NCBI RefSeq assembly: GCF_030409835.1
Contig: NZ_JAUFQO010000001.1
Location: forward strand, 310,001 to 374,000
Direction: 5' to 3'
DNA length: 64,000 nt
From: Lutimonas halocynthiae
GTDB lineage: Bacteria > Bacteroidota > Bacteroidia > Flavobacteriales > Flavobacteriaceae
In this document: piece after piece, positions 1 through 64,000 of the stretch
Layout of the letters: each line of letters starts with the position of its first letter
Numbering within the stretch: the stretch's first letter is position 1
Notes under the pieces: model-generated
Told to the model about the DNA's origin: nothing
Databases searched by the model: none
The model's input: only the letters and a program-made list of their open reading frames with translations
Position numbers and translations under genes: made by a program

Positions 1-1795
1 CTTCTTCAGTTACTGGATCCTCGTTAATAACGATTGTTGTCTCAGTTTCTTTTTGCATTTCTTGGATTACTTTTCCTCCAGGTCCAATTAAAGCACCAAT
101 AAATTCATTAGGAACTCTACGTGTAACCATTGTTGGAGCATGCTCTTTAACTTCAGTATTAGGAGCAGAAATAGTATCTGTGATTTTACCTAAAATATGT
201 AAACGACCTTCACGAGCTTGTTTTAGCGCATTTACTAAAATCTCATATGATAAGCCTTTAATTTTAATGTCCATTTGACAAGCAGTAATTCCTTCAGAAG
301 TCCCAGTTACTTTAAAGTCCATATCACCTAAATGATCTTCATCACCTAAAATATCAGATAAAACCGCATAACGATCACCATCAGAAATTAATCCCATAGC
401 AATACCAGAAACAGGACGTTTCATTTGCACCCCAGCATCCATTAATGCCATTGTACCAGCACAAACCGTTGCCATAGAAGAAGAACCGTTAGATTCTAAC
501 ACTTCAGATACAACACGCACTGTATAAGGGCAATCGTCAGGAATCATTCCTTTTAATCCACGTTGCGCTAAGTTACCATGACCAACTTCTCTTCTAGAAG
601 TTCCTCTTAATGGTCTAGCTTCACCTGTACAAAAAGGAGGGAAGTTATAATGTAAATAGAAATTTTCTTCGCCTTCATGAGATGGCATATCTATTTTGTT
701 TGCATCTCTAGAGGTACCTAAGGTAACTGTTGCTAGAGCTTGTGTTTCTCCACGCGTAAAAATTGAAGAACCATGTGTAGATGGTAAATAATCAACCTCA
801 CACCAAATTGGTCTGATTTCATCAGTTTGTCTTCCGTCTAAACGCAAACCTTCGCTCAATGTTAATTCACGAACGGCCTCTTTTTCAGCTTTTCTGTAGT
901 AACCTCCAACAAGGTGACCAAACTCTTCCATCTCCTCTTCAGTAAAAGATGCTTTCACTTCTTCTTTTACTTCTGCAAATGCATTACTACGCTCTACTTT
1001 AGAAGTTCCCTTCTTAGCAATAGCATAACATTTATCGTAAGCTAAATCGTGTATTCTTTTTTGTAAATCTTCATTTTCTTCAGCAGTATCATACTCGCGA
1101 ACTTCTTTTTTACCAAAAGCTTCTGCTAAACGTAATTGAGCAGCAATTTGAACTTTAATAGCTTCGTGAGCAAATTTGATAGCATCAGCCATTTCTTCTT
1201 CAGAAATTTCATCCATCTCACCTTCAACCATCATTACTGAATCAGCTGAAGCGCCAATCATCATCTCTAAATCAGATTCTGCTAACTGTGTTCTTGTTGG
1301 GTTAATTACAAATTCACCATTAACACGACCAACTCTGGCTTCAGAAATGGCACATTCGAATGGGAAATCTGACAATTGAATAGCTGCAGATGCTGCTAAA
1401 CCAGCCATAGCTTCAGGCATAACATCATCATCATGAGACATCAATTGAATCATCACTTGTGTTTCTGCTTGATAATCTTTCGGGAATAACGGACGTAAAA
1501 CACGGTCTACTAAACGCATTGTTAAAACTTCACCGTCACTTGGTCTCGCTTCTCTTTTAAAGAAACCGCCTGGATAACGTCCTGCAGCAGCAAATTTCTC
1601 TCTGTAATCTACTGTTAATGGCAGAAAACCAAGATCTTTTTGTTCGTAATTGGAAACAACTGTACATAATAACATACATTTTCCTGATTGCACAACAACG
1701 CTTCCATGAGCTTGTTTTGCTAATTTTCCGGTTTCAATAGAAATTTCTCTACCGTCTCCTAGGTCAATGACCTCTCTAAAAACTTTTGGTTTCAT
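1..1795 (-). CDS. pnp: Polyribonucleotide nucleotidyltransferase (PNPase), 3' end cut by window edge
   Basis: PNPase is a phosphate-dependent 3'-5' exoribonuclease of mRNA decay that acts as a trimer in the cytoplasm. About 598 codons are visible. They cover the first RNase PH domain (starting [13 protein letters not shown]), the helical linker, the second RNase PH domain (with [14 protein letters not shown] and [11 protein letters not shown]) and the start of the KH domain ([14 protein letters not shown]). The rest of KH and the S1 domain lie beyond the left edge. The ATG at 1793-1795 is the family start. The gene lies downstream of rpsO in the same direction, the common rpsO-pnp order, but a strong terminator at 2012-2034 separates them. 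Product is certain; only the C-terminus is unseen. Confidence 0.97.
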
Positions 1796-2011
1796 AATTT
1801 TTCTTTAGAATTCACTTCATAGAAGCAAATAAATTAATTCATGGTTAAACTTGTAGTTGTGTTGTCATGCCTCTGAATTCGAGGTCATAGTTTGCCAATG
1901 AATTACTCTAGTTTCCATTTCTTTGTCTCAAAGAATGGGTTTTCGGAATTAGATAACGAAAGTAAACAACTTTTAGTCTAAATCCTAACAGTACTATAAA
2001 AGTAAAAATAA

Positions 2012-2034
2012 AAGAGAGGCATAATGCCTCTCTT
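2012..2034 (-). terminator. Rho-independent terminator after rpsO
   Basis: A perfect inverted repeat (AAGAGAGGCA, 3-nt loop, TGCCTCTCTT) is followed on the minus strand by a T-rich tract. It starts six bases after the rpsO stop codon and separates rpsO from pnp. Confidence 0.85.
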
Positions 2035-2039
2035 CAATT

Positions 2040-2309
2040 TTATTTTCTTAAACCTAATTCTTTGACAATCGCACGATATCTTACAATATCCGTTTTTATC
2101 AAATAGTTTAAAAGATCTCTACGTTTTCCAACCAATTTCACCAACGATCTTTGAGTATTAAAATCTTTACGATTATTCTTCAAATGATCAGTTAAATGAG
2201 AAATTCGGTGAGTAAATAAAGCAATTTGTCCTTCTGAAGAACCAGTGTCTGTAGCAGATTTTCCGTGTTTTTCGAAAATCTCTTTCTTTTTTTCTGTACT
2301 TAAATACAT
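2040..2309 (-). CDS. rpsO: 30S ribosomal protein S15
   Basis: S15 binds the central domain of 16S rRNA early in small-subunit assembly. The 89-residue length is exactly that of the family. Recognisable signatures are the N-terminal helix (STEKKKEIFEKHGKSATDTGS), the IALFTHRISHLTDHLK segment and the C-terminal GKRRDLLNYL...RYRAIVKELGLRK. The gene has its own consensus promoter at 2365-2394 and its own terminator, so it appears to be transcribed as a single unit upstream of pnp. In E. coli S15 autoregulates its mRNA; no comparable structure is evident in the roughly 50-nt leader here. Confidence 0.98.
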   Translation of the reverse strand: MYLSTEKKKEIFEKHGKSATDTGSSEGQIALFTHRISHLTDHLKNNRKDFNTQRSLVKLVGKRRDLLNYLIKTDIVRYRAIVKELGLRK

Positions 2310-2364
2310 GCTAACATTAAAGTTTAAATTAATAATTTTTATGTACTATTTATTAAATAGGCCG

Positions 2365-2394
2365 CAAAGATACTAATGTTTATTTGAATCGCAA
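2365..2394 (-). promoter_or_regulatory. Bacteroidota-type promoter of rpsO
   Basis: On the minus strand, TTG (2392-2394) is followed by a 19-nt spacer and TATCTTTG (2365-2372). This is a full match to the TTG/TAnnTTTG promoter of Bacteroidota. Expected start of transcription is near 2359, giving about a 50-nt leader to rpsO. Confidence 0.8.
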
Positions 2395-2511
2395 CATTTT
2401 AATTTAACATCTTTTTTTTCAGGCATTTAAACCCTTTTACTATTTCATAGTCTTACCATAATAAAAACCAATTAAGACAGTTATTATTAATATTGTTAAT
2501 CCTATTATCCT

Positions 2512-3390
2512 ATGAAAAATCAAATTTATCAGTACTTCAACAAAATCTTATACTTGGCCTTCGGCATACTTTTTATAACTGCAAGTTGCGACACTAATGA
2601 TGGTATTTCGGATGCAGAGAGCTCTGCCCTAATTCAGAGTGAAGCCGCTGATGTTTTAGAAATTGAAAATATTGAAGAAAGTATCGATGATATGATAGAA
2701 AGTCTATCATTCGATCTGGATCAAGTTGATTTACTAAAAAATAACAACTCAAAATTGTTTGTTAATCCACATAAAATTCCTGAATGTGCAACTATTTCCG
2801 CAAGCATTAGCGACAATACCATTATGTTAACTTTAGATTTTGGAGCCGCATGTCAAACCGAATTTGAAAATGTTTTAGGAGGTAAGATACATATTCAAAT
2901 AGTTCATAATGCCGATGAAGGAAAAATGATGATAGAACATACTTTTGAAGATTTCACTTTTAATGACAAGCAATTAGAGGGTACGGTAACAAAAGAAAGG
3001 AACAAAAGGGTCAAGGCTACACCTTCTTATTCAATTATTCATAAAGAATTAAAAATTACCTGGGAAAACGAATCCTTCAGCCTGATCAAGTCTGACCGAA
3101 AAAGAGAATGGATCGAAGGCTTTGACAATCAAGTTTGGTCGGATAATGTATATCTCATTACAGGAAATAGCAATATCACTCAGAAAAATGGAAAAACAAA
3201 AACCATATTAATTACCGAAGCTTTGAGACGTGAAGCTTTCTGTAAAAATATTGTTAGTGGAAAGCTCGAGATAACTAAAGATGGTGCATCATCAATACTT
3301 GATTATGGAGCAGGAGAATGTGATGACCTGGCTACCTTAACAATTGGAGGCATTGAAACAATAATTGAATTAAAAAGAAAACATAGGTAA
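2512..3390 (+). CDS. Hypothetical lipoprotein
   Basis: I do not recognise a family. The 292-residue protein begins with a hydrophobic signal segment ending in FITASC, a plausible lipobox with the lipidated Cys at residue 26, followed by CDTNDG, an acidic start typical of Bacteroidota lipoproteins. The mature part is rich in beta-prone residues and has Cys residues spread through it (ECATI, AACQTE, AFCKN, GECDD), which could form disulfides in the periplasm. It stands alone between divergent rpsO and convergent accD and ends at a bidirectional terminator. No -7 motif is obvious upstream. It is probably a surface or periplasmic lipoprotein; function unknown. Confidence 0.75.
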   Translation: MKNQIYQYFNKILYLAFGILFITASCDTNDGISDAESSALIQSEAADVLEIENIEESIDDMIESLSFDLDQVDLLKNNNSKLFVNPHKIPECATISASISDNTIMLTLDFGAACQTEFENVLGGKIHIQIVHNADEGKMMIEHTFEDFTFNDKQLEGTVTKERNKRVKATPSYSIIHKELKITWENESFSLIKSDRKREWIEGFDNQVWSDNVYLITGNSNITQKNGKTKTILITEALRREAFCKNIVSGKLEITKDGASSILDYGAGECDDLATLTIGGIETIIELKRKHR

Positions 3391-3403
3391 AACAAGAGCA
3401 AAT

Positions 3404-3435
3404 AAAAAAGCCTCCATTTTCAAGGAGGCTTTTTT
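3404..3435. terminator. Bidirectional terminator between the lipoprotein gene and accD
   Basis: The stem GCCTCC/GGAGGC has an 8-nt loop and is flanked by six A residues on the left and six T residues on the right, so it can terminate transcription from both sides of this convergent gene pair. Confidence 0.85.
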
Positions 3436-3452
3436 ATTTATAATTGATCCCA

Positions 3453-4313
3453 CTACTTTCGTATAGGGTTATTTCCAATCAAATCAAGATATAAGTTTAT
3501 CTCCTTTTTTAGGTCCTTTCTTGTTACAATCTTATCTAAAAAACCATGCTCCAATAGAAATTCGGAACGTTGAAATCCGTCAGGAAGATCTTTCCCGGTA
3601 GTATCTTTTACAACTCTTGGACCCGCAAACGCAATCAGCGCATTAGGTTCTGCGATATTAATATCTCCCAGCATCGCATAAGAAGCTGTGGTTCCTCCGG
3701 TTGTTGGATCTGTACACAATGAGATGTATGGAATTTTCGCTTCTGCCAATTGGGCTAATTTCGCTGATGTTTTAACCAGTTGCATCAATGATAGCGAAGC
3801 CTCTTGCATTCTTGCACCACCAGATTTTGAAATCATTAAAAACGGAATTTTGTTTTTAATAGAATAGTCAATCGCTCTGGCAATTTTTTCACCTACTACA
3901 CTTCCCATTGAACCTCCAATAAAACTAAAGTCCATGGCAGCAATTACTAAGTTCTTACCTAGTGATTTTCCAACAGCCGTTCTTACTGCGTCGTGTAAAT
4001 TGGTTTTCTTTTGTGCTTCTTTAACCCTATCAGTATACTTTTTCGTGTCAACAAATTTCAAAGGATCTTTTGAACTTAATTTAACATCAAGTTCCTTGAA
4101 TTTATTGTTATCAAATAATATTTCAAAATATTCAGCACTACCAATTCGCACATGATAACCATCCTCCGGACTGACATATAAATGTGTCTTTAAATCATCC
4201 GAATCTATGATTTTACCACTTGGTGTTTTATACCATAACCCCTTTGGTGTGTCTTTCTTCTCATCAGTGGGAGTATGGATTCCCTTATTCTTTCTTTTAA
4301 ACCAAGAACTCAT
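3453..4313 (-). CDS. accD: Acetyl-CoA carboxylase carboxyltransferase subunit beta
   Basis: AccD, with AccA, transfers the carboxyl group from biotin to acetyl-CoA in the first step of fatty acid synthesis. The 286-residue protein has the carboxyltransferase core: [47 protein letters not shown] and [12 protein letters not shown]. Bacterial AccD normally starts with a four-Cys zinc ribbon. Here that region (residues 24-60, [10 protein letters not shown]...[12 protein letters not shown]) is present in outline but has no cysteine at all, so no zinc can be bound there. From memory other flavobacterial AccD proteins look the same. It lies downstream of fbaA but behind that gene's terminator. Confidence 0.96.
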
Positions 4314-4347
4314 ATGTGTTTATTTTACATTGTCATTATAAAGACGA

Positions 4348-4379
4348 CAAAGATTATAAAAATTAAGTTAATGTGACAA
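4348..4379 (-). promoter_or_regulatory. Possible accD promoter
   Basis: On the minus strand, TTG (4377-4379), a 20-nt spacer and TAATCTTTG (4348-4356) form a near match to the Bacteroidota promoter; the -7 element has one extra base compared with TAnnTTTG. It lies 35-66 nt upstream of the accD ATG. Confidence 0.4.
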
Positions 4380-4387
4380 GTTAGAAA

Positions 4388-4424
4388 AAAAAACGGAGCA
4401 CCTCTTTTAGAAAGTACTCCGTTT
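4388..4424 (-). terminator. Rho-independent terminator after fbaA
   Basis: On the minus strand the arms AAACGGAGTAC and GTGCTCCGTTT (nine or more pairs with one wobble) are followed by an uninterrupted T run. It begins 15 nt after the fbaA stop and separates it from accD. Confidence 0.8.
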
Positions 4425-4438
4425 ATTTATCTGTAATA

Positions 4439-5506
4439 TTATAACGTATCTACGTTGTTAAGGTCTTTAAACGCTTGTTTGATTCTTTCTTTGAAAGTAT
4501 CTTCTCCTTTTCTTACCCATACTCTTGGGTCATAGAATTTTTTATTAGGAGAATCTGCACCGTCAGGATTTCCAATTTGTCCTTGAAGATATTCAGATTT
4601 ATCTGACATATAATCTCTAACTCCTGCCATATAAGCATATTGCAAGTCAGTATCAATATTCATTTTAATTACTCCATATCCAATTGCTTCTCTGATTTCT
4701 TCTAATGAAGAACCTGATCCACCGTGGAAAACAAAATCAACAGGATTCTTACCTGTGTTGTATTTCTTCTCAATATATTTTTGAGAATTATCAAGAATTT
4801 TTGGCGTAAGTTTCACATTTCCTGGCTTGTATACACCGTGCACATTTCCAAAAGAAGCAGCAACAGTAAAACGAGGACTTACTTTTAGTAATTCTTCATA
4901 TGAATAAGCAACTTCCTCAGGCTGAGTATATAGTTTAGAAACATCAACATCAGTATTATCCACACCGTCTTCTTCACCACCTGTAATACCTAATTCAATT
5001 TCAAGCGTCATATCAATCTTGTCCATACGCTCAAGATATCTTTTACAGATATCAATATTTTCTTCAATTGGTTCTTCTGAAAGATCAATCATGTGTGAGC
5101 TAAACAATGGAACTCCATTTTCTTTATAAAATTCTTCACCAGCATCAAGTAGTCCATCAATCCAAGGAAGTAATTTCTTGGCACAATGGTCTGTATGTAG
5201 AATAACCGGCACATCATAAGCTTTAGCCATTACATGAACATGCTTTGCTCCTGCAATTGCACCAGCTACTGCTGCTTTCTGACCTTCGTTACTCAATCCT
5301 TTTCCTGCGTTAAAATGCGCTCCTCCATTTGAAAACTGAACGATTACCGGGGCGTTCAATTCTTTGGCCGCCTCAATAACTGCATTAATTGTACTTGAAC
5401 TGATAACATTGGCAGCTGGCAATGCAAAACCTTTCTCTTTAGCTAATTGAAAGATCTCTTGTACCGTATCACCGGTGGCTACTCCTGATTTGATTTTTTG
5501 TGACAT
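4439..5506 (-). CDS. fbaA: Class II fructose-bisphosphate aldolase
   Basis: This zinc-dependent aldolase interconverts fructose 1,6-bisphosphate with dihydroxyacetone phosphate and glyceraldehyde 3-phosphate. The 355-residue length fits the E. coli FbaA-like subgroup. Visible signatures are the zinc-ligand motif VILHTDHCAKK (near residue 105), SSHMIDLSEEP, ELGITGGEEDG, the NVHGVYKPGNV segment and the phosphate-binding HGGSGSS motif, followed by KMNIDTDLQYA. The ATG at 5504-5506 is preceded by a TACTTTTG element. The transcript ends at a strong terminator. Product is certain. Confidence 0.97.
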   Translation of the reverse strand: MSQKIKSGVATGDTVQEIFQLAKEKGFALPAANVISSSTINAVIEAAKELNAPVIVQFSNGGAHFNAGKGLSNEGQKAAVAGAIAGAKHVHVMAKAYDVPVILHTDHCAKKLLPWIDGLLDAGEEFYKENGVPLFSSHMIDLSEEPIEENIDICKRYLERMDKIDMTLEIELGITGGEEDGVDNTDVDVSKLYTQPEEVAYSYEELLKVSPRFTVAASFGNVHGVYKPGNVKLTPKILDNSQKYIEKKYNTGKNPVDFVFHGGSGSSLEEIREAIGYGVIKMNIDTDLQYAYMAGVRDYMSDKSEYLQGQIGNPDGADSPNKKFYDPRVWVRKGEDTFKERIKQAFKDLNNVDTL

Positions 5507-5538
5507 ATTATTTGGTTTTTTTGTAAATAACTAGTCGT

Positions 5539-5546
5539 CAAAAGTA
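5539..5546 (-). promoter_or_regulatory. -7 element upstream of fbaA
   Basis: TACTTTTG on the minus strand matches TAnnTTTG, 33 nt before the fbaA ATG. No clear TTG is found at the expected upstream distance. Confidence 0.5.
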
Positions 5547-5560
5547 CGAAATTCTAATGA

Positions 5561-8083
5561 CTAGAAAGGATAATTTATTCCAATATTGTAGACGGCATTC
5601 CCAAAATTATAATTAACAAACCATCTATTGCCTGATGGTAAATAGGGCTCATAGGTTTTAAAACCAATGTCAAATCTGAATACTAAAAACCCAAAATCAT
5701 ACCGAAGACCAAATCCAGAGCCAACCGCAGTGTACTTTAAAGAACTTAAACTTGTGAATTTTCCTTCTTCTGTTATCAAGTTTGAATCTGTAATATCCCA
5801 AATGTTACCTGCATCAATAAACAACGCACTATTGAATTTATTTGTCAGCTTGAATCTGTATTCGATATTTCCTATGACTTTAAAAGTCCCTACTTTATAT
5901 TCTAGATTATTCAATTCACCTCCTGGCCCCAAATCAAAAGTTCTCCAGGCTCTCATCTCATTACTACCTCCCGCACTATAACTTCTACTAAATGGTACAT
6001 TTGAAGAATTTCCATAAGGAATCGCGGCACCCACAAAAGTCCTGAACACCAAAATGTTCTGATCTCTTAATTCCCAATATTTCTTATATTCAAATTCAAC
6101 TTTAAAATATTGAGCAACAGGAACATCCAGAAAAGTCCGTTGACCGAATTCATTTTTATTTTGAAAAACAAGACTCGTAAACGTACCTGAAGAAACGACC
6201 CTGGTTGTAAAATGTGAAAAATTATTATCATTTACATTCTCGCGCGTATTGTAAATAAAGGAGTATCCTATTATGGGCACAAAAGAATCTTCTATCAAAA
6301 TAGATCTCCTCTCGTCTACATCTGACACGGTATCATAATCATCCGGATATTCTTCTTCGTTTGTTGGATCGTCCAAGAACGTATCAATGAAACCAATAAA
6401 AAAGTCATTATTCCCCGCCTCATTATCAGGTAAACTTAAGCCATAAACCGACTCTGATACATCATTTAGTTTCTGATATTCTGAATCGTATATCGGGAAA
6501 TAATTATCGATATTTTGGTTTTTTATATAAGAGGCATTAAAAAGATCAAACCTATGGCCTACTTTTTTCGAACTTTTCCAATTATAGGCCATCCCGGCAG
6601 TCGTTGTTTGCCTGTCAAGTCCCACGTTTTTTTGAAAACTTAAACTGGCATCAAAATTTGTTGTAGGCGCCATATATTTCGGGATGATATTCGATGTGTT
6701 AAACGGAAATAATATTCTGGGAAAACGCAAAGAAGCTCCTGTCAAAACCTCCCAGCCATTAAAAAAATTATCACTGTTAGAGGCATCATTCGCCAGATTG
6801 AAGAAAGAACCTTGAAAAGTCAGCTCCATAATTTCAGAGCCTTTGAACATGTTTCTGCCTAAAAAAGAAAATTTACCTAAAACCCCAAATGGTTTTATGT
6901 TAGAAGTTGTTGCATCCAGATCTACTGTAATGGCATATTTCTTAAGCGGATTCAGGTATATGTCAGCTGTAAGAGATTCATCTTCGTTTTCTAAATATGA
7001 TATATCAACTGATGACGAAAATGTTCTAAGGTTTCTGATATAATTCTGAGTTTGTGCTTTTTCAGAATCCTTATATAGCCCGTCTGGCGTGATGAATAAT
7101 GAATTAACCAAGTACTTTGGCTTAAACTTCATTTTATCAAAACTGTAAAAGTTATATCCGTTATAACTTGCTGAATCTTTGATTTTTTTACCCCTATTCT
7201 TTACAGAAAAGTCAGTATAAACATTGACTCTTTTAACAACTTGTGCTTTATACGGTTCTTTAATTAGGGTGTCATTTTTAGTGACGAGTCTGTTTGGAAT
7301 TTTCAATAAAACATCCTTCTTATAAGTTTTTTTGATTGAATCCGTCCAGAAACCCATACTGTAATTAGTAAAATGATAAACTCCTGAATTTCGAAATAAA
7401 GTAACAAGTCTTGACTCTTCTTTTTCAAAATCCTCAAAAACAAATGGTTTTCCTTTTTTTATGAAGGAGTTTGCCCTGTTTTGAATATATAATGAATCTA
7501 AGACCGGAGATTCAATTTCTGTGCTAACAGAATCTACATAATATTGATTGTTGGTATTCACATTATAATCCACAGCCAGTTCCTTTTCTCCAACTTCTCT
7601 GGTTGAATAATCAACTTCAGCTTCGAAAAAACCTACGGAAATAAAATAATCTTTAAGGGTATTAGCAGAACTTCTAGCCTTTGAGTCATCAAAAATAACA
7701 GGAGATTCTCCCTTGTTCAAAAACCAATTATTCACGCTTTTTTTATTGTTATAAATAATAAAAGTCTGTTTTTTCGAAAAAATACTTTCGTAACGGTCAT
7801 ATTTTTTGGGATGATTCGCAATCCATTCATCAAATGTCATATCAAAATCAGGATCACCAAAATTGTAAAAATATAAGGAAAGTGGCATTCCTAAAGCCCT
7901 GCGATTAGGTTTCTGAGCCAGATAACTATCAATTTTTGGTTCTTTGTTCTTCTCTCCATTAATCAAGACAACATTTTCTTTGAGCAAATTTTCGTTTTCT
8001 TGAACATATTTAATACTATTGCATGACACCAATTGCATAAGTATCAATACTAATAACAGTATTTTGGTGAAAGAAGAAGGCAA
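5561..8083 (-). CDS. tamL: TamL-like outer-membrane assembly lipoprotein (BamA/TamA superfamily)
   Basis: This 840-residue protein has the architecture of TamL, the lipidated Bacteroidota relative of BamA/TamA that works with TamB in outer-membrane biogenesis. The N-terminus is a signal peptide with lipobox LVSC (lipidated Cys21). It is followed by beta/alpha POTRA-like segments (to about residue 380) and a C-terminal 16-strand-type barrel region with the surface-antigen signature RSYSAGGSNEMRAWRTFDLGPGG and a terminal Phe (GINYPF). No ATG precedes the lipobox except one inside the signal peptide, and an in-frame TAA lies 15 nt upstream, so the start must be non-ATG. TTG at 8081-8083 fits the predicted transcription start near 8098. 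The neighbouring gene is divergent, and tamB is not in this window. Confidence 0.85.
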   Translation of the reverse strand: MPSSFTKILLLVLILMQLVSCNSIKYVQENENLLKENVVLINGEKNKEPKIDSYLAQKPNRRALGMPLSLYFYNFGDPDFDMTFDEWIANHPKKYDRYESIFSKKQTFIIYNNKKSVNNWFLNKGESPVIFDDSKARSSANTLKDYFISVGFFEAEVDYSTREVGEKELAVDYNVNTNNQYYVDSVSTEIESPVLDSLYIQNRANSFIKKGKPFVFEDFEKEESRLVTLFRNSGVYHFTNYSMGFWTDSIKKTYKKDVLLKIPNRLVTKNDTLIKEPYKAQVVKRVNVYTDFSVKNRGKKIKDSASYNGYNFYSFDKMKFKPKYLVNSLFITPDGLYKDSEKAQTQNYIRNLRTFSSSVDISYLENEDESLTADIYLNPLKKYAITVDLDATTSNIKPFGVLGKFSFLGRNMFKGSEIMELTFQGSFFNLANDASNSDNFFNGWEVLTGASLRFPRILFPFNTSNIIPKYMAPTTNFDASLSFQKNVGLDRQTTTAGMAYNWKSSKKVGHRFDLFNASYIKNQNIDNYFPIYDSEYQKLNDVSESVYGLSLPDNEAGNNDFFIGFIDTFLDDPTNEEEYPDDYDTVSDVDERRSILIEDSFVPIIGYSFIYNTRENVNDNNFSHFTTRVVSSGTFTSLVFQNKNEFGQRTFLDVPVAQYFKVEFEYKKYWELRDQNILVFRTFVGAAIPYGNSSNVPFSRSYSAGGSNEMRAWRTFDLGPGGELNNLEYKVGTFKVIGNIEYRFKLTNKFNSALFIDAGNIWDITDSNLITEEGKFTSLSSLKYTAVGSGFGLRYDFGFLVFRFDIGFKTYEPYLPSGNRWFVNYNFGNAVYNIGINYPF

Positions 8084-8103
8084 TAGCAGGGTTTTAATTT
8101 ATT

Positions 8104-8133
8104 CAAAAGTAACACTATTTACATGTTAAGCAA
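8104..8133 (-). promoter_or_regulatory. tamL promoter, overlapping the 5' end of the divergent RNA methyltransferase gene
   Basis: On the minus strand, TTG (8131-8133, inside TTTTTG), an exact 19-nt spacer and TACTTTTG (8104-8111) match the Bacteroidota consensus. The -33 element and part of the spacer lie inside the first codons of the plus-strand gene that starts at 8123. The predicted start near 8098 leaves about 15 nt of leader before the TTG start of tamL. Confidence 0.75.
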
Positions 8134-8845
8134 AAATCAGTTAAAGTTTATACGGAGTTTGAAGAAAAAAAAGTTCCGACAGACACATCAATTGTTTTTA
8201 GCTGAAGGAATTAAAGTAGTTGAGGAACTTATAAAATCACCCTTTCTCGTTTATCAGCTATATGCTACTGAATCCTATTCAAATACCTTAAATGTTTTTG
8301 ATATACAACTGATTAGTGATAAAGAACTGGGTTTGGTAAGCGATTTTTCAAGTCCAAATCAAATCCTTGGAATTTTTGAAATTCCCAAGTCCAAAGATTT
8401 GGTTAAAGAAGGAATAACGGTAGTACTTGATGAGATCAATGATCCGGGTAATTTAGGGACCATCATTCGATTATGTGACTGGTTTGGAGTTACGCAATTA
8501 GTTTGCTCAGAAAATACAGTTGACTGTTATAATCAGAAAGTGGTTCAGGCAAGTATGGGATCTCTAACCAGGGTGTCAGTTAATTATGTTGACTTGGTAA
8601 CCTATTTAGCTAACGAAAAAAGAACTATTTATGGTACTTTTCTTAAGGGCGAAAACATTTATGCGAGTAAATTAGAAAAAAATGCTGTGATCGTTTTAGG
8701 AAATGAAGCAAATGGGATTTCAAAGGAAATAGAACAATTAGTTCATAAAAAAATTACAATCCCTCAGTTTGGTGAACAACAAAACACAGAAAGCCTTAAC
8801 GTAGCGATGTCAACAGCCATCGTATTAAGCGAATTTAAACGATAA
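8123..8845 (+). CDS. TrmH/SpoU-family RNA 2'-O-ribose methyltransferase
   Basis: This is a SPOUT-class enzyme that transfers methyl from S-adenosylmethionine to a ribose 2'-OH in rRNA or tRNA. The 240 residues comprise an N-terminal substrate-binding domain (LSKNQLKFIRSLKKKKFR...FLAEGIKVVEEL) and a C-terminal knot domain. The latter has all three SpoU motifs: motif 1 EINDPGNLGTIIRLCDWF, motif 2 VVLGNEANGIS and motif 3 IPQFGEQQNTESLNVAMSTA. These features resemble RlmB-like 23S rRNA enzymes, but the exact target cannot be read from sequence. It is divergent from tamL and converges with kdsA with no gap (stops at 8845 and 8846). Confidence 0.9.
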   Translation: MLSKNQLKFIRSLKKKKFRQTHQLFLAEGIKVVEELIKSPFLVYQLYATESYSNTLNVFDIQLISDKELGLVSDFSSPNQILGIFEIPKSKDLVKEGITVVLDEINDPGNLGTIIRLCDWFGVTQLVCSENTVDCYNQKVVQASMGSLTRVSVNYVDLVTYLANEKRTIYGTFLKGENIYASKLEKNAVIVLGNEANGISKEIEQLVHKKITIPQFGEQQNTESLNVAMSTAIVLSEFKR

Positions 8846-9664
8846 TTAAAACTGATTGATCGTCTTTCTAATGGCTACAAGCTTGGTAAGCAAATCCTCT
8901 AAATAATCAAGTTTCAACATATTAGCACCATCAGATTTAGCTACTTTAGGGTCGTGATGTGTTTCAAGAAAAATTCCGTCTACACCCACGGCTATGCCAG
9001 CCTTAGCAATAGTTTCTATAAGTTCAGGTTTTCCTCCGGTAACGCCGCTGCTTTGATTTGGTTGTTGTAATGAATGTGTAATATCTAAAACAGTTGGAGC
9101 GTATTTTTGCATCGCTGGAATTCCTCTAAAATCAACGATCATATCCTGATACCCAAACATGGTTCCCCTATCAGTTATCATAGCCTTGTCATTACCAGAA
9201 TCATATACTTTTCTCACCGCATGTTGCATTGCTTCTGGGCTCATGAATTGCCCTTTCTTCAGGTTAACTGTTTTTCCGGTATTCGCCGCTGCAACCACTA
9301 AATCGGTTTGTCTTACTAAAAAAGCCGGGATTTGAAGGATGTCAACATAAGCTGCTGCCATCAAAGCATCATTTTCCGTATGAATATCAGTAACTGTTGG
9401 AATGTTGAATTCTTTCGAAACCTTTCCAAGAATCTTTAACGCTTTTTCATCTCCAATTCCGGTAAAGCTATCTATTCTTGAACGATTTGCCTTTTTAAAG
9501 CTTCCCTTAAAGACATAAGGAATTTTTAGTTTATCTGTAATACCAACCACCCTTTCTGCAATTCTCATTGCCATTTCTTCACCTTCAATGGCGCAGGGCC
9601 CAGCAAGAAGAAAAAAATTATTTTCTGAAAGATGTTTTAAATTAGGTACTTGAGATAAATCCAT
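8846..9664 (-). CDS. kdsA: 3-deoxy-8-phosphooctulonate synthase (KDO-8-phosphate synthase)
   Basis: KdsA condenses phosphoenolpyruvate with arabinose 5-phosphate to make KDO-8-phosphate for lipopolysaccharide core. The 272-residue protein has the family landmarks LLAGPCAIEGEE, YVFKGSFKKANRSR, PTVTDIH, VDILQIPAFLVRQTDL, a TDRGTMFGYQDMIVDFRGIP segment, FDITHSLQQPN-like VLDITHSLQQPN, and IFLETHHDPKVAKSDGANML. It is distinct from the related DAHP synthase also in this window (14972-16057). The ATG at 9662-9664 is preceded by TATCTTTG. Product is certain. Confidence 0.96.
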   Translation of the reverse strand: MDLSQVPNLKHLSENNFFLLAGPCAIEGEEMAMRIAERVVGITDKLKIPYVFKGSFKKANRSRIDSFTGIGDEKALKILGKVSKEFNIPTVTDIHTENDALMAAAYVDILQIPAFLVRQTDLVVAAANTGKTVNLKKGQFMSPEAMQHAVRKVYDSGNDKAMITDRGTMFGYQDMIVDFRGIPAMQKYAPTVLDITHSLQQPNQSSGVTGGKPELIETIAKAGIAVGVDGIFLETHHDPKVAKSDGANMLKLDYLEDLLTKLVAIRKTINQF

Positions 9665-9680
9665 GAATTAAAAGTTTTTG

Positions 9681-9688
9681 CAAAGATA
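9681..9688 (-). promoter_or_regulatory. -7 element upstream of kdsA
   Basis: TATCTTTG on the minus strand, a full TAnnTTTG match, lies 17 nt upstream of the kdsA ATG. The -33 position has a T-run but no TTG. Confidence 0.55.
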
Positions 9689-9706
9689 CATTTAAGTTGC
9701 TAATTC

Positions 9707-10906
9707 TTAAAAAATGGAGACGTCCCATTGGACTCGTACCATGTGATCTATATTGTCTTCTATAGTGAATTGGTTAAACTGCAGATATGAATAATCAATA
9801 GTCAGTTTGTTTTTGTGACCCTTGAAAAACCAATTTAACCCAAATGTATATTCATAATTATTGTTCCCTGAAATATCCGTGTCAGGATCATAAAAAGCTT
9901 GACGTGCAAACACCTCAAGCGGTTTTGGAAACTTATCAAAAAGATAATGAAAGAAATAACCTACTTGAAAATAATTTCCCATCAGAAGGGTTTCTTCAAG
10001 GTTAACTTTGTCATCTATATTTTTGAAATGCAATTCCTGATCAAAACTTAACCCTCTATATTTAAAGGCAGTTTCAAACATAAATTGATCTACTTTGTAC
10101 TGTCCGTCAACTCCTGGTTCATAACCATATAACTGCCCACCTCCACTTGTTGAGAATCTGGTATATTTTGAGGTATTGGTAACTGCGGCAATCGCTACCG
10201 AACTGACGAATTTTTCATGGAACTTTAAATCAGATCCTGAAAAACCCAATTCCTTTCCGTTCGGGTTCCATTGTAGCCTCATCATATACATCAGGTTATC
10301 ATCGTCTCCCACAGAACCTCCCCGGCCACTACCTGTCAATATTTCTGCCCAATAATTAAAATTAGCCGCTCCTCCGCCATCAAGGTTTCCATATAGAGAA
10401 ACACCTTGTTGTCTGTCTATTGTAAATACCCTATTGATCAATGAACGCTCCAGACCGGTTTGTTTACCAGAGGAGATAATCCTTTCACGAGAATACCTTG
10501 CCTTCCATTGTCCAACTCGAAATTTTAAGTAAGATAGTTTTTCAATCTGAGCCCTGAAATCGAGTAAATTCCCACCCCTTACATCTTGTTCCAGATAAAA
10601 ATTATATTCAGGTCTGCCTACATAGCCCCCGAATTTGATCCTGGCCCGACTAATCCCCATATTGATGTCGTCATCACTAAAATCGTCCTCATTCGTAGGA
10701 AAATTATTATGTGGGTAAGACGCTCGAAATTGACCTCTAAAATCAATGTAGAACATATATTTGTCTTGATCAAAGTGGAATTCAAATCCCTTCCCCTTTT
10801 TTAAATAAAAATCTTTTATCTCATCGGTTTTCTTTTCTTCTTCCTGTGAATAAGAATTAGCAAAGCAAAAAACACTAAAAACGACAATAATAACTATACG
10901 ACGCAT
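9707..10906 (-). CDS. Porin O/P-like outer-membrane porin
   Basis: This protein resembles the phosphate-selective porin O and P family of outer-membrane beta barrels. It has about 399 residues, a signal peptide ending in FANSYSQ, then alternating strands with features of the family: FRGQFRASYP, ISRARIKFGGYVGRPEYNFY, FRVGQWKARYSRERIISSG and INRVFTIDRQQGVSLYG, closing in WDVSIF with the C-terminal Phe of a barrel. The ATG at 10904-10906 (MRRIVII) is preferred; the reading frame opens further only through a TTG six nt upstream. Phosphate selectivity is a family name, not something visible here. It follows gldA by 10 nt and may be cotranscribed with it. Confidence 0.85.
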   Translation of the reverse strand: MRRIVIIVVFSVFCFANSYSQEEEKKTDEIKDFYLKKGKGFEFHFDQDKYMFYIDFRGQFRASYPHNNFPTNEDDFSDDDINMGISRARIKFGGYVGRPEYNFYLEQDVRGGNLLDFRAQIEKLSYLKFRVGQWKARYSRERIISSGKQTGLERSLINRVFTIDRQQGVSLYGNLDGGGAANFNYWAEILTGSGRGGSVGDDDNLMYMMRLQWNPNGKELGFSGSDLKFHEKFVSSVAIAAVTNTSKYTRFSTSGGGQLYGYEPGVDGQYKVDQFMFETAFKYRGLSFDQELHFKNIDDKVNLEETLLMGNYFQVGYFFHYLFDKFPKPLEVFARQAFYDPDTDISGNNNYEYTFGLNWFFKGHKNKLTIDYSYLQFNQFTIEDNIDHMVRVQWDVSIF

Positions 10907-10916
10907 ATTCAATTTA

Positions 10917-11810
10917 TTAATTAGTTAAGTTTTGGAAAAGCGATTCCAAGCTAATGACTTTTCGGTTTAACTGTAAGGTTCTTAAGCCATTATTATGTGC
11001 AAAATCAAAGACCTCAGCACGCATGTCGCTTTCCACATCAAATACCAGGTTCCAGTGATTACCTTCAATATTATTTGCTTCTCTGAGATTTGGCAGTTTC
11101 AATAATATCTGTTCTTCAACGTTTAGATCGAATTCCACCTGAATGATTTGATTTTGATCTTGTAAAAGATCCTCCAGCTTTTTATCAGCAACAATGTTTC
11201 CTTTATTTATTATGATTACCCTGTCACACATGGCCTCAACTTCCTGCATGATATGTGTTGATAAAAGAATGGTTTTCGTTTTGCCAATCGCTTTAATCAA
11301 ATCCCTGATATCTTTAAGTTGGTTCGGATCAAGGCCAGTAGTCGGCTCATCAAGGATCAGAACCTCTGGGTCATGCAATAATGCAGCAGCAAGACCAACA
11401 CGTTGTCTGTATCCCTTTGACAATTGAGCGATTTTCTTTCCTTTAATATCAATTAAACCTACTTGATTAATCACCTCCTCTATTCTTTCTTTGCCAATTT
11501 TATGAATATCCGCATGAAATTTTAAATATTCTCTCACGTAAAAATCAAGGTAGAGCGGATTGTGTTCAGGTAAATAGCCAACTGATTGTTTCACTTCTAT
11601 TCCTTTGGATTTTATATCAAATCCATTAACAAATGCCACACCACTGGTTGGTTCAACATAAGTTGTAATGATTTTCATCATGGTCGATTTTCCAGCACCA
11701 TTAGGTCCTAAAAATCCGACAATCTCTCCAGATTCGATTTTAAAACTAACCTCATTTAGAGCCCTTTGTGAGCTATATTCTTTTATTATACCGTCAACCT
11801 GAATAGACAT
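10917..11810 (-). CDS. gldA: Gliding motility ABC transporter ATP-binding protein GldA
   Basis: GldA is the ATPase of the GldAFG transporter associated with flavobacterial gliding. The 297-residue protein has Walker A GFLGPNGAGKST, Q-loop region VGYLPEHNPLYLDFYVREYL, the ABC signature LSKGYRQRVGLAAALL, Walker B VLILDEPTTGLDPNQL and the switch His LSTHIMQE. The C-terminal extension (EVFDFAHNNGLRTLQLNRKVISLESLF) is the GldA-type tail. The frame continues to a TTG at 11837, but the ATG at 11808-11810 (MSIQVDGI) matches the family start. gldF and gldG are not in the window, as expected, since they are often encoded elsewhere. It is divergent from the aromatic operon leader. Confidence 0.93.
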   Translation of the reverse strand: MSIQVDGIIKEYSSQRALNEVSFKIESGEIVGFLGPNGAGKSTMMKIITTYVEPTSGVAFVNGFDIKSKGIEVKQSVGYLPEHNPLYLDFYVREYLKFHADIHKIGKERIEEVINQVGLIDIKGKKIAQLSKGYRQRVGLAAALLHDPEVLILDEPTTGLDPNQLKDIRDLIKAIGKTKTILLSTHIMQEVEAMCDRVIIINKGNIVADKKLEDLLQDQNQIIQVEFDLNVEEQILLKLPNLREANNIEGNHWNLVFDVESDMRAEVFDFAHNNGLRTLQLNRKVISLESLFQNLTN

Positions 11811-11934
11811 ATGAAAAATTGGAATTTCAATATGCAAATAAACGAATTTTTGTCATATTCGCTCTGATTTAGAAGAATTTTAAGCCCATAGTATAGTTAT
11901 TATTGAAGAATATTCAATCTTTTTTAAAAAACAC

Positions 11935-11964
11935 TTGCAATTGGAAAATTAATTCATAGATTTG
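11935..11964 (+). promoter_or_regulatory. Promoter of the aromatic amino acid operon
   Basis: TTG (11935-11937), an exact 19-nt spacer and TAGATTTG (11957-11964) match the Bacteroidota promoter consensus fully. Transcription should start near 11970, about 14 nt before the leader peptide ATG and about 165 nt before pheA. Confidence 0.8.
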
Positions 11965-11983
11965 CTGCCTAATTTTGATTTTA

Positions 11984-12040
11984 ATGACTATATCTGTACA
12001 AATTACTAACTGGTTTTACTTTTATTTTTTTACAAAATAA
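11984..12040 (+). CDS. Leader peptide of the aromatic amino acid operon attenuator
   Basis: This 18-codon reading frame, too short for routine gene finding, reads MTISVQITNWFYFYFFTK and then TAA. Codons 10-16 (12011-12031) are seven aromatic residues in a row: Trp, Phe, Tyr, Phe, Tyr, Phe, Phe. It begins about 14 nt after the predicted transcription start and ends just before a segment that can pair with the 5' arm of a terminator. This is the arrangement of PheL-type leader peptides in enterobacteria, where ribosome stalling on scarce aminoacyl-tRNA prevents termination. It sits directly in front of genes for phenylalanine and tyrosine synthesis. There is no direct evidence of translation, but the combination is very unlikely by chance. 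Confidence 0.8.
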   Translation: MTISVQITNWFYFYFFTK

Positions 12041-12112
12041 AAGAAGAGACTTTTGATGTATAGATCAATTATAATAACATATTAAGTCTCGTTTTAACGA
12101 GGCTTTTTTTTT
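12019..12112 (+). promoter_or_regulatory. Transcription attenuator (alternative stems and terminator) before pheA
   Basis: Three mutually exclusive stems are visible. The pause stem pairs 12019-12028 (CTTTTATTTT) with 12034-12043 (AAAATAAAAG). The antiterminator pairs 12046-12052 (GAGACTT) with 12084-12090 (AAGTCTC), extendable by four pairs past one mismatch to 12041/12095. The terminator pairs 12085-12092 with 12097-12104 (AGTCTCGT, loop TTTA, ACGAGGCT, one G-U) and is followed by nine T residues (12104-12112). A ribosome stalled on the aromatic codons would free 12041-12052 to form the antiterminator. A ribosome reaching the stop at 12038-12040 would cover it and allow termination. Confidence 0.8.
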
Positions 12113-12133
12113 ATGTGTAACTCAAAAGAAAAA

Positions 12134-12970
12134 ATGAAGATCGCAATTCAGGGTATAAAAGGTTCTTTCCACCATATCGTCGCCAATAAATATTTTGGTG
12201 AGGATATTGAATTAGTGGAATGTATGTCTTTCACTGATATCCCTACCTTGTTGAATGAAGACAAGGTGGATAGTGCTGTAATGGCTATTGAAAATTCGAT
12301 TGCCGGAGCTATTCTTCCGAATTATTCTTTGATAGATGAGTTTGACTTGAGTATTGAAGGTGAGGTATATATAAATATTCACCATCACCTGATGGCACTG
12401 AAGGGGCAAAAAATTAGCGATATTAAGGAAGTTTGGTCGCATCCTATGGCACTGTTACAGTGCAGAAAGTTTTTCAGGAACAGACCTGAAATAAAACTGA
12501 TAGAAGATAAAGATACAGCAGAAGTAGCAAAAAGAATCCAAGACAATAAAATTAAAGGTGTGGCAGCTGTTGCAAGTAAAATGGCCGCAGAAATGTATGG
12601 ATTAGAGATAATTGAAGATGATATACAGACCATTAAAAACAATTCAACTCGATTCTTTGTTCTTAAAAAAAACAACGATAGCCCTTATCATCCTAGTAAG
12701 CTTGGTTCTATAAAGGATAAGGCTTCGGTTAAATTTGTGACCAAACACGATGCTGGAAGCTTGGCTGAAATACTAGATATTTTTGGGAAGCATGACCTGA
12801 ATTTGACCAAAATTCAATCACTTCCGATAATAGATAAGCCTTGGAATTATGCCTTCTTTATCGATTTGGTCATCGATGATTTTGTATTGTATAAAAATGC
12901 ATTACATCTCATTTCAAAGAAAGTCACACACCTGGAAGTATTGGGTGAATACCATCAAAATAGATTATAA
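12134..12970 (+). CDS. pheA: Prephenate dehydratase
   Basis: PheA converts prephenate to phenylpyruvate in phenylalanine synthesis. The 278-residue protein has a dehydratase domain (MKIAIQGIKGSFHH, VMAIENSIAGAI, AAVASKMAAEMYGL, and the catalytic STRF at residues 171-174) and a C-terminal ACT domain. In the ACT domain the usual Phe-binding motifs GAL and ESRP read GSL (208-210) and QSLP (228-231). The ATG at 12134 is chosen over the upstream in-frame ATG at 12113, because 12113 directly abuts the attenuator's T run and would start inside the terminator; 12134 has an A/G-rich stretch before it and gives the family start. It is the first gene of a tight four-gene operon. Confidence 0.95.
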   Translation: MKIAIQGIKGSFHHIVANKYFGEDIELVECMSFTDIPTLLNEDKVDSAVMAIENSIAGAILPNYSLIDEFDLSIEGEVYINIHHHLMALKGQKISDIKEVWSHPMALLQCRKFFRNRPEIKLIEDKDTAEVAKRIQDNKIKGVAAVASKMAAEMYGLEIIEDDIQTIKNNSTRFFVLKKNNDSPYHPSKLGSIKDKASVKFVTKHDAGSLAEILDIFGKHDLNLTKIQSLPIIDKPWNYAFFIDLVIDDFVLYKNALHLISKKVTHLEVLGEYHQNRL

Positions 12971-12972
12971 GC

Positions 12973-14121
12973 ATGTTATCTAAAGCGAAAAGATTAAATG
13001 ACGTTAAAGAGTATTACTTCTCCATTAAATTGAGGGAAGTCAGAGCGCTTATTGATCAAGGCAAGCCCATCATAAATCTAGGTATTGGTAGTCCGGACCT
13101 TTCTCCACCTGAATCAGTGATACATGCCTTGAAAAATGCAGATACACATGGGTACCAAAGTTATCAAGGACTTCCTGAGCTTAGAAAGGCGATAGCTTCT
13201 TTTTATGCAAAAAACTATAACGTAGATCTAAATTTTAAAAACCAAATATTGCCTTTAATGGGGTCTAAAGAAGGAATTCTTCATATTTCAATGGCGTTTT
13301 TAGACAAAGGTGACAAGGTGCTTATCCCAAACCCTGGTTATCCAACCTACGAATCAGTTACCAGATTATTAGAAGCAGAACCCTTATTGTATAATCTTAA
13401 AGAAGAAAATCAATGGTGGCCTGATCTTAAAGAAATTGAAAAGAATGACTTGAGCCATGTAAAAATCATGTGGGTCAATTATCCTCATATGCCTACAGGC
13501 AGCAATGCCAATGAAGAATTATTCAAAGAATTGATTGCTTTCGGTAAAAAGCATCAAATTTTAATCGTTAATGACAACCCGTATAGCTTTGTTCTAAATG
13601 ACGAACCAAAAAGTATTTTATCTATAGAAGGAGCAAAAGAAATCGCAATTGAATTGAACTCTCTCAGCAAAACTTTTAACATGGCTGGATGGAGAGTAGG
13701 TATGGTGGTAGGTGATGAAAACTATTTGGACGCGATTCTTAAGGTTAAAAGCAATATGGATTCAGGGATGTTTTACGGCATTCAAAAAGGAGCAATTGAA
13801 GCCTTAGGTTTGTCTTCACACTGGTTTGATGATATGAACCAAATATATAGAGATAGAAGAGACGTTATTTGGAAGATATGTGATGCATTAAATTGTACTT
13901 ATGACGAAGAAAGTTCTGGCTTATTTGTTTGGGCAAAAATCCCAGCAGGCAAAAAATCGGAAGAAATAACAGATCACATTCTTTATAATCATGATGTCTT
14001 CATTACGCCAGGAACAGTTTTTGGAGACCAAGGCGAAGGATATATCAGGTTCTCCCTTTGTATTGATGAACAGAAAATCTTGGAAGTCCTTGAACGGTTA
14101 AAAAAAATGGAACTGTCATGA
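12973..14121 (+). CDS. PLP-dependent aminotransferase, class I/II (aromatic operon)
   Basis: This is a fold-type I aminotransferase of 382 residues. The PLP Lys is K233 in SLSKTFNMAGWR; other landmarks are INLGIGSPDLSPP, HGYQSYQGLPELR, the LIPNPGYPTYES segment, VNYPHMPTGS (where many relatives have NPNNPTG) and VNDNPYSF with the cofactor Asp201. It starts two nt after pheA and overlaps tyrA by four nt. From its place between pheA and tyrA I infer that it transaminates phenylpyruvate or 4-hydroxyphenylpyruvate to Phe and Tyr, but aspartate or diaminopimelate aminotransferase relatives look similar, so the substrate is not settled. Confidence 0.88.
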   Translation: MLSKAKRLNDVKEYYFSIKLREVRALIDQGKPIINLGIGSPDLSPPESVIHALKNADTHGYQSYQGLPELRKAIASFYAKNYNVDLNFKNQILPLMGSKEGILHISMAFLDKGDKVLIPNPGYPTYESVTRLLEAEPLLYNLKEENQWWPDLKEIEKNDLSHVKIMWVNYPHMPTGSNANEELFKELIAFGKKHQILIVNDNPYSFVLNDEPKSILSIEGAKEIAIELNSLSKTFNMAGWRVGMVVGDENYLDAILKVKSNMDSGMFYGIQKGAIEALGLSSHWFDDMNQIYRDRRDVIWKICDALNCTYDEESSGLFVWAKIPAGKKSEEITDHILYNHDVFITPGTVFGDQGEGYIRFSLCIDEQKILEVLERLKKMELS

Positions 14122-14975
14122 AAAAAATAGCAATCATTGGACTAGGTCTGATTGGAGGATCATTAGCTCTTGAATTAAAAAAGAACTCATGGGCAACGAT
14201 CTATGGAATCGACAAAAATCCTGAACATGTTAATAAAGCCTTGGAATTAGGAATTATTTACCAAAAGGCAGGTTTGGAAATAATCCCAGAAATGGATGTT
14301 GTAATTATTGCAGTACCCGTAAATATAATTCCTGATTTATCAGTCAGTATATTAGATCATATCGGGGAAAACACCTTGGTGTTTGATGTGGGATCAACAA
14401 AATCTGCCGTTTGTGATGCGATAAGAAACCATAAAAGGAGACAGAATTTTGTGGCCTTACATCCTATTGCGGGAACAGAGTTTTCTGGCCCTGAAGCAGC
14501 CATTTATGATCTTTTTACTGATAAAGTAAATATTATTTGTGAAAGAAAATTAAGTAGCTCAACCATGGTGGACCGCGCGATTGATATTTTTGAGAACCTC
14601 AAAATGAAAAACGTGTTTATGGAGTCTGCTACCCAGCATGACACACATATTGCCTATGTTTCACACCTTTCTCATATTAGCTCCTTCATGCTTGGCAAAA
14701 CTGTGCTTGAAATAGAAAAGGACGAAAAGAACATCTTTAATATGGCCGGTAGTGGATTTGCTTCTACTGTTAGATTGGCCAAAAGTAATCCGGAAACCTG
14801 GACTCCTATTTTTTTACAAAATCGGGATAACTTATTAAAGTCACTTGAAGAATATATTAAAAACTTAAATCAATTTAAAGATATCTTAACTAGAAAATCA
14901 GCCGATGACGTTTTAAACATCATGCAAAACACAAATAGAATCAAAGACGTTTTGGCCGGAATTAAACATGAATGA
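14118..14975 (+). CDS. tyrA: Prephenate dehydrogenase
   Basis: TyrA oxidatively decarboxylates prephenate to 4-hydroxyphenylpyruvate in tyrosine synthesis. The 285-residue protein has an N-terminal Rossmann fold (AIIGLGLIGGSLALELKK, acidic end of strand two YGIDKNP), VVIIAVPVNIIPDL, FDVGSTKSAVCDAI and the substrate region FVALHPIAGTEFSGPEAA. A helical C-terminal domain follows, with THIAYVSHLSHISSFML. No fused chorismate mutase or ACT domain is present. It overlaps the aminotransferase by four nt (ATGA) and the next gene by four nt, signs of translational coupling. Confidence 0.94.
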   Translation: MKKIAIIGLGLIGGSLALELKKNSWATIYGIDKNPEHVNKALELGIIYQKAGLEIIPEMDVVIIAVPVNIIPDLSVSILDHIGENTLVFDVGSTKSAVCDAIRNHKRRQNFVALHPIAGTEFSGPEAAIYDLFTDKVNIICERKLSSSTMVDRAIDIFENLKMKNVFMESATQHDTHIAYVSHLSHISSFMLGKTVLEIEKDEKNIFNMAGSGFASTVRLAKSNPETWTPIFLQNRDNLLKSLEEYIKNLNQFKDILTRKSADDVLNIMQNTNRIKDVLAGIKHE

Positions 14976-16057
14976 TAATGGAAAACAAAAATTTTAGAAC
15001 ATGGTTGGATGCGATGGAATTAGCGCATCCCCTAGTAATAGCAGGACCATGTAGTGCAGAAAGTGAAGAGCAAGTGCTTGAGATCGCCCATGAGTTAAAA
15101 AACACAGACGCTACAGTTTTTAGAGCTGGTGTATGGAAACCCAGAACAAGACCTGGTTCCTTTGAAGGAAATGGCGCTATCGCATTGCCTTGGTTGAAAA
15201 AAGTTAAAGAAGAAACAGGCTTGTTAACCGCCATAGAAATTGCCAATGCGCAACATGCAAAATTAGCGCTTGAATTTGACATCGACATCCTTTGGATTGG
15301 CGCTCGTACAACTGTAAACCCTTTTGCCGTTCAAGAAATTGCTGATGCAATTCAAGGAACTGACAAAATCGTATTGGTAAAGAATCCTATAAACCCTGAT
15401 TTGGCCCTTTGGATTGGAGCCATTGAAAGGTTGCATAAAAAAGGTGTTACAAATTTAGGGGCTATTCATAGAGGGTTTTCTTCTTTTAGGAAATCAAACT
15501 ATAGAAACATCCCAAGTTGGCAAATACCTATTGATTTAAAAAGTAAGTACCCAACCTTACCGATCATAAATGATCCGTCACATATTTGTGGAAATCGAAC
15601 TGGACTATTTGACGTTTCTCAAACAGCGCTTGATCTTAAAATGGACGGACTTATCATTGAAACACATTGTGATCCTGACAAAGCCTGGAGTGATGCTCAA
15701 CAGCAGATTACTCCGTCCCGATTAGTTGAAATTATGGAGGGCTTAAAAGTTAGAAAGCCTCGTTTTGAACAAGAAGAATCACTTTCAAAGCTCAGTGCGC
15801 TGCGTAAAGAGATCAATGCTAAAGATGAGCAGTTGTTAGAAACACTTTCTGAAAGAATGCAAATCGTAGAGAACATTGGCAAGGCAAAAAAAGAGAGCAA
15901 TGTTGCTGTTCTTCAAAATGCAAGATGGAATGAAATTCTTGGTAAAGTAGTTGAAATAGGAGGCGAGCAAGGCTTGTCAAAAACTTTCATCGAAAAAATC
16001 TTTAAAGCGATCCACCAGGAATCTATCGCACATCAGGAAGAAATAATCAACGGTTAA
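14972..16057 (+). CDS. Bifunctional 3-deoxy-7-phosphoheptulonate synthase / chorismate mutase
   Basis: This is a fusion of DAHP synthase (first step of the shikimate pathway) and an AroQ-type chorismate mutase. Residues 1-250 form the KdsA-like DAHP synthase (LVIAGPCSAESEEQ, VFRAGVWKPRTRPGSFEG, WIGARTTVNPFAVQEIADA, LVKNPINPDL, INDPSHICGNR, LIIETHCDPDKAWSDAQQQ). Residues 265-361 form the helical mutase (LSALRKEINAKDEQLLETLSERM). So one protein provides both ends of the common pathway in an operon that draws chorismate toward Phe and Tyr. The start ATG overlaps the tyrA stop; a second in-frame ATG two codons later is also possible. Confidence 0.94.
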   Translation: MIMENKNFRTWLDAMELAHPLVIAGPCSAESEEQVLEIAHELKNTDATVFRAGVWKPRTRPGSFEGNGAIALPWLKKVKEETGLLTAIEIANAQHAKLALEFDIDILWIGARTTVNPFAVQEIADAIQGTDKIVLVKNPINPDLALWIGAIERLHKKGVTNLGAIHRGFSSFRKSNYRNIPSWQIPIDLKSKYPTLPIINDPSHICGNRTGLFDVSQTALDLKMDGLIIETHCDPDKAWSDAQQQITPSRLVEIMEGLKVRKPRFEQEESLSKLSALRKEINAKDEQLLETLSERMQIVENIGKAKKESNVAVLQNARWNEILGKVVEIGGEQGLSKTFIEKIFKAIHQESIAHQEEIING

Positions 16058-16069
16058 TTCGATTAACTT

Positions 16070-16102
16070 TTGATAGATTATTCTTTGGGATTCTTATCTT
16101 TG
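16070..16102 (+). promoter_or_regulatory. Promoter upstream of the glycosyltransferase-like gene
   Basis: TTG (16070-16072), a 22-nt spacer and TATCTTTG (16095-16102) fit a Bacteroidota promoter, with a slightly long spacer. The -7 element lies in the loop of a perfect inverted repeat at 16082-16119. Confidence 0.55.
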
Positions 16103-16119
16103 ACAAAGAATCCCAAAGA
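16082..16119. repeat. Perfect 14-bp inverted repeat between the aromatic operon and the next gene
   Basis: TCTTTGGGATTCTT (16082-16095) and its exact reverse complement AAGAATCCCAAAGA (16106-16119) flank a 10-nt centre. No T run follows, so it is not a textbook terminator. It overlaps the predicted -7 box and start site of the downstream gene, seven nt before its ATG. It may be a terminator for the aromatic operon, an operator, or an RNA stabiliser. Confidence 0.6.
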
Positions 16120-16125
16120 TTAATT

Positions 16126-16854
16126 ATGTCTGAAAAATATATTTTTTGTATGAAATGGGGCACTTTATATAGTGCTGAATACGTGAATAAATTATATTCG
16201 ATGGTAGAACGAAATTTATCTTATGATTTTAAGATGGTTTGTTTTACTGACGATGAGGTAGGAATAAGAAAAGAAGTTCAGTGTTTTCCTATTCCTGAAA
16301 TTGATCTTCCGGGCAACTTACCTGAAAGAATGTGGAAAAAACTAACCACGCTTAAAAAAGACCTTTATGGCCTTCAAGGAACTGCCTTGTTTTTAGACCT
16401 GGATATCGTTATAATAGATAATATTGATTGTTTTTTCGAAATTGAAGGTGCTTTTAGAATCATAAAGGATCCTGATATGAAGTATTGGAGAATTACCGGT
16501 AATTCTTCCGTTTACAGATTTGAAATAGGTAAACATGGTTATGTCTTCGACGAGTTTATTTCAAATTTCGACAACATTAGAAAAGAACACAGAAATGAAC
16601 AAGAATATTTGACGGCAGCCATTCATGAGAAAAATTTATTACAATATTGGCCCAAAGAATGGTGCCCAAGTTTTAAATACGATTGTCACTCCAAAATTCC
16701 ATTTAACTTTTGGAAAGTTCCAAAGATCCCCAAGGATTCAAAAATCATCATCTTTCACGGTGAGATCAACCCACACAAAGCTATCAAAGGCGGTTGGGGA
16801 AAACCTTATAGGTATGTAAGACCTGCGCCGTGGGTTGCGGACTATTGGAAATAA
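16126..16854 (+). CDS. Glycosyltransferase-like protein (GT-A type)
   Basis: I recognise only the general class. The 242-residue protein has an N-terminal Rossmann-like segment (YIFCMKWGTLYSAEYVNKLYSM, MVCFTDD) and a DxD-type motif in ALFLDLDIVIIDN (D91-L-D93), which in GT-A glycosyltransferases binds the nucleotide sugar through a metal. Toward the C-terminus IIFHGEINPHKA supplies a His often seen in such enzymes. No membrane segment or signal peptide is present. It sits between the aromatic operon and upp with its own predicted promoter. A sugar transfer role is inferred; acceptor and donor are unknown. Confidence 0.65.
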   Translation: MSEKYIFCMKWGTLYSAEYVNKLYSMVERNLSYDFKMVCFTDDEVGIRKEVQCFPIPEIDLPGNLPERMWKKLTTLKKDLYGLQGTALFLDLDIVIIDNIDCFFEIEGAFRIIKDPDMKYWRITGNSSVYRFEIGKHGYVFDEFISNFDNIRKEHRNEQEYLTAAIHEKNLLQYWPKEWCPSFKYDCHSKIPFNFWKVPKIPKDSKIIIFHGEINPHKAIKGGWGKPYRYVRPAPWVADYWK

Positions 16855-16879
16855 TAACAATTTAATTTTTCAAACAAGA

Positions 16880-17530
16880 ATGATCGTACATAATTTAGAT
16901 ACTTCCAATTCAGTATTGAACCATTTTATTTCAGAAATCAGAGATGTTAAGGTTCAGAAAGATTCTATGAGATTCAGGAGGAATATTGAAAGAATAGGTG
17001 AAATATTGAGTTATGAAATGAGTAGGGAATTGAAATTTCATACCAACAAAGTAGAAACTCCTTTAGGGCTGAAAAATGTTCCTTGTGTTTCTGACGAGCT
17101 GGTTCTTTGCTCTGTACTGAGAGCCGGACTCCCTTTACATCAGGGTGTTTTAAACTATTTCGATCAAATTGAGAACGCTTTTATTTCGGCATACAGACAG
17201 CATACTACCGCTGAAGATTTTGAAATCAAAGTAGAGTATTTAGCTTCGCCTTCATTAGATGGTAAAACCTTGATCTTGGTTGATCCAATGTTGGCAACTG
17301 GCAGCTCATTAGTTGCAGTTCAGAAGGCATTAAAAAAGATGGGTGAGGTTAAACAAATTCATCTGATATCAGTCATTGCTGCTCAAGAAGGAATTGATTA
17401 TGTTTCTGAGCATTTTCCCGAAAATAGTCATCTTTGGGTTGCTACTGTTGATCCGGAATTAAATTCTAAAGGGTATATCGTACCCGGCCTAGGTGATGCC
17501 GGAGATTTGGCATTTGGCAATAAATTATAA
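16880..17530 (+). CDS. upp: Uracil phosphoribosyltransferase
   Basis: Upp makes UMP from uracil and PRPP in pyrimidine salvage. The 216-residue protein has a flexible-loop region with VLCSVLRAGLPLHQGVLNYF, YRQHTTAEDFEIKVEYLASP, the PRPP loop LILVDPMLATGSSLVAVQKAL and the C-terminal ATVDPELNSKGYIVPGLGDAGDLAFG uracil-binding segment in two parts. The frame extends upstream to 16835, into the preceding gene, but the ATG at 16880 (MIVHNLDTS) matches the family start. Upp followed by a convergent DUF6427-like gene is, from memory, common in flavobacteria. Confidence 0.95.
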   Translation: MIVHNLDTSNSVLNHFISEIRDVKVQKDSMRFRRNIERIGEILSYEMSRELKFHTNKVETPLGLKNVPCVSDELVLCSVLRAGLPLHQGVLNYFDQIENAFISAYRQHTTAEDFEIKVEYLASPSLDGKTLILVDPMLATGSSLVAVQKALKKMGEVKQIHLISVIAAQEGIDYVSEHFPENSHLWVATVDPELNSKGYIVPGLGDAGDLAFGNKL

Positions 17531-17532
17531 GC

Positions 17533-18453
17533 TCAAATAAATTTGAGGAAGAAGGTCAGAATAAAAATATAGATAATCATCTCTTTAATCCAATATCTAT
17601 TGATTACCTGCAAGTAATTTGCAAATAATACGCTTAAAGGAAAGAATAAATAAATAAGCTCAGAACCATTCTTATTTGGTGAAATCAATACCAATATCAA
17701 TGAAATCCCAATATGAGTAATCAACAAAGACCAGGTTGCCTTAAAATCAATTTTTGCTAACAATGACCTTTTAGTTGTAGGATAAATTGCCACTAAAGAT
17801 AATGCCCCAATCAAAATCATAGGAATGAGAAAACTAGACGAGTTGTACTCACTAAGACTCAAATCAAAATTGAGGGTCCACAAATTATAAAACCGATCTA
17901 GATCGTCAAAGGCTAATAAATAGGTGTAGGATAAAAAAATTGGAGTCATCACTCCAATAATAGGAATCATAAAGTTGCGCCATTCAATCTTTCTAAAGAT
18001 GACAATTGCCGCATATAATAATATCAAGTAGATCAAACTCAATACATGAAATAAACTCGCAATTCCAATCCAGAATGCGGCATCAAAAACTTTTTCTTTT
18101 ATTTCAATAGAAGATCTCAGACTGTAAATTCTTCTGAAGGCAAAAAGTAAAATGAAATTGGAAACATAAATTCCTTCAGAAATAAACGAATTTGGAAAAA
18201 AACTAGTTAACATGATGTAAAACAAAATAGCATAAGAATTGTCTTCTGTCAAAGAGTTTTTACGAATGATAAAATTTAAAACAAATACAATTAAAATTGC
18301 AAAGAAAAGAAAGAGTCCATTCTTAACAAAAAAGTAAAGGTTAAGCGGTTCGGCATTTGTTTTTATAAGGGTCAATAAAAAAATGATAAACACCAAGACA
18401 GCAAGCACCAAAAAATTTATTGGCTTGGTTTTATTAAAAAAATTGGCAATCAT
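17533..18453 (-). CDS. Multi-spanning membrane protein, DUF6427-like
   Basis: This 306-residue integral membrane protein has about eight to nine hydrophobic segments spread along its length and almost no large soluble part. The N-terminus MIANFFNKTKPINFLVLAVLVF and the position next to upp agree with a flavobacterial family I recall as DUF6427. Members are sometimes named as carotene monooxygenases; nothing in the sequence supports such a function. It converges with upp two nt apart and is divergent from the small membrane gene at 18580. Confidence 0.75.
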   Translation of the reverse strand: MIANFFNKTKPINFLVLAVLVFIIFLLTLIKTNAEPLNLYFFVKNGLFLFFAILIVFVLNFIIRKNSLTEDNSYAILFYIMLTSFFPNSFISEGIYVSNFILLFAFRRIYSLRSSIEIKEKVFDAAFWIGIASLFHVLSLIYLILLYAAIVIFRKIEWRNFMIPIIGVMTPIFLSYTYLLAFDDLDRFYNLWTLNFDLSLSEYNSSSFLIPMILIGALSLVAIYPTTKRSLLAKIDFKATWSLLITHIGISLILVLISPNKNGSELIYLFFPLSVLFANYLQVINRYWIKEMIIYIFILTFFLKFI

Positions 18454-18497
18454 GATGATATTTTTTAATTTTGCCCCGAGTAAATGCTAAACTCAAC

Positions 18498-18505
18498 TAT
18501 ATTTG
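18498..18505 (+). promoter_or_regulatory. -7 element upstream of the DUF6341-like gene
   Basis: TATATTTG matches TAnnTTTG. A TTG at 18471-18473 is 24 nt upstream, slightly too far. It would give a leader of about 69 nt. Confidence 0.45.
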
Positions 18506-18579
18506 CTACAAGATTAAGCTAATGTAAAAACTTTTACAACATAAGCCTTAAGGTTTAAGTTGATTTTAAAAAATTAAAT

Positions 18580-18777
18580 ATGATATCAAATAATTTATTC
18601 AGAGCTATTGGAGAATTCTTTTCAGAAATACTCTTCACACCTTATGATGCTATAAGATCAATTGACGGCTGGTGGACTACGAATATTTTTAACACTGTTC
18701 TTTTTATAATTACTTGCGGTTTATTTATCTACTGGCTGGGTCAACTTCAAAAATTTAGAAAAACCAAAACAGAGTAA
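18580..18777 (+). CDS. Small single-pass membrane protein, DUF6341-like
   Basis: This 65-residue protein has an amphipathic N-terminus (MISNNLFRAIGEFFSEILFTPYDAIR), a WWTTN turn, one membrane segment (IFNTVLFIITCGLFIYWLG) and a basic tail. I recall it as a conserved flavobacterial family (DUF6341), usually found between upp and trmB as here. Function unknown. The conserved neighbourhood and clean ATG start make it a real gene despite its size. Confidence 0.8.
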   Translation: MISNNLFRAIGEFFSEILFTPYDAIRSIDGWWTTNIFNTVLFIITCGLFIYWLGQLQKFRKTKTE

Positions 18778-18800
18778 ACATTTTATAAATTCATTTTCCT

Positions 18801-19472
18801 TTGGGTAGTAAAAACAAATTAAAACGATTCAGGGATAACGAATCTTTTGAAAACGTAATTCAGCCGAGTCGTGAAGAAGTGCTTGAAGGCTTTTCTTTAA
18901 AAGGACAATGGCATTCTTTTTTTAAAAACAAGAATCCAATTGTATTAGAATTGGGATGTGGTAAAGGTGAATATTCAGTATCTCTTGCTGAAAAGTATCC
19001 AAACAAAAATTTTATTGGAATTGATATAAAAGGTGCCCGATTCTGGAGGGGAGCCAAGACAGCTATTGATAATAAATTAGAAAATGTTGCTTTTTTAAGA
19101 ACCCAGATAGAGCTTATCGATAATTGTTTTGCTGAAAACGAAGTGTCTGAAATCTGGATTACTTTCCCAGATCCTCAGATAAAGTACAAGAGAACCAAAC
19201 ATCGTTTGGTAACGAAGCCATTTTTGGAAAAATACCAGAGCATCTTGTCCGAAGAAGGAATTGTTCATCTTAAAACTGATAGTGAGTTTTTACATGGTTA
19301 CTTACTTGGATTACTTCATGAAGGAAATCATGAAGTTCTTCATGCCAATCACGATATCTATAATAGTAGTAGTCCTCCAGAAGAGGCCACTGCGATCCAG
19401 ACATTTTATGAAAATCAATACCTTGAAGTCAAAAAAGCGATCACTTATATCAGGTTTAGAACCAAATATTGA
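18801..19472 (+). CDS. trmB: tRNA (guanosine(46)-N7)-methyltransferase
   Basis: TrmB methylates G46 in the variable loop of tRNAs using S-adenosylmethionine. The 223-residue protein has the SAM-binding motif VLELGCGKGEYSVSLA, acidic FIGIDIKGAR, the TrmB signature ITFPDPQIKYKRTKHRL and GIVHLKTDSEFL. The only usable start is TTG at 18801: no in-frame ATG is found upstream or in the first conserved part, and the resulting N-terminus (M)GSKNKLKRF matches what I recall of flavobacterial TrmB. It starts 23 nt after the small membrane gene and may be cotranscribed. Confidence 0.93.
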   Translation: MGSKNKLKRFRDNESFENVIQPSREEVLEGFSLKGQWHSFFKNKNPIVLELGCGKGEYSVSLAEKYPNKNFIGIDIKGARFWRGAKTAIDNKLENVAFLRTQIELIDNCFAENEVSEIWITFPDPQIKYKRTKHRLVTKPFLEKYQSILSEEGIVHLKTDSEFLHGYLLGLLHEGNHEVLHANHDIYNSSSPPEEATAIQTFYENQYLEVKKAITYIRFRTKY

Positions 19473-19523
19473 TTTTAATTTTAGTTTTATTAAATTAAAT
19501 CAATCTCAAAATTAAAAATTAAG

Positions 19524-19859
19524 TTGCAAGAAGATGGATTTTTTCAAAAGGTTTATGAGGTCACCAAACAAGTTCCGTTTGGTAGGGTAACATCGTATGG
19601 TTCCATTGCCAAATTTCTAGGTACTCCACGATCTGCAAGAATGGTTGGGTGGGCATTAAACGCCTCGCATTTAGATGATTCTATCCCGGCGCATCGCGTA
19701 GTGAATAGACTGGGTTTACTATCGGGAAAACATCATTTTAAAGGTTCAAATTTGATGCAGCAACTATTAGAAAATGAAAATATTAGGGTTGAAAATAATC
19801 AAGTTGTTTCGTTCAAAGATATTTTTTGGGACCCAAATATTGAATTATTACAACAATAA
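19524..19859 (+). CDS. Alkyltransferase-like protein (MGMT family without catalytic Cys)
   Basis: This 111-residue protein is homologous to the DNA-binding domain of O6-alkylguanine-DNA alkyltransferase (VPFGRVTSYGSIAKFLGTPRSARMVGWAL). At the active site, where MGMT has PCHR, it reads PAHR (residues 55-58), so it cannot accept an alkyl group. Alkyltransferase-like proteins of this kind bind alkylated guanine and pass the lesion to nucleotide excision repair. The start is TTG at 19524, since no in-frame ATG precedes the conserved domain. It follows trmB by 51 nt. Confidence 0.88.
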   Translation: MQEDGFFQKVYEVTKQVPFGRVTSYGSIAKFLGTPRSARMVGWALNASHLDDSIPAHRVVNRLGLLSGKHHFKGSNLMQQLLENENIRVENNQVVSFKDIFWDPNIELLQQ

Positions 19860-19915
19860 ATATTAATATTTTGAGTTTTTTGTTTTGAAAAGAAAGAATT
19901 AAGAGATTTCTTTTT

Positions 19916-19923
19916 TATATTTG
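19916..19923 (+). promoter_or_regulatory. -7 element upstream of the outer-membrane protein gene
   Basis: TATATTTG, a full TAnnTTTG match, lies 33 nt before the ATG at 19956. No TTG is found at the normal upstream spacing. Confidence 0.5.
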
Positions 19924-19955
19924 TGCTAAATTGTACCTAAAATTTTAACTAAACC

Positions 19956-20735
19956 ATGAAGAAACTTTTACCTAAACTTTGTGTATTAATACTTTTCTTC
20001 TTTTTCACTAATGCTAAAGCTCAAACAAGTTTTAGTAGTGAAGTAGGTGTATTTTTCGGTCCCGCAATGTTTCAAACTGACATGGGTCTAAGTACAGAAT
20101 TTGCTGCACAAAACCAAGCTACCCTAGCATTTGGGCTTTCCTATTATCTAAAATTTTTTGGAAGTCAGTACAACTGGCGTAGTGGCTCTTCCTATTTCGG
20201 GGAACACTTTAAGTTGAAGGCTGAGCTATCTTACATGAATAATACCAATGTGGGCTTTGAACCTGCTGGGAGTTCAGTAAAGCTTGATGCCATGAAGGCT
20301 CAGATAAAATTGTATAATGCTGGCTTAAATTTAGAATATTATATACTTCAACTAGAAGATTATGCTTCTTTTTATAAAAGTTCGGGATCTATAAACCCTT
20401 TTGTTACGATTGGTGTTCATTATAGTTACTCACAACCGGATATCCTTGTAGATGATGTCTCTTTAAAAGGAAAAGAAGAGCCTTATACTGATTTAATAGA
20501 TAAATGGCAGGAAAACGCCGTTTTTCTTGAGCCAGAAAACATATTTTCTGCCTCAGCAGGTGCTGGTGTTCGTTTTGGCTTAGAACAGGTTGATTTCAGT
20601 TTAGAAGGTAGATACCAGTATTATTTTTCTGATGTGGTTGAAGGTTTAAATGCAGCGGATGATCCTGCTAATACAAGTAATGACTCTATGGTGTTCTTTA
20701 CTGCTGGCGTAATTTACGTCTTCGGTAAAAACTAA
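19956..20735 (+). CDS. Outer-membrane beta-barrel-like protein (THC0290_0291 type)
   Basis: This 259-residue protein has a cleavable signal peptide (MKKLLPKLCVLILFFFFTNAKAQ), then repeated amphipathic strands (VGVFFGPAMFQTDMG, LKAELSYMNN, FVTIGVHYSYSQ, GVRFGLEQVDFSLEGRYQYYF) and a C-terminal AGVIYVFGKN. It resembles a flavobacterial family I recall under the name THC0290_0291, function unknown. It is likely located in the outer membrane. Its stop overlaps the stop of the convergent cystathionine gamma-synthase gene by four nt. Confidence 0.7.
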   Translation: MKKLLPKLCVLILFFFFTNAKAQTSFSSEVGVFFGPAMFQTDMGLSTEFAAQNQATLAFGLSYYLKFFGSQYNWRSGSSYFGEHFKLKAELSYMNNTNVGFEPAGSSVKLDAMKAQIKLYNAGLNLEYYILQLEDYASFYKSSGSINPFVTIGVHYSYSQPDILVDDVSLKGKEEPYTDLIDKWQENAVFLEPENIFSASAGAGVRFGLEQVDFSLEGRYQYYFSDVVEGLNAADDPANTSNDSMVFFTAGVIYVFGKN

Positions 20736-21877
20736 ACCAATTGTAAGGCATTTTCCAAATCAGCAAGAAGGTCTTTTTCGGCTTCTATTCCAACACTTAG
20801 TCTGATCAAAGAATCGATTACTCCAATTTTTTCTCTTTCCTCTTTTGGTATTGAGGCATGTGTCATACTTGAAGGATGACCACTCAATGATTCCACTCCT
20901 CCTAAGGATTCAGCAAGGGTAAATACCTTAAGATTCTCAAGAATTTTGATGGCGTCCTCATATTTATCACCTTTAAGACTAAATGACAACATTCCTCCAA
21001 AGTCTTTCATTTGAGATTTTGCTATGTCATGATTAGGATGTTCTTCAAAACCTGGCCAATACACCTTACCTACTTTAGGATGCGACTTTAAATAATGCGC
21101 TACAGCCGATCCGTTTTCACAATGCCGTTGCATACGAACATGAAGGGTTTTTATACCTCTCAAGACCAAAAAACTATCCATTGGTCCACAAACTGCACCA
21201 CTTGCATTTTGAATAAAATATAATTTTTCTGAAAGCTCTTTGTCTTTAACAATCAATGCACCCATAACCACATCAGAATGACCCCCTAAATACTTCGTTG
21301 CCGAATGCATTACGATATCTGCACCAAGATCCAATGGCTTCTGTAAATAAGGCGTCGCAAAGGTATTGTCAACTACTAATAATATATTTTTATTACGCGA
21401 AAGCGCTGCGCATTTTCTAATGTCAATAATGTTCAACATAGGGTTCGTTGGAGATTCAACCCAAATTATTTTTGTTTTATCGTTAATACATTTTTCAATA
21501 TTATCAATATTATCCATCCCTACAAAATGAAATTTGATTCCAAATTTCTTAAATATAGACGAGAAAAGTCTAAAAGTCCCTCCATACAGATCATTTGTTG
21601 AAATGACCTCATCTCCGGGCTGTAATAATTTCATAATAGCATCAATAGAAGCCAAACCTGAAGCAAATGCCAGGCCATAATTTCCGTTTTCTATGCTCGC
21701 TAACGAGTTTTCCAAAGCTGTTCTTGTAGGGTTTCCGGTTCTTGAATATTCATATCCTTTATGATCTCCCGGGGAAACCTGTGCATAAGTTGAAGTCTGA
21801 TATATTGGAGGCATCACGGCTCCTGTACTTGGATCGTGCTTTTGCCCCCCATGAATCACTTTAGTATTAAATTCCAC
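20732..21877 (-). CDS. metB: Cystathionine gamma-synthase (trans-sulfuration PLP enzyme)
   Basis: This 381-residue enzyme belongs to the Cys/Met metabolism PLP family. It has the N-terminal TKVIHGGQKHDPSTGAVMPPIYQTSTY, the YEYSRTGNPTR phosphate-binding segment, VESPTNPMLNI, VDNTFATPYLQKPLDLGAD and the PLP Lys in HSATKYLGGHSDV. The C-terminal SLGGVESLSGHPSSMTHASIP is typical of MetB and cystathionine gamma-lyase. MetB or a lyase cannot be told apart with certainty by eye; I favour the synthase. The start is GTG at 21877, because an in-frame stop lies four nt further upstream and there is no earlier ATG. It follows the DinB gene by 10 nt. Confidence 0.88.
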   Translation of the reverse strand: MEFNTKVIHGGQKHDPSTGAVMPPIYQTSTYAQVSPGDHKGYEYSRTGNPTRTALENSLASIENGNYGLAFASGLASIDAIMKLLQPGDEVISTNDLYGGTFRLFSSIFKKFGIKFHFVGMDNIDNIEKCINDKTKIIWVESPTNPMLNIIDIRKCAALSRNKNILLVVDNTFATPYLQKPLDLGADIVMHSATKYLGGHSDVVMGALIVKDKELSEKLYFIQNASGAVCGPMDSFLVLRGIKTLHVRMQRHCENGSAVAHYLKSHPKVGKVYWPGFEEHPNHDIAKSQMKDFGGMLSFSLKGDKYEDAIKILENLKVFTLAESLGGVESLSGHPSSMTHASIPKEEREKIGVIDSLIRLSVGIEAEKDLLADLENALQLV

Positions 21878-21887
21878 TAGCTATAAA

Positions 21888-22343
21888 TTAAACGATTTTC
21901 ATTAAAGAAAGTACTATTCCCAAGTGAATTCCATCATGGAATGTACTAAAAGCAATTGCATCCTCAACACTCTTTAATTCTATTCCAGTACTTGTCATGT
22001 AGGGTGTAAAGTTTACAAAAAGACCATTGTCAAAGTCTTCTTTAGTTTGAGTCATGGCAGCTACTAAATTATCCTTCACATATTGTATATCCGAAGGCTC
22101 AACTTCAGTAATGGCTGTAGCCCCTTTCCCGTATTTACTAACCAAGTCTTGGTCAATTTTGATTTCAAGACCTGACAATTTATAACAAAGAAGTTGTTGT
22201 GTAACCAATAAGTGCGCAATATTCCAGAAAATTGAGTTTTTAAATTTTTCTGGTATATGAACAAGTTTCTCGTATGACTTTGATTCTAAAATATTTAGCA
22301 ATGATACCCTTGTGAATAGAGCCGTTTCAATTAGTTTTTCCAT
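21888..22343 (-). CDS. DinB-family protein
   Basis: This 151-residue protein is predicted to be an all-helical DinB/YfiT-like four-helix bundle. The family's metal-binding His residues are recognisable in FWNIAHLLVTQQLLCYKLSG and FSTFHDGIHLGIVLSLMK. Members act as thiol-dependent S-transferases or have unknown roles. It is probably cotranscribed with metB downstream (10-nt gap). That placement might hint at low-molecular-weight thiol chemistry, but this is only inference. Confidence 0.8.
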   Translation of the reverse strand: MEKLIETALFTRVSLLNILESKSYEKLVHIPEKFKNSIFWNIAHLLVTQQLLCYKLSGLEIKIDQDLVSKYGKGATAITEVEPSDIQYVKDNLVAAMTQTKEDFDNGLFVNFTPYMTSTGIELKSVEDAIAFSTFHDGIHLGIVLSLMKIV

Positions 22344-22407
22344 CTGTTTAAAAATTATTTAAAAATAAGTAACTTTAAGCTTAGACAATCTCCTATCACT
22401 AAAATAA

Positions 22408-22755
22408 ATGAAAAAAATATACTATTTACAAACTTGTGACACTTGCAAAAGAATAATGAAGTCCATTTCACTTGATGGTTTTGAGTTTCAAGAAATTAAA
22501 ACTCAAGCAATAACATCGACACAACTTGAAGAAATGCAGGGACTTTCTGGAAGCTATGAGTCTCTTTTTAGCCGAAGAGCCAAAAAGTATGCAGCCATGG
22601 GTCTAAAAAATGAAGTGTTAAAGGAACTTGATTATAAACAGTTAATTTTAAGCGATTATACGTTCCTTAAACGTCCTGTCATTATATTTGATAATCAGAT
22701 ATTTATTGGAAGTGACAAGAAAAATCTGACCCTGTTAAAAGAATCTATTAAGTAA
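22408..22755 (+). CDS. ArsC/Spx-family thioredoxin-fold protein
   Basis: This 115-residue protein belongs to the arsenate reductase/Spx superfamily. Its N-terminus is YYLQTCDTCKRIM with a CxxC redox pair (C10, C13). The middle carries SLFSRRAKKYAAMGL and the C-terminus has the cis-Pro region TFLKRPVIIFDNQIFIG. True arsenate reductases carry a CX5R loop with one Cys; here only the CxxC is seen, so a generic thiol reductase or Spx-like role is as likely. It is divergent from the DinB gene. Confidence 0.8.
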   Translation: MKKIYYLQTCDTCKRIMKSISLDGFEFQEIKTQAITSTQLEEMQGLSGSYESLFSRRAKKYAAMGLKNEVLKELDYKQLILSDYTFLKRPVIIFDNQIFIGSDKKNLTLLKESIK

Positions 22756-22800
22756 AATTATACCAATGCTACATCTTTCGAAACACTTTTCGCTGTAATC

Positions 22801-24498
22801 ATGGTATTCAAAAAGAAATACAAAATTGCAGTTGGTATAATCCTTGGGCTTGCGCTATTGGTATTATTAGCAAGTGTTGTTGTATCAAGAATCGTTTCTT
22901 CAAAAGTAACGGACTTACTGAAACAACAGAATATAGAAAACCTCCATTTATCTATTGAAAGAACCAAGTTTAGTCTATTTGACCGGTCGTTGGTTTTTTC
23001 TGAAATTCATTTAGGTCCAACAGACTCATCAATGGTCAAATTGAAAAATAACGAACTGGGAAAACAATCTTTACAAAAGCTTTCTATTTCGAGACTTAAA
23101 CTAAGAGGCATACAATTATCTCCCTTACTATTTAATAAAGAACTGCGGATTAATAAAATAATAATTGATGATCCTTTGTATCAGCAAATTTCAAATGGTA
23201 AAAAGCAGGCATCAAACACTAAAAAAGAATCAATCGAACTTGATTCCATTCATCTGGAGCTCTTAGAAGGTTTTCAACTTGATCTGGTTAAGATTACAAA
23301 TTTAAAAGTGCAACTTATCGATATAAATACGAATAAGATTACATTCGAGAATCAGCCACTTAATTTTGAAGTAACCGGCTTTAAATTAGAAGAATTATCT
23401 GAAAATTATTTTAAATTATTACCGGTCTCGGAATCTTTTGAAATGACCAGGATCAAAGTTGATTTTCCAAACATAAAGTATAGTTTTTCAATCGATGCAT
23501 TAAAATACTATTTTGGAGAGGATCATTTGCAGATTAACAATCTTAAATACAAACCTCTTGTCAACAAACTGACTTTGGCCAACTCATATATCTATAATAC
23601 CGAAGTATATGATATCAGCATAAAAGACCTGAAAATTTATAATTTTGACCTTGAAAAAGCTTTTGAAAAAAAAGGACTCTTCATGGACAGTATTAAGATG
23701 TCAAAAATGTCAGTGGAAATCTTTAAAGATAAAAGGAAGCCATTTGACTTGAACAAACGGCCAAAGTTTCCTCATCAATTACTTAAAGAAATGAAAATGC
23801 CGCTTCTTATTCATAAAGTTTCATTAGAAAAAAGTGAACTGGTTTATGAAGAAAAGCTAGAGAATAGAGACATTCTCATGAAAGCCACGTTGAAAGACTT
23901 AAACATTAATATTTTTAATGTCTCTTCTATTAAAAAATATCGTGAGGTGCCAATGAAAATCGATTTAAGCTCCAAATTCATGGGAAAAGCTGATTTGCAT
24001 ATTGACATGCTATTGCCACTTACCGACAACCAGGATACCTTTTATTTTAGTGGCTATTTAGGCCCCTCATCAATGACTTTTTACGATTCCGCTATAATTC
24101 CTGCACTAGGTCTAAAAGTGCTAAATGGGAGGATTAAGAGCCTGTACTTTCAGGCAACAGCCGACAACTACACTTCTCAAGGAACAATGAAATTAGAATA
24201 CTATGATCTGGAGGCTGAAGTTTTCAAACCAAAAAAAACCGAGAAAAATGGTTTTCTAAGTTGGTCGGTTAACAATTTAATCCACAAATCTAATCCTGGA
24301 AATAATGGTGAGCTCCGAGAAGCAACAATGAAGTTTGACCGCGTTTTGTATAAAGGATTTGGAAATATTTTATGGAAGACCGTACAAAACGGAATTGTAA
24401 ACACCATTGCACCATTCGGAATGACAACGGAAAAAGAAGCGAAAAAGAAAAAAAGACAATTAAAGCGTGAAAAAAGAAGACAAAAGAAAAACAACTAA
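22801..24498 (+). CDS. Large membrane-anchored hypothetical protein (AsmA/DUF748-like)
   Basis: I do not recognise a precise family. The 565-residue protein has one N-terminal membrane anchor (IAVGIILGLALLVLLASVVVSRIV), a long region of beta-rich repeats facing the periplasm (segments such as LSISRLKLRGIQLSPLLF and FSLFDRSLVFSEIHLGP), and a very basic C-terminus ending in KREKRRQKKNN. This layout recalls AsmA/TamB-like or DUF748 proteins that form lipid-transfer grooves in the envelope, but the similarity is by layout, not motif. It starts 45 nt after the ArsC-like gene and its stop abuts the convergent next gene. Confidence 0.65.
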   Translation: MVFKKKYKIAVGIILGLALLVLLASVVVSRIVSSKVTDLLKQQNIENLHLSIERTKFSLFDRSLVFSEIHLGPTDSSMVKLKNNELGKQSLQKLSISRLKLRGIQLSPLLFNKELRINKIIIDDPLYQQISNGKKQASNTKKESIELDSIHLELLEGFQLDLVKITNLKVQLIDINTNKITFENQPLNFEVTGFKLEELSENYFKLLPVSESFEMTRIKVDFPNIKYSFSIDALKYYFGEDHLQINNLKYKPLVNKLTLANSYIYNTEVYDISIKDLKIYNFDLEKAFEKKGLFMDSIKMSKMSVEIFKDKRKPFDLNKRPKFPHQLLKEMKMPLLIHKVSLEKSELVYEEKLENRDILMKATLKDLNINIFNVSSIKKYREVPMKIDLSSKFMGKADLHIDMLLPLTDNQDTFYFSGYLGPSSMTFYDSAIIPALGLKVLNGRIKSLYFQATADNYTSQGTMKLEYYDLEAEVFKPKKTEKNGFLSWSVNNLIHKSNPGNNGELREATMKFDRVLYKGFGNILWKTVQNGIVNTIAPFGMTTEKEAKKKKRQLKREKRRQKKNN

Positions 24499-25188
24499 TT
24501 ATAGAAATTTTCTTTCAATTAGCGTGATCATTCTTTCCTCAAGTTCTTCCTTACCTTTCCAATTATAGTTAGGCTTAACCTGGTATTGAAAATAATTCAA
24601 GGCTTCCTTTTTAGTTTCAAAGCCATTAAGTTTTGTCAGCGCCGTATTAAAGTCAGATTGACTAAAATTAAATAGCTTATTAACAAAAGCGATTCTATCA
24701 TTTAGACCTACTTGTATGCTACTTCCAACTAATTTATCGTTTAATGATAGTTGTCGAGGCTCCTCTTTTTTTGTTTGAAACAAGTTTTCAGTCTCATCTA
24801 GAGAAACTGTATCTCTAAACTCAGCTTTTTGACTCATATCTTCCTTGATCCCGTCAAATGTAGGAACAAACAAATCATTTAGGCTCAAAGGTGGTTCCTC
24901 TTCATCAATTGTTGGCGTTTTTGGTTCTTCTGCAATCTCCTCTTTAAGATCCTTCTTTTCAACAGGGCTTAATGTCTCTATTTCCAGTTCTATTTTGAGT
25001 TCTTCAATCTGCTCGATAACTGCTACAGAATCATCTTGGTTCGATTCTTTCTCTAAATGATCCAGGACCAATAGTTTTTCATATAAAATTCTTGCCTGAT
25101 TGAGCTTTGACTCGACATCAGAAATTTGCTCCTCCTTTAAAATCGACTCGGCTAGTATTCGTAGATCTTCGATCAAATTATTCAACAT
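24499..25188 (-). CDS. Conserved hypothetical acidic coiled-coil protein
   Basis: Function unknown. The roughly 229-residue soluble protein has a helical N-terminus (MLNNLIEDLRILAESILKE) and an acidic, probably disordered middle rich in Glu. A conserved-looking C-terminal domain follows (LSLNDKLVGSSIQVGLNDRIAFVN, LFNFSQSDFNTALTKLNGFETKKEA, YNWKGKEELEERMI). I recall similar C-terminal segments in proteins of unknown function across Bacteroidota. The frame begins with a GTG at 25191 directly before the ATG at 25188; the ATG is taken. It is divergent from tdk. Confidence 0.7.
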   Translation of the reverse strand: MLNNLIEDLRILAESILKEEQISDVESKLNQARILYEKLLVLDHLEKESNQDDSVAVIEQIEELKIELEIETLSPVEKKDLKEEIAEEPKTPTIDEEEPPLSLNDLFVPTFDGIKEDMSQKAEFRDTVSLDETENLFQTKKEEPRQLSLNDKLVGSSIQVGLNDRIAFVNKLFNFSQSDFNTALTKLNGFETKKEALNYFQYQVKPNYNWKGKEELEERMITLIERKFL

Positions 25189-25276
25189 CACTATAAATTT
25201 AGGCAGGTACTAATCACTATTTGAGAAAGATACAAAATTAACATTTTCAAAAGAAAATACTACTAAAGAATTTCAT

Positions 25277-25284
25277 TACTTTTG
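25277..25284 (+). promoter_or_regulatory. -7 element upstream of tdk
   Basis: TACTTTTG matches TAnnTTTG and lies 52 nt upstream of the tdk ATG. No TTG is seen at the expected -33 position. Confidence 0.45.
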
Positions 25285-25336
25285 TTATAACTTGCAAGCT
25301 AAATATTGCTTTTTAGTCAATGACAACACGTCTTAG

Positions 25337-25960
25337 ATGTTTTTAGAAAATACAGTAAATCATACAGAAAAATTTGGTTGGATCGAAGTGATCTGTGGTT
25401 CCATGTTCTCGGGTAAAACTGAAGAACTTATACGTCGTTTGAAAAGAGCTCAGTTTGCAAAGCAGAGTGTCGAAATTTTCAAACCTGCCATAGATACTAG
25501 GTACGCTGACGAATTAGTTGTTTCTCATGATGAGAATGAAATACGATGTACTCCGGTGCCTTCTTCTGCAAATATCAGACTTTTAGCCAATGAAATAGAT
25601 GTTGTTGGTATTGATGAAGCTCAGTTTTTTGATGATGAAATTGTAAATGTGTGTAATGATTTAGCCAATAGAGGAATCCGGGTAATCGTAGCCGGACTTG
25701 ATATGGATTTTAAAGGCAAACCTTTTGGCCCCATGCCAGCTCTTATGGCTACCGCAGAGTATGTGACCAAGGTTCATGCTGTCTGTACCAAAACAGGAAA
25801 TTTGGCTCACTTTAGTCATAGAACAATTCCCGATGAACGACTTGTCGTTTTAGGAGAAGTACATGAATATGAACCGCTGAGCAGGGCTGCCTATTATAAA
25901 GAAATCCAAAAGGAAAAGCAAGAGAAAGAAGAATTAACTAAGGGGTCCAATGAACAATAA
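25337..25960 (+). CDS. tdk: Thymidine kinase
   Basis: Tdk phosphorylates thymidine in salvage. The 207-residue type II enzyme has the P-loop [14 protein letters not shown] (G21-T28), DEAQFF (93-98), the [14 protein letters not shown] lasso region and the substrate-side [10 protein letters not shown]. Type II kinases normally hold a structural zinc with two CxxC pairs. Here the first pair is reduced to C150 with Thr at 153, and the second position reads PLSRAA (180-185) without Cys, so zinc binding is almost certainly lost. The gene overlaps alr by 11 nt. Confidence 0.94.
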
Positions 25961-27050
25961 TCCAACTGTTTTAGAGATTGACTTATCTGCTATTGAACAC
26001 AACCTTAATTTTTTTCGTTCGAAACTACATAAAGCAACAAAAGTTCTTGCTGTAGTTAAGGCTTCTGCTTATGGTTCTGACCCGCTAATCTTGTCCAATT
26101 TTCTTGAGCAGCAACACGTAGATTATTTTGCAGTTGCCTATGCAGATGAAGGTATCACATTAAGAAAAGCAGGTATAAAAACACCTATTTTAGTGTTGCA
26201 TCCCCAGATAAATAATTTGGAGCTTCTAATTGAATATAACTTAGAACCTAATTTGTATAGCAAGAAGATTTTTCTGTATTTCCTGGACTTAGCCAATAGA
26301 TTAAAATTGACTGCATATCCCATGCATTTAAAATTTAATACCGGTTTAAACAGGCTTGGTTTCAAAAGTTCTGATACAGATTTTCTCTTGGAACAATTAA
26401 AAAATCAAGATTCTGTCTATCTATATTCTATCTTTTCACATTTAGTGGCTTCAGAAGACTGTAATGAAAAAGAATATTCTATAAATCAAATAAAAGAATT
26501 TAAATCTATTTCTGATTCTTTAGTCTCTGTTTTAGGCTATCGGCCTGTCATGCATATGAGTAATACTTCTGGAATCATAAATTATCCTGAGGCTCACTTC
26601 GATATGGTACGGTTAGGCTTAGGATTGTTTGGGTTTACAAATGATCCAAAGCTTAATTCCAACTTAAAAAATGTGCTTTCTTTAAAAACGGTCATCTCAC
26701 AGATTCATCAAGTTGATATAGGCGAAAGTGTTGGATACAATCGCGGGTTTATATCTCAAAAAGAGATGAAGACGGCTACCTTGCCTATTGGTCATGCTGA
26801 TGGGTTTTTTAGAAGCTTTGGTCAAGGTAGGGCATCAGTTGAAGTCAATGGACAAAAAGCGCCTATTATTGGAAATGTTTGCATGGATATGGTGATGATT
26901 GACGTGTCCAATATTCAATGTGAAGAGGGTGATCAAGTAATCATTTTTGATAGCCAACAAGATATTCTGGATTTAGCAAATGCCGCCTCCACAATTAGTT
27001 ACGAAATACTTACCTCATTTACCAATAGAATTAAGCGCATTTCTATATAG
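25950..27050 (+). CDS. alr: Alanine racemase
   Basis: Alr makes D-alanine for peptidoglycan. The 366-residue protein has the PLP Lys K37 in [14 protein letters not shown] (most relatives read VKANAYGHG), [14 protein letters not shown], the HMSNTSGI segment, [12 protein letters not shown], the second catalytic Tyr in [18 protein letters not shown], and [13 protein letters not shown]. It overlaps the 3' end of tdk by 11 nt, so the two genes are an operon and probably translationally coupled. Confidence 0.95.
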
Positions 27051-27058
27051 TATTTTTG
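27051..27058 (+). promoter_or_regulatory. -7 element upstream of mscL
   Basis: TATTTTTG matches TAnnTTTG and begins immediately after the alr stop, 38 nt before the mscL ATG. The -33 position lacks TTG. Confidence 0.45.
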
Positions 27059-27095
27059 CTATCTTCGCTCCAACACAAATCTTAATTTAAAAATC

Positions 27096-27506
27096 ATGCT
27101 TAAAGAATTTAAAGAATTTGCCTTAAAAGGCAGTCTGTTAGACATTGCTGTTGGTTTTGTAATGGGTGCCGCTTTTAAAAGTGTTGTCACTTCCTTTACT
27201 GCTGGTATCGTCTCTCCATTAATTGGTCTTCTGTTCAACTCTGATCTAAAAGATTTAAAATGGATTGTTAGAGACGGCATAGCCAATGCAGAAGGGGTCA
27301 TTGAAGGTACAGTAGCTGTATTGTATGGTGATTTCATCACAAACGTAATCGATTTTATTATCGTCGCTTTTGTAATGTTCCTCATCGTAAAAGCAGTTAA
27401 TAAACTGAAAAAAGAAGAAGAAGAAGAAGAAGCTCCAGCACCACCAGCTGGTCCTAGTCAAGAAGAACTTCTCGCAGAAATTAGAGATCTTTTAGCTAAA
27501 AAATAG
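27096..27506 (+). CDS. mscL: Large-conductance mechanosensitive channel
   Basis: MscL opens under membrane tension to release solutes on osmotic downshock. The 136-residue protein has the N-terminal helix and TM1 (FKEFALKGSLLDIAVGFVMGAAFKSVV), the periplasmic loop, TM2 (FITNVIDFIIVAFVMFLIVKAVNKL) and an acidic cytoplasmic linker (KKEEEEEEAPAPPAG) before the C-terminal helix bundle (QEELLAEIRDLLAKK). Length and layout are typical. It converges with the MOSC gene three nt apart. Confidence 0.96.
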   Translation: MLKEFKEFALKGSLLDIAVGFVMGAAFKSVVTSFTAGIVSPLIGLLFNSDLKDLKWIVRDGIANAEGVIEGTVAVLYGDFITNVIDFIIVAFVMFLIVKAVNKLKKEEEEEEAPAPPAGPSQEELLAEIRDLLAKK

Positions 27507-27520
27507 GTCTTATTTTTTAG
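27496..27520. terminator. A/T-rich hairpin shared by the ends of mscL and the MOSC gene
   Basis: CTAAAAAATA (27496-27505) and TATTTTTTAG (27511-27520) form a 10-bp stem over a 5-nt loop spanning both stop codons. The stem is symmetric with A runs and T runs on both sides, so it could end transcription from both directions, although low GC makes it weak. Confidence 0.4.
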
Positions 27521-28052
27521 ATCTAAAAACTTCAGCTATAGAGGGTGAGTCCTGAGCTTTTTCAATTAGCTTAAACTCATCGTCTATAGCTACTTTTCCA
27601 GTTTGCAATATTCTAAAATAAATGCCGCTTTTGGTGGTATTCCAAAACTGTTTTATCACTGCAGGGTCATTGAACCTTGTGCCTAACTTATAACAGGGCT
27701 GTCTCGGTTTTGTCACTTGAATAATCGTTTCCCCTAGTTCATACATATCCCCTACATGAATCTTTGTTTCATCTAGATTAGAAACAGTGAGGTTCTCCCC
27801 AAAAAAACCATTGCTAAAATTTAATAAAGGATACAGTTCTTTCCAAAACCGGTAGTGATTATAGCCATAGGCATAAACCGCCTGGTCTATTCCTCCGTGA
27901 TACTTCCTGTCTATTACTGAATCATTTTCTACATCTTCCTTATCTAAAAAGATTGGTCCAGCCACACTAGTTTTATAAATACCTGTAGTAATCGTTTTCC
28001 CTCTCCAGGAAATCTCAATTGGCTTGGAAATATTTAAGGATATGACTTTCAT
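27510..28052 (-). CDS. MOSC domain-containing protein (YiiM-like)
   Basis: This 180-residue protein has a MOSC domain, the sulfur-carrier fold of molybdenum-cofactor sulfurases. It has the typical GPIFLDKEDVENDSVIDRKYHGGIDQAVYAYGYNHYRFW, FFGENLTVSNLDE, IHVGDMYELGETIIQVTKPRQPCYKLG (with the conserved Cys expected to carry sulfur) and SGIYFRILQTGKV in separate stretches. It resembles YiiM, which reduces N-hydroxylated compounds. Specific substrate unknown. It is two nt downstream of the GH3 gene and likely in the same transcript. Confidence 0.88.
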   Translation of the reverse strand: MKVISLNISKPIEISWRGKTITTGIYKTSVAGPIFLDKEDVENDSVIDRKYHGGIDQAVYAYGYNHYRFWKELYPLLNFSNGFFGENLTVSNLDETKIHVGDMYELGETIIQVTKPRQPCYKLGTRFNDPAVIKQFWNTTKSGIYFRILQTGKVAIDDEFKLIEKAQDSPSIAEVFRSKK

Positions 28053-28054
28053 TT

Positions 28055-29560
28055 TTATACAAGTACTTGAAGCTGATCCGCAATTTTTCTATCGTTGGCA
28101 AGTCTTGGGATCTTATTTTGCCCTCCCAATTTCCCAACTGATCTCATGTATTGGTCAAACCCATTCTTTTGAACTTTACTTATTTTTAGTTCTTGCAAAA
28201 TATTACCTTGAATTAAGTCAAAATAATATGTGTTTTGCCGTTGCATTTCTTCATCAATCATTTTTGAAAACTCGATCATATTTTCAGGTTCATTCTCGAA
28301 TTCAATAAACCATTCATGATAGGGTAATTCTCCTTCAATTGGATTTACCTGCGGTGCAACCGTAAATTCCTTGATTTGAATATTTGTATTCGCACTAGCT
28401 ATCTGCATCGCTTGTTCAACTTCCTTGCCGATAACGTGTTCACCAAAAGCGGATATAAAGTGTTTGATCCTGCCTGTTACGATAATTCTAAATGGGCTTA
28501 ATGATGTAAAGGCAATCGTATCGCCAATATTATAACTCCATAAACCTGCGTTTGTAGAAATGATCAACACGTAATTCACCCCAATTTTTACATCTTCTAT
28601 GGTGATTCTTTCAGGTGACTCCTTATAAAAATCTTCGGATGCTATAAACTCATAAAAAATGCCACTATTCAACAGAAGCAACATCCCCTTGTCAGAATCA
28701 TTTGTCTTATTCTGTTTATCCTGATAGGCGAAAAAGCCCTCCGATGCCGGAAATAATTCAATAGAGTCCACTTTTTTCCCGATGAGCTGTTCCATGTTCT
28801 GGCGATACGGTTCATAATTGACCCCACCATAAACAAATAAATTAAAATTTGGAAAGATCTCTGAGATCTTTTTTCCCTGGTCTTCAATAAGTTTTTCAAA
28901 ATACATCTGCACCCAGGAAGGAATTCCGCTAATCAAACGCAAATCCTCAACCGCAGTTTCCTTAACGATAGCATCTACTTTTGATTCCCAATCGTCAATG
29001 CAGTTGGTTTCCCAAGAAGGTAACCTGTTTTTTTGTAAATATTTCGGAACATAATGGGCAACTATTCCTGATAACCTTCCGGTTTGAACCTTATTTGAAT
29101 CATCAATCTCAGGTGATCCTTGTAAAAATATCATTTTCCCGTCTACAAAATCTGCATTACCTGTTTCAGCAATATACAAAAGTAAAGCCTCCTTAGCTGC
29201 TGCAATTTGGTAGGGCATCGATTCTTTTGTGATCGGAATGTATTTAGCACCTGAAGTTGTTCCAGAGGTTTTCGCAAAATATAAGGGCTTACCCTTCCAT
29301 AAAACATCCAGTTCTCCCTTTTGAATATCACTAATATAACCTTTCAAGCCCTCATAATCTCTCACAGGAACAAGCTTCTTGAAATCTTGATAGCTCGAAA
29401 TAGTCTCGAACTTATGATCTCTTCCGAATTTGGTTTTGCTGGCTTGTGAGATCAATTCCTTAAACACTTTATTTTGCGTGTTTATTGGGTCTTTAGCCCA
29501 GGTATATACTTGTCTGGAAATAATTCCAGCGTAAATTTTTGCAAAAAATGATTTTAACAC
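28055..29560 (-). CDS. GH3-family acyl-acid amido synthetase-like protein
   Basis: This 501-residue protein belongs to the GH3 family, best known from plants where members join hormones such as auxin or jasmonate to amino acids through an acyl-adenylate. Visible motifs are the ATP-binding YFAKTSGTTSGAKYIPIT, FLQGSPEI, FVYGGVNYEPYRQ, ELFPASEGFFAYQ, NAGLWSYNIGDTIAFTSLSPFRI and GRIKHFISAFGEHV. The frame lacks an upstream ATG; GTG at 29560 is the start. Bacterial members are common in Bacteroidota but their substrates are unknown. It follows the M23 peptidase gene by 40 nt. Confidence 0.88.
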   Translation of the reverse strand: MLKSFFAKIYAGIISRQVYTWAKDPINTQNKVFKELISQASKTKFGRDHKFETISSYQDFKKLVPVRDYEGLKGYISDIQKGELDVLWKGKPLYFAKTSGTTSGAKYIPITKESMPYQIAAAKEALLLYIAETGNADFVDGKMIFLQGSPEIDDSNKVQTGRLSGIVAHYVPKYLQKNRLPSWETNCIDDWESKVDAIVKETAVEDLRLISGIPSWVQMYFEKLIEDQGKKISEIFPNFNLFVYGGVNYEPYRQNMEQLIGKKVDSIELFPASEGFFAYQDKQNKTNDSDKGMLLLLNSGIFYEFIASEDFYKESPERITIEDVKIGVNYVLIISTNAGLWSYNIGDTIAFTSLSPFRIIVTGRIKHFISAFGEHVIGKEVEQAMQIASANTNIQIKEFTVAPQVNPIEGELPYHEWFIEFENEPENMIEFSKMIDEEMQRQNTYYFDLIQGNILQELKISKVQKNGFDQYMRSVGKLGGQNKIPRLANDRKIADQLQVLV

Positions 29561-29600
29561 GAATTGAAAATCTTAAAATTAATAAGCAGAGATAGCTGCC

Positions 29601-30458
29601 TTAGTCAAAATTTATATAATTGGTTGGGTTAACCGGGTAGCCATCATTCCATAATTCAAAATGAAGATGTGCTCCTGTTGAAAACGCCCCTGTCGAGCCG
29701 GCACTGGCAATTGCCTCTCCCGATTTTACTAATTCTCCCTGTTCCTTATAAATAGAAGAATTATGCTTATAAATTGATGTAAATCCCTGCCCATGCTCAA
29801 TAACGATCACATAGCCGGTATCTGCCGTAAATCCTCTAAAAATAACCGTTCCATCTGCAATAGCTTTTACAGGCGTATCTTGATCAACTGCTATATCCAC
29901 TGCAAAATGCTTCTCCTGGTCGTCATATTGTTGTGTTATTTGTCCTTTAATCGGTGTGGAGAATACAATATCTGTGCTCTTTTTAGCCTGTTGGAAAACA
30001 CTAAACCTGTCCATTTGCTCAACCTCCTCCCGGAACATTGAATCCACAGGTGAGGGTGCAAAATCAATTTCATCTATCTGGAATTGCCTTAGAACCGAGT
30101 CTTTATTAAATGTTACCCTTTTGATCTCGCCTTTAAGAACTTGTTGAATATTTTCAATGTAAAGATCATTTACGGATAAAGCCTGGTTTAGCGAATCAAC
30201 TTTATACACCAAATCTGTAGTTTCTTTCTGTAATTCAGTAGATGAATAGCCTTGAATATATTCTTTTAGAGGTGTAAGCGTAATAAAAAGGATGGTTAAA
30301 CTAATCAGCAGGACAGAAAAAATCCCACCAAAAATAAAAGCGTTCAAACGATTGAGTTTGAACGAAAAACGCTCTTCAAAAGTATCTTCATTTAAAACAA
30401 CAAAACGATACTTAAAAGTCAGTTTTTCTTTAATTATTTCTTTTCTGCTTTTCTCCAT
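29601..30458 (-). CDS. M23-family metallopeptidase (membrane-anchored)
   Basis: This roughly 285-residue LytM-type endopeptidase probably cuts peptidoglycan cross-links in the periplasm. It has one N-terminal membrane segment (AFIFGGIFSVLLISLTILFIT), a coiled-coil region, and the M23 domain with zinc ligands in HFAVDIAV (HxxxD), GYVIVIEHGQGFTSIYKHNS and HLHFELW (HxH). The frame opens upstream to 30512, but the ATG at 30458 (MEKSRKEIIKEKLTFKYRF) matches the family start. It may be a regulator of a cell-wall enzyme, but the metal ligands look intact, so activity is expected. Confidence 0.9.
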   Translation of the reverse strand: MEKSRKEIIKEKLTFKYRFVVLNEDTFEERFSFKLNRLNAFIFGGIFSVLLISLTILFITLTPLKEYIQGYSSTELQKETTDLVYKVDSLNQALSVNDLYIENIQQVLKGEIKRVTFNKDSVLRQFQIDEIDFAPSPVDSMFREEVEQMDRFSVFQQAKKSTDIVFSTPIKGQITQQYDDQEKHFAVDIAVDQDTPVKAIADGTVIFRGFTADTGYVIVIEHGQGFTSIYKHNSSIYKEQGELVKSGEAIASAGSTGAFSTGAHLHFELWNDGYPVNPTNYINFD

Positions 30459-30542
30459 TGTTAGGCTTTCCAGACAAATATACAATGTTTTTAAGTTCTC
30501 AATTGAACCCAAAAATGTTTTTAATTAATGAAATGTAATCTT

Positions 30543-31121
30543 CTATTTGTAAAAATTCATTTCATCCAAATAAGTCCAGGCCTTATGCGGAATGAGAGGT
30601 TGTATTTCTTTACGCTCCTTAATAGCCTTTCTGATAAATGTAGAAGAAATTTCAACGATTGGAGCCTCAATAAAATGAACTTTTTCATGTGTAAAAAGTT
30701 CCGGCTTATCAGATATTTGAGATACTCTTGGATAAACATAAAGTTCGTGATGCTCTAATATAGTTTCGTAATTCTTCCACTTTTTAAATGAAATTAAATT
30801 GTCAAGACCCATAATCAGATTAAATTCATGATCCGGATATTTTTCCACAAGATGAACTAAAGTGTTTATGGTATAATTGGGCTGTTCTAATCCAAATTCA
30901 ATATTACTTGGTTTAATCTTTGGATAGTCTTCGGTTGCTCTCAAAACAAGTTGAAAACGATGGTGGTCTTCCAAAAGGCTCTTTTTCTTTTTAAATGGAC
31001 TGTGGGGGGTAACAACCAGCCAAACTTCATCAAGATCAGAATATTCAGCGATATGATTTGCTATAATCAGATGACCAACATGAATAGGATTAAAGCTGCC
31101 AAAAAAAAGTCCAATTTTCAT
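30543..31121 (-). CDS. nadD: Nicotinate-nucleotide adenylyltransferase
   Basis: NadD joins ATP and nicotinate mononucleotide in NAD synthesis. The 192-residue protein has the nucleotidyltransferase motif IGLFFGSFNPIHVGHLIIAN, VVTPHSPFKKKKSL, FNLIMGLDNLISFKKWKNYE and the C-terminal ISSTFIRKAI. It is downstream of gmk and yicC in the same direction (19 and 3 nt gaps); yicC-gmk-nadD is a conserved flavobacterial cluster as far as I recall. Confidence 0.95.
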   Translation of the reverse strand: MKIGLFFGSFNPIHVGHLIIANHIAEYSDLDEVWLVVTPHSPFKKKKSLLEDHHRFQLVLRATEDYPKIKPSNIEFGLEQPNYTINTLVHLVEKYPDHEFNLIMGLDNLISFKKWKNYETILEHHELYVYPRVSQISDKPELFTHEKVHFIEAPIVEISSTFIRKAIKERKEIQPLIPHKAWTYLDEMNFYK

Positions 31122-31139
31122 ATTTACATTTTTATAACG

Positions 31140-31715
31140 CTAAGAAATAAAATGCTCAACAAGACCTTCGGCCTTAACTTGCGCTTCACTCAGTTTGTCA
31201 TTTACGAGAATCACGTCAAACTTATCTGCAAAAGCTAACTCCCGTTCTGCTTTAGCCAGTCTTTCTATAATTTTTTCTTCACTATCAGTTTTACGAGACC
31301 TTAAACGAGTCTCCATAACTTCTATCGACGGTGCTTTTACAAATACCGCCAAAGTTTTGTCCGGAAACTTATCTTTAATTCTTAGTCCTCCAACTACATC
31401 AATATCGAAAATAGCATGTTTCCCTTCTGACCAAATACGTTCCACTTCTGATTTTAGCGTGCCATAAAAATTATCATGATATACTTCCTCCCATTCCACA
31501 AAATCATTTTGTTCAATATGACTTTTAAACTTTTCCGGGCTAATAAAGTAATAATCTTTACCGTCAATTTCCTGACCTCTTTTCTCTCTAGAAGTAGCAG
31601 AAATTGAAAAATCAAGATTGAGATTCTTCTGTTTTAATAAATGATGTACTATAGTGGTTTTTCCTGAACCCGACGGTGCTGAAAAAACAATTAACTTTCC
31701 TTTATCAATGTCCAT
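31140..31715 (-). CDS. gmk: Guanylate kinase
   Basis: Gmk phosphorylates GMP to GDP. The 191-residue protein has the P-loop VFSAPSGSGKTTIVHHLL, the GMP-binding FSISATSREKRGQEIDGKDYYFISPEKF, EWEEVYHDNFYGTLKSEV and HAIFDIDVVGGLRIK with VFVKAPS. It lies two nt after yicC. Confidence 0.97.
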   Translation of the reverse strand: MDIDKGKLIVFSAPSGSGKTTIVHHLLKQKNLNLDFSISATSREKRGQEIDGKDYYFISPEKFKSHIEQNDFVEWEEVYHDNFYGTLKSEVERIWSEGKHAIFDIDVVGGLRIKDKFPDKTLAVFVKAPSIEVMETRLRSRKTDSEEKIIERLAKAERELAFADKFDVILVNDKLSEAQVKAEGLVEHFIS

Positions 31716-31717
31716 TT

Positions 31718-32569
31718 TTACAAAACATTTAGCAATTGCTCTTTTATTTTTTCTAATTCATCTTTCATCTCCACGACTGCTTTTTGCATGGGTGCAAAGT
31801 TAGCCTTAGATCCAATTGTATTAATTTCTCGTCCTATCTCCTGTGAAATAAAACCAAGCTTTTTGCCATTTGAAACATTCACTTCAAGTTCCTGAATAAA
31901 ATAATTTAAATGGTTGGTAAGTCTTACTTTCTCTTCAGTAATATCTAGTTTTTCCAGATAGTAAATGAGTTCCTGTTCAAAACGATTTTCATCAACTGTT
32001 TGTTCGAGGTCTTTAATTGACTTTTTCAAACGTTCTCTAACCTGATCAAGTCTATCAGCATCCAGGCTGATCACCTCTTCCAACTTCTGTTGTAATATCG
32101 CTATACGATGTTCAAAGTCATTTCTCAATTCTTTCCCCTCTGACAATCTATATTCTTGTAAATTATCAATTGCTTCCTGAATTCCCTTTTGAATAATTCC
32201 CCATTCTTCAACATCAAATTCTTCTCGTTCCGTTTTTAAAACGTCAGGTAGTCTCATAGCAATTGATAATATATCAGTCTCTTTGTGTATAGACTCTAGT
32301 TGAGATATATAATTTGCAACTACTTCTTTATTGATCTTGGTTGACGTTTCTACTGCAGTTGATTCAATATAAAATGACATATCAACTTTTCCGCGAACTA
32401 AATTGCTCGCAATAAGCTTTCTAACTTCAATTTCCTTTTCTTTATACACGCCTGGAAACCTGGTATTTATATCTAAATTCTTACTGTTTAGCGATTTAAC
32501 CTCAAGGCTTATTTTTTTGGTGTCAAGTTGAATTATGGCTTTCCCATATCCGGTCATGGATTGTATCAT
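31718..32569 (-). CDS. YicC-family endoribonuclease-like protein
   Basis: This 283-residue protein has the YicC N-terminal signature MIQSMTGYGKAII, EVKSLNSKNLDINTRFP and the C-terminal DUF1732 segment FISQEIGREINTIGSKANFAPMQKAVVEMKDELEKIKEQLLNVL in its expected parts. E. coli YicC is an endoribonuclease that affects small RNA turnover. It is the first gene of the yicC-gmk-nadD operon, with TAACTTTG (32590-32597) 20 nt upstream of the ATG. Confidence 0.92.
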   Translation of the reverse strand: MIQSMTGYGKAIIQLDTKKISLEVKSLNSKNLDINTRFPGVYKEKEIEVRKLIASNLVRGKVDMSFYIESTAVETSTKINKEVVANYISQLESIHKETDILSIAMRLPDVLKTEREEFDVEEWGIIQKGIQEAIDNLQEYRLSEGKELRNDFEHRIAILQQKLEEVISLDADRLDQVRERLKKSIKDLEQTVDENRFEQELIYYLEKLDITEEKVRLTNHLNYFIQELEVNVSNGKKLGFISQEIGREINTIGSKANFAPMQKAVVEMKDELEKIKEQLLNVL

Positions 32570-32589
32570 CTTATTCCTTTAAATTTCAG

Positions 32590-32597
32590 CAAAGTTA
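32590..32597 (-). promoter_or_regulatory. -7 element upstream of yicC-gmk-nadD
   Basis: TAACTTTG on the minus strand matches TAnnTTTG, 20 nt before the yicC ATG. No TTG is found at the expected upstream spacing. Confidence 0.5.
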
Positions 32598-32643
32598 GTA
32601 ATAATAATATCTATTTCTCATTCAGAGAACCATTATAATCATG

Positions 32644-33537
32644 TCAATCCAAAGCCTCCTTTGGCTTGCGTGTAACCAAGTACACACCAATAAAAATGAG
32701 GATAGTAGAACCTATCTTTATAAGGTTCAATGAATCACTTCCAACCAGAAGCGCATAGCTACTTGCAATTACGGGCTGAAGGTAAATAAAGATACTCAGC
32801 GTTGTGGGCTTCAACTCTTTAATCGCAAAGAGGTTGAACATATAGGTCATAAAAGAAGTAAATACGATAATAAAACCAATCCTGTAGATTATAGGTAAGG
32901 GCAAACTCTCCCAATTGACAACACTCAATTCGGAAAACCCAAATGGAATAACCATAAATAATCCGATGAGGTACAACCATTTTGCCAAAGTAATTGCATG
33001 GTATTTTTTCGTCAAATTCTTAATAAGAATCAAGTATAAGGCGTATGAACTGGCATTGACAAGAACAAGTAAATTCCCTAATGAGGCATTACTTGCAGAC
33101 CCTATATCTTTTCCAAAAATTATTAATAATACTGCTCCAAATAAGCCAATAAAGATTCCCAGCAGTTTTTTCTTAGTGGCCTTTTCATTTAATAAAAAGG
33201 ATGAAAATATCAGAACGATGATTGGAGAACAAACCATGATTACAGAGGCATTGATGGGAGTGGTCATACTCAGTCCTTTAAAAAAGGAAAGTTGATTCAA
33301 TGCGATGCCAAATATGGCTGCTAAGAGCAAGCGCGGGTAATCTTTTACTTCAATCTTTTCCTTTTTTAGAAATATCCCAACACCCCAAAACAAGAGCGTA
33401 GCCCCAAGTACTCTCAATAAAATAAACCCAAATGGCTGAATATATACAGGCATTACTTCTTTGGCCACAGTAAAACTAATGCCATAAATAAGCGCAGCAA
33501 GAAAAGCGAGTAAAAAAGCTATATTCCTGGATTTCAT
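32644..33537 (-). CDS. EamA-family (DMT) transporter
   Basis: This 297-residue membrane protein has ten predicted membrane segments in two five-helix halves, the layout of EamA/RhaT drug/metabolite transporters. The first half has AFLAALIYGISFTVAKEV and the second NLLVLVNASSYALYLILIKNLTKKY; each is the conserved start of an EamA repeat. Substrate cannot be read from sequence. It lies alone between yicC and the superoxide dismutase gene. Confidence 0.9.
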   Translation of the reverse strand: MKSRNIAFLLAFLAALIYGISFTVAKEVMPVYIQPFGFILLRVLGATLLFWGVGIFLKKEKIEVKDYPRLLLAAIFGIALNQLSFFKGLSMTTPINASVIMVCSPIIVLIFSSFLLNEKATKKKLLGIFIGLFGAVLLIIFGKDIGSASNASLGNLLVLVNASSYALYLILIKNLTKKYHAITLAKWLYLIGLFMVIPFGFSELSVVNWESLPLPIIYRIGFIIVFTSFMTYMFNLFAIKELKPTTLSIFIYLQPVIASSYALLVGSDSLNLIKIGSTILIFIGVYLVTRKPKEALD

Positions 33538-33583
33538 TAGACTAAATTGTGTTCTTATTGGTTTAGGATATTCCCTAAAATAG

Positions 33584-33610
33584 TAGCCACGGAGATTCTC
33601 TCCGTGGCTA
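33584..33610 (-). terminator. Hairpin terminator after the superoxide dismutase gene
   Basis: A perfect 12-bp stem (TAGCCACGGAGA, 3-nt loop, TCTCCGTGGCTA) lies 28 nt beyond the stop. On the minus strand it is followed by CTATTTTAGG, a short T tract. The strong stem makes termination likely. Confidence 0.65.
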
Positions 33611-33637
33611 CTTAAAATGTTAAAAAAATAAGATTAC

Positions 33638-34246
33638 TTATTTTCCTTCTGTGTATCGTTTGTTTACTTCTTCCCAATTGATCACGTTGAAAAAAGCATT
33701 GATATAATCAGGTCTTCTGTTTTGGTAATTTAAATAATAAGCGTGCTCCCAAACATCTAATCCTAAGATTGGAGTTCCTGAACAGCCCATTTCAGGCATT
33801 AAAGGGTTGTCTTGGTTAGCAGTAGAACAAACTTCTACTTTACCGCCTTTATGAACACATAACCATGCCCATCCTGAACCGAATCTGGTTGCAGCAGCTT
33901 TAGAGAAAGCCGTTTTAAATTCTTCAAAAGATCCAAATGCATCATTAATCGCGTCAGCAACAGCTCCTGTTGGTGCTCCTCCTCCGTTTGGTGACATCAC
34001 TTTCCAAAATAAATCATGATTATAATAACCACCTCCATTATTTCTCACAGCTCCATTTGCTAAATCAAGATTCCCAAGGATGTCTAATATAGATTTTCCT
34101 TCTAAATCAGTTCCTTCTATAGCGTTGTTCAAATTGGTTGTATAACCGTTGTGGTGTTTTGAATGATGTATTTCCATCGTTCTTGCGTCAATATGTGGCT
34201 CTAATGCATCATATGCATAAGGTAATTTTGGTAATTGGAATGACAT
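33638..34246 (-). CDS. Superoxide dismutase (Fe/Mn)
   Basis: This 202-residue enzyme converts superoxide to hydrogen peroxide and oxygen. The four metal ligands are visible: His in [12 protein letters not shown], His in [10 protein letters not shown], and Asp and His in [22 protein letters not shown]. The Fe versus Mn preference cannot be settled by eye. There is no signal peptide, so it is cytoplasmic. It has a full consensus promoter (34281-34312) and its own terminator, so it is monocistronic. Confidence 0.96.
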
Positions 34247-34280
34247 AATATATAGTTTTTAGAAGTTATTTAATTTTTAT

Positions 34281-34312
34281 CAAAGATACATAATCCTAAA
34301 GGCAGATGTCAA
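34281..34312 (-). promoter_or_regulatory. Promoter of the superoxide dismutase gene
   Basis: On the minus strand, TTG (34310-34312), a 21-nt spacer and TATCTTTG (34281-34288) match the Bacteroidota consensus, 35 nt upstream of the ATG. Confidence 0.7.
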
Positions 34313-34356
34313 GCTATCAAATAGAAAAATTTTATGAATCTATAGCTTCATGCTAT

Positions 34357-35634
34357 TTAATGACCGGTTCTTATTTTATGCAAACACTCTGCCACAGCAC
34401 TATGAGACACTGCATTTTTTTTAAATTCTTGAATTATCAGTTCTTTTTCATGAACATTTGCCTCCAGCTGATTTAAAATATTCATAAGGTGCATTTTCAT
34501 ATGACCTTGTTGAATTCCTGTTGTTGTAAGGGCTCTTAAGGCAGCAAAATTCTGTGCGAGACCTGCAACTGCAACAATTTGCATCAATTCAGAAGCATTG
34601 GGGCCTTGAAGAATTTCCATAGATAACTTTGCCAAAGGGTGTAGCTTCGTTAAGCCGCCTACAGTACCTAAAGATAAAGGAATTTCTATCCAAAACTTAA
34701 ACTGACCATCCTCAATTTTCGCATGAGTCAGGCTCTTGTATTTTCCATCCTTTGCGGCATAAGCATGTGCGCCAGCCGCTACAGCCCTAAAGTCGTTTCC
34801 TGTAGCCAGCACTACAGCATCAATTCCATTCATGATCCCCTTATTGTGGGTCACTGCTCTATAAGGCTCAATCTTAGCGATTTCAACTGCCTGAACAAAT
34901 TTTTGGGCATATAAGTCGGCATCTTCCTCGAAAAAATCTTCTATGCTACAAGAAACCTCCGCTCGGACTAAACATTCGGGAACATAATTTGAAAGTATGC
35001 TCATGATTATTGATATCCCTTCTTTTTCAAATGCGCTTGCTATGGCTTCTAAACAAGAATTAATAAAATTGGCACCCATGCTATCACCCGTCTCGAACTT
35101 GACATGTAGTTGAAAATAATCCTCGAGTTCTTCAGTCTTATCTCTGAGTTCTATATCAACAATACCGCCACCTCTCTTTCTCATATTTGATGTAATATGA
35201 TCAGTGGCTATAATTAAATCATCTTTAATGCTTGAAAAATACTGTCTCAGTTCGCTAACATTTCCCTTATAAGTAAAATGAACCTGCCCTATCTTTGTTG
35301 TTGAAATCACATTGGCAATAAAACCTCCTTTAGTACTCCAAAACTTAGCTGTAAGGGCCGCAGCTGCAACCACCGAACTTTCTTCTATAGCCATGGGAAT
35401 TGCAAGTGACTTTCCGTTGATGATGAAGTTAGGAGCTATGGCATAAGGCACATAAAAATTACTGATCGTATTTTCAATAAACTCATCATGAAGTTGCTGA
35501 AGTTTAGCGTCTTGATTTTTATACTGCTCAAGGGTTTCAATTCCTTTTTTTTTGTCCTGGAAATAATTTTCAGCAAGCCAGTCAATTTTTTCAGACTTGC
35601 TTAATTTAGAAAACCCAGTAATCACTTTTGACAT
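34357..35634 (-). CDS. mvaA: Hydroxymethylglutaryl-CoA reductase, class II type
   Basis: This 425-residue enzyme interconverts HMG-CoA and mevalonate. Catalytic features are ENTISNFYVPYAIAPNF (Glu54) and AIPMAIEESSVVAAA; MGANFINSCLEAIA, THNKGIMNGIDAVVLATGNDFRA and GTVGGLTKLHPLA also agree with the family. The sequence resembles class II (bacterial, Pseudomonas mevalonii type). Direction in vivo is uncertain; a biosynthetic mevalonate pathway for isoprenoids is common in Flavobacteriaceae. The frame runs to 35772, but a TATCTTTG at 35654-35661 places transcription near 35648, which supports the ATG at 35634 (MSKVITGFSKL). Confidence 0.93.
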   Translation of the reverse strand: MSKVITGFSKLSKSEKIDWLAENYFQDKKKGIETLEQYKNQDAKLQQLHDEFIENTISNFYVPYAIAPNFIINGKSLAIPMAIEESSVVAAAALTAKFWSTKGGFIANVISTTKIGQVHFTYKGNVSELRQYFSSIKDDLIIATDHITSNMRKRGGGIVDIELRDKTEELEDYFQLHVKFETGDSMGANFINSCLEAIASAFEKEGISIIMSILSNYVPECLVRAEVSCSIEDFFEEDADLYAQKFVQAVEIAKIEPYRAVTHNKGIMNGIDAVVLATGNDFRAVAAGAHAYAAKDGKYKSLTHAKIEDGQFKFWIEIPLSLGTVGGLTKLHPLAKLSMEILQGPNASELMQIVAVAGLAQNFAALRALTTTGIQQGHMKMHLMNILNQLEANVHEKELIIQEFKKNAVSHSAVAECLHKIRTGH

Positions 35635-35653
35635 ATTCCATTTTTTTGCATAA

Positions 35654-35661
35654 CAAAGATA
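35654..35661 (-). promoter_or_regulatory. -7 element deciding the mvaA start
   Basis: TATCTTTG on the minus strand lies 20 nt upstream of the ATG at 35634. A start near 35648 excludes the longer reading frame from 35772. No TTG is seen at the standard -33 distance. Confidence 0.55.
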
Positions 35662-35846
35662 GTCAATAGCCGAATAATAAATTAATAGATATTCTGCAAC
35701 AAAAATCACAAGAAAATGAACGAATTTCAAGTTTAAAATAGATTGCTTAAACAGATCGTTAATCTCATCCATTATCCTTAGATAAAATGTAGTTTCTTAG
35801 CTAAGAATCTATCCGTAAAACAGTAAAAATTCTTTCTAAAAAAGAA

Positions 35847-35874
35847 TTGATTTCATATATTTTCCGTAAACTTG
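35847..35874 (+). promoter_or_regulatory. Possible promoter of the S9 peptidase gene
   Basis: TTG (35847-35849), a 17-nt spacer and TAAACTTG (35867-35874), one mismatch from TAnnTTTG, lie 25 nt before the ATG at 35899. Confidence 0.4.
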
Positions 35875-35898
35875 GTTTTTTTAAATTCAGTTATTTTT

Positions 35899-38103
35899 AT
35901 GAGGGTATATTTTCTTCTATTCGTTATACTTGTTCAGCCTATTTTTTCACAAGAAAAAGAAATTACTTTAGAAGACATCTGGGCGAAAAATGCTTTTGCC
36001 ACACAATCTCTTGAAGCTTTTCAGTCGATGAAAAATGGAGATTTCTACACGATTCTAAACCATAATTCTTATGGTACTTACATGGATAAATATGATTACA
36101 AAACACTTGAAAAAGTTGAAACTGTTGTCTTAGGAAAAGATTTAGATGGTATCAAGTTTTTTGATGCCTATACATTCAGTGAGGACGAACAAAAGTTAAT
36201 TATTGGTGTTAACCTTGAGCCAATTTACAGACGTTCCAAAATTGGAAAATATTATGTCTACGACTTGAACAGTAAATTGCTTGAATTAATCGTTGACAAG
36301 AATATCCAGGAACCAACCTTTTCTCCAGATGGAAGTAAAGTGGCTTTTGTACATGAGAATAATTTATACATCAAGGATTTAAAAACAAAAGAGATTTCAC
36401 AGATAACTACAGATGGTGAAAATAACAAGATCATCAACGGAATCACTGACTGGGTCTATGAAGAAGAATTTAGCTTTGTTCGCGCTTTTGAATGGAATGC
36501 TTCTTCAGATAAAATTGCATTTATTCGGTTCGATGAAACTGAAGTTCCTGAGTTCTCAATGGATACTTACGGAACCGGACTGTATCCGGCAGATCAAACT
36601 TTTAAATACCCTAAAGCCGGAGAAAACAATTCGCTAGTATCACTTCATATTTATGACCTGAGTAAAAAAGAGAATTTTCAGGCGAATATTAAAGCATTTG
36701 AACAGTATTATATTCCTCGTATTCAATGGACAAAAGAGGCAAATATATTGGCTGTAACGACTATTAACAGACACCAAAATAATTTGAATCTTGTGTCATT
36801 TAATGCAAGTTCAAATGAAGCATCTCTTCTTCTTAATGAAACTGATGCAGCCTATGTTGATGTAACCGATGATTTGACATTCTTATATGATAACAGCTTT
36901 ATCTGGAGTAGTGAGAGAGATGGATTCAATCACTTATATGTTTATGACAAGAACGGGAAGCTGCAAAATCAAATTACAAGCGGATCTTGGGAGGTTACCA
37001 AATACTATGGTTTCGATAAAAAAACCAAAAAAATATTTTATCAATCTACTGAAGAAGGGTCAATAAACAGAAGTATCTATTCAATTGATATTTCCGGCAA
37101 GAAAAAGAAAAAGCTAAGCAAATATATCGGAACGAATTCAGCGGCATTCAGCAATAGTTTGAACTACTTTGTGAACACCTATTCAAGTTCTACAAACCCA
37201 ACGGTTTTTACTTTGGTAGATGCTAAAACCGGAGATGAACTAAAAGAGATCAAGAACAACCTGAATCTGGCGGAGAAATTAACAGCCTATGATTTACCGG
37301 TAAAAGAATTTAGCACCATTAAAACCGCCAATGGCGAGTTTAACATGTGGATGATGAAACCGAAAGATTTTGATCCAAATAAAAAATATCCAATGCTGAT
37401 GTTCCAGTATTCTGGTCCTGGTTCACAACAAGTTGCCAATAGATGGCACAATGCATGGCGACATGATTATTGGCACATGATGCTAAGTCAGAAAGGTTAT
37501 GTCATTGTTTGTGTTGATGGGAGAGGCACTGGTTATAAGGGAAGGGATTTTAAAAAGGTAACTTATAAAGAATTAGGAAAATACGAGATCGAGGATCAGA
37601 TTGAATCAGCTAAAGAATTAGGAAAAAGAGCTTACATCGATGAAAATCGAGTCGGTATCTGGGGATGGAGTTACGGTGGTTTTATGAGTTCTCTTGCCAT
37701 TACCAAAGGAGCTGATGTTTTTAAAATGGCCATAGCTGTTGCACCAGTTACATCCTGGAGATATTATGATTCGGTCTATACTGAAAGATACATGCAGACT
37801 CCACAAGAGAATGCTGCCGGCTACGATGACAATTCACCTGTCAATTTTGCTGACCAACTAAAAGGAGATTATTTACTGATCCATGGCACGGGGGATGACA
37901 ATGTGCACGTTCAGAATTCAATGCAAATGATCAATGCCCTGGTTGGAGCCAATAAACAGTTTGATTATTTCACTTATCCCGATAGAGCTCATGGTATTTA
38001 TAAAGGTAAAAACACCCGATTACACCTTTTCAAAAAAATGACTACTTTTATTGACCGCTCTCTGGGAGATTCAGAAGAAAAAAAAGAAAATTTAATCGAC
38101 TAA
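35899..38103 (+). CDS. S9-family dipeptidyl peptidase (DPP IV-like)
   Basis: This roughly 734-residue secreted serine peptidase removes dipeptides from peptide N-termini. It has a signal peptide (MRVYFLLFVILVQPIFSQ), an N-terminal beta-propeller (DPP IV N domain, with a DWVYEEEF motif typical for binding the substrate amino end) and a C-terminal alpha/beta hydrolase. The catalytic triad is in GIWGWSYGGFMSS (Ser), HGTGDDNVHVQNS (Asp) and DRAHGIY (His). A TTG at 35872 opens the frame earlier, but ATG at 35899 starts the signal peptide cleanly. It lies 14 nt upstream of the first of two peptide transporters, suggesting a peptide-use operon. Confidence 0.94.
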   Translation: MRVYFLLFVILVQPIFSQEKEITLEDIWAKNAFATQSLEAFQSMKNGDFYTILNHNSYGTYMDKYDYKTLEKVETVVLGKDLDGIKFFDAYTFSEDEQKLIIGVNLEPIYRRSKIGKYYVYDLNSKLLELIVDKNIQEPTFSPDGSKVAFVHENNLYIKDLKTKEISQITTDGENNKIINGITDWVYEEEFSFVRAFEWNASSDKIAFIRFDETEVPEFSMDTYGTGLYPADQTFKYPKAGENNSLVSLHIYDLSKKENFQANIKAFEQYYIPRIQWTKEANILAVTTINRHQNNLNLVSFNASSNEASLLLNETDAAYVDVTDDLTFLYDNSFIWSSERDGFNHLYVYDKNGKLQNQITSGSWEVTKYYGFDKKTKKIFYQSTEEGSINRSIYSIDISGKKKKKLSKYIGTNSAAFSNSLNYFVNTYSSSTNPTVFTLVDAKTGDELKEIKNNLNLAEKLTAYDLPVKEFSTIKTANGEFNMWMMKPKDFDPNKKYPMLMFQYSGPGSQQVANRWHNAWRHDYWHMMLSQKGYVIVCVDGRGTGYKGRDFKKVTYKELGKYEIEDQIESAKELGKRAYIDENRVGIWGWSYGGFMSSLAITKGADVFKMAIAVAPVTSWRYYDSVYTERYMQTPQENAAGYDDNSPVNFADQLKGDYLLIHGTGDDNVHVQNSMQMINALVGANKQFDYFTYPDRAHGIYKGKNTRLHLFKKMTTFIDRSLGDSEEKKENLID

Positions 38104-38117
38104 CTTAAACTATATAT

Positions 38118-39521
38118 ATGACTGCCATAACAAAATCACCGGAGCAAAGAGAATTTCTTGGGCATCCTGTAGGGCTTTTTATTCTTTTTTTTACAGAGAT
38201 GTGGGAGCGTTTTTCTTACTACGGAATGAGGGCCATTCTCGTTTTGTATTTGGTAAGGTCTACTACAGACTCTAATGCTGGGCTAGGTTGGACCAACTCA
38301 GAAGCTTTGCAACTTTATGGATGGTACACGATGTTGGTTTATGTGGCATCGATTCCCGGAGGATGGATAGCTGATAATGTTTTTGGACAGAAAAAATCAG
38401 TTTTGTATGGTGGTATACTTTTGGTTGCCGGACACAGCATACTTGCAATTGAAGAACTATGGGCCTTTTATACAGGGCTTGGTTTGATCATTGCCGGAGT
38501 TGGGATGCTAAAACCGAATATCTCAACCATGGTAGGAGGGCTTTATAAACAAGGCGATATTAGAAGAGATAAAGGATTTACGATATTTTATATTGGTATC
38601 AACGTTGGGGCATTTCTTTCAAGTCTTATCGTAGGAACTGTAGGAGAAGTCTATGGGTGGCACTATGGGTTCGGTCTTGCCGGAATAGGTATGGCTCTAG
38701 GCTTGATTCAATATCTTGTAGGACAAAAATATTTAAAAAGTGTCGGTAACTTTTTAGGAACCTCTCAAAATGAAGAAGACAGAGATTCTTTAAAAAGACC
38801 ATTGACAAAAATTGAAAAAGACAGGGTGATTGTATTGATCCTGTCTTTTTTAATGGTAATCGTTTTCTTTGGCGCCTTTGAACAGGCGGGTGGTTTAATG
38901 AACCTATATGCCTCTGAAAAAACAAATAGAATGCTTTCATTTTCTTTACCCTTTATAGGTAACGAAGTACCCGCTTCATGGTTTCAATCATTAAATGCTA
39001 TGTTCATCATTTTCCTTGGTACAGCTGTAGCCGCTTATTGGGCAAAACGTAAATTAAAAGGCCGAGAAGCATCTTCATTGTTCAAAATGATCATGGGATT
39101 GGTCATCATGGGAGCAGGTTTCTTTTTTATGACAGGTGCTACACTTGAGTTTGAACGTTCAGGTTCTTCTGCAATGTATTGGTTGGTATTGGCTTATTTA
39201 TTGCACACCATTGGTGAATTAAGCCTTTCTCCTGTTTCACTTTCATTTGTAACTAAATTGGCGCCTGCAAAATACGCTTCCTTGATGATGGGACTTTACT
39301 TTGCTACCACAGGCCTTGGAAATAAATTAGCTGGATTACTTGGTGAGTCAGCTTCTCAATTTGGTGAGTTCTCTGTTTTTACAGGAATCGCATTATTTTG
39401 TATCCTTTTTGCTTTACTGATTTTTGCATTCTTTAAAAAATTAAAAGCACTTACCCATGGCGCAGAAGATGATGAACATGAAGTTACCGAAGAAGAAAAA
39501 GCAGTTTTGACAAACAATTGA
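38118..39521 (+). CDS. POT-family peptide transporter (first of tandem pair)
   Basis: This 467-residue proton-coupled oligopeptide transporter has about 12-14 membrane segments. The family motif is FFTEMWERFSYYGMRAILVLYL at residues 25-45, with the ExxERFxYYG signature. Further landmarks are GGWIADNVFGQKKSVLYGG, KPNISTMVGGLY, GFTIFYIGINVGAFLSSLIVG and FGAFEQAGG. It probably imports di- and tripeptides, as released by the S9 peptidase encoded 14 nt upstream. It is followed by a terminator and a second, longer paralogue. Confidence 0.94.
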   Translation: MTAITKSPEQREFLGHPVGLFILFFTEMWERFSYYGMRAILVLYLVRSTTDSNAGLGWTNSEALQLYGWYTMLVYVASIPGGWIADNVFGQKKSVLYGGILLVAGHSILAIEELWAFYTGLGLIIAGVGMLKPNISTMVGGLYKQGDIRRDKGFTIFYIGINVGAFLSSLIVGTVGEVYGWHYGFGLAGIGMALGLIQYLVGQKYLKSVGNFLGTSQNEEDRDSLKRPLTKIEKDRVIVLILSFLMVIVFFGAFEQAGGLMNLYASEKTNRMLSFSLPFIGNEVPASWFQSLNAMFIIFLGTAVAAYWAKRKLKGREASSLFKMIMGLVIMGAGFFFMTGATLEFERSGSSAMYWLVLAYLLHTIGELSLSPVSLSFVTKLAPAKYASLMMGLYFATTGLGNKLAGLLGESASQFGEFSVFTGIALFCILFALLIFAFFKKLKALTHGAEDDEHEVTEEEKAVLTNN

Positions 39522-39525
39522 TTAC

Positions 39526-39564
39526 AAACCCCTTAAAAGAATGATATTCTTAAAGGGGTTTTTT
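39526..39564 (+). terminator. Terminator between the two peptide transporter genes
   Basis: AAACCCCTT (39526-39534) pairs with AAGGGGTTT (39553-39561); the inner bases also pair partly. It is followed by a T run (39559-39564), four nt after the stop of the first transporter. Confidence 0.8.
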
Positions 39565-39585
39565 AATATTCCAAATATTTAATTT

Positions 39586-41361
39586 ATGAACACTGATATA
39601 GAAAATCTATTTAAGGACAAGGTCTTAGGGCACCCGGCGGGGTTATTTGTTTTATTTTTTACTGAAATGTGGGAACGTTTTTCTTTCTACGGTATGAGAA
39701 TTTTATTGGTCTTGTTTTTAACTGCCCCATTAGTAGGGGATAATCCCGGGTGGGAATGGCCAAGAGAACATGCCTTGGCTTTAATAGGCACCTATGCTTC
39801 ATTGCTATATTTAACGCCAATTGTCGGCGGATTTATAGCAGACAAGTATACAGGATATAAATGGGCGGTTGTAATTGGCTGTGTTATTATGACCCTTGGT
39901 CATCTATCCATGGTCTTTGAAACACAATTTTCGTTATATCTGGGACTGGCATTACTGGTTATAGGAACGGGTTTCTTTAAGCCTAATATTACATCCATTA
40001 TTTCGACGATGTACAAGGGAAAAGAGACCAAAAAGGACGGTGCTTACACTATCTTTTATATGGGAGTAAACGCTGGTGCTTTTTTCGGTATGATGCTTTG
40101 TGGTTATTTGGCAGAAAATTTAGGTTGGAGTTATGGCTTTGGTTTGGCAGGAATTTTTATGTTTTTAGGGATGCTTCAATTCTTAATGGCTAAAAATTTA
40201 TTTGGAAATATAGGGGAAAGACCTAGTGTAATAGCTGCATCAGAAAAAATAAGAAAAGAGACTGAAACGGTTGAAATTAAATCTGAAAAAGCAGAAAAAT
40301 TAAATCCTTTTACTTCTCTTGATAAAATACTTGTCACGCTTTCAGCTTTATGTGGGCTGCTATATTTGTTTAATGACCCAATGTCAAAAGTAAGTGAGTC
40401 GGGTTTCCTTAACTTCTCCTTAGGTGGTTACAATGGGTCGACAGTAACAGTATTATCAGGATTAGTTATGTTTCTATACCTCTTGGTTTCCAGAGTAAGC
40501 AGATACGAAAGAGTAACTAGAGATCGCATCATAGCAGTAGCAATTTTTGGACTTTTTACTGTATTCTTTTTTGCCGCTTTTGAACAATCTTTAGGTTCCA
40601 TGACGATTTTTGCAAGAGACTATACAGCGAGAAATTTAACCGGGGCATCTGCAATGATTTTCAAAATAGTAGATTCAATACTAACGGTTGGCCCTTTGGC
40701 GATTATAACTTGGGTACTATTTTTGTTGTTTAAAAAAACCTATTCTAAAATTCCTTATTCAAACATTATTTTAGGTATTGCTTTTTTAGGGCTATGGCTA
40801 ATTGTGAGTTGGAAAATTAATAGAGAGTTTAGTAAGGACACCACAGAAGCTCCGGCATCTTGGTTTGGTATATTAAATTCGTTTTTTATCATCACACTTG
40901 CACCATTCTTTTCAAAATGGTGGGAAAGTAAATACAATCCAAGTGCTGCTATGAAATATGGACTAGGGCTTATATTACTTGGGCTAGGGTTTGCAATTCT
41001 TGCTTTTGGTACTGCGAGTATTCCATCCGGAGCCAAAACTGCTTCGGTAAGTATGATTTTCTTAATCCTTGCGTATTTATTACATACCATGGGTGAACTC
41101 TGTCTCTCGCCAGTGGGGCTCTCTTATTTAAGTAAGCTCGTGCCTTCTCGTATGATTGGATTTATGTTTGGTATCTGGTACCTGGCTATAGCAATTGGTC
41201 AGAAGACTGCCGGGACTATGGGTGGTTTAATAGACAAAATTTCTGAGGAGTATTCATTGAGTTCGTTCTTTTTGATCTTTACTATTATTCCTATTGCAGT
41301 TGGTTTTATATCCATTCTGCTGAACCCAATACTAAAAAAATTAATGCATGGTGTAAAATAA
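39586..41361 (+). CDS. POT-family peptide transporter (second of tandem pair)
   Basis: This 591-residue paralogue of the preceding transporter has the same motif (FFTEMWERFSFYGMRILLVLF), GGFIADKYTGYKWAVVIG, KPNITSIISTMYKG, YTIFYMGVNAGAFFGMMLCG and FFAAFEQSLGSM. It is about 124 residues longer, mainly in the central cytoplasmic loop and added hydrophobic segments (residues 215-310), as in other long bacterial POT proteins. The terminator between the two genes means it may need its own promoter or read-through. Substrate range may differ from the first copy. Confidence 0.93.
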   Translation: MNTDIENLFKDKVLGHPAGLFVLFFTEMWERFSFYGMRILLVLFLTAPLVGDNPGWEWPREHALALIGTYASLLYLTPIVGGFIADKYTGYKWAVVIGCVIMTLGHLSMVFETQFSLYLGLALLVIGTGFFKPNITSIISTMYKGKETKKDGAYTIFYMGVNAGAFFGMMLCGYLAENLGWSYGFGLAGIFMFLGMLQFLMAKNLFGNIGERPSVIAASEKIRKETETVEIKSEKAEKLNPFTSLDKILVTLSALCGLLYLFNDPMSKVSESGFLNFSLGGYNGSTVTVLSGLVMFLYLLVSRVSRYERVTRDRIIAVAIFGLFTVFFFAAFEQSLGSMTIFARDYTARNLTGASAMIFKIVDSILTVGPLAIITWVLFLLFKKTYSKIPYSNIILGIAFLGLWLIVSWKINREFSKDTTEAPASWFGILNSFFIITLAPFFSKWWESKYNPSAAMKYGLGLILLGLGFAILAFGTASIPSGAKTASVSMIFLILAYLLHTMGELCLSPVGLSYLSKLVPSRMIGFMFGIWYLAIAIGQKTAGTMGGLIDKISEEYSLSSFFLIFTIIPIAVGFISILLNPILKKLMHGVK

Positions 41362-41420
41362 TTTCGACCAGATTTTGTTTCATTAACATAACCTTTAACA
41401 AATTTTAAGGACAGATTATG

Positions 41421-41428
41421 TAATTTTG
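41421..41428 (+). promoter_or_regulatory. -7 element upstream of the thioredoxin-like gene
   Basis: TAATTTTG matches TAnnTTTG, 42 nt before the ATG at 41470. No TTG is seen at the normal -33 position. Confidence 0.45.
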
Positions 41429-41469
41429 CAATAATCAAAGCTACTAAGGCAATGTATAATTTGAATAAA

Positions 41470-42018
41470 ATGAAGAAGACCTTTTTAATTTTGGCCCTGG
41501 TAATAACTACCATTTCGGCGCAATCTCAGAAGAAAAAAATCAATTGGATGAGTCTTGAAGAAGCAGTTGCTGCTCAAGCTGTTAGTCCAAAAAAAATCAT
41601 TATGGATGTCTACACATCCTGGTGCGGACCTTGTAAAATGCTCGATAAAAACACCTTCCAGAATCCGGATGTTGTTCAGTATGTCAATGAAAATTATTAT
41701 GCAGTAAAATTTAACGCTGAAAGTAATAAACCTATTAATTTCAAGGATCAGGTATTTGGCAATCCTAATTACGATCCAGGCAGGAGTGGCAGAAATGCGC
41801 AGCATGAGCTTGCAGGAGCCTTAAAAATAACCGCTTATCCAACCATAGTGTTCTTTAACGAAAATGGTGATACCTTGCTCCCTGTTCCGGGATATAAAAC
41901 CCCGAACCAGTTGGAATTGTATTTGAAACTCTTTTACAATGACGACCATCAAAGCATCAACACCCAAGAACAATGGGATGAATATCAAAAAGATTTCGTT
42001 TCGCAGTTCAAAGGGTAG
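41470..42018 (+). CDS. Exported thioredoxin-family protein
   Basis: This roughly 182-residue periplasmic thiol protein has a signal peptide (MKKTFLILALVITTISAQSQ) and a thioredoxin fold. The redox motif WCGPCKMLDKNTF contains the CGPC pair, and the cis-Pro segment is ITAYPTIVFFNENGDTLL. The region AVKFNAESNKPINF and the GRNAQHELAGALK helix are usual for the thioredoxin_7-like (DUF255-related) proteins of Bacteroidota. An in-frame ATG at 41452 is also possible, but the ATG at 41470 begins the signal peptide directly. Partner unknown. Confidence 0.85.
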   Translation: MKKTFLILALVITTISAQSQKKKINWMSLEEAVAAQAVSPKKIIMDVYTSWCGPCKMLDKNTFQNPDVVQYVNENYYAVKFNAESNKPINFKDQVFGNPNYDPGRSGRNAQHELAGALKITAYPTIVFFNENGDTLLPVPGYKTPNQLELYLKLFYNDDHQSINTQEQWDEYQKDFVSQFKG

Positions 42019-42097
42019 TTTCGAATAAATTTATTTCTCTTGGATCTTTGTGATGTAACGCGCATTCAAGAATAACCATTGTTAAATTATCACCCAA

Positions 42098-43957
42098 GTG
42101 AATTATTTATCCGTTGAGAATATTTCAAAATCTTTTGGAGACAGAGTACTATTTGAAGACATTTCTTTTGGCATCAACAAAGATCAGAAAATTGGATTTG
42201 TTGCTAAAAATGGAACTGGCAAGACAACCATATTAAAGATTATAGCTGGCGATGACAGCCCTGATTCCGGGAATATTATCATTCGTAAGGATATAAAGGT
42301 GGCTTACCTGTCTCAGAAAGAAGATCTCAATGAAGAACTAACTGTAGAGCAAACCATTTTTGATTCTGACAATGACACTTTAAAAGTGATTGAGCTCTAT
42401 GAGCATGCCTTAACCAATCCAGAAGATGCAGAAGCATATCAAAAGGCTTTTGAATTGATGGAGCAAAAGAATGCCTGGGATTTTGAAACCCAATACAAAC
42501 AAATTCTTTTCAAATTAAAACTAAATGACCTGCAGCAGAAAGTATCTTCACTTTCAGGAGGTCAGAAAAAAAGATTGGCATTAGCCATGATTCTATTAGA
42601 GCAACCCGATCTTCTTATTTTAGATGAGCCTACTAACCATCTCGATCTTGAAATGATCGAGTGGCTAGAACAACATTTAAAAAAGGCCAATACAACGCTA
42701 TTTATGGTTACCCACGACCGTTATTTTCTCGACAGAGTTTGTAATGATATACTTGAGCTGGACCATGGAAAAATATACCGGTATAAAGGTAATTACTCTT
42801 ATTATCTCGAGAAAAAAGAAGAGCGAATTACGGCAGAGCAAACCACTGTTTCTAAGGCAAAAAATCTTTTTAAAAAAGAATTAGATTGGATGCGCAGGCA
42901 ACCTAAAGCCAGAACTACCAAATCTAAATCACGAATTGATGACTTCCATCAAATCAAAGAAGTTGCGCATCAAAGAAGAAAAGACCATCAGGTTCAACTA
43001 GACATCAAAATGGAAAGGCTGGGCAGTAAGGTTGTCGAGTTACACCATGTTTCTAAAGCATTTGATGAAAAATTACTGATCAATAAGTTTGATTATGTTT
43101 TCAAAAGAGGTGAGCGAATTGGTATTATTGGAAAAAACGGTACTGGTAAATCTACTTTTGTCAACATGATTACCGGAGGTCTTGCGGCTGATTCTGGAAA
43201 AGTAGTTATCGGTGAAACGATCAAGTTTGGTTATTATTCTCAAAGTGGAATTAAAATTAAAGAAGGGCAAAAGGTTATTGAGGTGATAAAGGAATATGGT
43301 GAATACATTCCTCTGGGTAAAGGCAAGGCCATTAGCGCCGGGCAGCTACTTGAACGATTTCTTTTTGATCGTAAAAAGCAATATGATTTTGTCGAAAAGC
43401 TTTCAGGAGGAGAGCTGAAAAGATTATTTCTCTGTACTGTCTTGATACAGAATCCAAATTTTTTGATTCTTGATGAACCTACGAATGATCTTGACATTAT
43501 AACTTTGCAGGTCTTAGAGAACTTTCTATTGGATTTTCCTGGAAACCTTCTTGTAATCTCACACGACAGGTATTTTATGGATCGAATTGTTGATCACCTG
43601 TTTATTTTTGAAGGAGAGGGTGTTATTAATGGCTTTCCTGGTAACTATACTGATTACAGAATTTATGAAGATTCCAAACCTTCGGAAGGCAATCAGAAAG
43701 TAAAAAAAGAAGATACTAGAAAGACAGCAGTCAATACTGGCCAGCTTTCTCATTCAGAAAAAAGAGAGATGGGTAAACTTGAAAAAGACATCGCCAATCT
43801 TGAGAGAAAAAAAACAGCGATTGAAACAAAGTTCTCAAACAACGAAGTGAGCCCGGAAGAGATTGAAGAGACCTCTTTAAACTTACAAAGCCTCATTGGA
43901 GATTTGGAAACAAAAGAAGAAAGATGGCTTGAGCTGTCAATGAAAATGGAATCCTAG
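42098..43957 (+). CDS. ABC-F family ATPase (Uup-like)
   Basis: This 619-residue soluble protein has two ABC domains and no membrane segment. Domain 1 has Walker A FVAKNGTGKTT, signature LSGGQKKRLALAM and Walker B LLILDEPTNHLDLEM. Domain 2 has GIIGKNGTGKST, LSGGELKRLFL and FLILDEPTNDLDI. The basic linker between them (KSRIDDFHQIKEVAHQRRKDHQVQL) and the C-terminal coiled coil (KREMGKLEKDIANLERKKTAIE) resemble Uup. ABC-F proteins act on ribosomes; Uup also affects precise transposon excision. The start is GTG at 42098: a stop lies 15 nt upstream and no ATG precedes the domain. Confidence 0.93.
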   Translation: MNYLSVENISKSFGDRVLFEDISFGINKDQKIGFVAKNGTGKTTILKIIAGDDSPDSGNIIIRKDIKVAYLSQKEDLNEELTVEQTIFDSDNDTLKVIELYEHALTNPEDAEAYQKAFELMEQKNAWDFETQYKQILFKLKLNDLQQKVSSLSGGQKKRLALAMILLEQPDLLILDEPTNHLDLEMIEWLEQHLKKANTTLFMVTHDRYFLDRVCNDILELDHGKIYRYKGNYSYYLEKKEERITAEQTTVSKAKNLFKKELDWMRRQPKARTTKSKSRIDDFHQIKEVAHQRRKDHQVQLDIKMERLGSKVVELHHVSKAFDEKLLINKFDYVFKRGERIGIIGKNGTGKSTFVNMITGGLAADSGKVVIGETIKFGYYSQSGIKIKEGQKVIEVIKEYGEYIPLGKGKAISAGQLLERFLFDRKKQYDFVEKLSGGELKRLFLCTVLIQNPNFLILDEPTNDLDIITLQVLENFLLDFPGNLLVISHDRYFMDRIVDHLFIFEGEGVINGFPGNYTDYRIYEDSKPSEGNQKVKKEDTRKTAVNTGQLSHSEKREMGKLEKDIANLERKKTAIETKFSNNEVSPEEIEETSLNLQSLIGDLETKEERWLELSMKMES

Positions 43958-43968
43958 ACGATCATTAT

Positions 43969-44694
43969 TTAGCTCTCATATTCGATAGAAAAACACTGAT
44001 CGAATTCTTTCGATATTCCTTTTAATCTCAAAAAAACTTTTAAAACACTAATCGTATCCCGCTCACAATATTTAACGATTCGATCCAAATCATTCTCCTC
44101 ATAATAAGCATTTCGAACCTCACTGCCCGTAAGGTCAGTCTTTGGAGATGGAATTCCCAGAACCGATGTCATCAGATCAAGCGAAGTGTAGTGTTTATAA
44201 TCCCCAAACTTCCATAAGTCCATTGTATCTATATGTCTCATTTGCCAAGGTTTTTTGCCAAACAAGTTCAAAATTTCTGGTAAAGGGATCTGATTAATGA
44301 TCATTCTCCTTGCTAAATATGGAAAGTCAAACTCCTTACCATTATGGGCACATTGCAAATGAGACTGGTTGTTGAAGTTCTTGTTAAGGTATACATTAAA
44401 CTCTTGTAATATTTGATGCTCATCATGCCCGAAAAAGGATTTTAAGACTAACTCTGAGCCTTTATCGCTTTTTCTGACACATACTGTAGAAATGCAAATG
44501 ATCTTGCCAAACTCTGCCCAAATACCTGCATTTTCATAATACTCAGAAGCAGAGATCTCATCCTTTCTTTGAAATCGAGTCTTTTTCTCAAACAAAGCCT
44601 GATCAGAAGTAGCTAAATTTTCCAATTTCCTTTTTAATGGTACTGTCTCAATATCCAAAAACAATATTTTATTCAAAAAACCCTTGCGATCCAT
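43969..44694 (-). CDS. DEDD-type 3'-5' exonuclease (PolB-like)
   Basis: This roughly 242-residue protein has the RNase H-like fold of predicted 3'-5' exonucleases. ILFLDIETVP is the Exo I motif (DIE), CAHNGKEFDFPYLARRM is Exo II (NGKxFD), and the C-terminal YCERDTISVLKVFLR is Exo III. It lacks a polymerase domain. The ATG at 44694 lies within a terminator-like hairpin for the upstream TonB receptor gene, and a TTG at 44676 just after the T run is an alternative start. The longer frame to 44781 overlaps the receptor gene and is not supported. Confidence 0.85.
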   Translation of the reverse strand: MDRKGFLNKILFLDIETVPLKRKLENLATSDQALFEKKTRFQRKDEISASEYYENAGIWAEFGKIICISTVCVRKSDKGSELVLKSFFGHDEHQILQEFNVYLNKNFNNQSHLQCAHNGKEFDFPYLARRMIINQIPLPEILNLFGKKPWQMRHIDTMDLWKFGDYKHYTSLDLMTSVLGIPSPKTDLTGSEVRNAYYEENDLDRIVKYCERDTISVLKVFLRLKGISKEFDQCFSIEYES

Positions 44695-44714
44695 ATAGTA
44701 TTGGTTCGCAAGGG
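44675..44714 (-). terminator. Terminator-like hairpin overlapping the start of the exonuclease gene
   Basis: On the minus strand CCCTTGCGA (44706-44714), a 16-nt loop and TCGCAAGGG (44681-44689) are followed by a T run (TTTTTTG, to 44675 roughly). It lies 45 nt after the TonB receptor stop. The ATG of the exonuclease gene (44692-44694) sits in the loop. Confidence 0.6.
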
Positions 44715-44758
44715 TAGAAAAAGTAAACTGTCTTGAACAGTATTGGTATTGATTTGAA

Positions 44759-47572
44759 TTAGAACCTGTACGTATATCCAAGAGATATTCCTCTTCCTGG
44801 GCTTAGACTTGAAAATATTTGATCCTGTGCCTGAAAAGATTGGTATCTGGCCTCTACAGTACTATCTAAAATGTTCTTCACCGAAAAACTGATATTAGAC
44901 CTTAGGTCTTCTCCGAATGATTTGTTCAATATAAAATCCAAACTTTGAAAAGGCATGGTATAAGCATCAGGTACATCACCGGTTCCTACTACCTGAAGCG
45001 TTTTTCCCTGCACGTTATAATACAGGCTAGTCTGCCAACCAGCATCGTTTGCATAATTCAGTCCAAAGTTAATAAGATAAGGAGACTGACCCTGCATATC
45101 TCGTGTGTCACCTATAGTCTCTCCATCTCTTAAACTCAAAGTTCTTCTTTCCAATTCAGCATCTGTCATTTCTAATTCTGATTTAATCAAAGAGAAATTA
45201 AGATTGACGCTAAAGTCTTCAAGCTTATCTATAATAAAACCAAAATTCTTTCTTATTTCAAATTCAGCTCCATAGACCGTTGCTTTACCCGTATTCAGAG
45301 GAATAAACTGATCTGAGGCAGATAAGAAATAAGACATTTCTATAGGATCTTTAAAGTTCTTATAAAAAGCACTTATGGCAAACATCTGAGCCTTATCTCC
45401 AAAGTGCTCCCATCTTAAATCCAGGTTGTTTACATAGGTGGGTTGCAGTTCAATATTACCATTGAAGGTCGTACTTGAAATAGGGTCAAATATTTGTGTG
45501 ATTGACGCTTCTTTAAAAGAGGGTCTTGCTGTGGTTCTTCCATATGCAAGCCTTAAATTGGATGCATCAGTAAGGGCATAAATAAAATTGGCAGATGGGA
45601 ATAAATCTGCTTTGTCTAAAATCTTCTCATTATCTAATATGATATCTCCCTGGTTATTTGTTCCAGTATAATACAAATCAAATTTTTCAAATCGCAATCC
45701 TATGATAGACTTTAATTTGTCTGTAATTTGAAATTCTTCAGACGCATATACTGCGGCAATATTTTGAGTTGCATCAAATGTATTGGCAGGCTCAAAATTT
45801 CCTTCGGCATAAGTTCCTTTTTGTGTATTGACCGTCCAAATGTTTTGAGGGTCTAATAACCGGTCTGCGTCTCCTTCAAATTCCTGACCCGTTCCGCCCT
45901 GTATTCTCAGCTGGTATGAATCAATTGAAAAATCTCTTTGCTTGTACGTATAATTTCCTCCAAACAATAATTTTGCCTTTTTATTAAACAAATCATGTCT
46001 TTTGGTAAAATCCAATTTACTTACTAAATTGATCTCTTCAAGATCCCTCCAGATTCGTTGAGGGCTACCTGCAGAACTAGGACTAATAAAATATACATCC
46101 TCATCAGAATCATACTCAAAAGGGGTTACTCTAACGTCTTTATCATTGATCTTTGAAATCGTTGGAGCAACTTTCCATTCAATATTCCATGATCCATCGT
46201 CATTTGAATGCTTACCGTTTAACAGGATGTTCGTAATTTGACTTTGCTTGTATTCTAAATTATCCTTGAAAATTGTAACCGCATCTGAGAACAGCAATTC
46301 CTGTCTTAAGTAACCAGCACTTGAGATACCATTTTGAATATGAAGTGCCGATAACCTATACTTACTTTTATCTGTTTTGAAAGTCAAACCTGCCATCACG
46401 TTCCAAAGCACGTTATTTTTTGCTAAGTTTCCTTTTTGAAGTTTATCAGGGTCCAATTCATTAACGCTTTTGTCTTCTGATTTTCTCCAGTTTCCGTTTT
46501 GAATATCTTCATAGAGTATAAATTCATTTCTATAAGAAGCAACTGCCTGATACCCTAACTTATTTCCTTGTCCTACATCATAAAGGTTACCTGCTGAAAA
46601 TCCAAAGTTTGTATTTAAGAAACTACTTTCATTTTGAGCTGCCATCTCTGGCTCAAATTGTGATGTCCAATAAGACGTTGCTGGATTGTTGTCTGATGGA
46701 GGTGGAATTGTGATATCACGAGGAATTGGCCTTGCTCTTTTTCCACTATCAAAACCTAAAGGATCTGACTTACTTCCGTTATAGCTTAAATAGTCAGAAC
46801 TAAAGTGCATGTTTGGATTATACTCTGCGCCAATTGAAATGCTATATTCCTCTTTGTTCGGGAAATCTTTAGTAATAATATTTACAACGCCTCCTGTAAA
46901 ATCAGCAGGATAATCAGCTGTAAATGATTTAACAACTTGAATATTATCCAAAATATTGGTAGGAAAAATATCCAATTGAATTGTATTTCTATCTGGATCT
47001 AAACCTGGGATATCCACACCGTTTAAAATTGATTTGGTATAACGATCTCCAAGACCTCTTACATATACATACTTTCCTCCTTGAACCGAAACACCTGGAA
47101 CGCTTTTTACGGCAGTTGCAGCCTTGCTGGCACCAATTTTACTAAAGGTCTGGGCAGAAATTCCATCGAGAAGATTGACCGATTTTTTTTGTACGTTCAA
47201 AATGGAAGCCTCTGTATTTTCAGCCGTGGTTGCCTTTACGATCACTTCTTCCAATTGATTTGAAAGCGGTCCGATACTCGCATTTACAATAATGGCTTGA
47301 TCAGCTACAATACTGACTTCTGAAATTTCTACAGTTTCATATCCAATAAAAGAAAACAGAACCGTATAAACTCCCTCTTCCAGTTTTAAACTGTAGTTTC
47401 CTTCAAAATCTGTTGTTGTTCCTGTTCCAGTCTCTTTAATAATGACATTGGCAAAAGGAAGTATATCGTTATATTCCTTATCCATTACTTTTCCTGCTAA
47501 TTCACCCGTTTGAGCAAAGCTTAAATTATTGAATAAAGCAAAAATAATCAGGTATAAAAATTGTTTCTTCAT
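44759..47572 (-). CDS. TonB-dependent receptor
   Basis: This roughly 937-residue outer-membrane receptor has a signal peptide (MKKQFLYLIIFALFNNLSFAQ) and an N-terminal carboxypeptidase regulatory-like domain (ELAGKVMDKEYNDILPFANVIIKETGTGTTTDFEGNY in its parts). A plug domain follows (AVKSVPGVSVQGGKYVYVRGLGDRYTKSILNGVDIPG), and then a C-terminal barrel ending in SLGYTYRF. It imports an unknown substrate using TonB energy. The upstream neighbour is a beta-helix lipoprotein in the same direction, a candidate surface partner, and not a SusD. The frame opens at 47629, but the ATG at 47572 starts the signal peptide. Confidence 0.94.
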   Translation of the reverse strand: MKKQFLYLIIFALFNNLSFAQTGELAGKVMDKEYNDILPFANVIIKETGTGTTTDFEGNYSLKLEEGVYTVLFSFIGYETVEISEVSIVADQAIIVNASIGPLSNQLEEVIVKATTAENTEASILNVQKKSVNLLDGISAQTFSKIGASKAATAVKSVPGVSVQGGKYVYVRGLGDRYTKSILNGVDIPGLDPDRNTIQLDIFPTNILDNIQVVKSFTADYPADFTGGVVNIITKDFPNKEEYSISIGAEYNPNMHFSSDYLSYNGSKSDPLGFDSGKRARPIPRDITIPPPSDNNPATSYWTSQFEPEMAAQNESSFLNTNFGFSAGNLYDVGQGNKLGYQAVASYRNEFILYEDIQNGNWRKSEDKSVNELDPDKLQKGNLAKNNVLWNVMAGLTFKTDKSKYRLSALHIQNGISSAGYLRQELLFSDAVTIFKDNLEYKQSQITNILLNGKHSNDDGSWNIEWKVAPTISKINDKDVRVTPFEYDSDEDVYFISPSSAGSPQRIWRDLEEINLVSKLDFTKRHDLFNKKAKLLFGGNYTYKQRDFSIDSYQLRIQGGTGQEFEGDADRLLDPQNIWTVNTQKGTYAEGNFEPANTFDATQNIAAVYASEEFQITDKLKSIIGLRFEKFDLYYTGTNNQGDIILDNEKILDKADLFPSANFIYALTDASNLRLAYGRTTARPSFKEASITQIFDPISSTTFNGNIELQPTYVNNLDLRWEHFGDKAQMFAISAFYKNFKDPIEMSYFLSASDQFIPLNTGKATVYGAEFEIRKNFGFIIDKLEDFSVNLNFSLIKSELEMTDAELERRTLSLRDGETIGDTRDMQGQSPYLINFGLNYANDAGWQTSLYYNVQGKTLQVVGTGDVPDAYTMPFQSLDFILNKSFGEDLRSNISFSVKNILDSTVEARYQSFQAQDQIFSSLSPGRGISLGYTYRF

Positions 47573-47600
47573 TACTATCTTTCTAATCTGTTTTGTATAA

Positions 47601-47632
47601 CAATTGCCCATCCTCTGAAAGATGAGCAATTG
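47601..47632 (-). other. Intercistronic hairpin between the beta-helix lipoprotein and TonB receptor genes
   Basis: On the minus strand CAATTGCTCATC (47621-47632), an 8-nt loop and GATGGGCAATTG (47601-47612) form a 12-bp stem with one G-U pair. There is no T run, so it is more likely an mRNA processing or stabilising element than a terminator. Confidence 0.55.
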
Positions 47633-47662
47633 GAGTGTTTTGTTCGTTGGTTTCGTAATTTG

Positions 47663-49057
47663 TTAAAATGCCCCTTTCGCTTTGGCATAAGTCCAGTTAA
47701 AGACTGACACATCGGCTCCTACAGTTTGGCTGCCTTCCACAACTTCAGTTGTCCAGGTTGCTGCTCTTTCAGTAAAGTCAGGGTTTAGTATAATTTTTGA
47801 TTCCGTTTCGTTTCCATCAGCGTCTTTAGCAACTTTTTCAACAAATATGCTATTGTCAAATCCTGCTACTTCCCAACCTGAGAAAGTCAACTTTCCGTCT
47901 AAAAAGTTTTGAGATACACCATTGTTATCCAATTCAACATCAGATGTTTCTTTAAATCCATAAGCATAGATGTTATTTGTTGCACCCATAGCCCTACTTC
48001 TGTAATCTGCATATTCACCTCCTGGCGTTGAAGCATTTCCTTTTATTGTGGTATTGCTAATTGTAAATTGAGCCTCATATGCGCCTTCAGGTCCATCAAC
48101 CTCGAAGGCATGATCTGAAGTTTCACCCAAAACAACCAAAGAATTATTAATGGTACCTCCATAAGCTTGATCAATGTCTAAGGCGTCATCTCCTTGAGCC
48201 CAAACCAATAGATTTGACGCATCAACCGTTCCGCCGAAAAATTCAAAACCATCATCAAAATTCGCAACAACTTCTATGTTTTCAATAACGGTTCCTCTTC
48301 CTACTGCGCCTAAGGTTAAACCATTGATCTCATTTCCTTCTCCAATCAAAGCCCCTCCATGACGGATCGACACATATGAAAAGATTCCAGAATTATCATC
48401 ATCGTCATCACCCCCGTATAAACCAAAAGTATCACCTGCTGGAATTCCTTCTATTTGTACCTCAGTTACATCTCCTTTAAAAGAACCTTTAGCATATCCT
48501 AAGATTAATACACCACCCCAAAGGCCATTGTTACTTTCATTCAAATTAGTTCCTGCTTGTTGGCCAACAGCAATATTATCATCAATAGAAGTGAAAATAA
48601 TTGGCTTTTCAGAAGTCCCTTCGGCCATTATTTTAGCTCCACGAGCAACAATTAAGGCAGAAGCTAGTGAGCCTGTGCCTTTTTGGCCCTTAATAATAGT
48701 TCCTGGTTCAATCGTAAGTGTTACACCATCATCCACTACTACTTTTCCTGCTAAAACATATACGTTATTTGCTGTCCAGGTTTGGTCAGCTAAAATTTCT
48801 CCGGATATTGTAATGATGCCTGTACAAGGTTCACAATTAGAACCTCCGCAATCTACACCTGTTTCATCACCGTTTTTGATACCGTCATCACAAGTTGCAC
48901 AAGGAACACAAGATCCTCCGCAATCAACACCTGTTTCATCACCATCCTTGATACCATTAAAGCAAGAAACACCACCAGCGTTCGTCTCATCATCACAACT
49001 TAAAATTGATAAAGTCAGACTGGCTAATATCAAACTAGATAGAATAAATTTTTTCAT
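47663..49057 (-). CDS. Beta-helix-type surface lipoprotein with Cys-rich repeats
   Basis: This 464-residue protein has a lipoprotein signal (LSILSC, Cys21). Two tandem Cys-rich repeats follow at residues 32-53 and 56-78, each with the core NGxETGVDCGG-like pattern (NGIKDGDETGVDCGG and DGIKNGDETGVDCGG) and CxxC ending. The rest is a repetitive beta-rich domain of right-handed beta-helix type (VVVDDGVTLTIEPGTIIKG, LIVARGAKIMAEGTSEKPIIFTS, GGVLILGYAKGS, YVSIRHGGALIG). Function is not known. It is cotranscribed with, or at least directly upstream of, the TonB receptor, so I infer it works with the receptor at the cell surface, possibly as a binding protein. Confidence 0.8.
   Translation of the reverse strand: MKKFILSSLILASLTLSILSCDDETNAGGVSCFNGIKDGDETGVDCGGSCVPCATCDDGIKNGDETGVDCGGSNCEPCTGIITISGEILADQTWTANNVYVLAGKVVVDDGVTLTIEPGTIIKGQKGTGSLASALIVARGAKIMAEGTSEKPIIFTSIDDNIAVGQQAGTNLNESNNGLWGGVLILGYAKGSFKGDVTEVQIEGIPAGDTFGLYGGDDDDDNSGIFSYVSIRHGGALIGEGNEINGLTLGAVGRGTVIENIEVVANFDDGFEFFGGTVDASNLLVWAQGDDALDIDQAYGGTINNSLVVLGETSDHAFEVDGPEGAYEAQFTISNTTIKGNASTPGGEYADYRSRAMGATNNIYAYGFKETSDVELDNNGVSQNFLDGKLTFSGWEVAGFDNSIFVEKVAKDADGNETESKIILNPDFTERAATWTTEVVEGSQTVGADVSVFNWTYAKAKGAF
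48824..48964 (-). repeat. Tandem Cys-rich repeat coding sequence
   Basis: Two adjacent copies of about 70 nt code for the Cys-rich modules of the beta-helix lipoprotein. They are similar at DNA level too (both contain ACACCTGTTTCATCACC on the plus strand), pointing to a recent duplication or maintained similarity. Confidence 0.75.
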
Positions 49058-49220
49058 TTTAATTTTTTTAGTTTTAATTGATTTTATTTTTACAGGACAA
49101 AAGTCAGCTTCATATGTTATAGGAATGTTAAGTTCGATTTAATAGTCAGTCAAATAAAAGTGTTGAATGTGTTACTATATTAAGTTATTGTTAACAAGGG
49201 TAATCGCAGTGAAAAATGTC

Positions 49221-49228
49221 TATTTTTG
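49221..49228 (+). promoter_or_regulatory. -7 element upstream of the response regulator gene
   Basis: TATTTTTG matches TAnnTTTG, 27 nt before the ATG at 49255. A TTG occurs at 49188-49190, but the spacing of 30 nt is too long. Confidence 0.5.
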
Positions 49229-49254
49229 CATCATAAAACTTAAATAATAATCCC

Positions 49255-49941
49255 ATGGATAATGGATCAATAAAGATTCTTTTGGTTGATGATGAACCTG
49301 ATATTCTTGAAATAGTCGGCTTCCATTTAAAAAAAGAAGGCTATCAAGTGTTTAAAGCTTCCGAAGGAACCGAGGCTGTAGCAAATGCTAAAGTGATTCA
49401 ACCGCATCTTATTTTACTTGACATCATGATGCCTGAAATGGATGGCATAGAAGCTTGTGAAAAAATTCGACAAATTGAAGGTCTTGAAAATGTCTTGATT
49501 GCCTTTTTTACTGCCAGAGGAGAAGATTATTCTCAAGTAGCGGGGTTTGAAGCCGGAGCTGATGACTATATCACCAAGCCGGTAAAACCAAAAGTTTTGG
49601 TTAGTAAAGTAAAAGGATTGCTAAGAAGATTTTATACCAAGGAAGAAATTGAAGAAAACACGCTTTCATTTGATGGTATCATTATAAACAAAGATCAATA
49701 CTATGTGGAGGTTGATGGCAAAGAAATAACGCTTCCTAGAAAAGAATTTGAATTGTTATCTCTTTTGGCTAGCGTACCCAATAAAGTTTTTAATCGCGAA
49801 GTTATTTTAAGAACTGTTTGGGGACAAGACGTGGTCGTTGGAGGTAGAACTATCGATGTGCATATTAGAAAGTTAAGAGAAAAAATCGGAGATGATTTTA
49901 TCAAAACTATCAAAGGAGTAGGCTATAAATTTGTAGTTTAA
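49255..49941 (+). CDS. OmpR/PhoB-type response regulator
   Basis: This 228-residue regulator has a receiver domain with acidic pocket VDDEPD (D12, D13), phosphoacceptor D56 in LILLDIMMPEMDG, Thr in FFTARGE and Lys108 in DDYITKPVKP. It also has a C-terminal winged-helix DNA-binding domain (LPRKEFELLSLLASVPNKVFNREVILRTVWG, GGRTIDVHIRKLREKIGDDFIKTIKGVGYKF in two stretches). It is followed 24 nt later by its probable kinase. It resembles PhoB and relatives, but nothing in the sequence proves phosphate as signal. The divergent TonB locus is a plausible target. Confidence 0.93.
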   Translation: MDNGSIKILLVDDEPDILEIVGFHLKKEGYQVFKASEGTEAVANAKVIQPHLILLDIMMPEMDGIEACEKIRQIEGLENVLIAFFTARGEDYSQVAGFEAGADDYITKPVKPKVLVSKVKGLLRRFYTKEEIEENTLSFDGIIINKDQYYVEVDGKEITLPRKEFELLSLLASVPNKVFNREVILRTVWGQDVVVGGRTIDVHIRKLREKIGDDFIKTIKGVGYKFVV

Positions 49942-49965
49942 TAAGATCTTCGAGTATATTTGAGA

Positions 49966-50997
49966 ATGAATTTGACCAATCTTCAAAAACAAGCTCTACG
50001 AACAGCTCTTGCAAGCCTTATTAGTCTTCTGGTTTTTGTTGCGATTTTATACTTTTTATTAGAAGTCAATCTGCTGAATCTTATTGTCTTAGGTTTTGTC
50101 TTTTTCGCCACATCCTACCTTATCTATTTCTTTGGAATGAAGAAATTCATTGAGATTCAATTGGGCCGTGTTTATGAATCAAATCTATTTGATAATGCAC
50201 CCTCATTGAAAGCTGATCTTGATGATGTTGATTTCGAAAACTTCATTGAAAGAATCAGAAATTTTGCTGAAACCAAACACAAAGAGATTGAACAACTGCA
50301 TAATAGGGATGATTTCAGACGTGATTTTATCGGTGATGTTTCTCATGAATTAAAAACACCTCTTTTTACAGCCCAAGGCTACCTAATAACTGTTTTAGAT
50401 GAAGATCTTGAAGATCCGGCATTGGAGAAAAAGTATTTGGGAAGGGCCAACAAAAGCATTGAGCGTCTCACCTATATTGTAAAAGACCTTGATATGATCG
50501 CCAAGCTGGAATCAGGAATGAAACTTGAGCAATCTAAATTTAATATCATCGCGACGATCAATGATGTTTTTGAATTATTGGAGATAAGAGCCAGTAAGAA
50601 AAATATTACCTTGGCTTTTAATGAAGTGTATGACTATCCAATTCTTGTCAAAGCGGATAAGGAAAAAATTGAGCAGGTTATCATCAATTTACTTACAAAT
50701 TCAATAAAGTACGGCAACGTAAATGGAAGTACATTGATTAATGTTAGCACTCATTCAGCACATCAGGTAGTAGTTAATGTGATTGATAATGGTGTGGGAA
50801 TAGATTCTAAAAACATCCCCAGATTATTTGAAAGATTTTATCGTGTAGATAAAAGCCGATCAAGAGATCAGGGAGGTTCAGGTTTAGGTCTTGCCATCGT
50901 AAAGCACATCATTGAAGCCCATGAACAAGAAGTTTTGGTGAAGAGCACAGTTGGTGAAGGATCTACTTTTTCCTTTACCCTGAACAAAGCTAATTAA
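49966..50997 (+). CDS. PhoR-like sensor histidine kinase
   Basis: This 343-residue kinase has two N-terminal membrane segments (residues 11-33 and 35-56) with almost no periplasmic loop, so it may sense a membrane or cytoplasmic signal or depend on a partner. The dimerisation/phosphoacceptor helix carries His127 in FIGDVSHELKTPLFTAQGY. The ATPase domain has the N box INLLTNSIKYG, G1 VIDNGVGID, F box LFERFYRVDKSRS and G2 GGSGLGLAIVKHI. A TTG two codons upstream opens the frame, but the ATG at 49966 is the likely start. It pairs with the response regulator encoded immediately upstream. Confidence 0.93.
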   Translation: MNLTNLQKQALRTALASLISLLVFVAILYFLLEVNLLNLIVLGFVFFATSYLIYFFGMKKFIEIQLGRVYESNLFDNAPSLKADLDDVDFENFIERIRNFAETKHKEIEQLHNRDDFRRDFIGDVSHELKTPLFTAQGYLITVLDEDLEDPALEKKYLGRANKSIERLTYIVKDLDMIAKLESGMKLEQSKFNIIATINDVFELLEIRASKKNITLAFNEVYDYPILVKADKEKIEQVIINLLTNSIKYGNVNGSTLINVSTHSAHQVVVNVIDNGVGIDSKNIPRLFERFYRVDKSRSRDQGGSGLGLAIVKHIIEAHEQEVLVKSTVGEGSTFSFTLNKAN

Positions 50998-51071
50998 GAA
51001 GATAAAAATTCCGATACTGCACTTTAAGCTGGTTTTTGACCTAATTCCAATGTTAAGAAATTGTAAACTTA

Positions 51072-51102
51072 TTGTGCAGTAAATGTTAATTTTATACTTT
51101 TA
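51072..51102 (+). promoter_or_regulatory. Possible promoter of the MORN-like gene
   Basis: TTG (51072-51074), a 20-nt spacer and TACTTTTA (51095-51102), one mismatch from TAnnTTTG, lie 20 nt before the ATG. Confidence 0.4.
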
Positions 51103-51122
51103 AGGTATCAAAACAGATAAAA

Positions 51123-51473
51123 ATGAAAAAGTTGTTCGCCTGCATGTTATTTTTCCTACTCGTGCTAAATGTATCATTTGCCCAAGGAGTAGAACCAAAG
51201 TTTGAAAAAGAAAATGATTTAGTTAAAGCCACTTATTATCATGATAATGGTATGGTAAAAGAAGTCGGGTTTTTCAAAGAAGACAAACTCCATGATAAAT
51301 GGATATCTTATAATGAAGAAGGAAAGATAAAAGTTGTTGCCATGTATAACAATGGCCTTAAAGATGGAAAATGGTATTTGGTTGGTGAAGAAACTGTGAA
51401 AGAAGTTACTTATAAATCAAATAAAGTGGTTAAAGTTGAAGAAGTCAATGCGGCTGAACTATCTTTTATATAA
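51123..51473 (+). CDS. Secreted MORN-repeat-like (YwqK-type) protein
   Basis: This small 116-residue exported protein has a signal peptide (MKKLFACMLFFLLVLNVSFAQ) and repeats of the MORN/YwqK kind (ATYYHDNGMVKEVGFFKEDKLHDKWISYNEEGKIKVVAMYNNGLKDGKW read in overlapping units of YxxG..k..G.w). Such proteins are often called antitoxin YwqK, but no toxin partner is nearby and the signal peptide speaks against a cytoplasmic antitoxin. Function unknown. It stands alone between the kinase gene and a convergent glycosyltransferase gene. Confidence 0.8.
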   Translation: MKKLFACMLFFLLVLNVSFAQGVEPKFEKENDLVKATYYHDNGMVKEVGFFKEDKLHDKWISYNEEGKIKVVAMYNNGLKDGKWYLVGEETVKEVTYKSNKVVKVEEVNAAELSFI

Positions 51474-51483
51474 AAATATTTAC

Positions 51484-52551
51484 CTATTTAAAAACATCAA
51501 ATAGCGATTTGTCGAAATCCTTATTTGGTGTTTTTTTATGCCCGAACCCTTTGTATTCACTTCCATCATGTAGTTTGTCTACATCAAATAAATGCTGTTC
51601 AGCATAGTCAGAAATACCTCGGCTTTGAAAATGTCTTGCCAAATACTCTTGCTCAAATTGTCCTGGAGTTGGGATAAAAAATGTTTTTGCTCCCAGCGCA
51701 TCGAGATCCATAATATTGCTATAACCTGATCTTGACACAATCAATCTACTGCTTTCTATACTATCTCTAAGTTCATTTTGAAGCATGAAATTTACGAGGG
51801 TCATATTTCCGATGCATCGGCTATTTTGCTTGTCCTCAATGATACCCCTAATGATCAGGCTCTTGCCCGAAAACAACTTTAACTTGTCTAACAATTTTTT
51901 TTCAAGGAGACTTCTTTGTGGTTCAGGTCCGCTCAACACAGCTAGTAAGTCCCACTTTTTTTTCATTTGCTTTTTTTCAAATCGACTCAAGGGACCTATA
52001 TACTTGACAAAACCTGTTTTATCTGCAGATTTTGACATGTCACCTGCCAGTTCATTTGTGCTATAATCCGGCACCCAGCATTGGTCAAATTTTGAAATAA
52101 GCTGTTGATGTAAAGTTGTGCTTATAATACTAGTTGAGCCACTTAAAACCTTTAATTGATGCGTTATATAAACACTTGGAACTTTTTCTGATCTTAGGCC
52201 AAATCGATTATCTGATATTATGCCGGCCAAATTTTCTTTTTGATGAATTTCCGCAACTCTTGCCTTCTCCTGCGCTATTGTTTTTATTAATTTAGGCGCC
52301 TGTGAAAGCAACTTATACTTCAAAAAGCTCCCGTTCTTAGCGTATTCAACACTAGTTGATGGAAGTTCGTAAAAAGCTAAGGACGGATATTCTTTTCTTA
52401 AAAGACTTAATGACATACCATCGCCTGCTAAAATAGGTTCAAAACCATTTTTCTGCAAGGCATCGATAATTGGAATGCACCGTGCAGCATGACCCAGCCC
52501 CCAATTCAAAGGAGCCACTAAAATTTTTTTATGTGGATTAAAATCTATCAA
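51484..52551 (-). CDS. Glycosyltransferase of the GT-B / UDP-glycosyl transferase type
   Basis: This 355-residue cytoplasmic protein has two Rossmann-like halves, as in MurG/UGT-type GT-B glycosyltransferases. The N-terminal ILVAPLNWGLGHAARCIPIIDAL contains a donor/acceptor Gly-rich loop, and the C-terminal ESSRLIVSRSGYSNIMDLDALGAKTFFIPTPGQFEQEYLA, in separate segments, is typical of the nucleotide-sugar site. The start is forced: TAA lies directly upstream of TTG at 52551, so TTG is used. It follows purD by 43 nt. Donor and acceptor are unknown. Confidence 0.83.
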   Translation of the reverse strand: MIDFNPHKKILVAPLNWGLGHAARCIPIIDALQKNGFEPILAGDGMSLSLLRKEYPSLAFYELPSTSVEYAKNGSFLKYKLLSQAPKLIKTIAQEKARVAEIHQKENLAGIISDNRFGLRSEKVPSVYITHQLKVLSGSTSIISTTLHQQLISKFDQCWVPDYSTNELAGDMSKSADKTGFVKYIGPLSRFEKKQMKKKWDLLAVLSGPEPQRSLLEKKLLDKLKLFSGKSLIIRGIIEDKQNSRCIGNMTLVNFMLQNELRDSIESSRLIVSRSGYSNIMDLDALGAKTFFIPTPGQFEQEYLARHFQSRGISDYAEQHLFDVDKLHDGSEYKGFGHKKTPNKDFDKSLFDVFK

Positions 52552-52594
52552 TTAGATATATGTGGCAAAAGAGCCAAATCGCAAAAAAATAGCA

Positions 52595-53869
52595 TTATTT
52601 CAGATCGAAACCGATGTCTTTTCTGAAATTCATTTTATCAAAATGAATCTTTTCAATATTTTGATAGGATTGTTTCAATGCCTTTTCAAAATCATCTCCG
52701 TAGGAGGTGACTGCTAACACCCTTCCTCCGCTCGTTTTTACTGTTGTTCCGTCTAGTTTGGTTCCAGCGTGAAAAACGATTGAGTCATTTACATTCTCAA
52801 GTCCTTTTATTTCCATTCCCTTGTCATAGGCTTCAGGATACCCTCCTGATACCATCATAACTGTGGTCGTAGATTTGTCCATTACTTTAAGGTTAAAACT
52901 GTCTAGTTTCTTATCGGCTGTAGCGCTTAAAAGTTCTACAAAATCAGATTCAATTCTAGGAATAACAACTTCCGTTTCCGGATCACCCATTCTTACATTA
53001 TACTCTATCACAAAGGGTTCATTATTAACCTTAATCAAGCCAATAAAAATAAAACCTACATATGGAATATTGTCTTTTTTTAAGCCTTCAACAGTTGGAA
53101 CTATAACTCTTTCTTCAACCTTTGAGAGAAATTCCTCATCAGCAAAAGGAACAGGTGAAATAGCACCCATGCCGCCTGTATTTAATCCAACATCTCCTTC
53201 TCCAATACGTTTGTAATCTTTCGCATTAGGTAAAATGACATAGTTTTCACTGTCGGTTAACACGAACGAACTCATTTCAATTCCGTCTAAAAACTCTTCA
53301 ATAACAACTTTAGAACTTGCTGCTCCAAATTTCTGTTGAGCGAGCATTTCTTCTAATTCCTTTTTAGCTTCATTGAGATCATTAAGAATTAACACCCCTT
53401 TACCAGCAGCCAAACCATCCGCTTTAAGCACATAAGGTGGCTTTAGCGAATCAAGAAATTCATACCCTTCTTCTAGGTTTGCAACGGTAAAACTTTTGTA
53501 TTGAGCAGTAGGAATATTGTGCCTGTACATGAACTCCTTAGCGAATTCTTTACTTCCTTCTAATTGTGCCGCATACTTTTGCGGGCCAATCACTGGAACC
53601 CCCTTTAGATCACTATCATTCAAAAAGAAATCATGAACGCCAAGAACCAACGGATCTTCAGGCCCAACGATTACCATTTTGATGTTATGATCAAGTACAG
53701 CTTTTTTAACTTGTTCAAAATCATTTGGGTTGATCGCTAGATTTGTTCCGTATTCAAGTGTTCCGGCATTTCCTGGAGCAATAAAAAGAGCACCACATTT
53801 AGCGCTTTGAGCTAATTTCCAGGCAAATGTACATTCTCTACCTCCCGATCCTAAAATAAGTATGTTCAT
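52595..53869 (-). CDS. purD: Phosphoribosylamine-glycine ligase
   Basis: PurD joins phosphoribosylamine and glycine in purine synthesis. The 424-residue ATP-grasp enzyme has MNILILGSGGRECTFAWKLAQS, MVIVGPEDPLVLGVHDFF, YVLKADGLAAGKGVLI, VVIEEFLDGIEMSSFVLTD, DYKRIGEGDVGLNTGGMGAISP and EYNVRMGDPETEVVIPRI. It has its own upstream TATTTTTG and is followed by a glycosyltransferase gene in the same direction. No other purine gene is adjacent. Confidence 0.96.
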   Translation of the reverse strand: MNILILGSGGRECTFAWKLAQSAKCGALFIAPGNAGTLEYGTNLAINPNDFEQVKKAVLDHNIKMVIVGPEDPLVLGVHDFFLNDSDLKGVPVIGPQKYAAQLEGSKEFAKEFMYRHNIPTAQYKSFTVANLEEGYEFLDSLKPPYVLKADGLAAGKGVLILNDLNEAKKELEEMLAQQKFGAASSKVVIEEFLDGIEMSSFVLTDSENYVILPNAKDYKRIGEGDVGLNTGGMGAISPVPFADEEFLSKVEERVIVPTVEGLKKDNIPYVGFIFIGLIKVNNEPFVIEYNVRMGDPETEVVIPRIESDFVELLSATADKKLDSFNLKVMDKSTTTVMMVSGGYPEAYDKGMEIKGLENVNDSIVFHAGTKLDGTTVKTSGGRVLAVTSYGDDFEKALKQSYQNIEKIHFDKMNFRKDIGFDLK

Positions 53870-53889
53870 GTATGCAGTATTTATGGCTG

Positions 53890-53897
53890 CAAAAATA
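53890..53897 (-). promoter_or_regulatory. -7 element upstream of purD
   Basis: TATTTTTG on the minus strand matches TAnnTTTG, 20 nt upstream of the purD ATG. The upstream -33 element is not evident. Confidence 0.45.
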
Positions 53898-53955
53898 CTT
53901 TAAAAAATTCTATTTAGAATGATTCGGACGCCGATTTAAACCATGAGATGATTTT

Positions 53956-55629
53956 TTAAAAGATCTGTTCTAAAATTTTCTGTGTGATCAGATAAGTAGG
54001 TTTTACACCTGATGTTCCGAGGCCTCCTGAAGCCAGTGTGCTTCCTGTTTCTAATGGATTATCAGAAGCGTAATAAGCATATCTCACTTTTATATCGTTC
54101 TTGATATTGCCTCTTATTTTTGAAGCAGACTGAATTGCTTTTTGATAATGAGCTCCTTCCATTTCAAGTCCAATTACTTTCCAAGTAGAATTATAGAAGA
54201 ATTCTAATATGTCTCTGTTTTGCAAAGAGGTTCCTAGAACGGTAATCATAGAGCCTTCGTAAACGCCTAAACCTCCATCTTGCAAGTCTTCTGCCTTGAG
54301 CTCGTTATGAAAAGGATAATTGTCAGCAGTTCCCTCAAAAATATGCGATGTTGGAATCATAATGTCTCCCTTGATCCCTTCTAAAATACCAGCTTTCCCC
54401 ATCACTGAAACAGACTCAATATTGAGGTGTTTTGCATCTCCGGAAGCTAATCTATACGGTTTTAAAAGCTCATCAAGCGTTTCATAAGCCTGTTCTCCAA
54501 AGGCATAATCCATTACAATAATAACCGGTCTTTCACCTGTTGAATGTTCGATCTTATAGGACGTCAATTCCAGATCAATTTTTTCTGTATCAATGATCTG
54601 CACATCTATATTGGCACCTGTTGTATCTTTAATAAAAGTCAAGCCTTTTTTCGCGGCCCCCTTTTTAATAATTCTTCTGAGTTCTTTATTCTCTTCGTCC
54701 CCTATCAATTCAAATAAGGAAATTCCTTTGTTTGACTTAGCTTCTTTCGGCAGAAACATTGGGCCATAAATAGAATTCATGACGCTATGCATATTCGCAC
54801 TAATCACATGAATGGGTCGATCTAATAAATCTCTATTAGACAATTCATTTTTTATATTTTCAGCCCAAATTTCACCAGATATATGATGGCCAATACGCTC
54901 CCTTAGTATTGGGCTAAAAGTAATTTCATGGTTTTGATCTTCTAAAATTTCATTCAGAGAGAGTTTGCCCATCCAATAAATAACTTGAAACAACCTGTTA
55001 GGTGACTGAGGTAAAGCAAAATTATCATCTGCTTTCTTAATTTCTTCGTAGCTCCTACCTAAAAAAGTAGATAAATGAGCCAAGAGTACTTCCCTCTCAT
55101 TTTCATTGACTTTTTTGTTTTTGAGCACTACCTCTTCAAGATGCTTCCATTCTCTAATGGTATGGCCTTCATCATTGATTAATACCTTGTTCGCAATTTT
55201 TTTTGCCTCAATAAACATAAAGGTCAAATGCGTTAAAATATCATAAATGTCAGATCTTCCTCTGGTTATTTCAATGTTCATTTGATCACGGTCAATTCGG
55301 TAGCAATTTCTTCTTCTTTTGGAAGGAACGATCTTTTTAAAATGAGAGTTTCCTAAACCCTCATCTGCTATAAGGCTAATATAACGGCATTCTGCAATTC
55401 CTTCCGGCAATCTGTCTATGATGTACAACAGGCCTTCTAACTCGGTTATTTCCTGACCTATTGAGCCATATATTTCAGGCTGTAGAACCAATAATTCATT
55501 GATAAGCGTATTTCCAGAAACACCCATGGGTTTGTAAAATCCCCGAATGAACAAGTGGCGCATTGTGATATAAATTCTTTCAATGGCATTCGTTGAAATT
55601 TGCGCTTTGGTCCGTTTAATTTTTTCCAT
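53956..55629 (-). CDS. Uncharacterised protein (DUF6909-like) with nucleoside-phosphorylase-like C-terminus
   Basis: This 557-residue protein is recalled as a flavobacterial family (DUF6909) of unknown function. The N-terminal 350 residues are mostly helical and unfamiliar. The C-terminal 200 residues carry the pattern of nucleoside phosphorylase/MTA-SAH nucleosidase: VIIVMDYAFGEQAY, SVMGKAGILEGIKGDIMIPTSHIFEG (compare G-x-AGxL...GDIVV), VIGLEMEGAHYQKAI (compare the EMEG/EMEA purine-ribose motif) and VRYAYYASDNPL (compare ISDxxD). It could thus act on nucleosides or nucleotides. It overlaps the S41 peptidase gene by 14 nt. Confidence 0.75.
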   Translation of the reverse strand: MEKIKRTKAQISTNAIERIYITMRHLFIRGFYKPMGVSGNTLINELLVLQPEIYGSIGQEITELEGLLYIIDRLPEGIAECRYISLIADEGLGNSHFKKIVPSKRRRNCYRIDRDQMNIEITRGRSDIYDILTHLTFMFIEAKKIANKVLINDEGHTIREWKHLEEVVLKNKKVNENEREVLLAHLSTFLGRSYEEIKKADDNFALPQSPNRLFQVIYWMGKLSLNEILEDQNHEITFSPILRERIGHHISGEIWAENIKNELSNRDLLDRPIHVISANMHSVMNSIYGPMFLPKEAKSNKGISLFELIGDEENKELRRIIKKGAAKKGLTFIKDTTGANIDVQIIDTEKIDLELTSYKIEHSTGERPVIIVMDYAFGEQAYETLDELLKPYRLASGDAKHLNIESVSVMGKAGILEGIKGDIMIPTSHIFEGTADNYPFHNELKAEDLQDGGLGVYEGSMITVLGTSLQNRDILEFFYNSTWKVIGLEMEGAHYQKAIQSASKIRGNIKNDIKVRYAYYASDNPLETGSTLASGGLGTSGVKPTYLITQKILEQIF

Positions 55630-57259
55630 TCAATAATATACTTCTGTATTGTTCGTCATTTTCAAGTACTGAAATAGCCTCTTTGATAAAAGGACTAAAT
55701 GCAATATGGTTTTGGTACTCTCCTTTTTTAAAATAGTAACGATTTATAATTTCATCACTAAGCAATTCTTTGATGCTTTCTTTATTCTTGTTTAATTCTT
55801 CAATTTTTTGTTTTTGTAATTGCTGCACTAAATCTTCATAAGAATTTTTTATCCCTTTCGAAAGCGCTTCTTTTTCTGAAAGTTCAAAGGCCTGTTCAAA
55901 TTTCTTTTCAGTCTTAGTTTCAAAATTAGAACTTCCTTCCTCAACAAATGAAATAAAGTCTTCATATTCTTTATCTTCAAAAATATATGCTTCTGGAGCT
56001 GCAATACTCGGGTTTTCAAGATAGTAGACCGATGCAAAATTAAAAATCGCATCAGATCTTAATAAAGCCTCTGTTGATTCTGTCAATTCTGGTTTTTCAA
56101 TTTCAATATCAGGAGATATACCTCCTCCATCATAAACAGTTCGTCCGTTTTTAGTCTTAAAGGCATTTCTATTCTCTTCCGCAAATTTTGGAACGTCATC
56201 CCCATCTCTATGGGTATAATCCAATTCCTGGATATTTCTTCCACTAGGGGTGTAATATTTCGAAATCGTTAATTTTAATTTGGTACCGTAGGTAAGGTTT
56301 CTATAACGTTGCACTAAACCTTTACCAAATGATCTTTCTCCTAATATAACGGCCCTGTCAAGATCTTGTAAAGATCCTGCAACAATCTCTGAAGCCGAAG
56401 CAGACCTTCCATCGATAAGCACTACAATTGGCATATCGAGATCAATAGGTTCATACCTTGTTCTATAAATTTCGCTCCATTTTTTTAACTTGGCCTTGGT
56501 ACTAACAACAACCTCGTTTTTTGGCACAAAGAAATTCGTAATGTTGATGGCTTCATTTAACAATCCCCCTGGATTGCCTCTTAAATCAAGGATAAGTTTA
56601 TTCATTCCCTTTTCCTTCAGGTCTGCAAAGGCTGACTTCACAGATGCTGAAGCCTTGTTGTTAAATTTGTTAAACGCAATATATCCGATCTCATCACTTA
56701 CCATTTCAAAGTGAGGAACAGGGTTAACCAAAATTTTCTCTCTCTTAACGGTAAAATCCAATGTTTCTTTTTGTCTTTTAATAACCAACTTTACTGTGGT
56801 GTCAGGCACTCCTTTCAACAGTGCCGAAATTTGATCACTATCATAGTCATCTACTAAAATGTCGTCAATTTTTACAATTTCATCACCTACTTTAATGCCT
56901 TCTTCCTCAGCAGAATACCCCTCAAACACTTCTGATATGACCAGTTTTTTATCATAATAATGTGACTCAGCGCCAATTCCACTGTATTCTCCTGAAGAAT
57001 TAATCTTTACCTCTTCTACCCCTTGCTCATCGTAATACCTCGTATAAGGATCAAGGTCTTCGAGCATTTCATTGATTGCCTTCTCTGTTAATTCAGCAGG
57101 GTTAATTTCATCGATATAATATAGGTTCAACTCTTTGAATAAAGTTGTGTAAATTTCCATTTGCTTAGCAACCTCGAAAAAATCGGATTTAAAAGCCACT
57201 AAAAATGAGCTCATAATTACCAGACTTCCGATCACTATTCCTCTTTTCATTCCTTTCAT
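55616..57259 (-). CDS. S41-family C-terminal processing peptidase
   Basis: This 547-residue exported serine peptidase has one N-terminal membrane/signal segment (IVIGSLVIMSSFLVAFKS), a PDZ domain (YSGIGAESHYYDKKLVISEVFEGYSAEEEGIKVGDEIVKIDD in its parts) and the S41 core. The latter has LILDLRGNPGGLLNEAINI, the catalytic Ser in DGRSASASEIVAGSLQD and Lys in GERSFGKGLVQ. A long C-terminal coiled part (KQKIEELNKNKESIKELL) follows. It is downstream of rnpA with a one-nt gap and overlaps the next gene, so the three form an operon. Exact substrate unknown. Confidence 0.93.
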   Translation of the reverse strand: MKGMKRGIVIGSLVIMSSFLVAFKSDFFEVAKQMEIYTTLFKELNLYYIDEINPAELTEKAINEMLEDLDPYTRYYDEQGVEEVKINSSGEYSGIGAESHYYDKKLVISEVFEGYSAEEEGIKVGDEIVKIDDILVDDYDSDQISALLKGVPDTTVKLVIKRQKETLDFTVKREKILVNPVPHFEMVSDEIGYIAFNKFNNKASASVKSAFADLKEKGMNKLILDLRGNPGGLLNEAINITNFFVPKNEVVVSTKAKLKKWSEIYRTRYEPIDLDMPIVVLIDGRSASASEIVAGSLQDLDRAVILGERSFGKGLVQRYRNLTYGTKLKLTISKYYTPSGRNIQELDYTHRDGDDVPKFAEENRNAFKTKNGRTVYDGGGISPDIEIEKPELTESTEALLRSDAIFNFASVYYLENPSIAAPEAYIFEDKEYEDFISFVEEGSSNFETKTEKKFEQAFELSEKEALSKGIKNSYEDLVQQLQKQKIEELNKNKESIKELLSDEIINRYYFKKGEYQNHIAFSPFIKEAISVLENDEQYRSILLNGKN

Positions 57260-57260
57260 C

Positions 57261-57641
57261 TTAATGAGATTTTTGTTTTTGTAAAAACTTTTGAATCAAA
57301 TCAATCATTTTCTCTTCCATTTTTTGATATGATACTTCGCTTTTCGCTTGATATATAAACATCAGAATATGCTTTTTAGTATCATCATCGTTGTAAATCA
57401 AGTATTTATTTTTCCTGTAAGATTCTCGCATCAATCTCTTGATTCGATTCCTATCTACAGCACTCTTAAAATTTCGTTTGGAAACCGATACCCCTGCTTG
57501 AACTTTGAAGGGGGAGTCATGGTCATTTTCAAGATAGACCATTTTCAAGGGAAACACTGAAGCTGATTTGCCTGAGGCAAACAATTCTGTGATAAGATTT
57601 TTCTTTTTTAGCTTCTCTTCCTTACTAAACGTGTTCCGCAT
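57261..57641 (-). CDS. rnpA: Ribonuclease P protein component
   Basis: RnpA is the protein subunit of RNase P, which matures tRNA 5' ends. The roughly 126-residue protein has the N-terminal KEEKLKKKNLITELFASGKSA, FKVQAGVSVSKRNFKSAVDRNRIKRLMRESYR (the RNR signature region) and HILMFIYQAKSEVSYQKME. The frame begins with a TTG at 57650, but the ATG at 57641 (MRNTFSKEEKL) fits relatives. A TAACTTTG lies at 57648-57655, only seven nt before that ATG, so the transcript may be almost leaderless. rpmH is not adjacent. Confidence 0.92.
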   Translation of the reverse strand: MRNTFSKEEKLKKKNLITELFASGKSASVFPLKMVYLENDHDSPFKVQAGVSVSKRNFKSAVDRNRIKRLMRESYRKNKYLIYNDDDTKKHILMFIYQAKSEVSYQKMEEKMIDLIQKFLQKQKSH

Positions 57642-57647
57642 AGAGGC

Positions 57648-57655
57648 CAAAGTTA
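57648..57655 (-). promoter_or_regulatory. -7 element directly upstream of rnpA
   Basis: TAACTTTG on the minus strand matches TAnnTTTG and ends six nt before the rnpA ATG. No TTG at the expected -33 position. Confidence 0.4.
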
Positions 57656-57692
57656 GTCATTTATTTTTTATGTATTTAAAAGTTTAAGGCAC

Positions 57693-57724
57693 TTGTTTTT
57701 ATCAAACCAATAATTGTAACTTTG
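57693..57724 (+). promoter_or_regulatory. Promoter of the acyl-CoA dehydrogenase gene
   Basis: TTG (57693-57695), a 21-nt spacer and TAACTTTG (57717-57724) fit the Bacteroidota consensus, 25 nt upstream of the ATG. Confidence 0.6.
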
Positions 57725-57749
57725 CTTTTTTATCAAAACAATAAAAGCT

Positions 57750-58928
57750 ATGGCTGCAGATCAATTTCAAGCTCCCGATTATTTTCTATTGGATGATTTA
57801 TTAACTGAAGAGCATAAACTTGTAAGAGATGCCTGTCGTGAATGGGTAAAGCGCGAAGTTTCACCAATAATTGAGGATGCCGCCCAAGACGCGAAATTTC
57901 CTCATCAACTATTAAGTGGTTTAGCCGAAATCGGCGCATTCGGACCTTATATTCCTGAAGAATATGGTGGCGCCGGACTCGATCAAATTTCATATGGCCT
58001 CATTATGCAGGAAATTGAAAGAGGTGATTCTGGCATTAGATCAACCGCTTCGGTTCAATCATCACTTGTGATGTATCCCATATGGAAATATGGAGACGAG
58101 GCTCAAAAAAACAAATATTTACCTAAACTTGCTTCTGGTGAAATGATCGGTTGTTTCGGTCTTACTGAGCCTAACCACGGATCTAATCCAGGAGGAATGG
58201 AGACCAAGTACAAAGATATGGGCGACCATTATTTATTGAATGGTGCTAAATTATGGATCTCTAATTCACCCTTCGCTGATATAGCAGTTGTGTGGGCAAA
58301 AAATGAAGAAGGAAGGATTCATGGTCTAATCGTCGAAAGAGGCATGGAAGGTTTCTCAACACCAGAAACACATCATAAATGGTCACTGAGAGCTTCAGCC
58401 ACCGGAGAATTGATTTTTGACAATGTAAAGATCCCAAAAGAAAACCTGCTTCCAAATAAAAGCGGTTTAGGAGCTCCACTTGGTTGTCTTGATTCTGCAA
58501 GATATGGTATTGCATGGGGTGCTATCGGAGCTGCTATGGACTGTTATGATACGGCTTTAAGATATGCCAAAGAAAGAATTCAGTTTGGCAAACCAATTGC
58601 CGGTTTTCAATTGCAACAAAAGAAGTTAGCCGAAATGATCACTGAGATTACAAAGGCACAATTGTTAACATGGAGATTGGGTGTTTTAAAAAATGAAAAC
58701 AGAGCTAGTTCAGCTCAAATTTCTATGGCCAAAAGGAATAATGTTGAAATGGCATTAAATATTGCACGAGAGGCAAGACAGATCCTAGGTGCAATGGGTA
58801 TAACGGGTGATTTTTCTATCATGAGACATATGATGAATCTTGAATCGGTCATTACTTATGAAGGAACGCATGATATTCATCTGCTCATAACAGGAATGGA
58901 CATTACAGGGATTCCCGCCTTTAACTAG
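57750..58928 (+). CDS. Acyl-CoA dehydrogenase, glutaryl-CoA dehydrogenase-like
   Basis: This 392-residue FAD enzyme has the acyl-CoA dehydrogenase landmarks: MIGCFGLTEPNHGSNPGGM, LLNGAKLWISNSPFADIAVVWA, FDNVKIPKENLLP, YAKERIQFGKPIAGFQ and ARQILGAMGITGDFSIMRHMMNLESV in their parts. The C-terminal VITYEGTHDIHLLITGMDITGIPAF is very close to glutaryl-CoA dehydrogenase, with the catalytic Glu in YEGTHDIH. It therefore probably oxidises and decarboxylates glutaryl-CoA in lysine or tryptophan breakdown, but other short-chain substrates cannot be excluded. It is divergent from rnpA. Confidence 0.9.
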   Translation: MAADQFQAPDYFLLDDLLTEEHKLVRDACREWVKREVSPIIEDAAQDAKFPHQLLSGLAEIGAFGPYIPEEYGGAGLDQISYGLIMQEIERGDSGIRSTASVQSSLVMYPIWKYGDEAQKNKYLPKLASGEMIGCFGLTEPNHGSNPGGMETKYKDMGDHYLLNGAKLWISNSPFADIAVVWAKNEEGRIHGLIVERGMEGFSTPETHHKWSLRASATGELIFDNVKIPKENLLPNKSGLGAPLGCLDSARYGIAWGAIGAAMDCYDTALRYAKERIQFGKPIAGFQLQQKKLAEMITEITKAQLLTWRLGVLKNENRASSAQISMAKRNNVEMALNIAREARQILGAMGITGDFSIMRHMMNLESVITYEGTHDIHLLITGMDITGIPAFN

Positions 58929-58972
58929 TCGGTTAAAACCCTTATCGTAATACGCTACAAAAATACCAACTT

Positions 58973-59767
58973 ATGAAAAACTTTCTTATTTTTCCATTAG
59001 TGTTGTTGTTCTATGCGTCAAATATGGAATATGCTGAAAACCTAAGCAATTCTCAAGCGTCGAACTCCAAACAAAAAATAAATTATTCTGAAGCTACAAT
59101 TGGGCTTCAGGGTGCATGGACAAGTTCCGAAACGAATGAAATAGGAGACGATATAACGATAACCACCATTGTTATGGATGGATATCTTGCTGAAACTTTT
59201 TATAATAAAAAGACCAACGAGTTTGTTAAAACCTTTGGTGGTTACTGGACTGTTAAAGACAGCGTGTTTTCATTAACCCAAGAATTTTCGTCTAGTGACA
59301 GCTCATCTGTTGGAAAAACAAGAGATCTTATTTTTGATCTTAAAGGAGATACTATAACCTTCAAAGGAAGTGACAAGATTTGGACAAGAATTGACGATGG
59401 ACAAAAAGGTGATCTCAACGGAGCATGGCTTATATCAGGAAGAGAAAGAGATGGAGATATGTTAAGGCGCAGTCCAGGGGATCGGAAAACAATGAAAATC
59501 TTATCGGGTTCACGATTTCAATGGATCGCCTATAATACTGCTACGGGTAAATTTTCTGGAACCGGCGGCGGCACCTACACGGCAAAAAAAGGCACTTATA
59601 CCGAGCACATTGAGTTCTTTTCTAGAGATAACAGTAGGGTTGGCGCCAGTCTGTCTTTTCAGTATGAAGTCAAGGAAAATGAATGGCATCATCGTGGCTT
59701 AAGCTCTAAAGAAAAACCCATTTATGAAATCTGGAGCCCAAGAATCATGCCTCAAAAAGAACCATAA
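58973..59767 (+). CDS. Secreted protein with internally duplicated lipocalin-like domain
   Basis: This 264-residue protein has an N-terminal hydrophobic signal (MKNFLIFPLVLLFYASN) and two similar halves. The first begins GLQGAWTSSE and contains FVKTFGGYWTVKDSVF and EFSSSDSSSVGKT. The second begins DLNGAWLISG and contains KFSGTGGGTYTAKKGTY and EFFSRDNSRVGAS at matching spacing. The L-GAW start, beta-rich content and W-R ends suggest a lipocalin-like fold in each half. Ligand and function unknown. It follows the acyl-CoA dehydrogenase by 44 nt and precedes the M61-like peptidase. Confidence 0.72.
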   Translation: MKNFLIFPLVLLFYASNMEYAENLSNSQASNSKQKINYSEATIGLQGAWTSSETNEIGDDITITTIVMDGYLAETFYNKKTNEFVKTFGGYWTVKDSVFSLTQEFSSSDSSSVGKTRDLIFDLKGDTITFKGSDKIWTRIDDGQKGDLNGAWLISGRERDGDMLRRSPGDRKTMKILSGSRFQWIAYNTATGKFSGTGGGTYTAKKGTYTEHIEFFSRDNSRVGASLSFQYEVKENEWHHRGLSSKEKPIYEIWSPRIMPQKEP

Positions 59768-59847
59768 ATAATAAAGCGCTAACTAAAAGGTGAGATGTAA
59801 CCATTTCCTGACCTGCTCGTCATATTAGAGAGACTAAATTATTTCCC

Positions 59848-61356
59848 ATGGATCTTTTTAATAATTCACCGCTAAAAATTCTAACCTTCATCTTTCTTCT
59901 GTCGTTGATTCCTTCTAATCAATTATGCGCTAATACTGGTTCAGATTCAACATCCTATAGCATTTCGATCAATAAGAACAACATTAAGAAAGCTATTGTT
60001 GAATGTATTGTAAAAATCGAAGATTCTTCTCTCTTCATGAGCTCAATAGGAGCAAATCAATTTCCAAATAGATGGGCCAACTTTATTCATGAACTCAAAG
60101 CAACAACTCCTGAAGGAAAACCTGTTGAATTGAAATCCTTAGATGGAGCTAAATGGAAAGTTCATGTATCTGACGGATCCTATGTCAAATTGCATTATGA
60201 AGTCCACCTAGATCATGAAGAGCATGAATGGAGCGGAGGTGTTGACGGCGCCGCATATGCCCGTAAATGGGGTGTTTTTTACACAGGTCGGAGCGTTTTT
60301 ATCATGTCTGGTAAAGAAAAGCAGCATATTAAGGTCCGTTTTTATCTGCCTGAAATCTGGAAAGTTTCAAGTCCATGGCGTATCATTGAAAACCAAGGAA
60401 ATAGCTACCTTATAGACAATCTTACTTCATTAACTGATTCAATGTTTTTCGCCGGAACGCATGAAGAAATCATTCTTATTAGAGATGATTTTCAATTGAT
60501 TTTTGCTCTCGGAGGCGATGAAATCGTTAAACAAAAAGAATCATTCTCTAAAATGGCTACTGGCGTTTTGGATTATTATATTGATCTTATGGAAGGCGTT
60601 CCAAATCCGTCTCCAGACAATAAATTCAGCAAGTCTATTGTAGTTATTAATTCTTCGTCTAAAACAGACGGTGAAGTTATTGGAAACAATATTAGCATCC
60701 TACTTGAAAAGGATGGAGACGAAATGTCAGAACTGATTGGTCGTTTTATATTTGCTCATGAATTTTTTCATCTTTGGAGCGGAAAATCCTTTGCTCCATT
60801 GAATGATGATTGTGAATGGTTCAAAGAGGGATTTGCCAATTATTATACTTTAAAATCACTATTTCATATAGGTTATCTCAATAAAGAATCATACCTAAAA
60901 GTGTTGAATGACTTTTTCTATCAGCGCTATATTACTGATAAAGGAACTGGCAAGTTATCAATGATAGATGGAGCGCTAAAACACGATCATTGGGGCTTGA
61001 TTTACAGTGGTGGTTTCTTTATTGGTATCTCTCAGGATATGCTAATACGCTCTTCCACTGCCAATCAAAGCAGTATTGATGATGTTATGAGAATCTTATT
61101 TAAAAAATACGGAGGAACTAACGAAGGCTATACCTTAAGCGAACTACAGAAATTAATGTCTGAAGCAAGCGGAAAAGATCAAACAGCTTTTTTTAATACC
61201 TATATTCAAGGCGTTGCAAAAATACCCTTGGATCATTATTTAAATATGGGAGGGTTTGATGCTATTGAGGAAAACGGAAAACTTTTGGTTTCTTTAAAGA
61301 AGGATGCGATTCCAACTGAAAAACAAATTAGTGATGGCTTATTCGGTATAAAATAA
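59848..61356 (+). CDS. M61/M1-like (gluzincin) metallopeptidase, exported
   Basis: This 502-residue protein has an N-terminal signal (ILTFIFLLSLIPSNQLCA) and the gluzincin zinc site: HEFFH at residues 304-308 and, 18 residues later, Glu327 in WFKEGFANYYT. Its N-terminal beta domain and the HEFFHLWSG stretch are closest to glycyl aminopeptidases of family M61. A C-terminal PDZ domain, present in many M61 members, is not obvious; the end (LYGIK-like tail, QISDGLFGIK) is short. It is probably an aminopeptidase in the periplasm or at the surface. Confidence 0.82.
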   Translation: MDLFNNSPLKILTFIFLLSLIPSNQLCANTGSDSTSYSISINKNNIKKAIVECIVKIEDSSLFMSSIGANQFPNRWANFIHELKATTPEGKPVELKSLDGAKWKVHVSDGSYVKLHYEVHLDHEEHEWSGGVDGAAYARKWGVFYTGRSVFIMSGKEKQHIKVRFYLPEIWKVSSPWRIIENQGNSYLIDNLTSLTDSMFFAGTHEEIILIRDDFQLIFALGGDEIVKQKESFSKMATGVLDYYIDLMEGVPNPSPDNKFSKSIVVINSSSKTDGEVIGNNISILLEKDGDEMSELIGRFIFAHEFFHLWSGKSFAPLNDDCEWFKEGFANYYTLKSLFHIGYLNKESYLKVLNDFFYQRYITDKGTGKLSMIDGALKHDHWGLIYSGGFFIGISQDMLIRSSTANQSSIDDVMRILFKKYGGTNEGYTLSELQKLMSEASGKDQTAFFNTYIQGVAKIPLDHYLNMGGFDAIEENGKLLVSLKKDAIPTEKQISDGLFGIK

Positions 61357-61416
61357 TTCAAAGTTCTTGACTCGTACTTATGCTTAACTTAATTTAGCAG
61401 GAGAACTATCCAGCTA

Positions 61417-62631
61417 ATGCAAAATAAAACTATAAAGGAAGGAGCTATTACGAATGCATTCTCTGCTAAAAACATAGGATCATCAGGGCTTAGACTCAAA
61501 AATTCTTTTATAAAGTCAGCCACATTTGAAGGAATGTACAGCGATGGTATTCCAAACCAGCAACTTATTGATCATCATGTTGCCTTAGCAAAAGGTGGTG
61601 TGGGTATGACCACTGTTTCATATGGAGCCGTCTCAGCCGATGCCAGAACCTTCGACACCCAAATGTATGTGAACGACGAAAGCTTAAAAGCTTTAAAAGT
61701 ATTGGCTCAAAAAGTGCATGAGGCAGGAAGCAAGGTCTCAATCCAACTAACCCATTGTGGTTATTTTTCAAAAAACAAAAAGGCAACAAAAATTCTGGCT
61801 CCCAGTAAATTATTTAATGCCTATGGAGCCTTATCAGGTCTGGCCTATTCTCAAGCCATGACTGAAAGTGATATGGAACATATTATCGACGACTTTGTTA
61901 AGGCTGCCATAAATTTAAGATCGATAGGTTTTGACGCTGTTGAAATACATATGGGTCACGGGTATTTATTGAGTCAATTTTTAAGCCCCTTAACAAACAA
62001 AAGGGATGATGTTTATGGCGGGAATGTCATTAACAGGAGTCGATTTCCTTTAAGGCTGGTTGCTAAAGTTATATCGGCAGTGGGTTTAGATTTTCCGGTA
62101 TTGGTAAAATTGAACCTGCATGACGGTTTCAAAAAAGGATTCTCGTTAAATGATTGCATTCATGTTTCAAAAGAACTTGAAAAAATTGGTTGTTCCGCTA
62201 TAGTTCTGAGTGGAGGTTTTACAAGCAAAACACCTTTTTATCTGATGAGAGGAAAGGTTCCGCTTAAAGGCATGATTAAAAATGCCAGCTCTATAGCTGA
62301 AAAACTAACAATGGCTCTCTTTGGGCCCTTAATCATTAAAGCATACCCATTTAAAGCAAATTTTTTCTTAGCTCAGGCTATCAAAGTGAGGCAAGCTGTT
62401 GGTCTAGACCTGGTCTACCTTGGCGGAGTTGATTCAAAACAGGGTATCGAAAAGATATTAGAAGCAGGGTTTAATTTTATTGCCTTGGCAAGGCCTCTGA
62501 TTCATGACCCGGCATTTCTGAATAAAATCAATCAAGGACTTATTGAAAAAAGCCTGTGCAACAGATGTAATGAATGTATTGTTGAAATGGATAGAGAAGG
62601 AATTAAGTGTGTTTTGGACTCCGCAGGTTAG
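61417..62631 (+). CDS. NADH:flavin oxidoreductase (Old Yellow Enzyme family)
   Basis: This 404-residue TIM-barrel flavoprotein has the family features LRLKNSFIKSATFEGMYSDGIP, the VSIQLTHCGYFS segment, AAINLRSIGFDAVEIHMGHGYLLSQFLSPLTNKRDDVYGG in parts, and FIALARPLIHDPAF. It ends with a CNRCNECI cluster like that of 2,4-dienoyl-CoA reductase relatives, although the Fe-S and second NADH domains of those enzymes are absent. It reduces an activated double bond using FMN; substrate unknown. A near Shine-Dalgarno sequence (GCAGGAG) lies some 20 nt upstream of the ATG. Confidence 0.9.
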   Translation: MQNKTIKEGAITNAFSAKNIGSSGLRLKNSFIKSATFEGMYSDGIPNQQLIDHHVALAKGGVGMTTVSYGAVSADARTFDTQMYVNDESLKALKVLAQKVHEAGSKVSIQLTHCGYFSKNKKATKILAPSKLFNAYGALSGLAYSQAMTESDMEHIIDDFVKAAINLRSIGFDAVEIHMGHGYLLSQFLSPLTNKRDDVYGGNVINRSRFPLRLVAKVISAVGLDFPVLVKLNLHDGFKKGFSLNDCIHVSKELEKIGCSAIVLSGGFTSKTPFYLMRGKVPLKGMIKNASSIAEKLTMALFGPLIIKAYPFKANFFLAQAIKVRQAVGLDLVYLGGVDSKQGIEKILEAGFNFIALARPLIHDPAFLNKINQGLIEKSLCNRCNECIVEMDREGIKCVLDSAG

Positions 62632-62693
62632 CTATTTCCTAAGATTAAATCGTATTTTAGTTTGTAGGAATTTTACGATTAAAGAATTATAAA

Positions 62694-63041
62694 ATGGCTT
62701 TTAGTGAATTTTTAGCAGATAGAGTGCGGCAAAGACTCCTTAACAAAGGACAGGTTGAAGAAAAGAAAATGATGGGAGGTCTGATCTTTATGGTCAATGA
62801 TAAAATGTGTATTGGTATTGATATTGATAAAAAAACACAAGATGACAGGCTCATGGTTCGTGTTGGGAAATTACCTTATAAAGATTTATTACAAAAAGAT
62901 GGAAGCCGTCCCATGGACTTTACAGGCTCTGTAATGAGAGGCTTTCTTTTTATTGACCCCGAAGGATTTGACAAAGAGAAAGACCTGGATTTTTGGGTCC
63001 AAAAAGCCTTAGAATTCAATAAATTGATTATTAAAAAATAA
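62694..63041 (+). CDS. TfoX N-terminal domain-containing protein
   Basis: This 115-residue protein matches the TfoX/Sxy N-terminal domain pattern: ADRVRQRLL, VEEKKMMGGLIFMVNDKMCIGI, LMVRVGK, and MDFTGSVMRGFLFIDPEGFD. Sxy regulates competence in gammaproteobacteria through CRP. The isolated N-terminal domain is common in Bacteroidota and its role there is unknown, so a competence function should not be assumed. It is followed 12 nt later by a GNAT gene in a probable operon. Confidence 0.88.
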   Translation: MAFSEFLADRVRQRLLNKGQVEEKKMMGGLIFMVNDKMCIGIDIDKKTQDDRLMVRVGKLPYKDLLQKDGSRPMDFTGSVMRGFLFIDPEGFDKEKDLDFWVQKALEFNKLIIKK

Positions 63042-63053
63042 GACGGTATCTAA

Positions 63054-63575
63054 ATGAATCTCATCTTCAAAAAAGCTCTAATTGATGAAATAGACCATGC
63101 CTTGGAGTTGTTTAAATTAGCTAGCCTATCGCTTGGTGAAAAAAAAGTGAGTCAGTGGAGTTACTGGTCAGACCCTCCTGAAGAAAAAATTACCTGGGTA
63201 AAAGAAGGATTCGACAAAGGTGAATTCTTTTTTGTTTATAATGATAGTGGTATCAAGGTAGCTATGTTTAGATTACTGCAAAACGACACATTATATTGGG
63301 GTGAAAAAGGGCTGGAAAATAATGTTAAATATGTCCACTCTTTAGTTGTTCGGCCTGACTTTTCTGGATTTGGAATCGGAAAGATGGTTATGCTGAAGCT
63401 TCTTGAAAACATGAAATCTGAAGGCGTAAAAAAATTTCGACTTGATTGTGATGGCTCCAACCCAAGACTATGTCAATATTATGAATCATATGGCTTTAAA
63501 AAAGTCGGAGAAAAAGAGACCCCTTATGCCATCAATAACCTATATGAAATGTCACTAAATAATGATAGGTTTTGA
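63054..63575 (+). CDS. GNAT-family N-acetyltransferase
   Basis: This 173-residue protein has the GNAT core. Motif A reads VHSLVVRPDFSGFGIGKMVMLKLLENM with the acetyl-CoA-binding GFGIGK loop, and motif B reads CQYYESYGFKKVGEKE. Substrate unknown. Its stop (TGA at 63573-63575) overlaps the TTG start of the HAD gene, so the two appear coupled. Confidence 0.9.
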   Translation: MNLIFKKALIDEIDHALELFKLASLSLGEKKVSQWSYWSDPPEEKITWVKEGFDKGEFFFVYNDSGIKVAMFRLLQNDTLYWGEKGLENNVKYVHSLVVRPDFSGFGIGKMVMLKLLENMKSEGVKKFRLDCDGSNPRLCQYYESYGFKKVGEKETPYAINNLYEMSLNNDRF

Positions 63576-64000
63576 ATTATAAAGACGAACATACAGGTCC
63601 GGATGCCTTAATATTCGATATGGATGGAACCCTTTGGGATGCAGTGGAAACATATACCCTGGCATGGAATGAATATTTTAAAAAACATGGACTTACAACT
63701 TTCCTGACAAAGGCCGATTTAGATTCTTTGATGGGTTTGGAAGAAGAAAAATTTCTTGAAATAGTACTTCCTGATTTCACTCATGAAGATAGAAAATCCT
63801 GCTATAAAGCAGTGATACAGTTGCAATATGATCTGATAGATGAAATTGGTGGTGATATTTATGCCGGCGTTCAGAAGTACCTGCCTTTACTGCATAAAAA
63901 GTACCAACTGTTTATCGTAAGTAATTGCCCAAAAGACACGATTCATCATTTTATGAAATTTGCCGAAATTGAGCATTTAATTACAAGCTCTCTTTCTCAT
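63572..64000 (+). CDS. HAD-family hydrolase, 3' end cut by window edge
   Basis: The 143 visible codons form the N-terminal part of a haloacid dehalogenase-type phosphatase. Motif I is FDMDGTLWDAV with the nucleophile Asp and the acid Asp two residues on; motif II is FIVSNCPKD with the Ser. A helical cap domain lies between. Motifs III and IV lie beyond the edge. An in-frame TAG lies six nt before the TTG at 63572, and the next ATG is inside motif I, so TTG must be the start. It overlaps the GNAT stop by four nt and is probably cotranscribed. Related to phosphoglycolate phosphatase-like proteins; substrate unknown. Confidence 0.85.
   Translation, partial: MNYKDEHTGPDALIFDMDGTLWDAVETYTLAWNEYFKKHGLTTFLTKADLDSLMGLEEEKFLEIVLPDFTHEDRKSCYKAVIQLQYDLIDEIGGDIYAGVQKYLPLLHKKYQLFIVSNCPKDTIHHFMKFAEIEHLITSSLSH

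Follow-up and report, generated by a model that had tools for sequence, protein, structure and literature searches.

In the enterobacterial pheA (pheL) attenuator, a short open reading frame with a run of Phe codons, a terminator and an alternative helix precede pheA, and in the E. coli trp attenuator the position of the ribosome picks either the antiterminator or the terminator. The pheL peptide is Phe-rich without Tyr, and in trp a 1:2 protector stem terminates those transcripts that are not translated. Bacteroidetes/Chlorobi are reportedly mentioned in the abstract of Vitreschak et al. 2004. In 2010, leader-peptide systems were described as demonstrated only in Proteobacteria and Actinobacteria, to which that year's study added the Firmicutes (PMC2965389), and a 2013 survey considered that amino-acid attenuators may stem from gamma-proteobacteria, with very few transfers (PMC3766115). 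Leader-like small ORFs have been described in Bacteroides (PMC7366714), and the Bacteroid-trp motif RF01692 is given as a candidate cis-regulatory RNA of Bacteroidetes in Table 1 of PMC2864571, whilst in Streptomyces the attenuator-like anatomy of ilvB and leuA failed mutation tests (PMC1262725). The available text of these five sources does not describe the present case.

The nearest description comes from Flavobacterium psychrophilum, for which a transcriptome-based study of 2021 reported strong indications of leader-peptide attenuation ahead of amino-acid operons, along with a structured 5' element at pheA, found also in other Flavobacteriaceae genera (PMC9723704); this is the same gene and the same family as here. 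Unlike the present analysis, the available text of that study gives no peptide, codon, helix, covariation or extent beyond the family. The statement in the preliminary description of our locus that no experimental demonstration was known in Flavobacteriia holds, as the nearest report, in its available text, offers transcriptome clues with no test of mechanism, and our literature search found no paper testing this pheA attenuator. Already known, then, are the kind of mechanism and, from the available text of PMC9723704, the pheA 5' element and the leader-peptide clues in F. psychrophilum; new here are the extent beyond the family, the dual-codon rule and the covariation.

We analysed a stretch of 64,000 nucleotides of Lutimonas halocynthiae DNA (the window), in which the region before pheA very probably encodes a ribosome-mediated transcription attenuator that senses how much charged Phe-tRNA and Tyr-tRNA is available. 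Leader-peptide attenuation of this Phe/Tyr operon had been put forward in the preliminary description, all of whose coordinates agree with the sequence, and the proposal gains strong support from conservation and covariation. The features are as follows:

11935..11964, + strand: promoter of Bacteroidetes type, TTG at 11935-11937, 19 nt, then TAGATTTG at 11957-11964 (from the sequence)
11984..12040, + strand: leader peptide ORF MTISVQITNWFYFYFFTK, 18 codons, stop TAA 12038-12040 (sequence; conserved aromatic-run leader upstream of pheA)
12011..12031, + strand: regulatory codons W-F-Y-F-Y-F-F, seven aromatic (aromatic run in 16/16 genus members with at least 150 nt upstream)
12019..12043, + strand: AT-rich hairpin across the aromatic codons (segment 1, possible pause or protector), a perfect 10-bp inverted repeat; not conserved
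12046..12052, + strand: antiterminator strand (segment 2) GAGACTT, pairs with 12084-12090 (covariation; near-constant position in relatives)
12084..12092, + strand: segment 3, common to antiterminator and terminator (helix listing; core columns pair both ways in relatives)
12097..12112, + strand: segment 4 and T9 tract, intrinsic terminator (terminator prediction; terminators after leaders in relatives)
12134..12970, + strand: pheA, prephenate dehydratase with ACT region, likely start 12134 and not 12113 (Pfam PDT 198.3 bits; ACT 26.4 bits)
12973..14121, + strand: class I/II aminotransferase (Pfam/NCBIfam; second gene of the conserved operon)
14118..14975, + strand: tyrA, prephenate dehydrogenase (NCBIfam 349.6 against a cut-off of 295)
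14972..16057, + strand: DAHP synthase fused to chorismate mutase (Pfam DAHP_synth_1 and CM_2)

In the mechanism that we propose, the expected transcription start lies no more than about 20 nt before the leader ATG. A shortage of Phe or Tyr would stall the ribosome in the aromatic run with its leading edge just before segment 2 (12046-12052), which, left free, would pair with segment 3 (12084-12090) as this emerges and block the terminator, so that pheA and the genes for the aminotransferase, TyrA and the DAHP synthase/chorismate mutase would be transcribed. When both Phe and Tyr are ample, the ribosome would reach the stop at 12038 and cover segment 2; segment 3 would then pair with segment 4, and RNA polymerase would halt in the T9 tract near 12112. 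The transcription start, leader translation, stalling and the regulatory response are inferred here from the sequence. The logic is that of pheL and, in letting ribosome position decide, of E. coli trp; the joint Phe/Tyr codons and the lack of a conserved protector stem are its apparent variant features.

The 18-codon ORF with its WFYFYFF run had been pointed out before, and it is indeed present from ATG 11984 to TAA 12040: a short upstream ORF with Phe/Tyr codons stands before a Phe/Tyr operon, its codons matching the end products. The pattern at 11935-11964 we take to be a Bacteroidetes-type promoter by its consensus. The strict motif TTG-N17-21-TANNTTTG no more than 75 nt before the leader start was found in 77 of 261 distinct leader-positive upstreams (mononucleotide shuffle rate 0.13%) and is missing in the other 184. 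An E. coli-type sigma-70 promoter was rejected, as none of the six promoter-like sites in 11840-12140 (shuffle mean 1.9) falls at 11935-11964; judged by sequence pattern, the Bacteroidetes type is the better fit for this putative promoter.

Downstream, the antiterminator helix and the intrinsic terminator with nine T that had been reported before pheA are both there in the sequence. GAGACTT at 12046-12052 complements AAGTCTC at 12084-12090, with one mismatch in the extension to 12041/12095, and the terminator stem 12084-12092/12097-12105, followed by nine T at 12104-12112, is the sole terminator-like site in the 301 bases of 11840-12140 (shuffle mean 0.0). The leader 11995-12115 (121 nt) is more stably folded than its shuffles (z -2.96), and so are the terminator part (z -3.93) and, taken by itself, the antiterminator part (z -2.76); the fold is ordinary (z -1.05) for the stretch between the likely transcript start and the end of segment 3. 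Three mutually exclusive stems had been proposed at the outset, and this point does not stand: in the minimum-energy fold of 11970-12092, the hairpin with its perfect 10-bp stem (12019-12028/12034-12043) and the antiterminator core coexist, overlap being limited to the antiterminator extension to 12041. Because the two form together, the real either/or lies between antiterminator and terminator. In a fold begun at 11995, segment 2 pairs with the aromatic run instead, and this change of partner between the two starting points (11995 and 11970) points to two states close in energy.

No known RNA family accounts for the element. T-box and the other Rfam families gave no match at gathering score in the whole window, and in a permissive scan of 11900-12200 the Phe_leader family RF01859 scored 18.1 bits (E 1.2), below its gathering score of 55, the other matches being unrelated and weak; a known family is ruled out at gathering scores in the window and in 12 loci, and in that permissive scan. 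The Bacteroid-trp motif RF01692 likewise has no gathering-score match in the window or in the 12 loci, which include those of the trpE-like gene, hisG and ilvD of the same genome.

The operon itself is conserved: tblastn shows the same gene order in 78 of the 80 named Flavobacteriaceae records (75 with ample downstream sequence, three with less), and of the remaining two, one has no tyrA match and the other is a record with pheA only. The ACT match of PheA (26.4 bits) lies slightly below the Pfam cut-off of 27. The first pheA ATG given by the ORF caller (12113) abuts the terminator T tract, and conservation favours 12134 over the 12113-12133 extension; homologues start near (M)K-I-A-I-Q-G.

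How widely is the leader conserved? Matches to pheA were obtained in 19/22 genus members, 274/299 sampled family members and 214/247 sampled phylum members, and the 171 distinct upstreams of at least 150 nt that we used are the better-scoring among the matches listed, some weak or fused pheA being left out. Also left out before counting were L003 and L019 (upstream below 150 nt), L020 (partial pheA without a start), L021 (contig end) and L001, a repeat of L002. At least six aromatic codons stood in the best eight-codon stretch of 138/171 upstreams, compared with 1/171 for reverse strands and 2.6 per 171 for dinucleotide shuffles. At least five stood there in 152/171; the latter level was reached by 16/16 genus and 109/112 family upstreams. 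A terminator follows the leader in 150 of the 152 leader-positive upstreams, L148 and L151 having none by the rule used. We defined a full signature as five of eight aromatic codons, a terminator within 110 nt and a complementary segment within 18 nt of the run. It occurs upstream of pheA in 16/16 genus loci, 108/112 family loci and 79/80 named Flavobacteriaceae (this set of 80 shares species with the unnamed family set, so that the counts do not add as independent), in 47/77 class loci outside the family and in 4/17 loci of other classes; within the window, it stands before one of the 64 ORFs of at least 100 aa, namely pheA. An alignment of relatives had been suggested from the start as a check, with non-conservation speaking against an attenuator, and both the aromatic codons and the alternative helices proved to be conserved.

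The full signature is missing from 30/77 class loci outside the family and from 13/17 of other classes, and at some of these signature-negative loci pheA stands alone or behind an EPSP synthase gene. In L072, L073 and L075, all of one genus, pheA lies directly behind an EPSP synthase-like gene (aroA) with no room for a leader; the one of these three tested, L072, was identified with Pfam at 264.9 bits. In the tree, the pheA of L310, which shares its genome with L075, branches as sister to the Flavobacteriaceae, although the genome belongs to another family. Several members of a different family showed no leader before pheA. A few full-signature negatives are not true absences: L032 has a leader with eight of eight aromatic codons some 960-1040 nt upstream of pheA, and in L033 the contig end cuts inside the apparent leader. 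Between leader and pheA in L032 lies a 198-aa ORF (649-1242) that apparently parts the attenuator from the operon; it is reminiscent of REP-associated transposases but has no Pfam match. Prephenate dehydratase was detected in only 89/296 and 73/246 sampled Bacteroidia, many having no detected match.

Every one of the 225 distinct leader peptides (254 positives) contains both Phe and Tyr codons, at a mix of F:Y of about 62:38, whereas pheL is Phe-rich without Tyr; the operon here makes both amino acids. This ratio brings an all-mixed set near to random mixing, so that both codons are used but separate selection of each is not implied. The preliminary description had gone further and suggested sensing of the whole aromatic pool, Trp included. 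That reading is not borne out: Trp occurs in 116/225 leaders, so that about half have no W and Trp is rejected as a conserved signal, and a separate WWW leader precedes the trpE-like gene. In the window's genus W is present in 6/16 leaders, and the other ten have R or Y in its place. Species with a Trp codon in the run, this one included, may receive a further signal from Trp, but this is not conserved. The leaders of the 148-row set together hold 821 F, 501 Y and 80 W, and 144/148 begin with ATG.

Could the peptide itself be the sensor? An aromatic nascent chain, perhaps together with free Phe or Tyr, might stall the ribosome from within the exit tunnel, with no role for tRNA charging. The RNA switch would appear identical, and a few residues do recur near the run (for example N-G before it and K-R after it). 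Those that follow the run, however, fall within segment 2 or close to it, so that RNA pairing accounts for their being conserved, whilst within the run F, Y and W interchange, and its length and offset vary, each leader having 7 to 13 aromatic codons in total. Stalling by an abundant amino acid would moreover have the wrong sign, giving read-through in times of plenty. We consider an arrest peptide improbable.

Under the preferred reading of tRNA charging, the constant element is geometry: the run, about 10 nt, then the antiterminator strand. The median distance from the run to the start of segment 2 is 10 nt (quartiles 9 and 11), with 147/148 loci within 4-16 nt, and the first in-frame stop falls between -10 and +24 of segment 2 in 142/148, against 86 and 69 in the other frames, a count that leans upward since leaders were selected as ORFs of at most 45 codons. 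Segment 2 was picked as the best complementary stretch, and the ribosome was given an assumed footprint of about 12-15 nt ahead. With this footprint masked, antiterminator pairing exceeds 0.5 in 148/148 loci for a stall at the first aromatic codon, in 147/148 at the last and in 0/148 at the stop, the zero following in part from this choice of segment 2 and the assumed footprint; mean pairing in the transcript to segment 3 is 0.62 when free, 0.96 and 0.93 in the run stalls and 0.01 at the stop. That a ribosome at the stop codon would mask the segment downstream of it, as had been suggested, is thus consistent with the geometry at the footprint assumed. (L069 was left out of the 149-row count and L069 and L163 out of the 148-row counts, their best ORF or terminator looking misplaced.)

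The pause stem, on the other hand, is not a conserved element: segment 2 pairs with upstream sequence above 0.5 in only 44/148 loci (8/16 in the genus, 36/132 outside it). Mean native upstream pairing is 0.297 against 0.225 for synonymous permutations, a weak excess; the native value lies above at least 18 of 20 permutations in 31/148 loci, and at or below two of 20 in 11/148, which hints only weakly at selection. A protector stem would seem, from these sequences, to be a lineage-specific addition. Ribosome-free antiterminator pairing exceeds 0.5 in 98/148 loci, and many leaders would probably read through if untranslated. Such read-through would be the most testable difference from E. coli trp, whose 1:2 stem terminates untranslated transcripts.

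Control of the terminator by something else, for example an RNA-binding protein or a metabolite, would make the aromatic ORF incidental, and leader translation is indeed deduced from sequence. Against this stand the aromatic leaders themselves, far above chance and always Phe/Tyr mixed before a Phe/Tyr operon, and the nearly constant spacing from run to segment 2. In addition, ORFs with matching codons precede trpE-like, hisG, ilvD and aspartokinase/homoserine dehydrogenase genes in the same genome, and an incidental ORF is, to our mind, very improbable. Before the trpE-like gene, which has anthranilate synthase component I domains, the leader MRNNTIHTWWWSLQSEKLVK (L346, 1328-1390) carries three Trp codons (WWW) and is followed by a terminator. 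Before hisG there is a His-rich leader MRTNTLHRHHIHTCTQAS (HRHHIH; L348, 1197-1253), and some 250-315 nt ahead of the start of ilvD, on the reverse strand, an Ile/Leu/Val leader MKYNNIILVTVIILSSIGIG (IILVTVII; L349), each again followed by a terminator. The aspartokinase/homoserine dehydrogenase gene is preceded by a Thr/Ile-rich ORF MQKIVNIHTSIRCHSTTATFTIITL (TTATFTIIT; L352, reverse complement 747-824), presumably of thrL-like logic.

Covariation bears on both helices. A first alignment used 56 of 66 reference rows, ten distant rows being omitted, which favours tidy columns, and its result held with all 66 diverse rows (drawn from the 148, each at most 130 nt long) of the final alignment. 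In the latter, 78.2% of antiterminator cells are paired and 71 carry changes on both sides, compared with 26.5 in shuffles; for the terminator the figures are 92.9% and 60, compared with 17.1. The earlier 56 rows gave a matching result (51 against 19.1 and 48 against 12.7, respectively). The covariation scores, 0.362 for the antiterminator and 0.415 for the terminator, exceed every shuffle, and all slid versions of the two helices fall far below, a one-column slide lowering the scores to 0.165-0.178 or less. Further pair types in the terminator are not clearly above shuffles (18 against 15.8, with 48/500 shuffles as high), and likewise in the 56-row version. Across the alignment one strand serves both antiterminator and terminator: 52-64 of the 66 sequences can form either pair at each of six core columns, but only 42, 23 and 18 can do so at the three end columns, so that the common helix has about six pairs. 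Segment 2 is complementary to segment 3 with a score of at least 16 in 118/149 loci, against 5-6 per 149 shuffles. When terminator arms were exchanged between species, native pairs stood out only moderately (native pair mean rank 0.83), because many species share a core.

Chance or base-composition bias, by which T-rich DNA before genes would be read as Phe and Tyr, can draw on an AT-rich region, on T-rich codons and on a five-of-eight cut that about 20 per 171 dinucleotide shuffles and 33/171 reverse strands pass, but is refuted, with a negligible probability left to it, by the covariation of both helices and by the full signature, which appeared in 0/2050 mononucleotide shuffles and 1/205 reverse complements.

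Beyond the class, the leader-bearing pheA of L354-L357 are scattered among class sequences, at three or more distinct positions, in a 47-row PheA tree with open forks and a distant outgroup only. All three partner genes follow pheA in the same order in L354 and L357; of these partners, L356 shows the aminotransferase plus a weak match to DAHP synthase, and L355 only a match to DAHP synthase. This suggests several transfers in which the leader may have travelled together with the operon or with pheA.

We tentatively posit a broader picture, as a possibility to which we would give somewhat less than even weight: an old attenuator family of the Bacteroidia, in which one mixed leader senses Phe and Tyr jointly through a two-state switch that has no conserved protector stem. 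In many of its species an untranslated leader would antiterminate by default, termination following only when the ribosome finishes the leader and sits on segment 2, and the cassette would have moved with the pheA operon into other classes.

Such switches have been little studied in this bacterial group. The mixed Phe/Tyr leader offers a clean case for asking whether one attenuator can integrate two amino acids. If such a family does extend through many Bacteroidia, with leaders in a single genome whose codons match Trp, His, Ile/Leu/Val and Thr operons, then attenuation would be a main mode of amino-acid control in the class.
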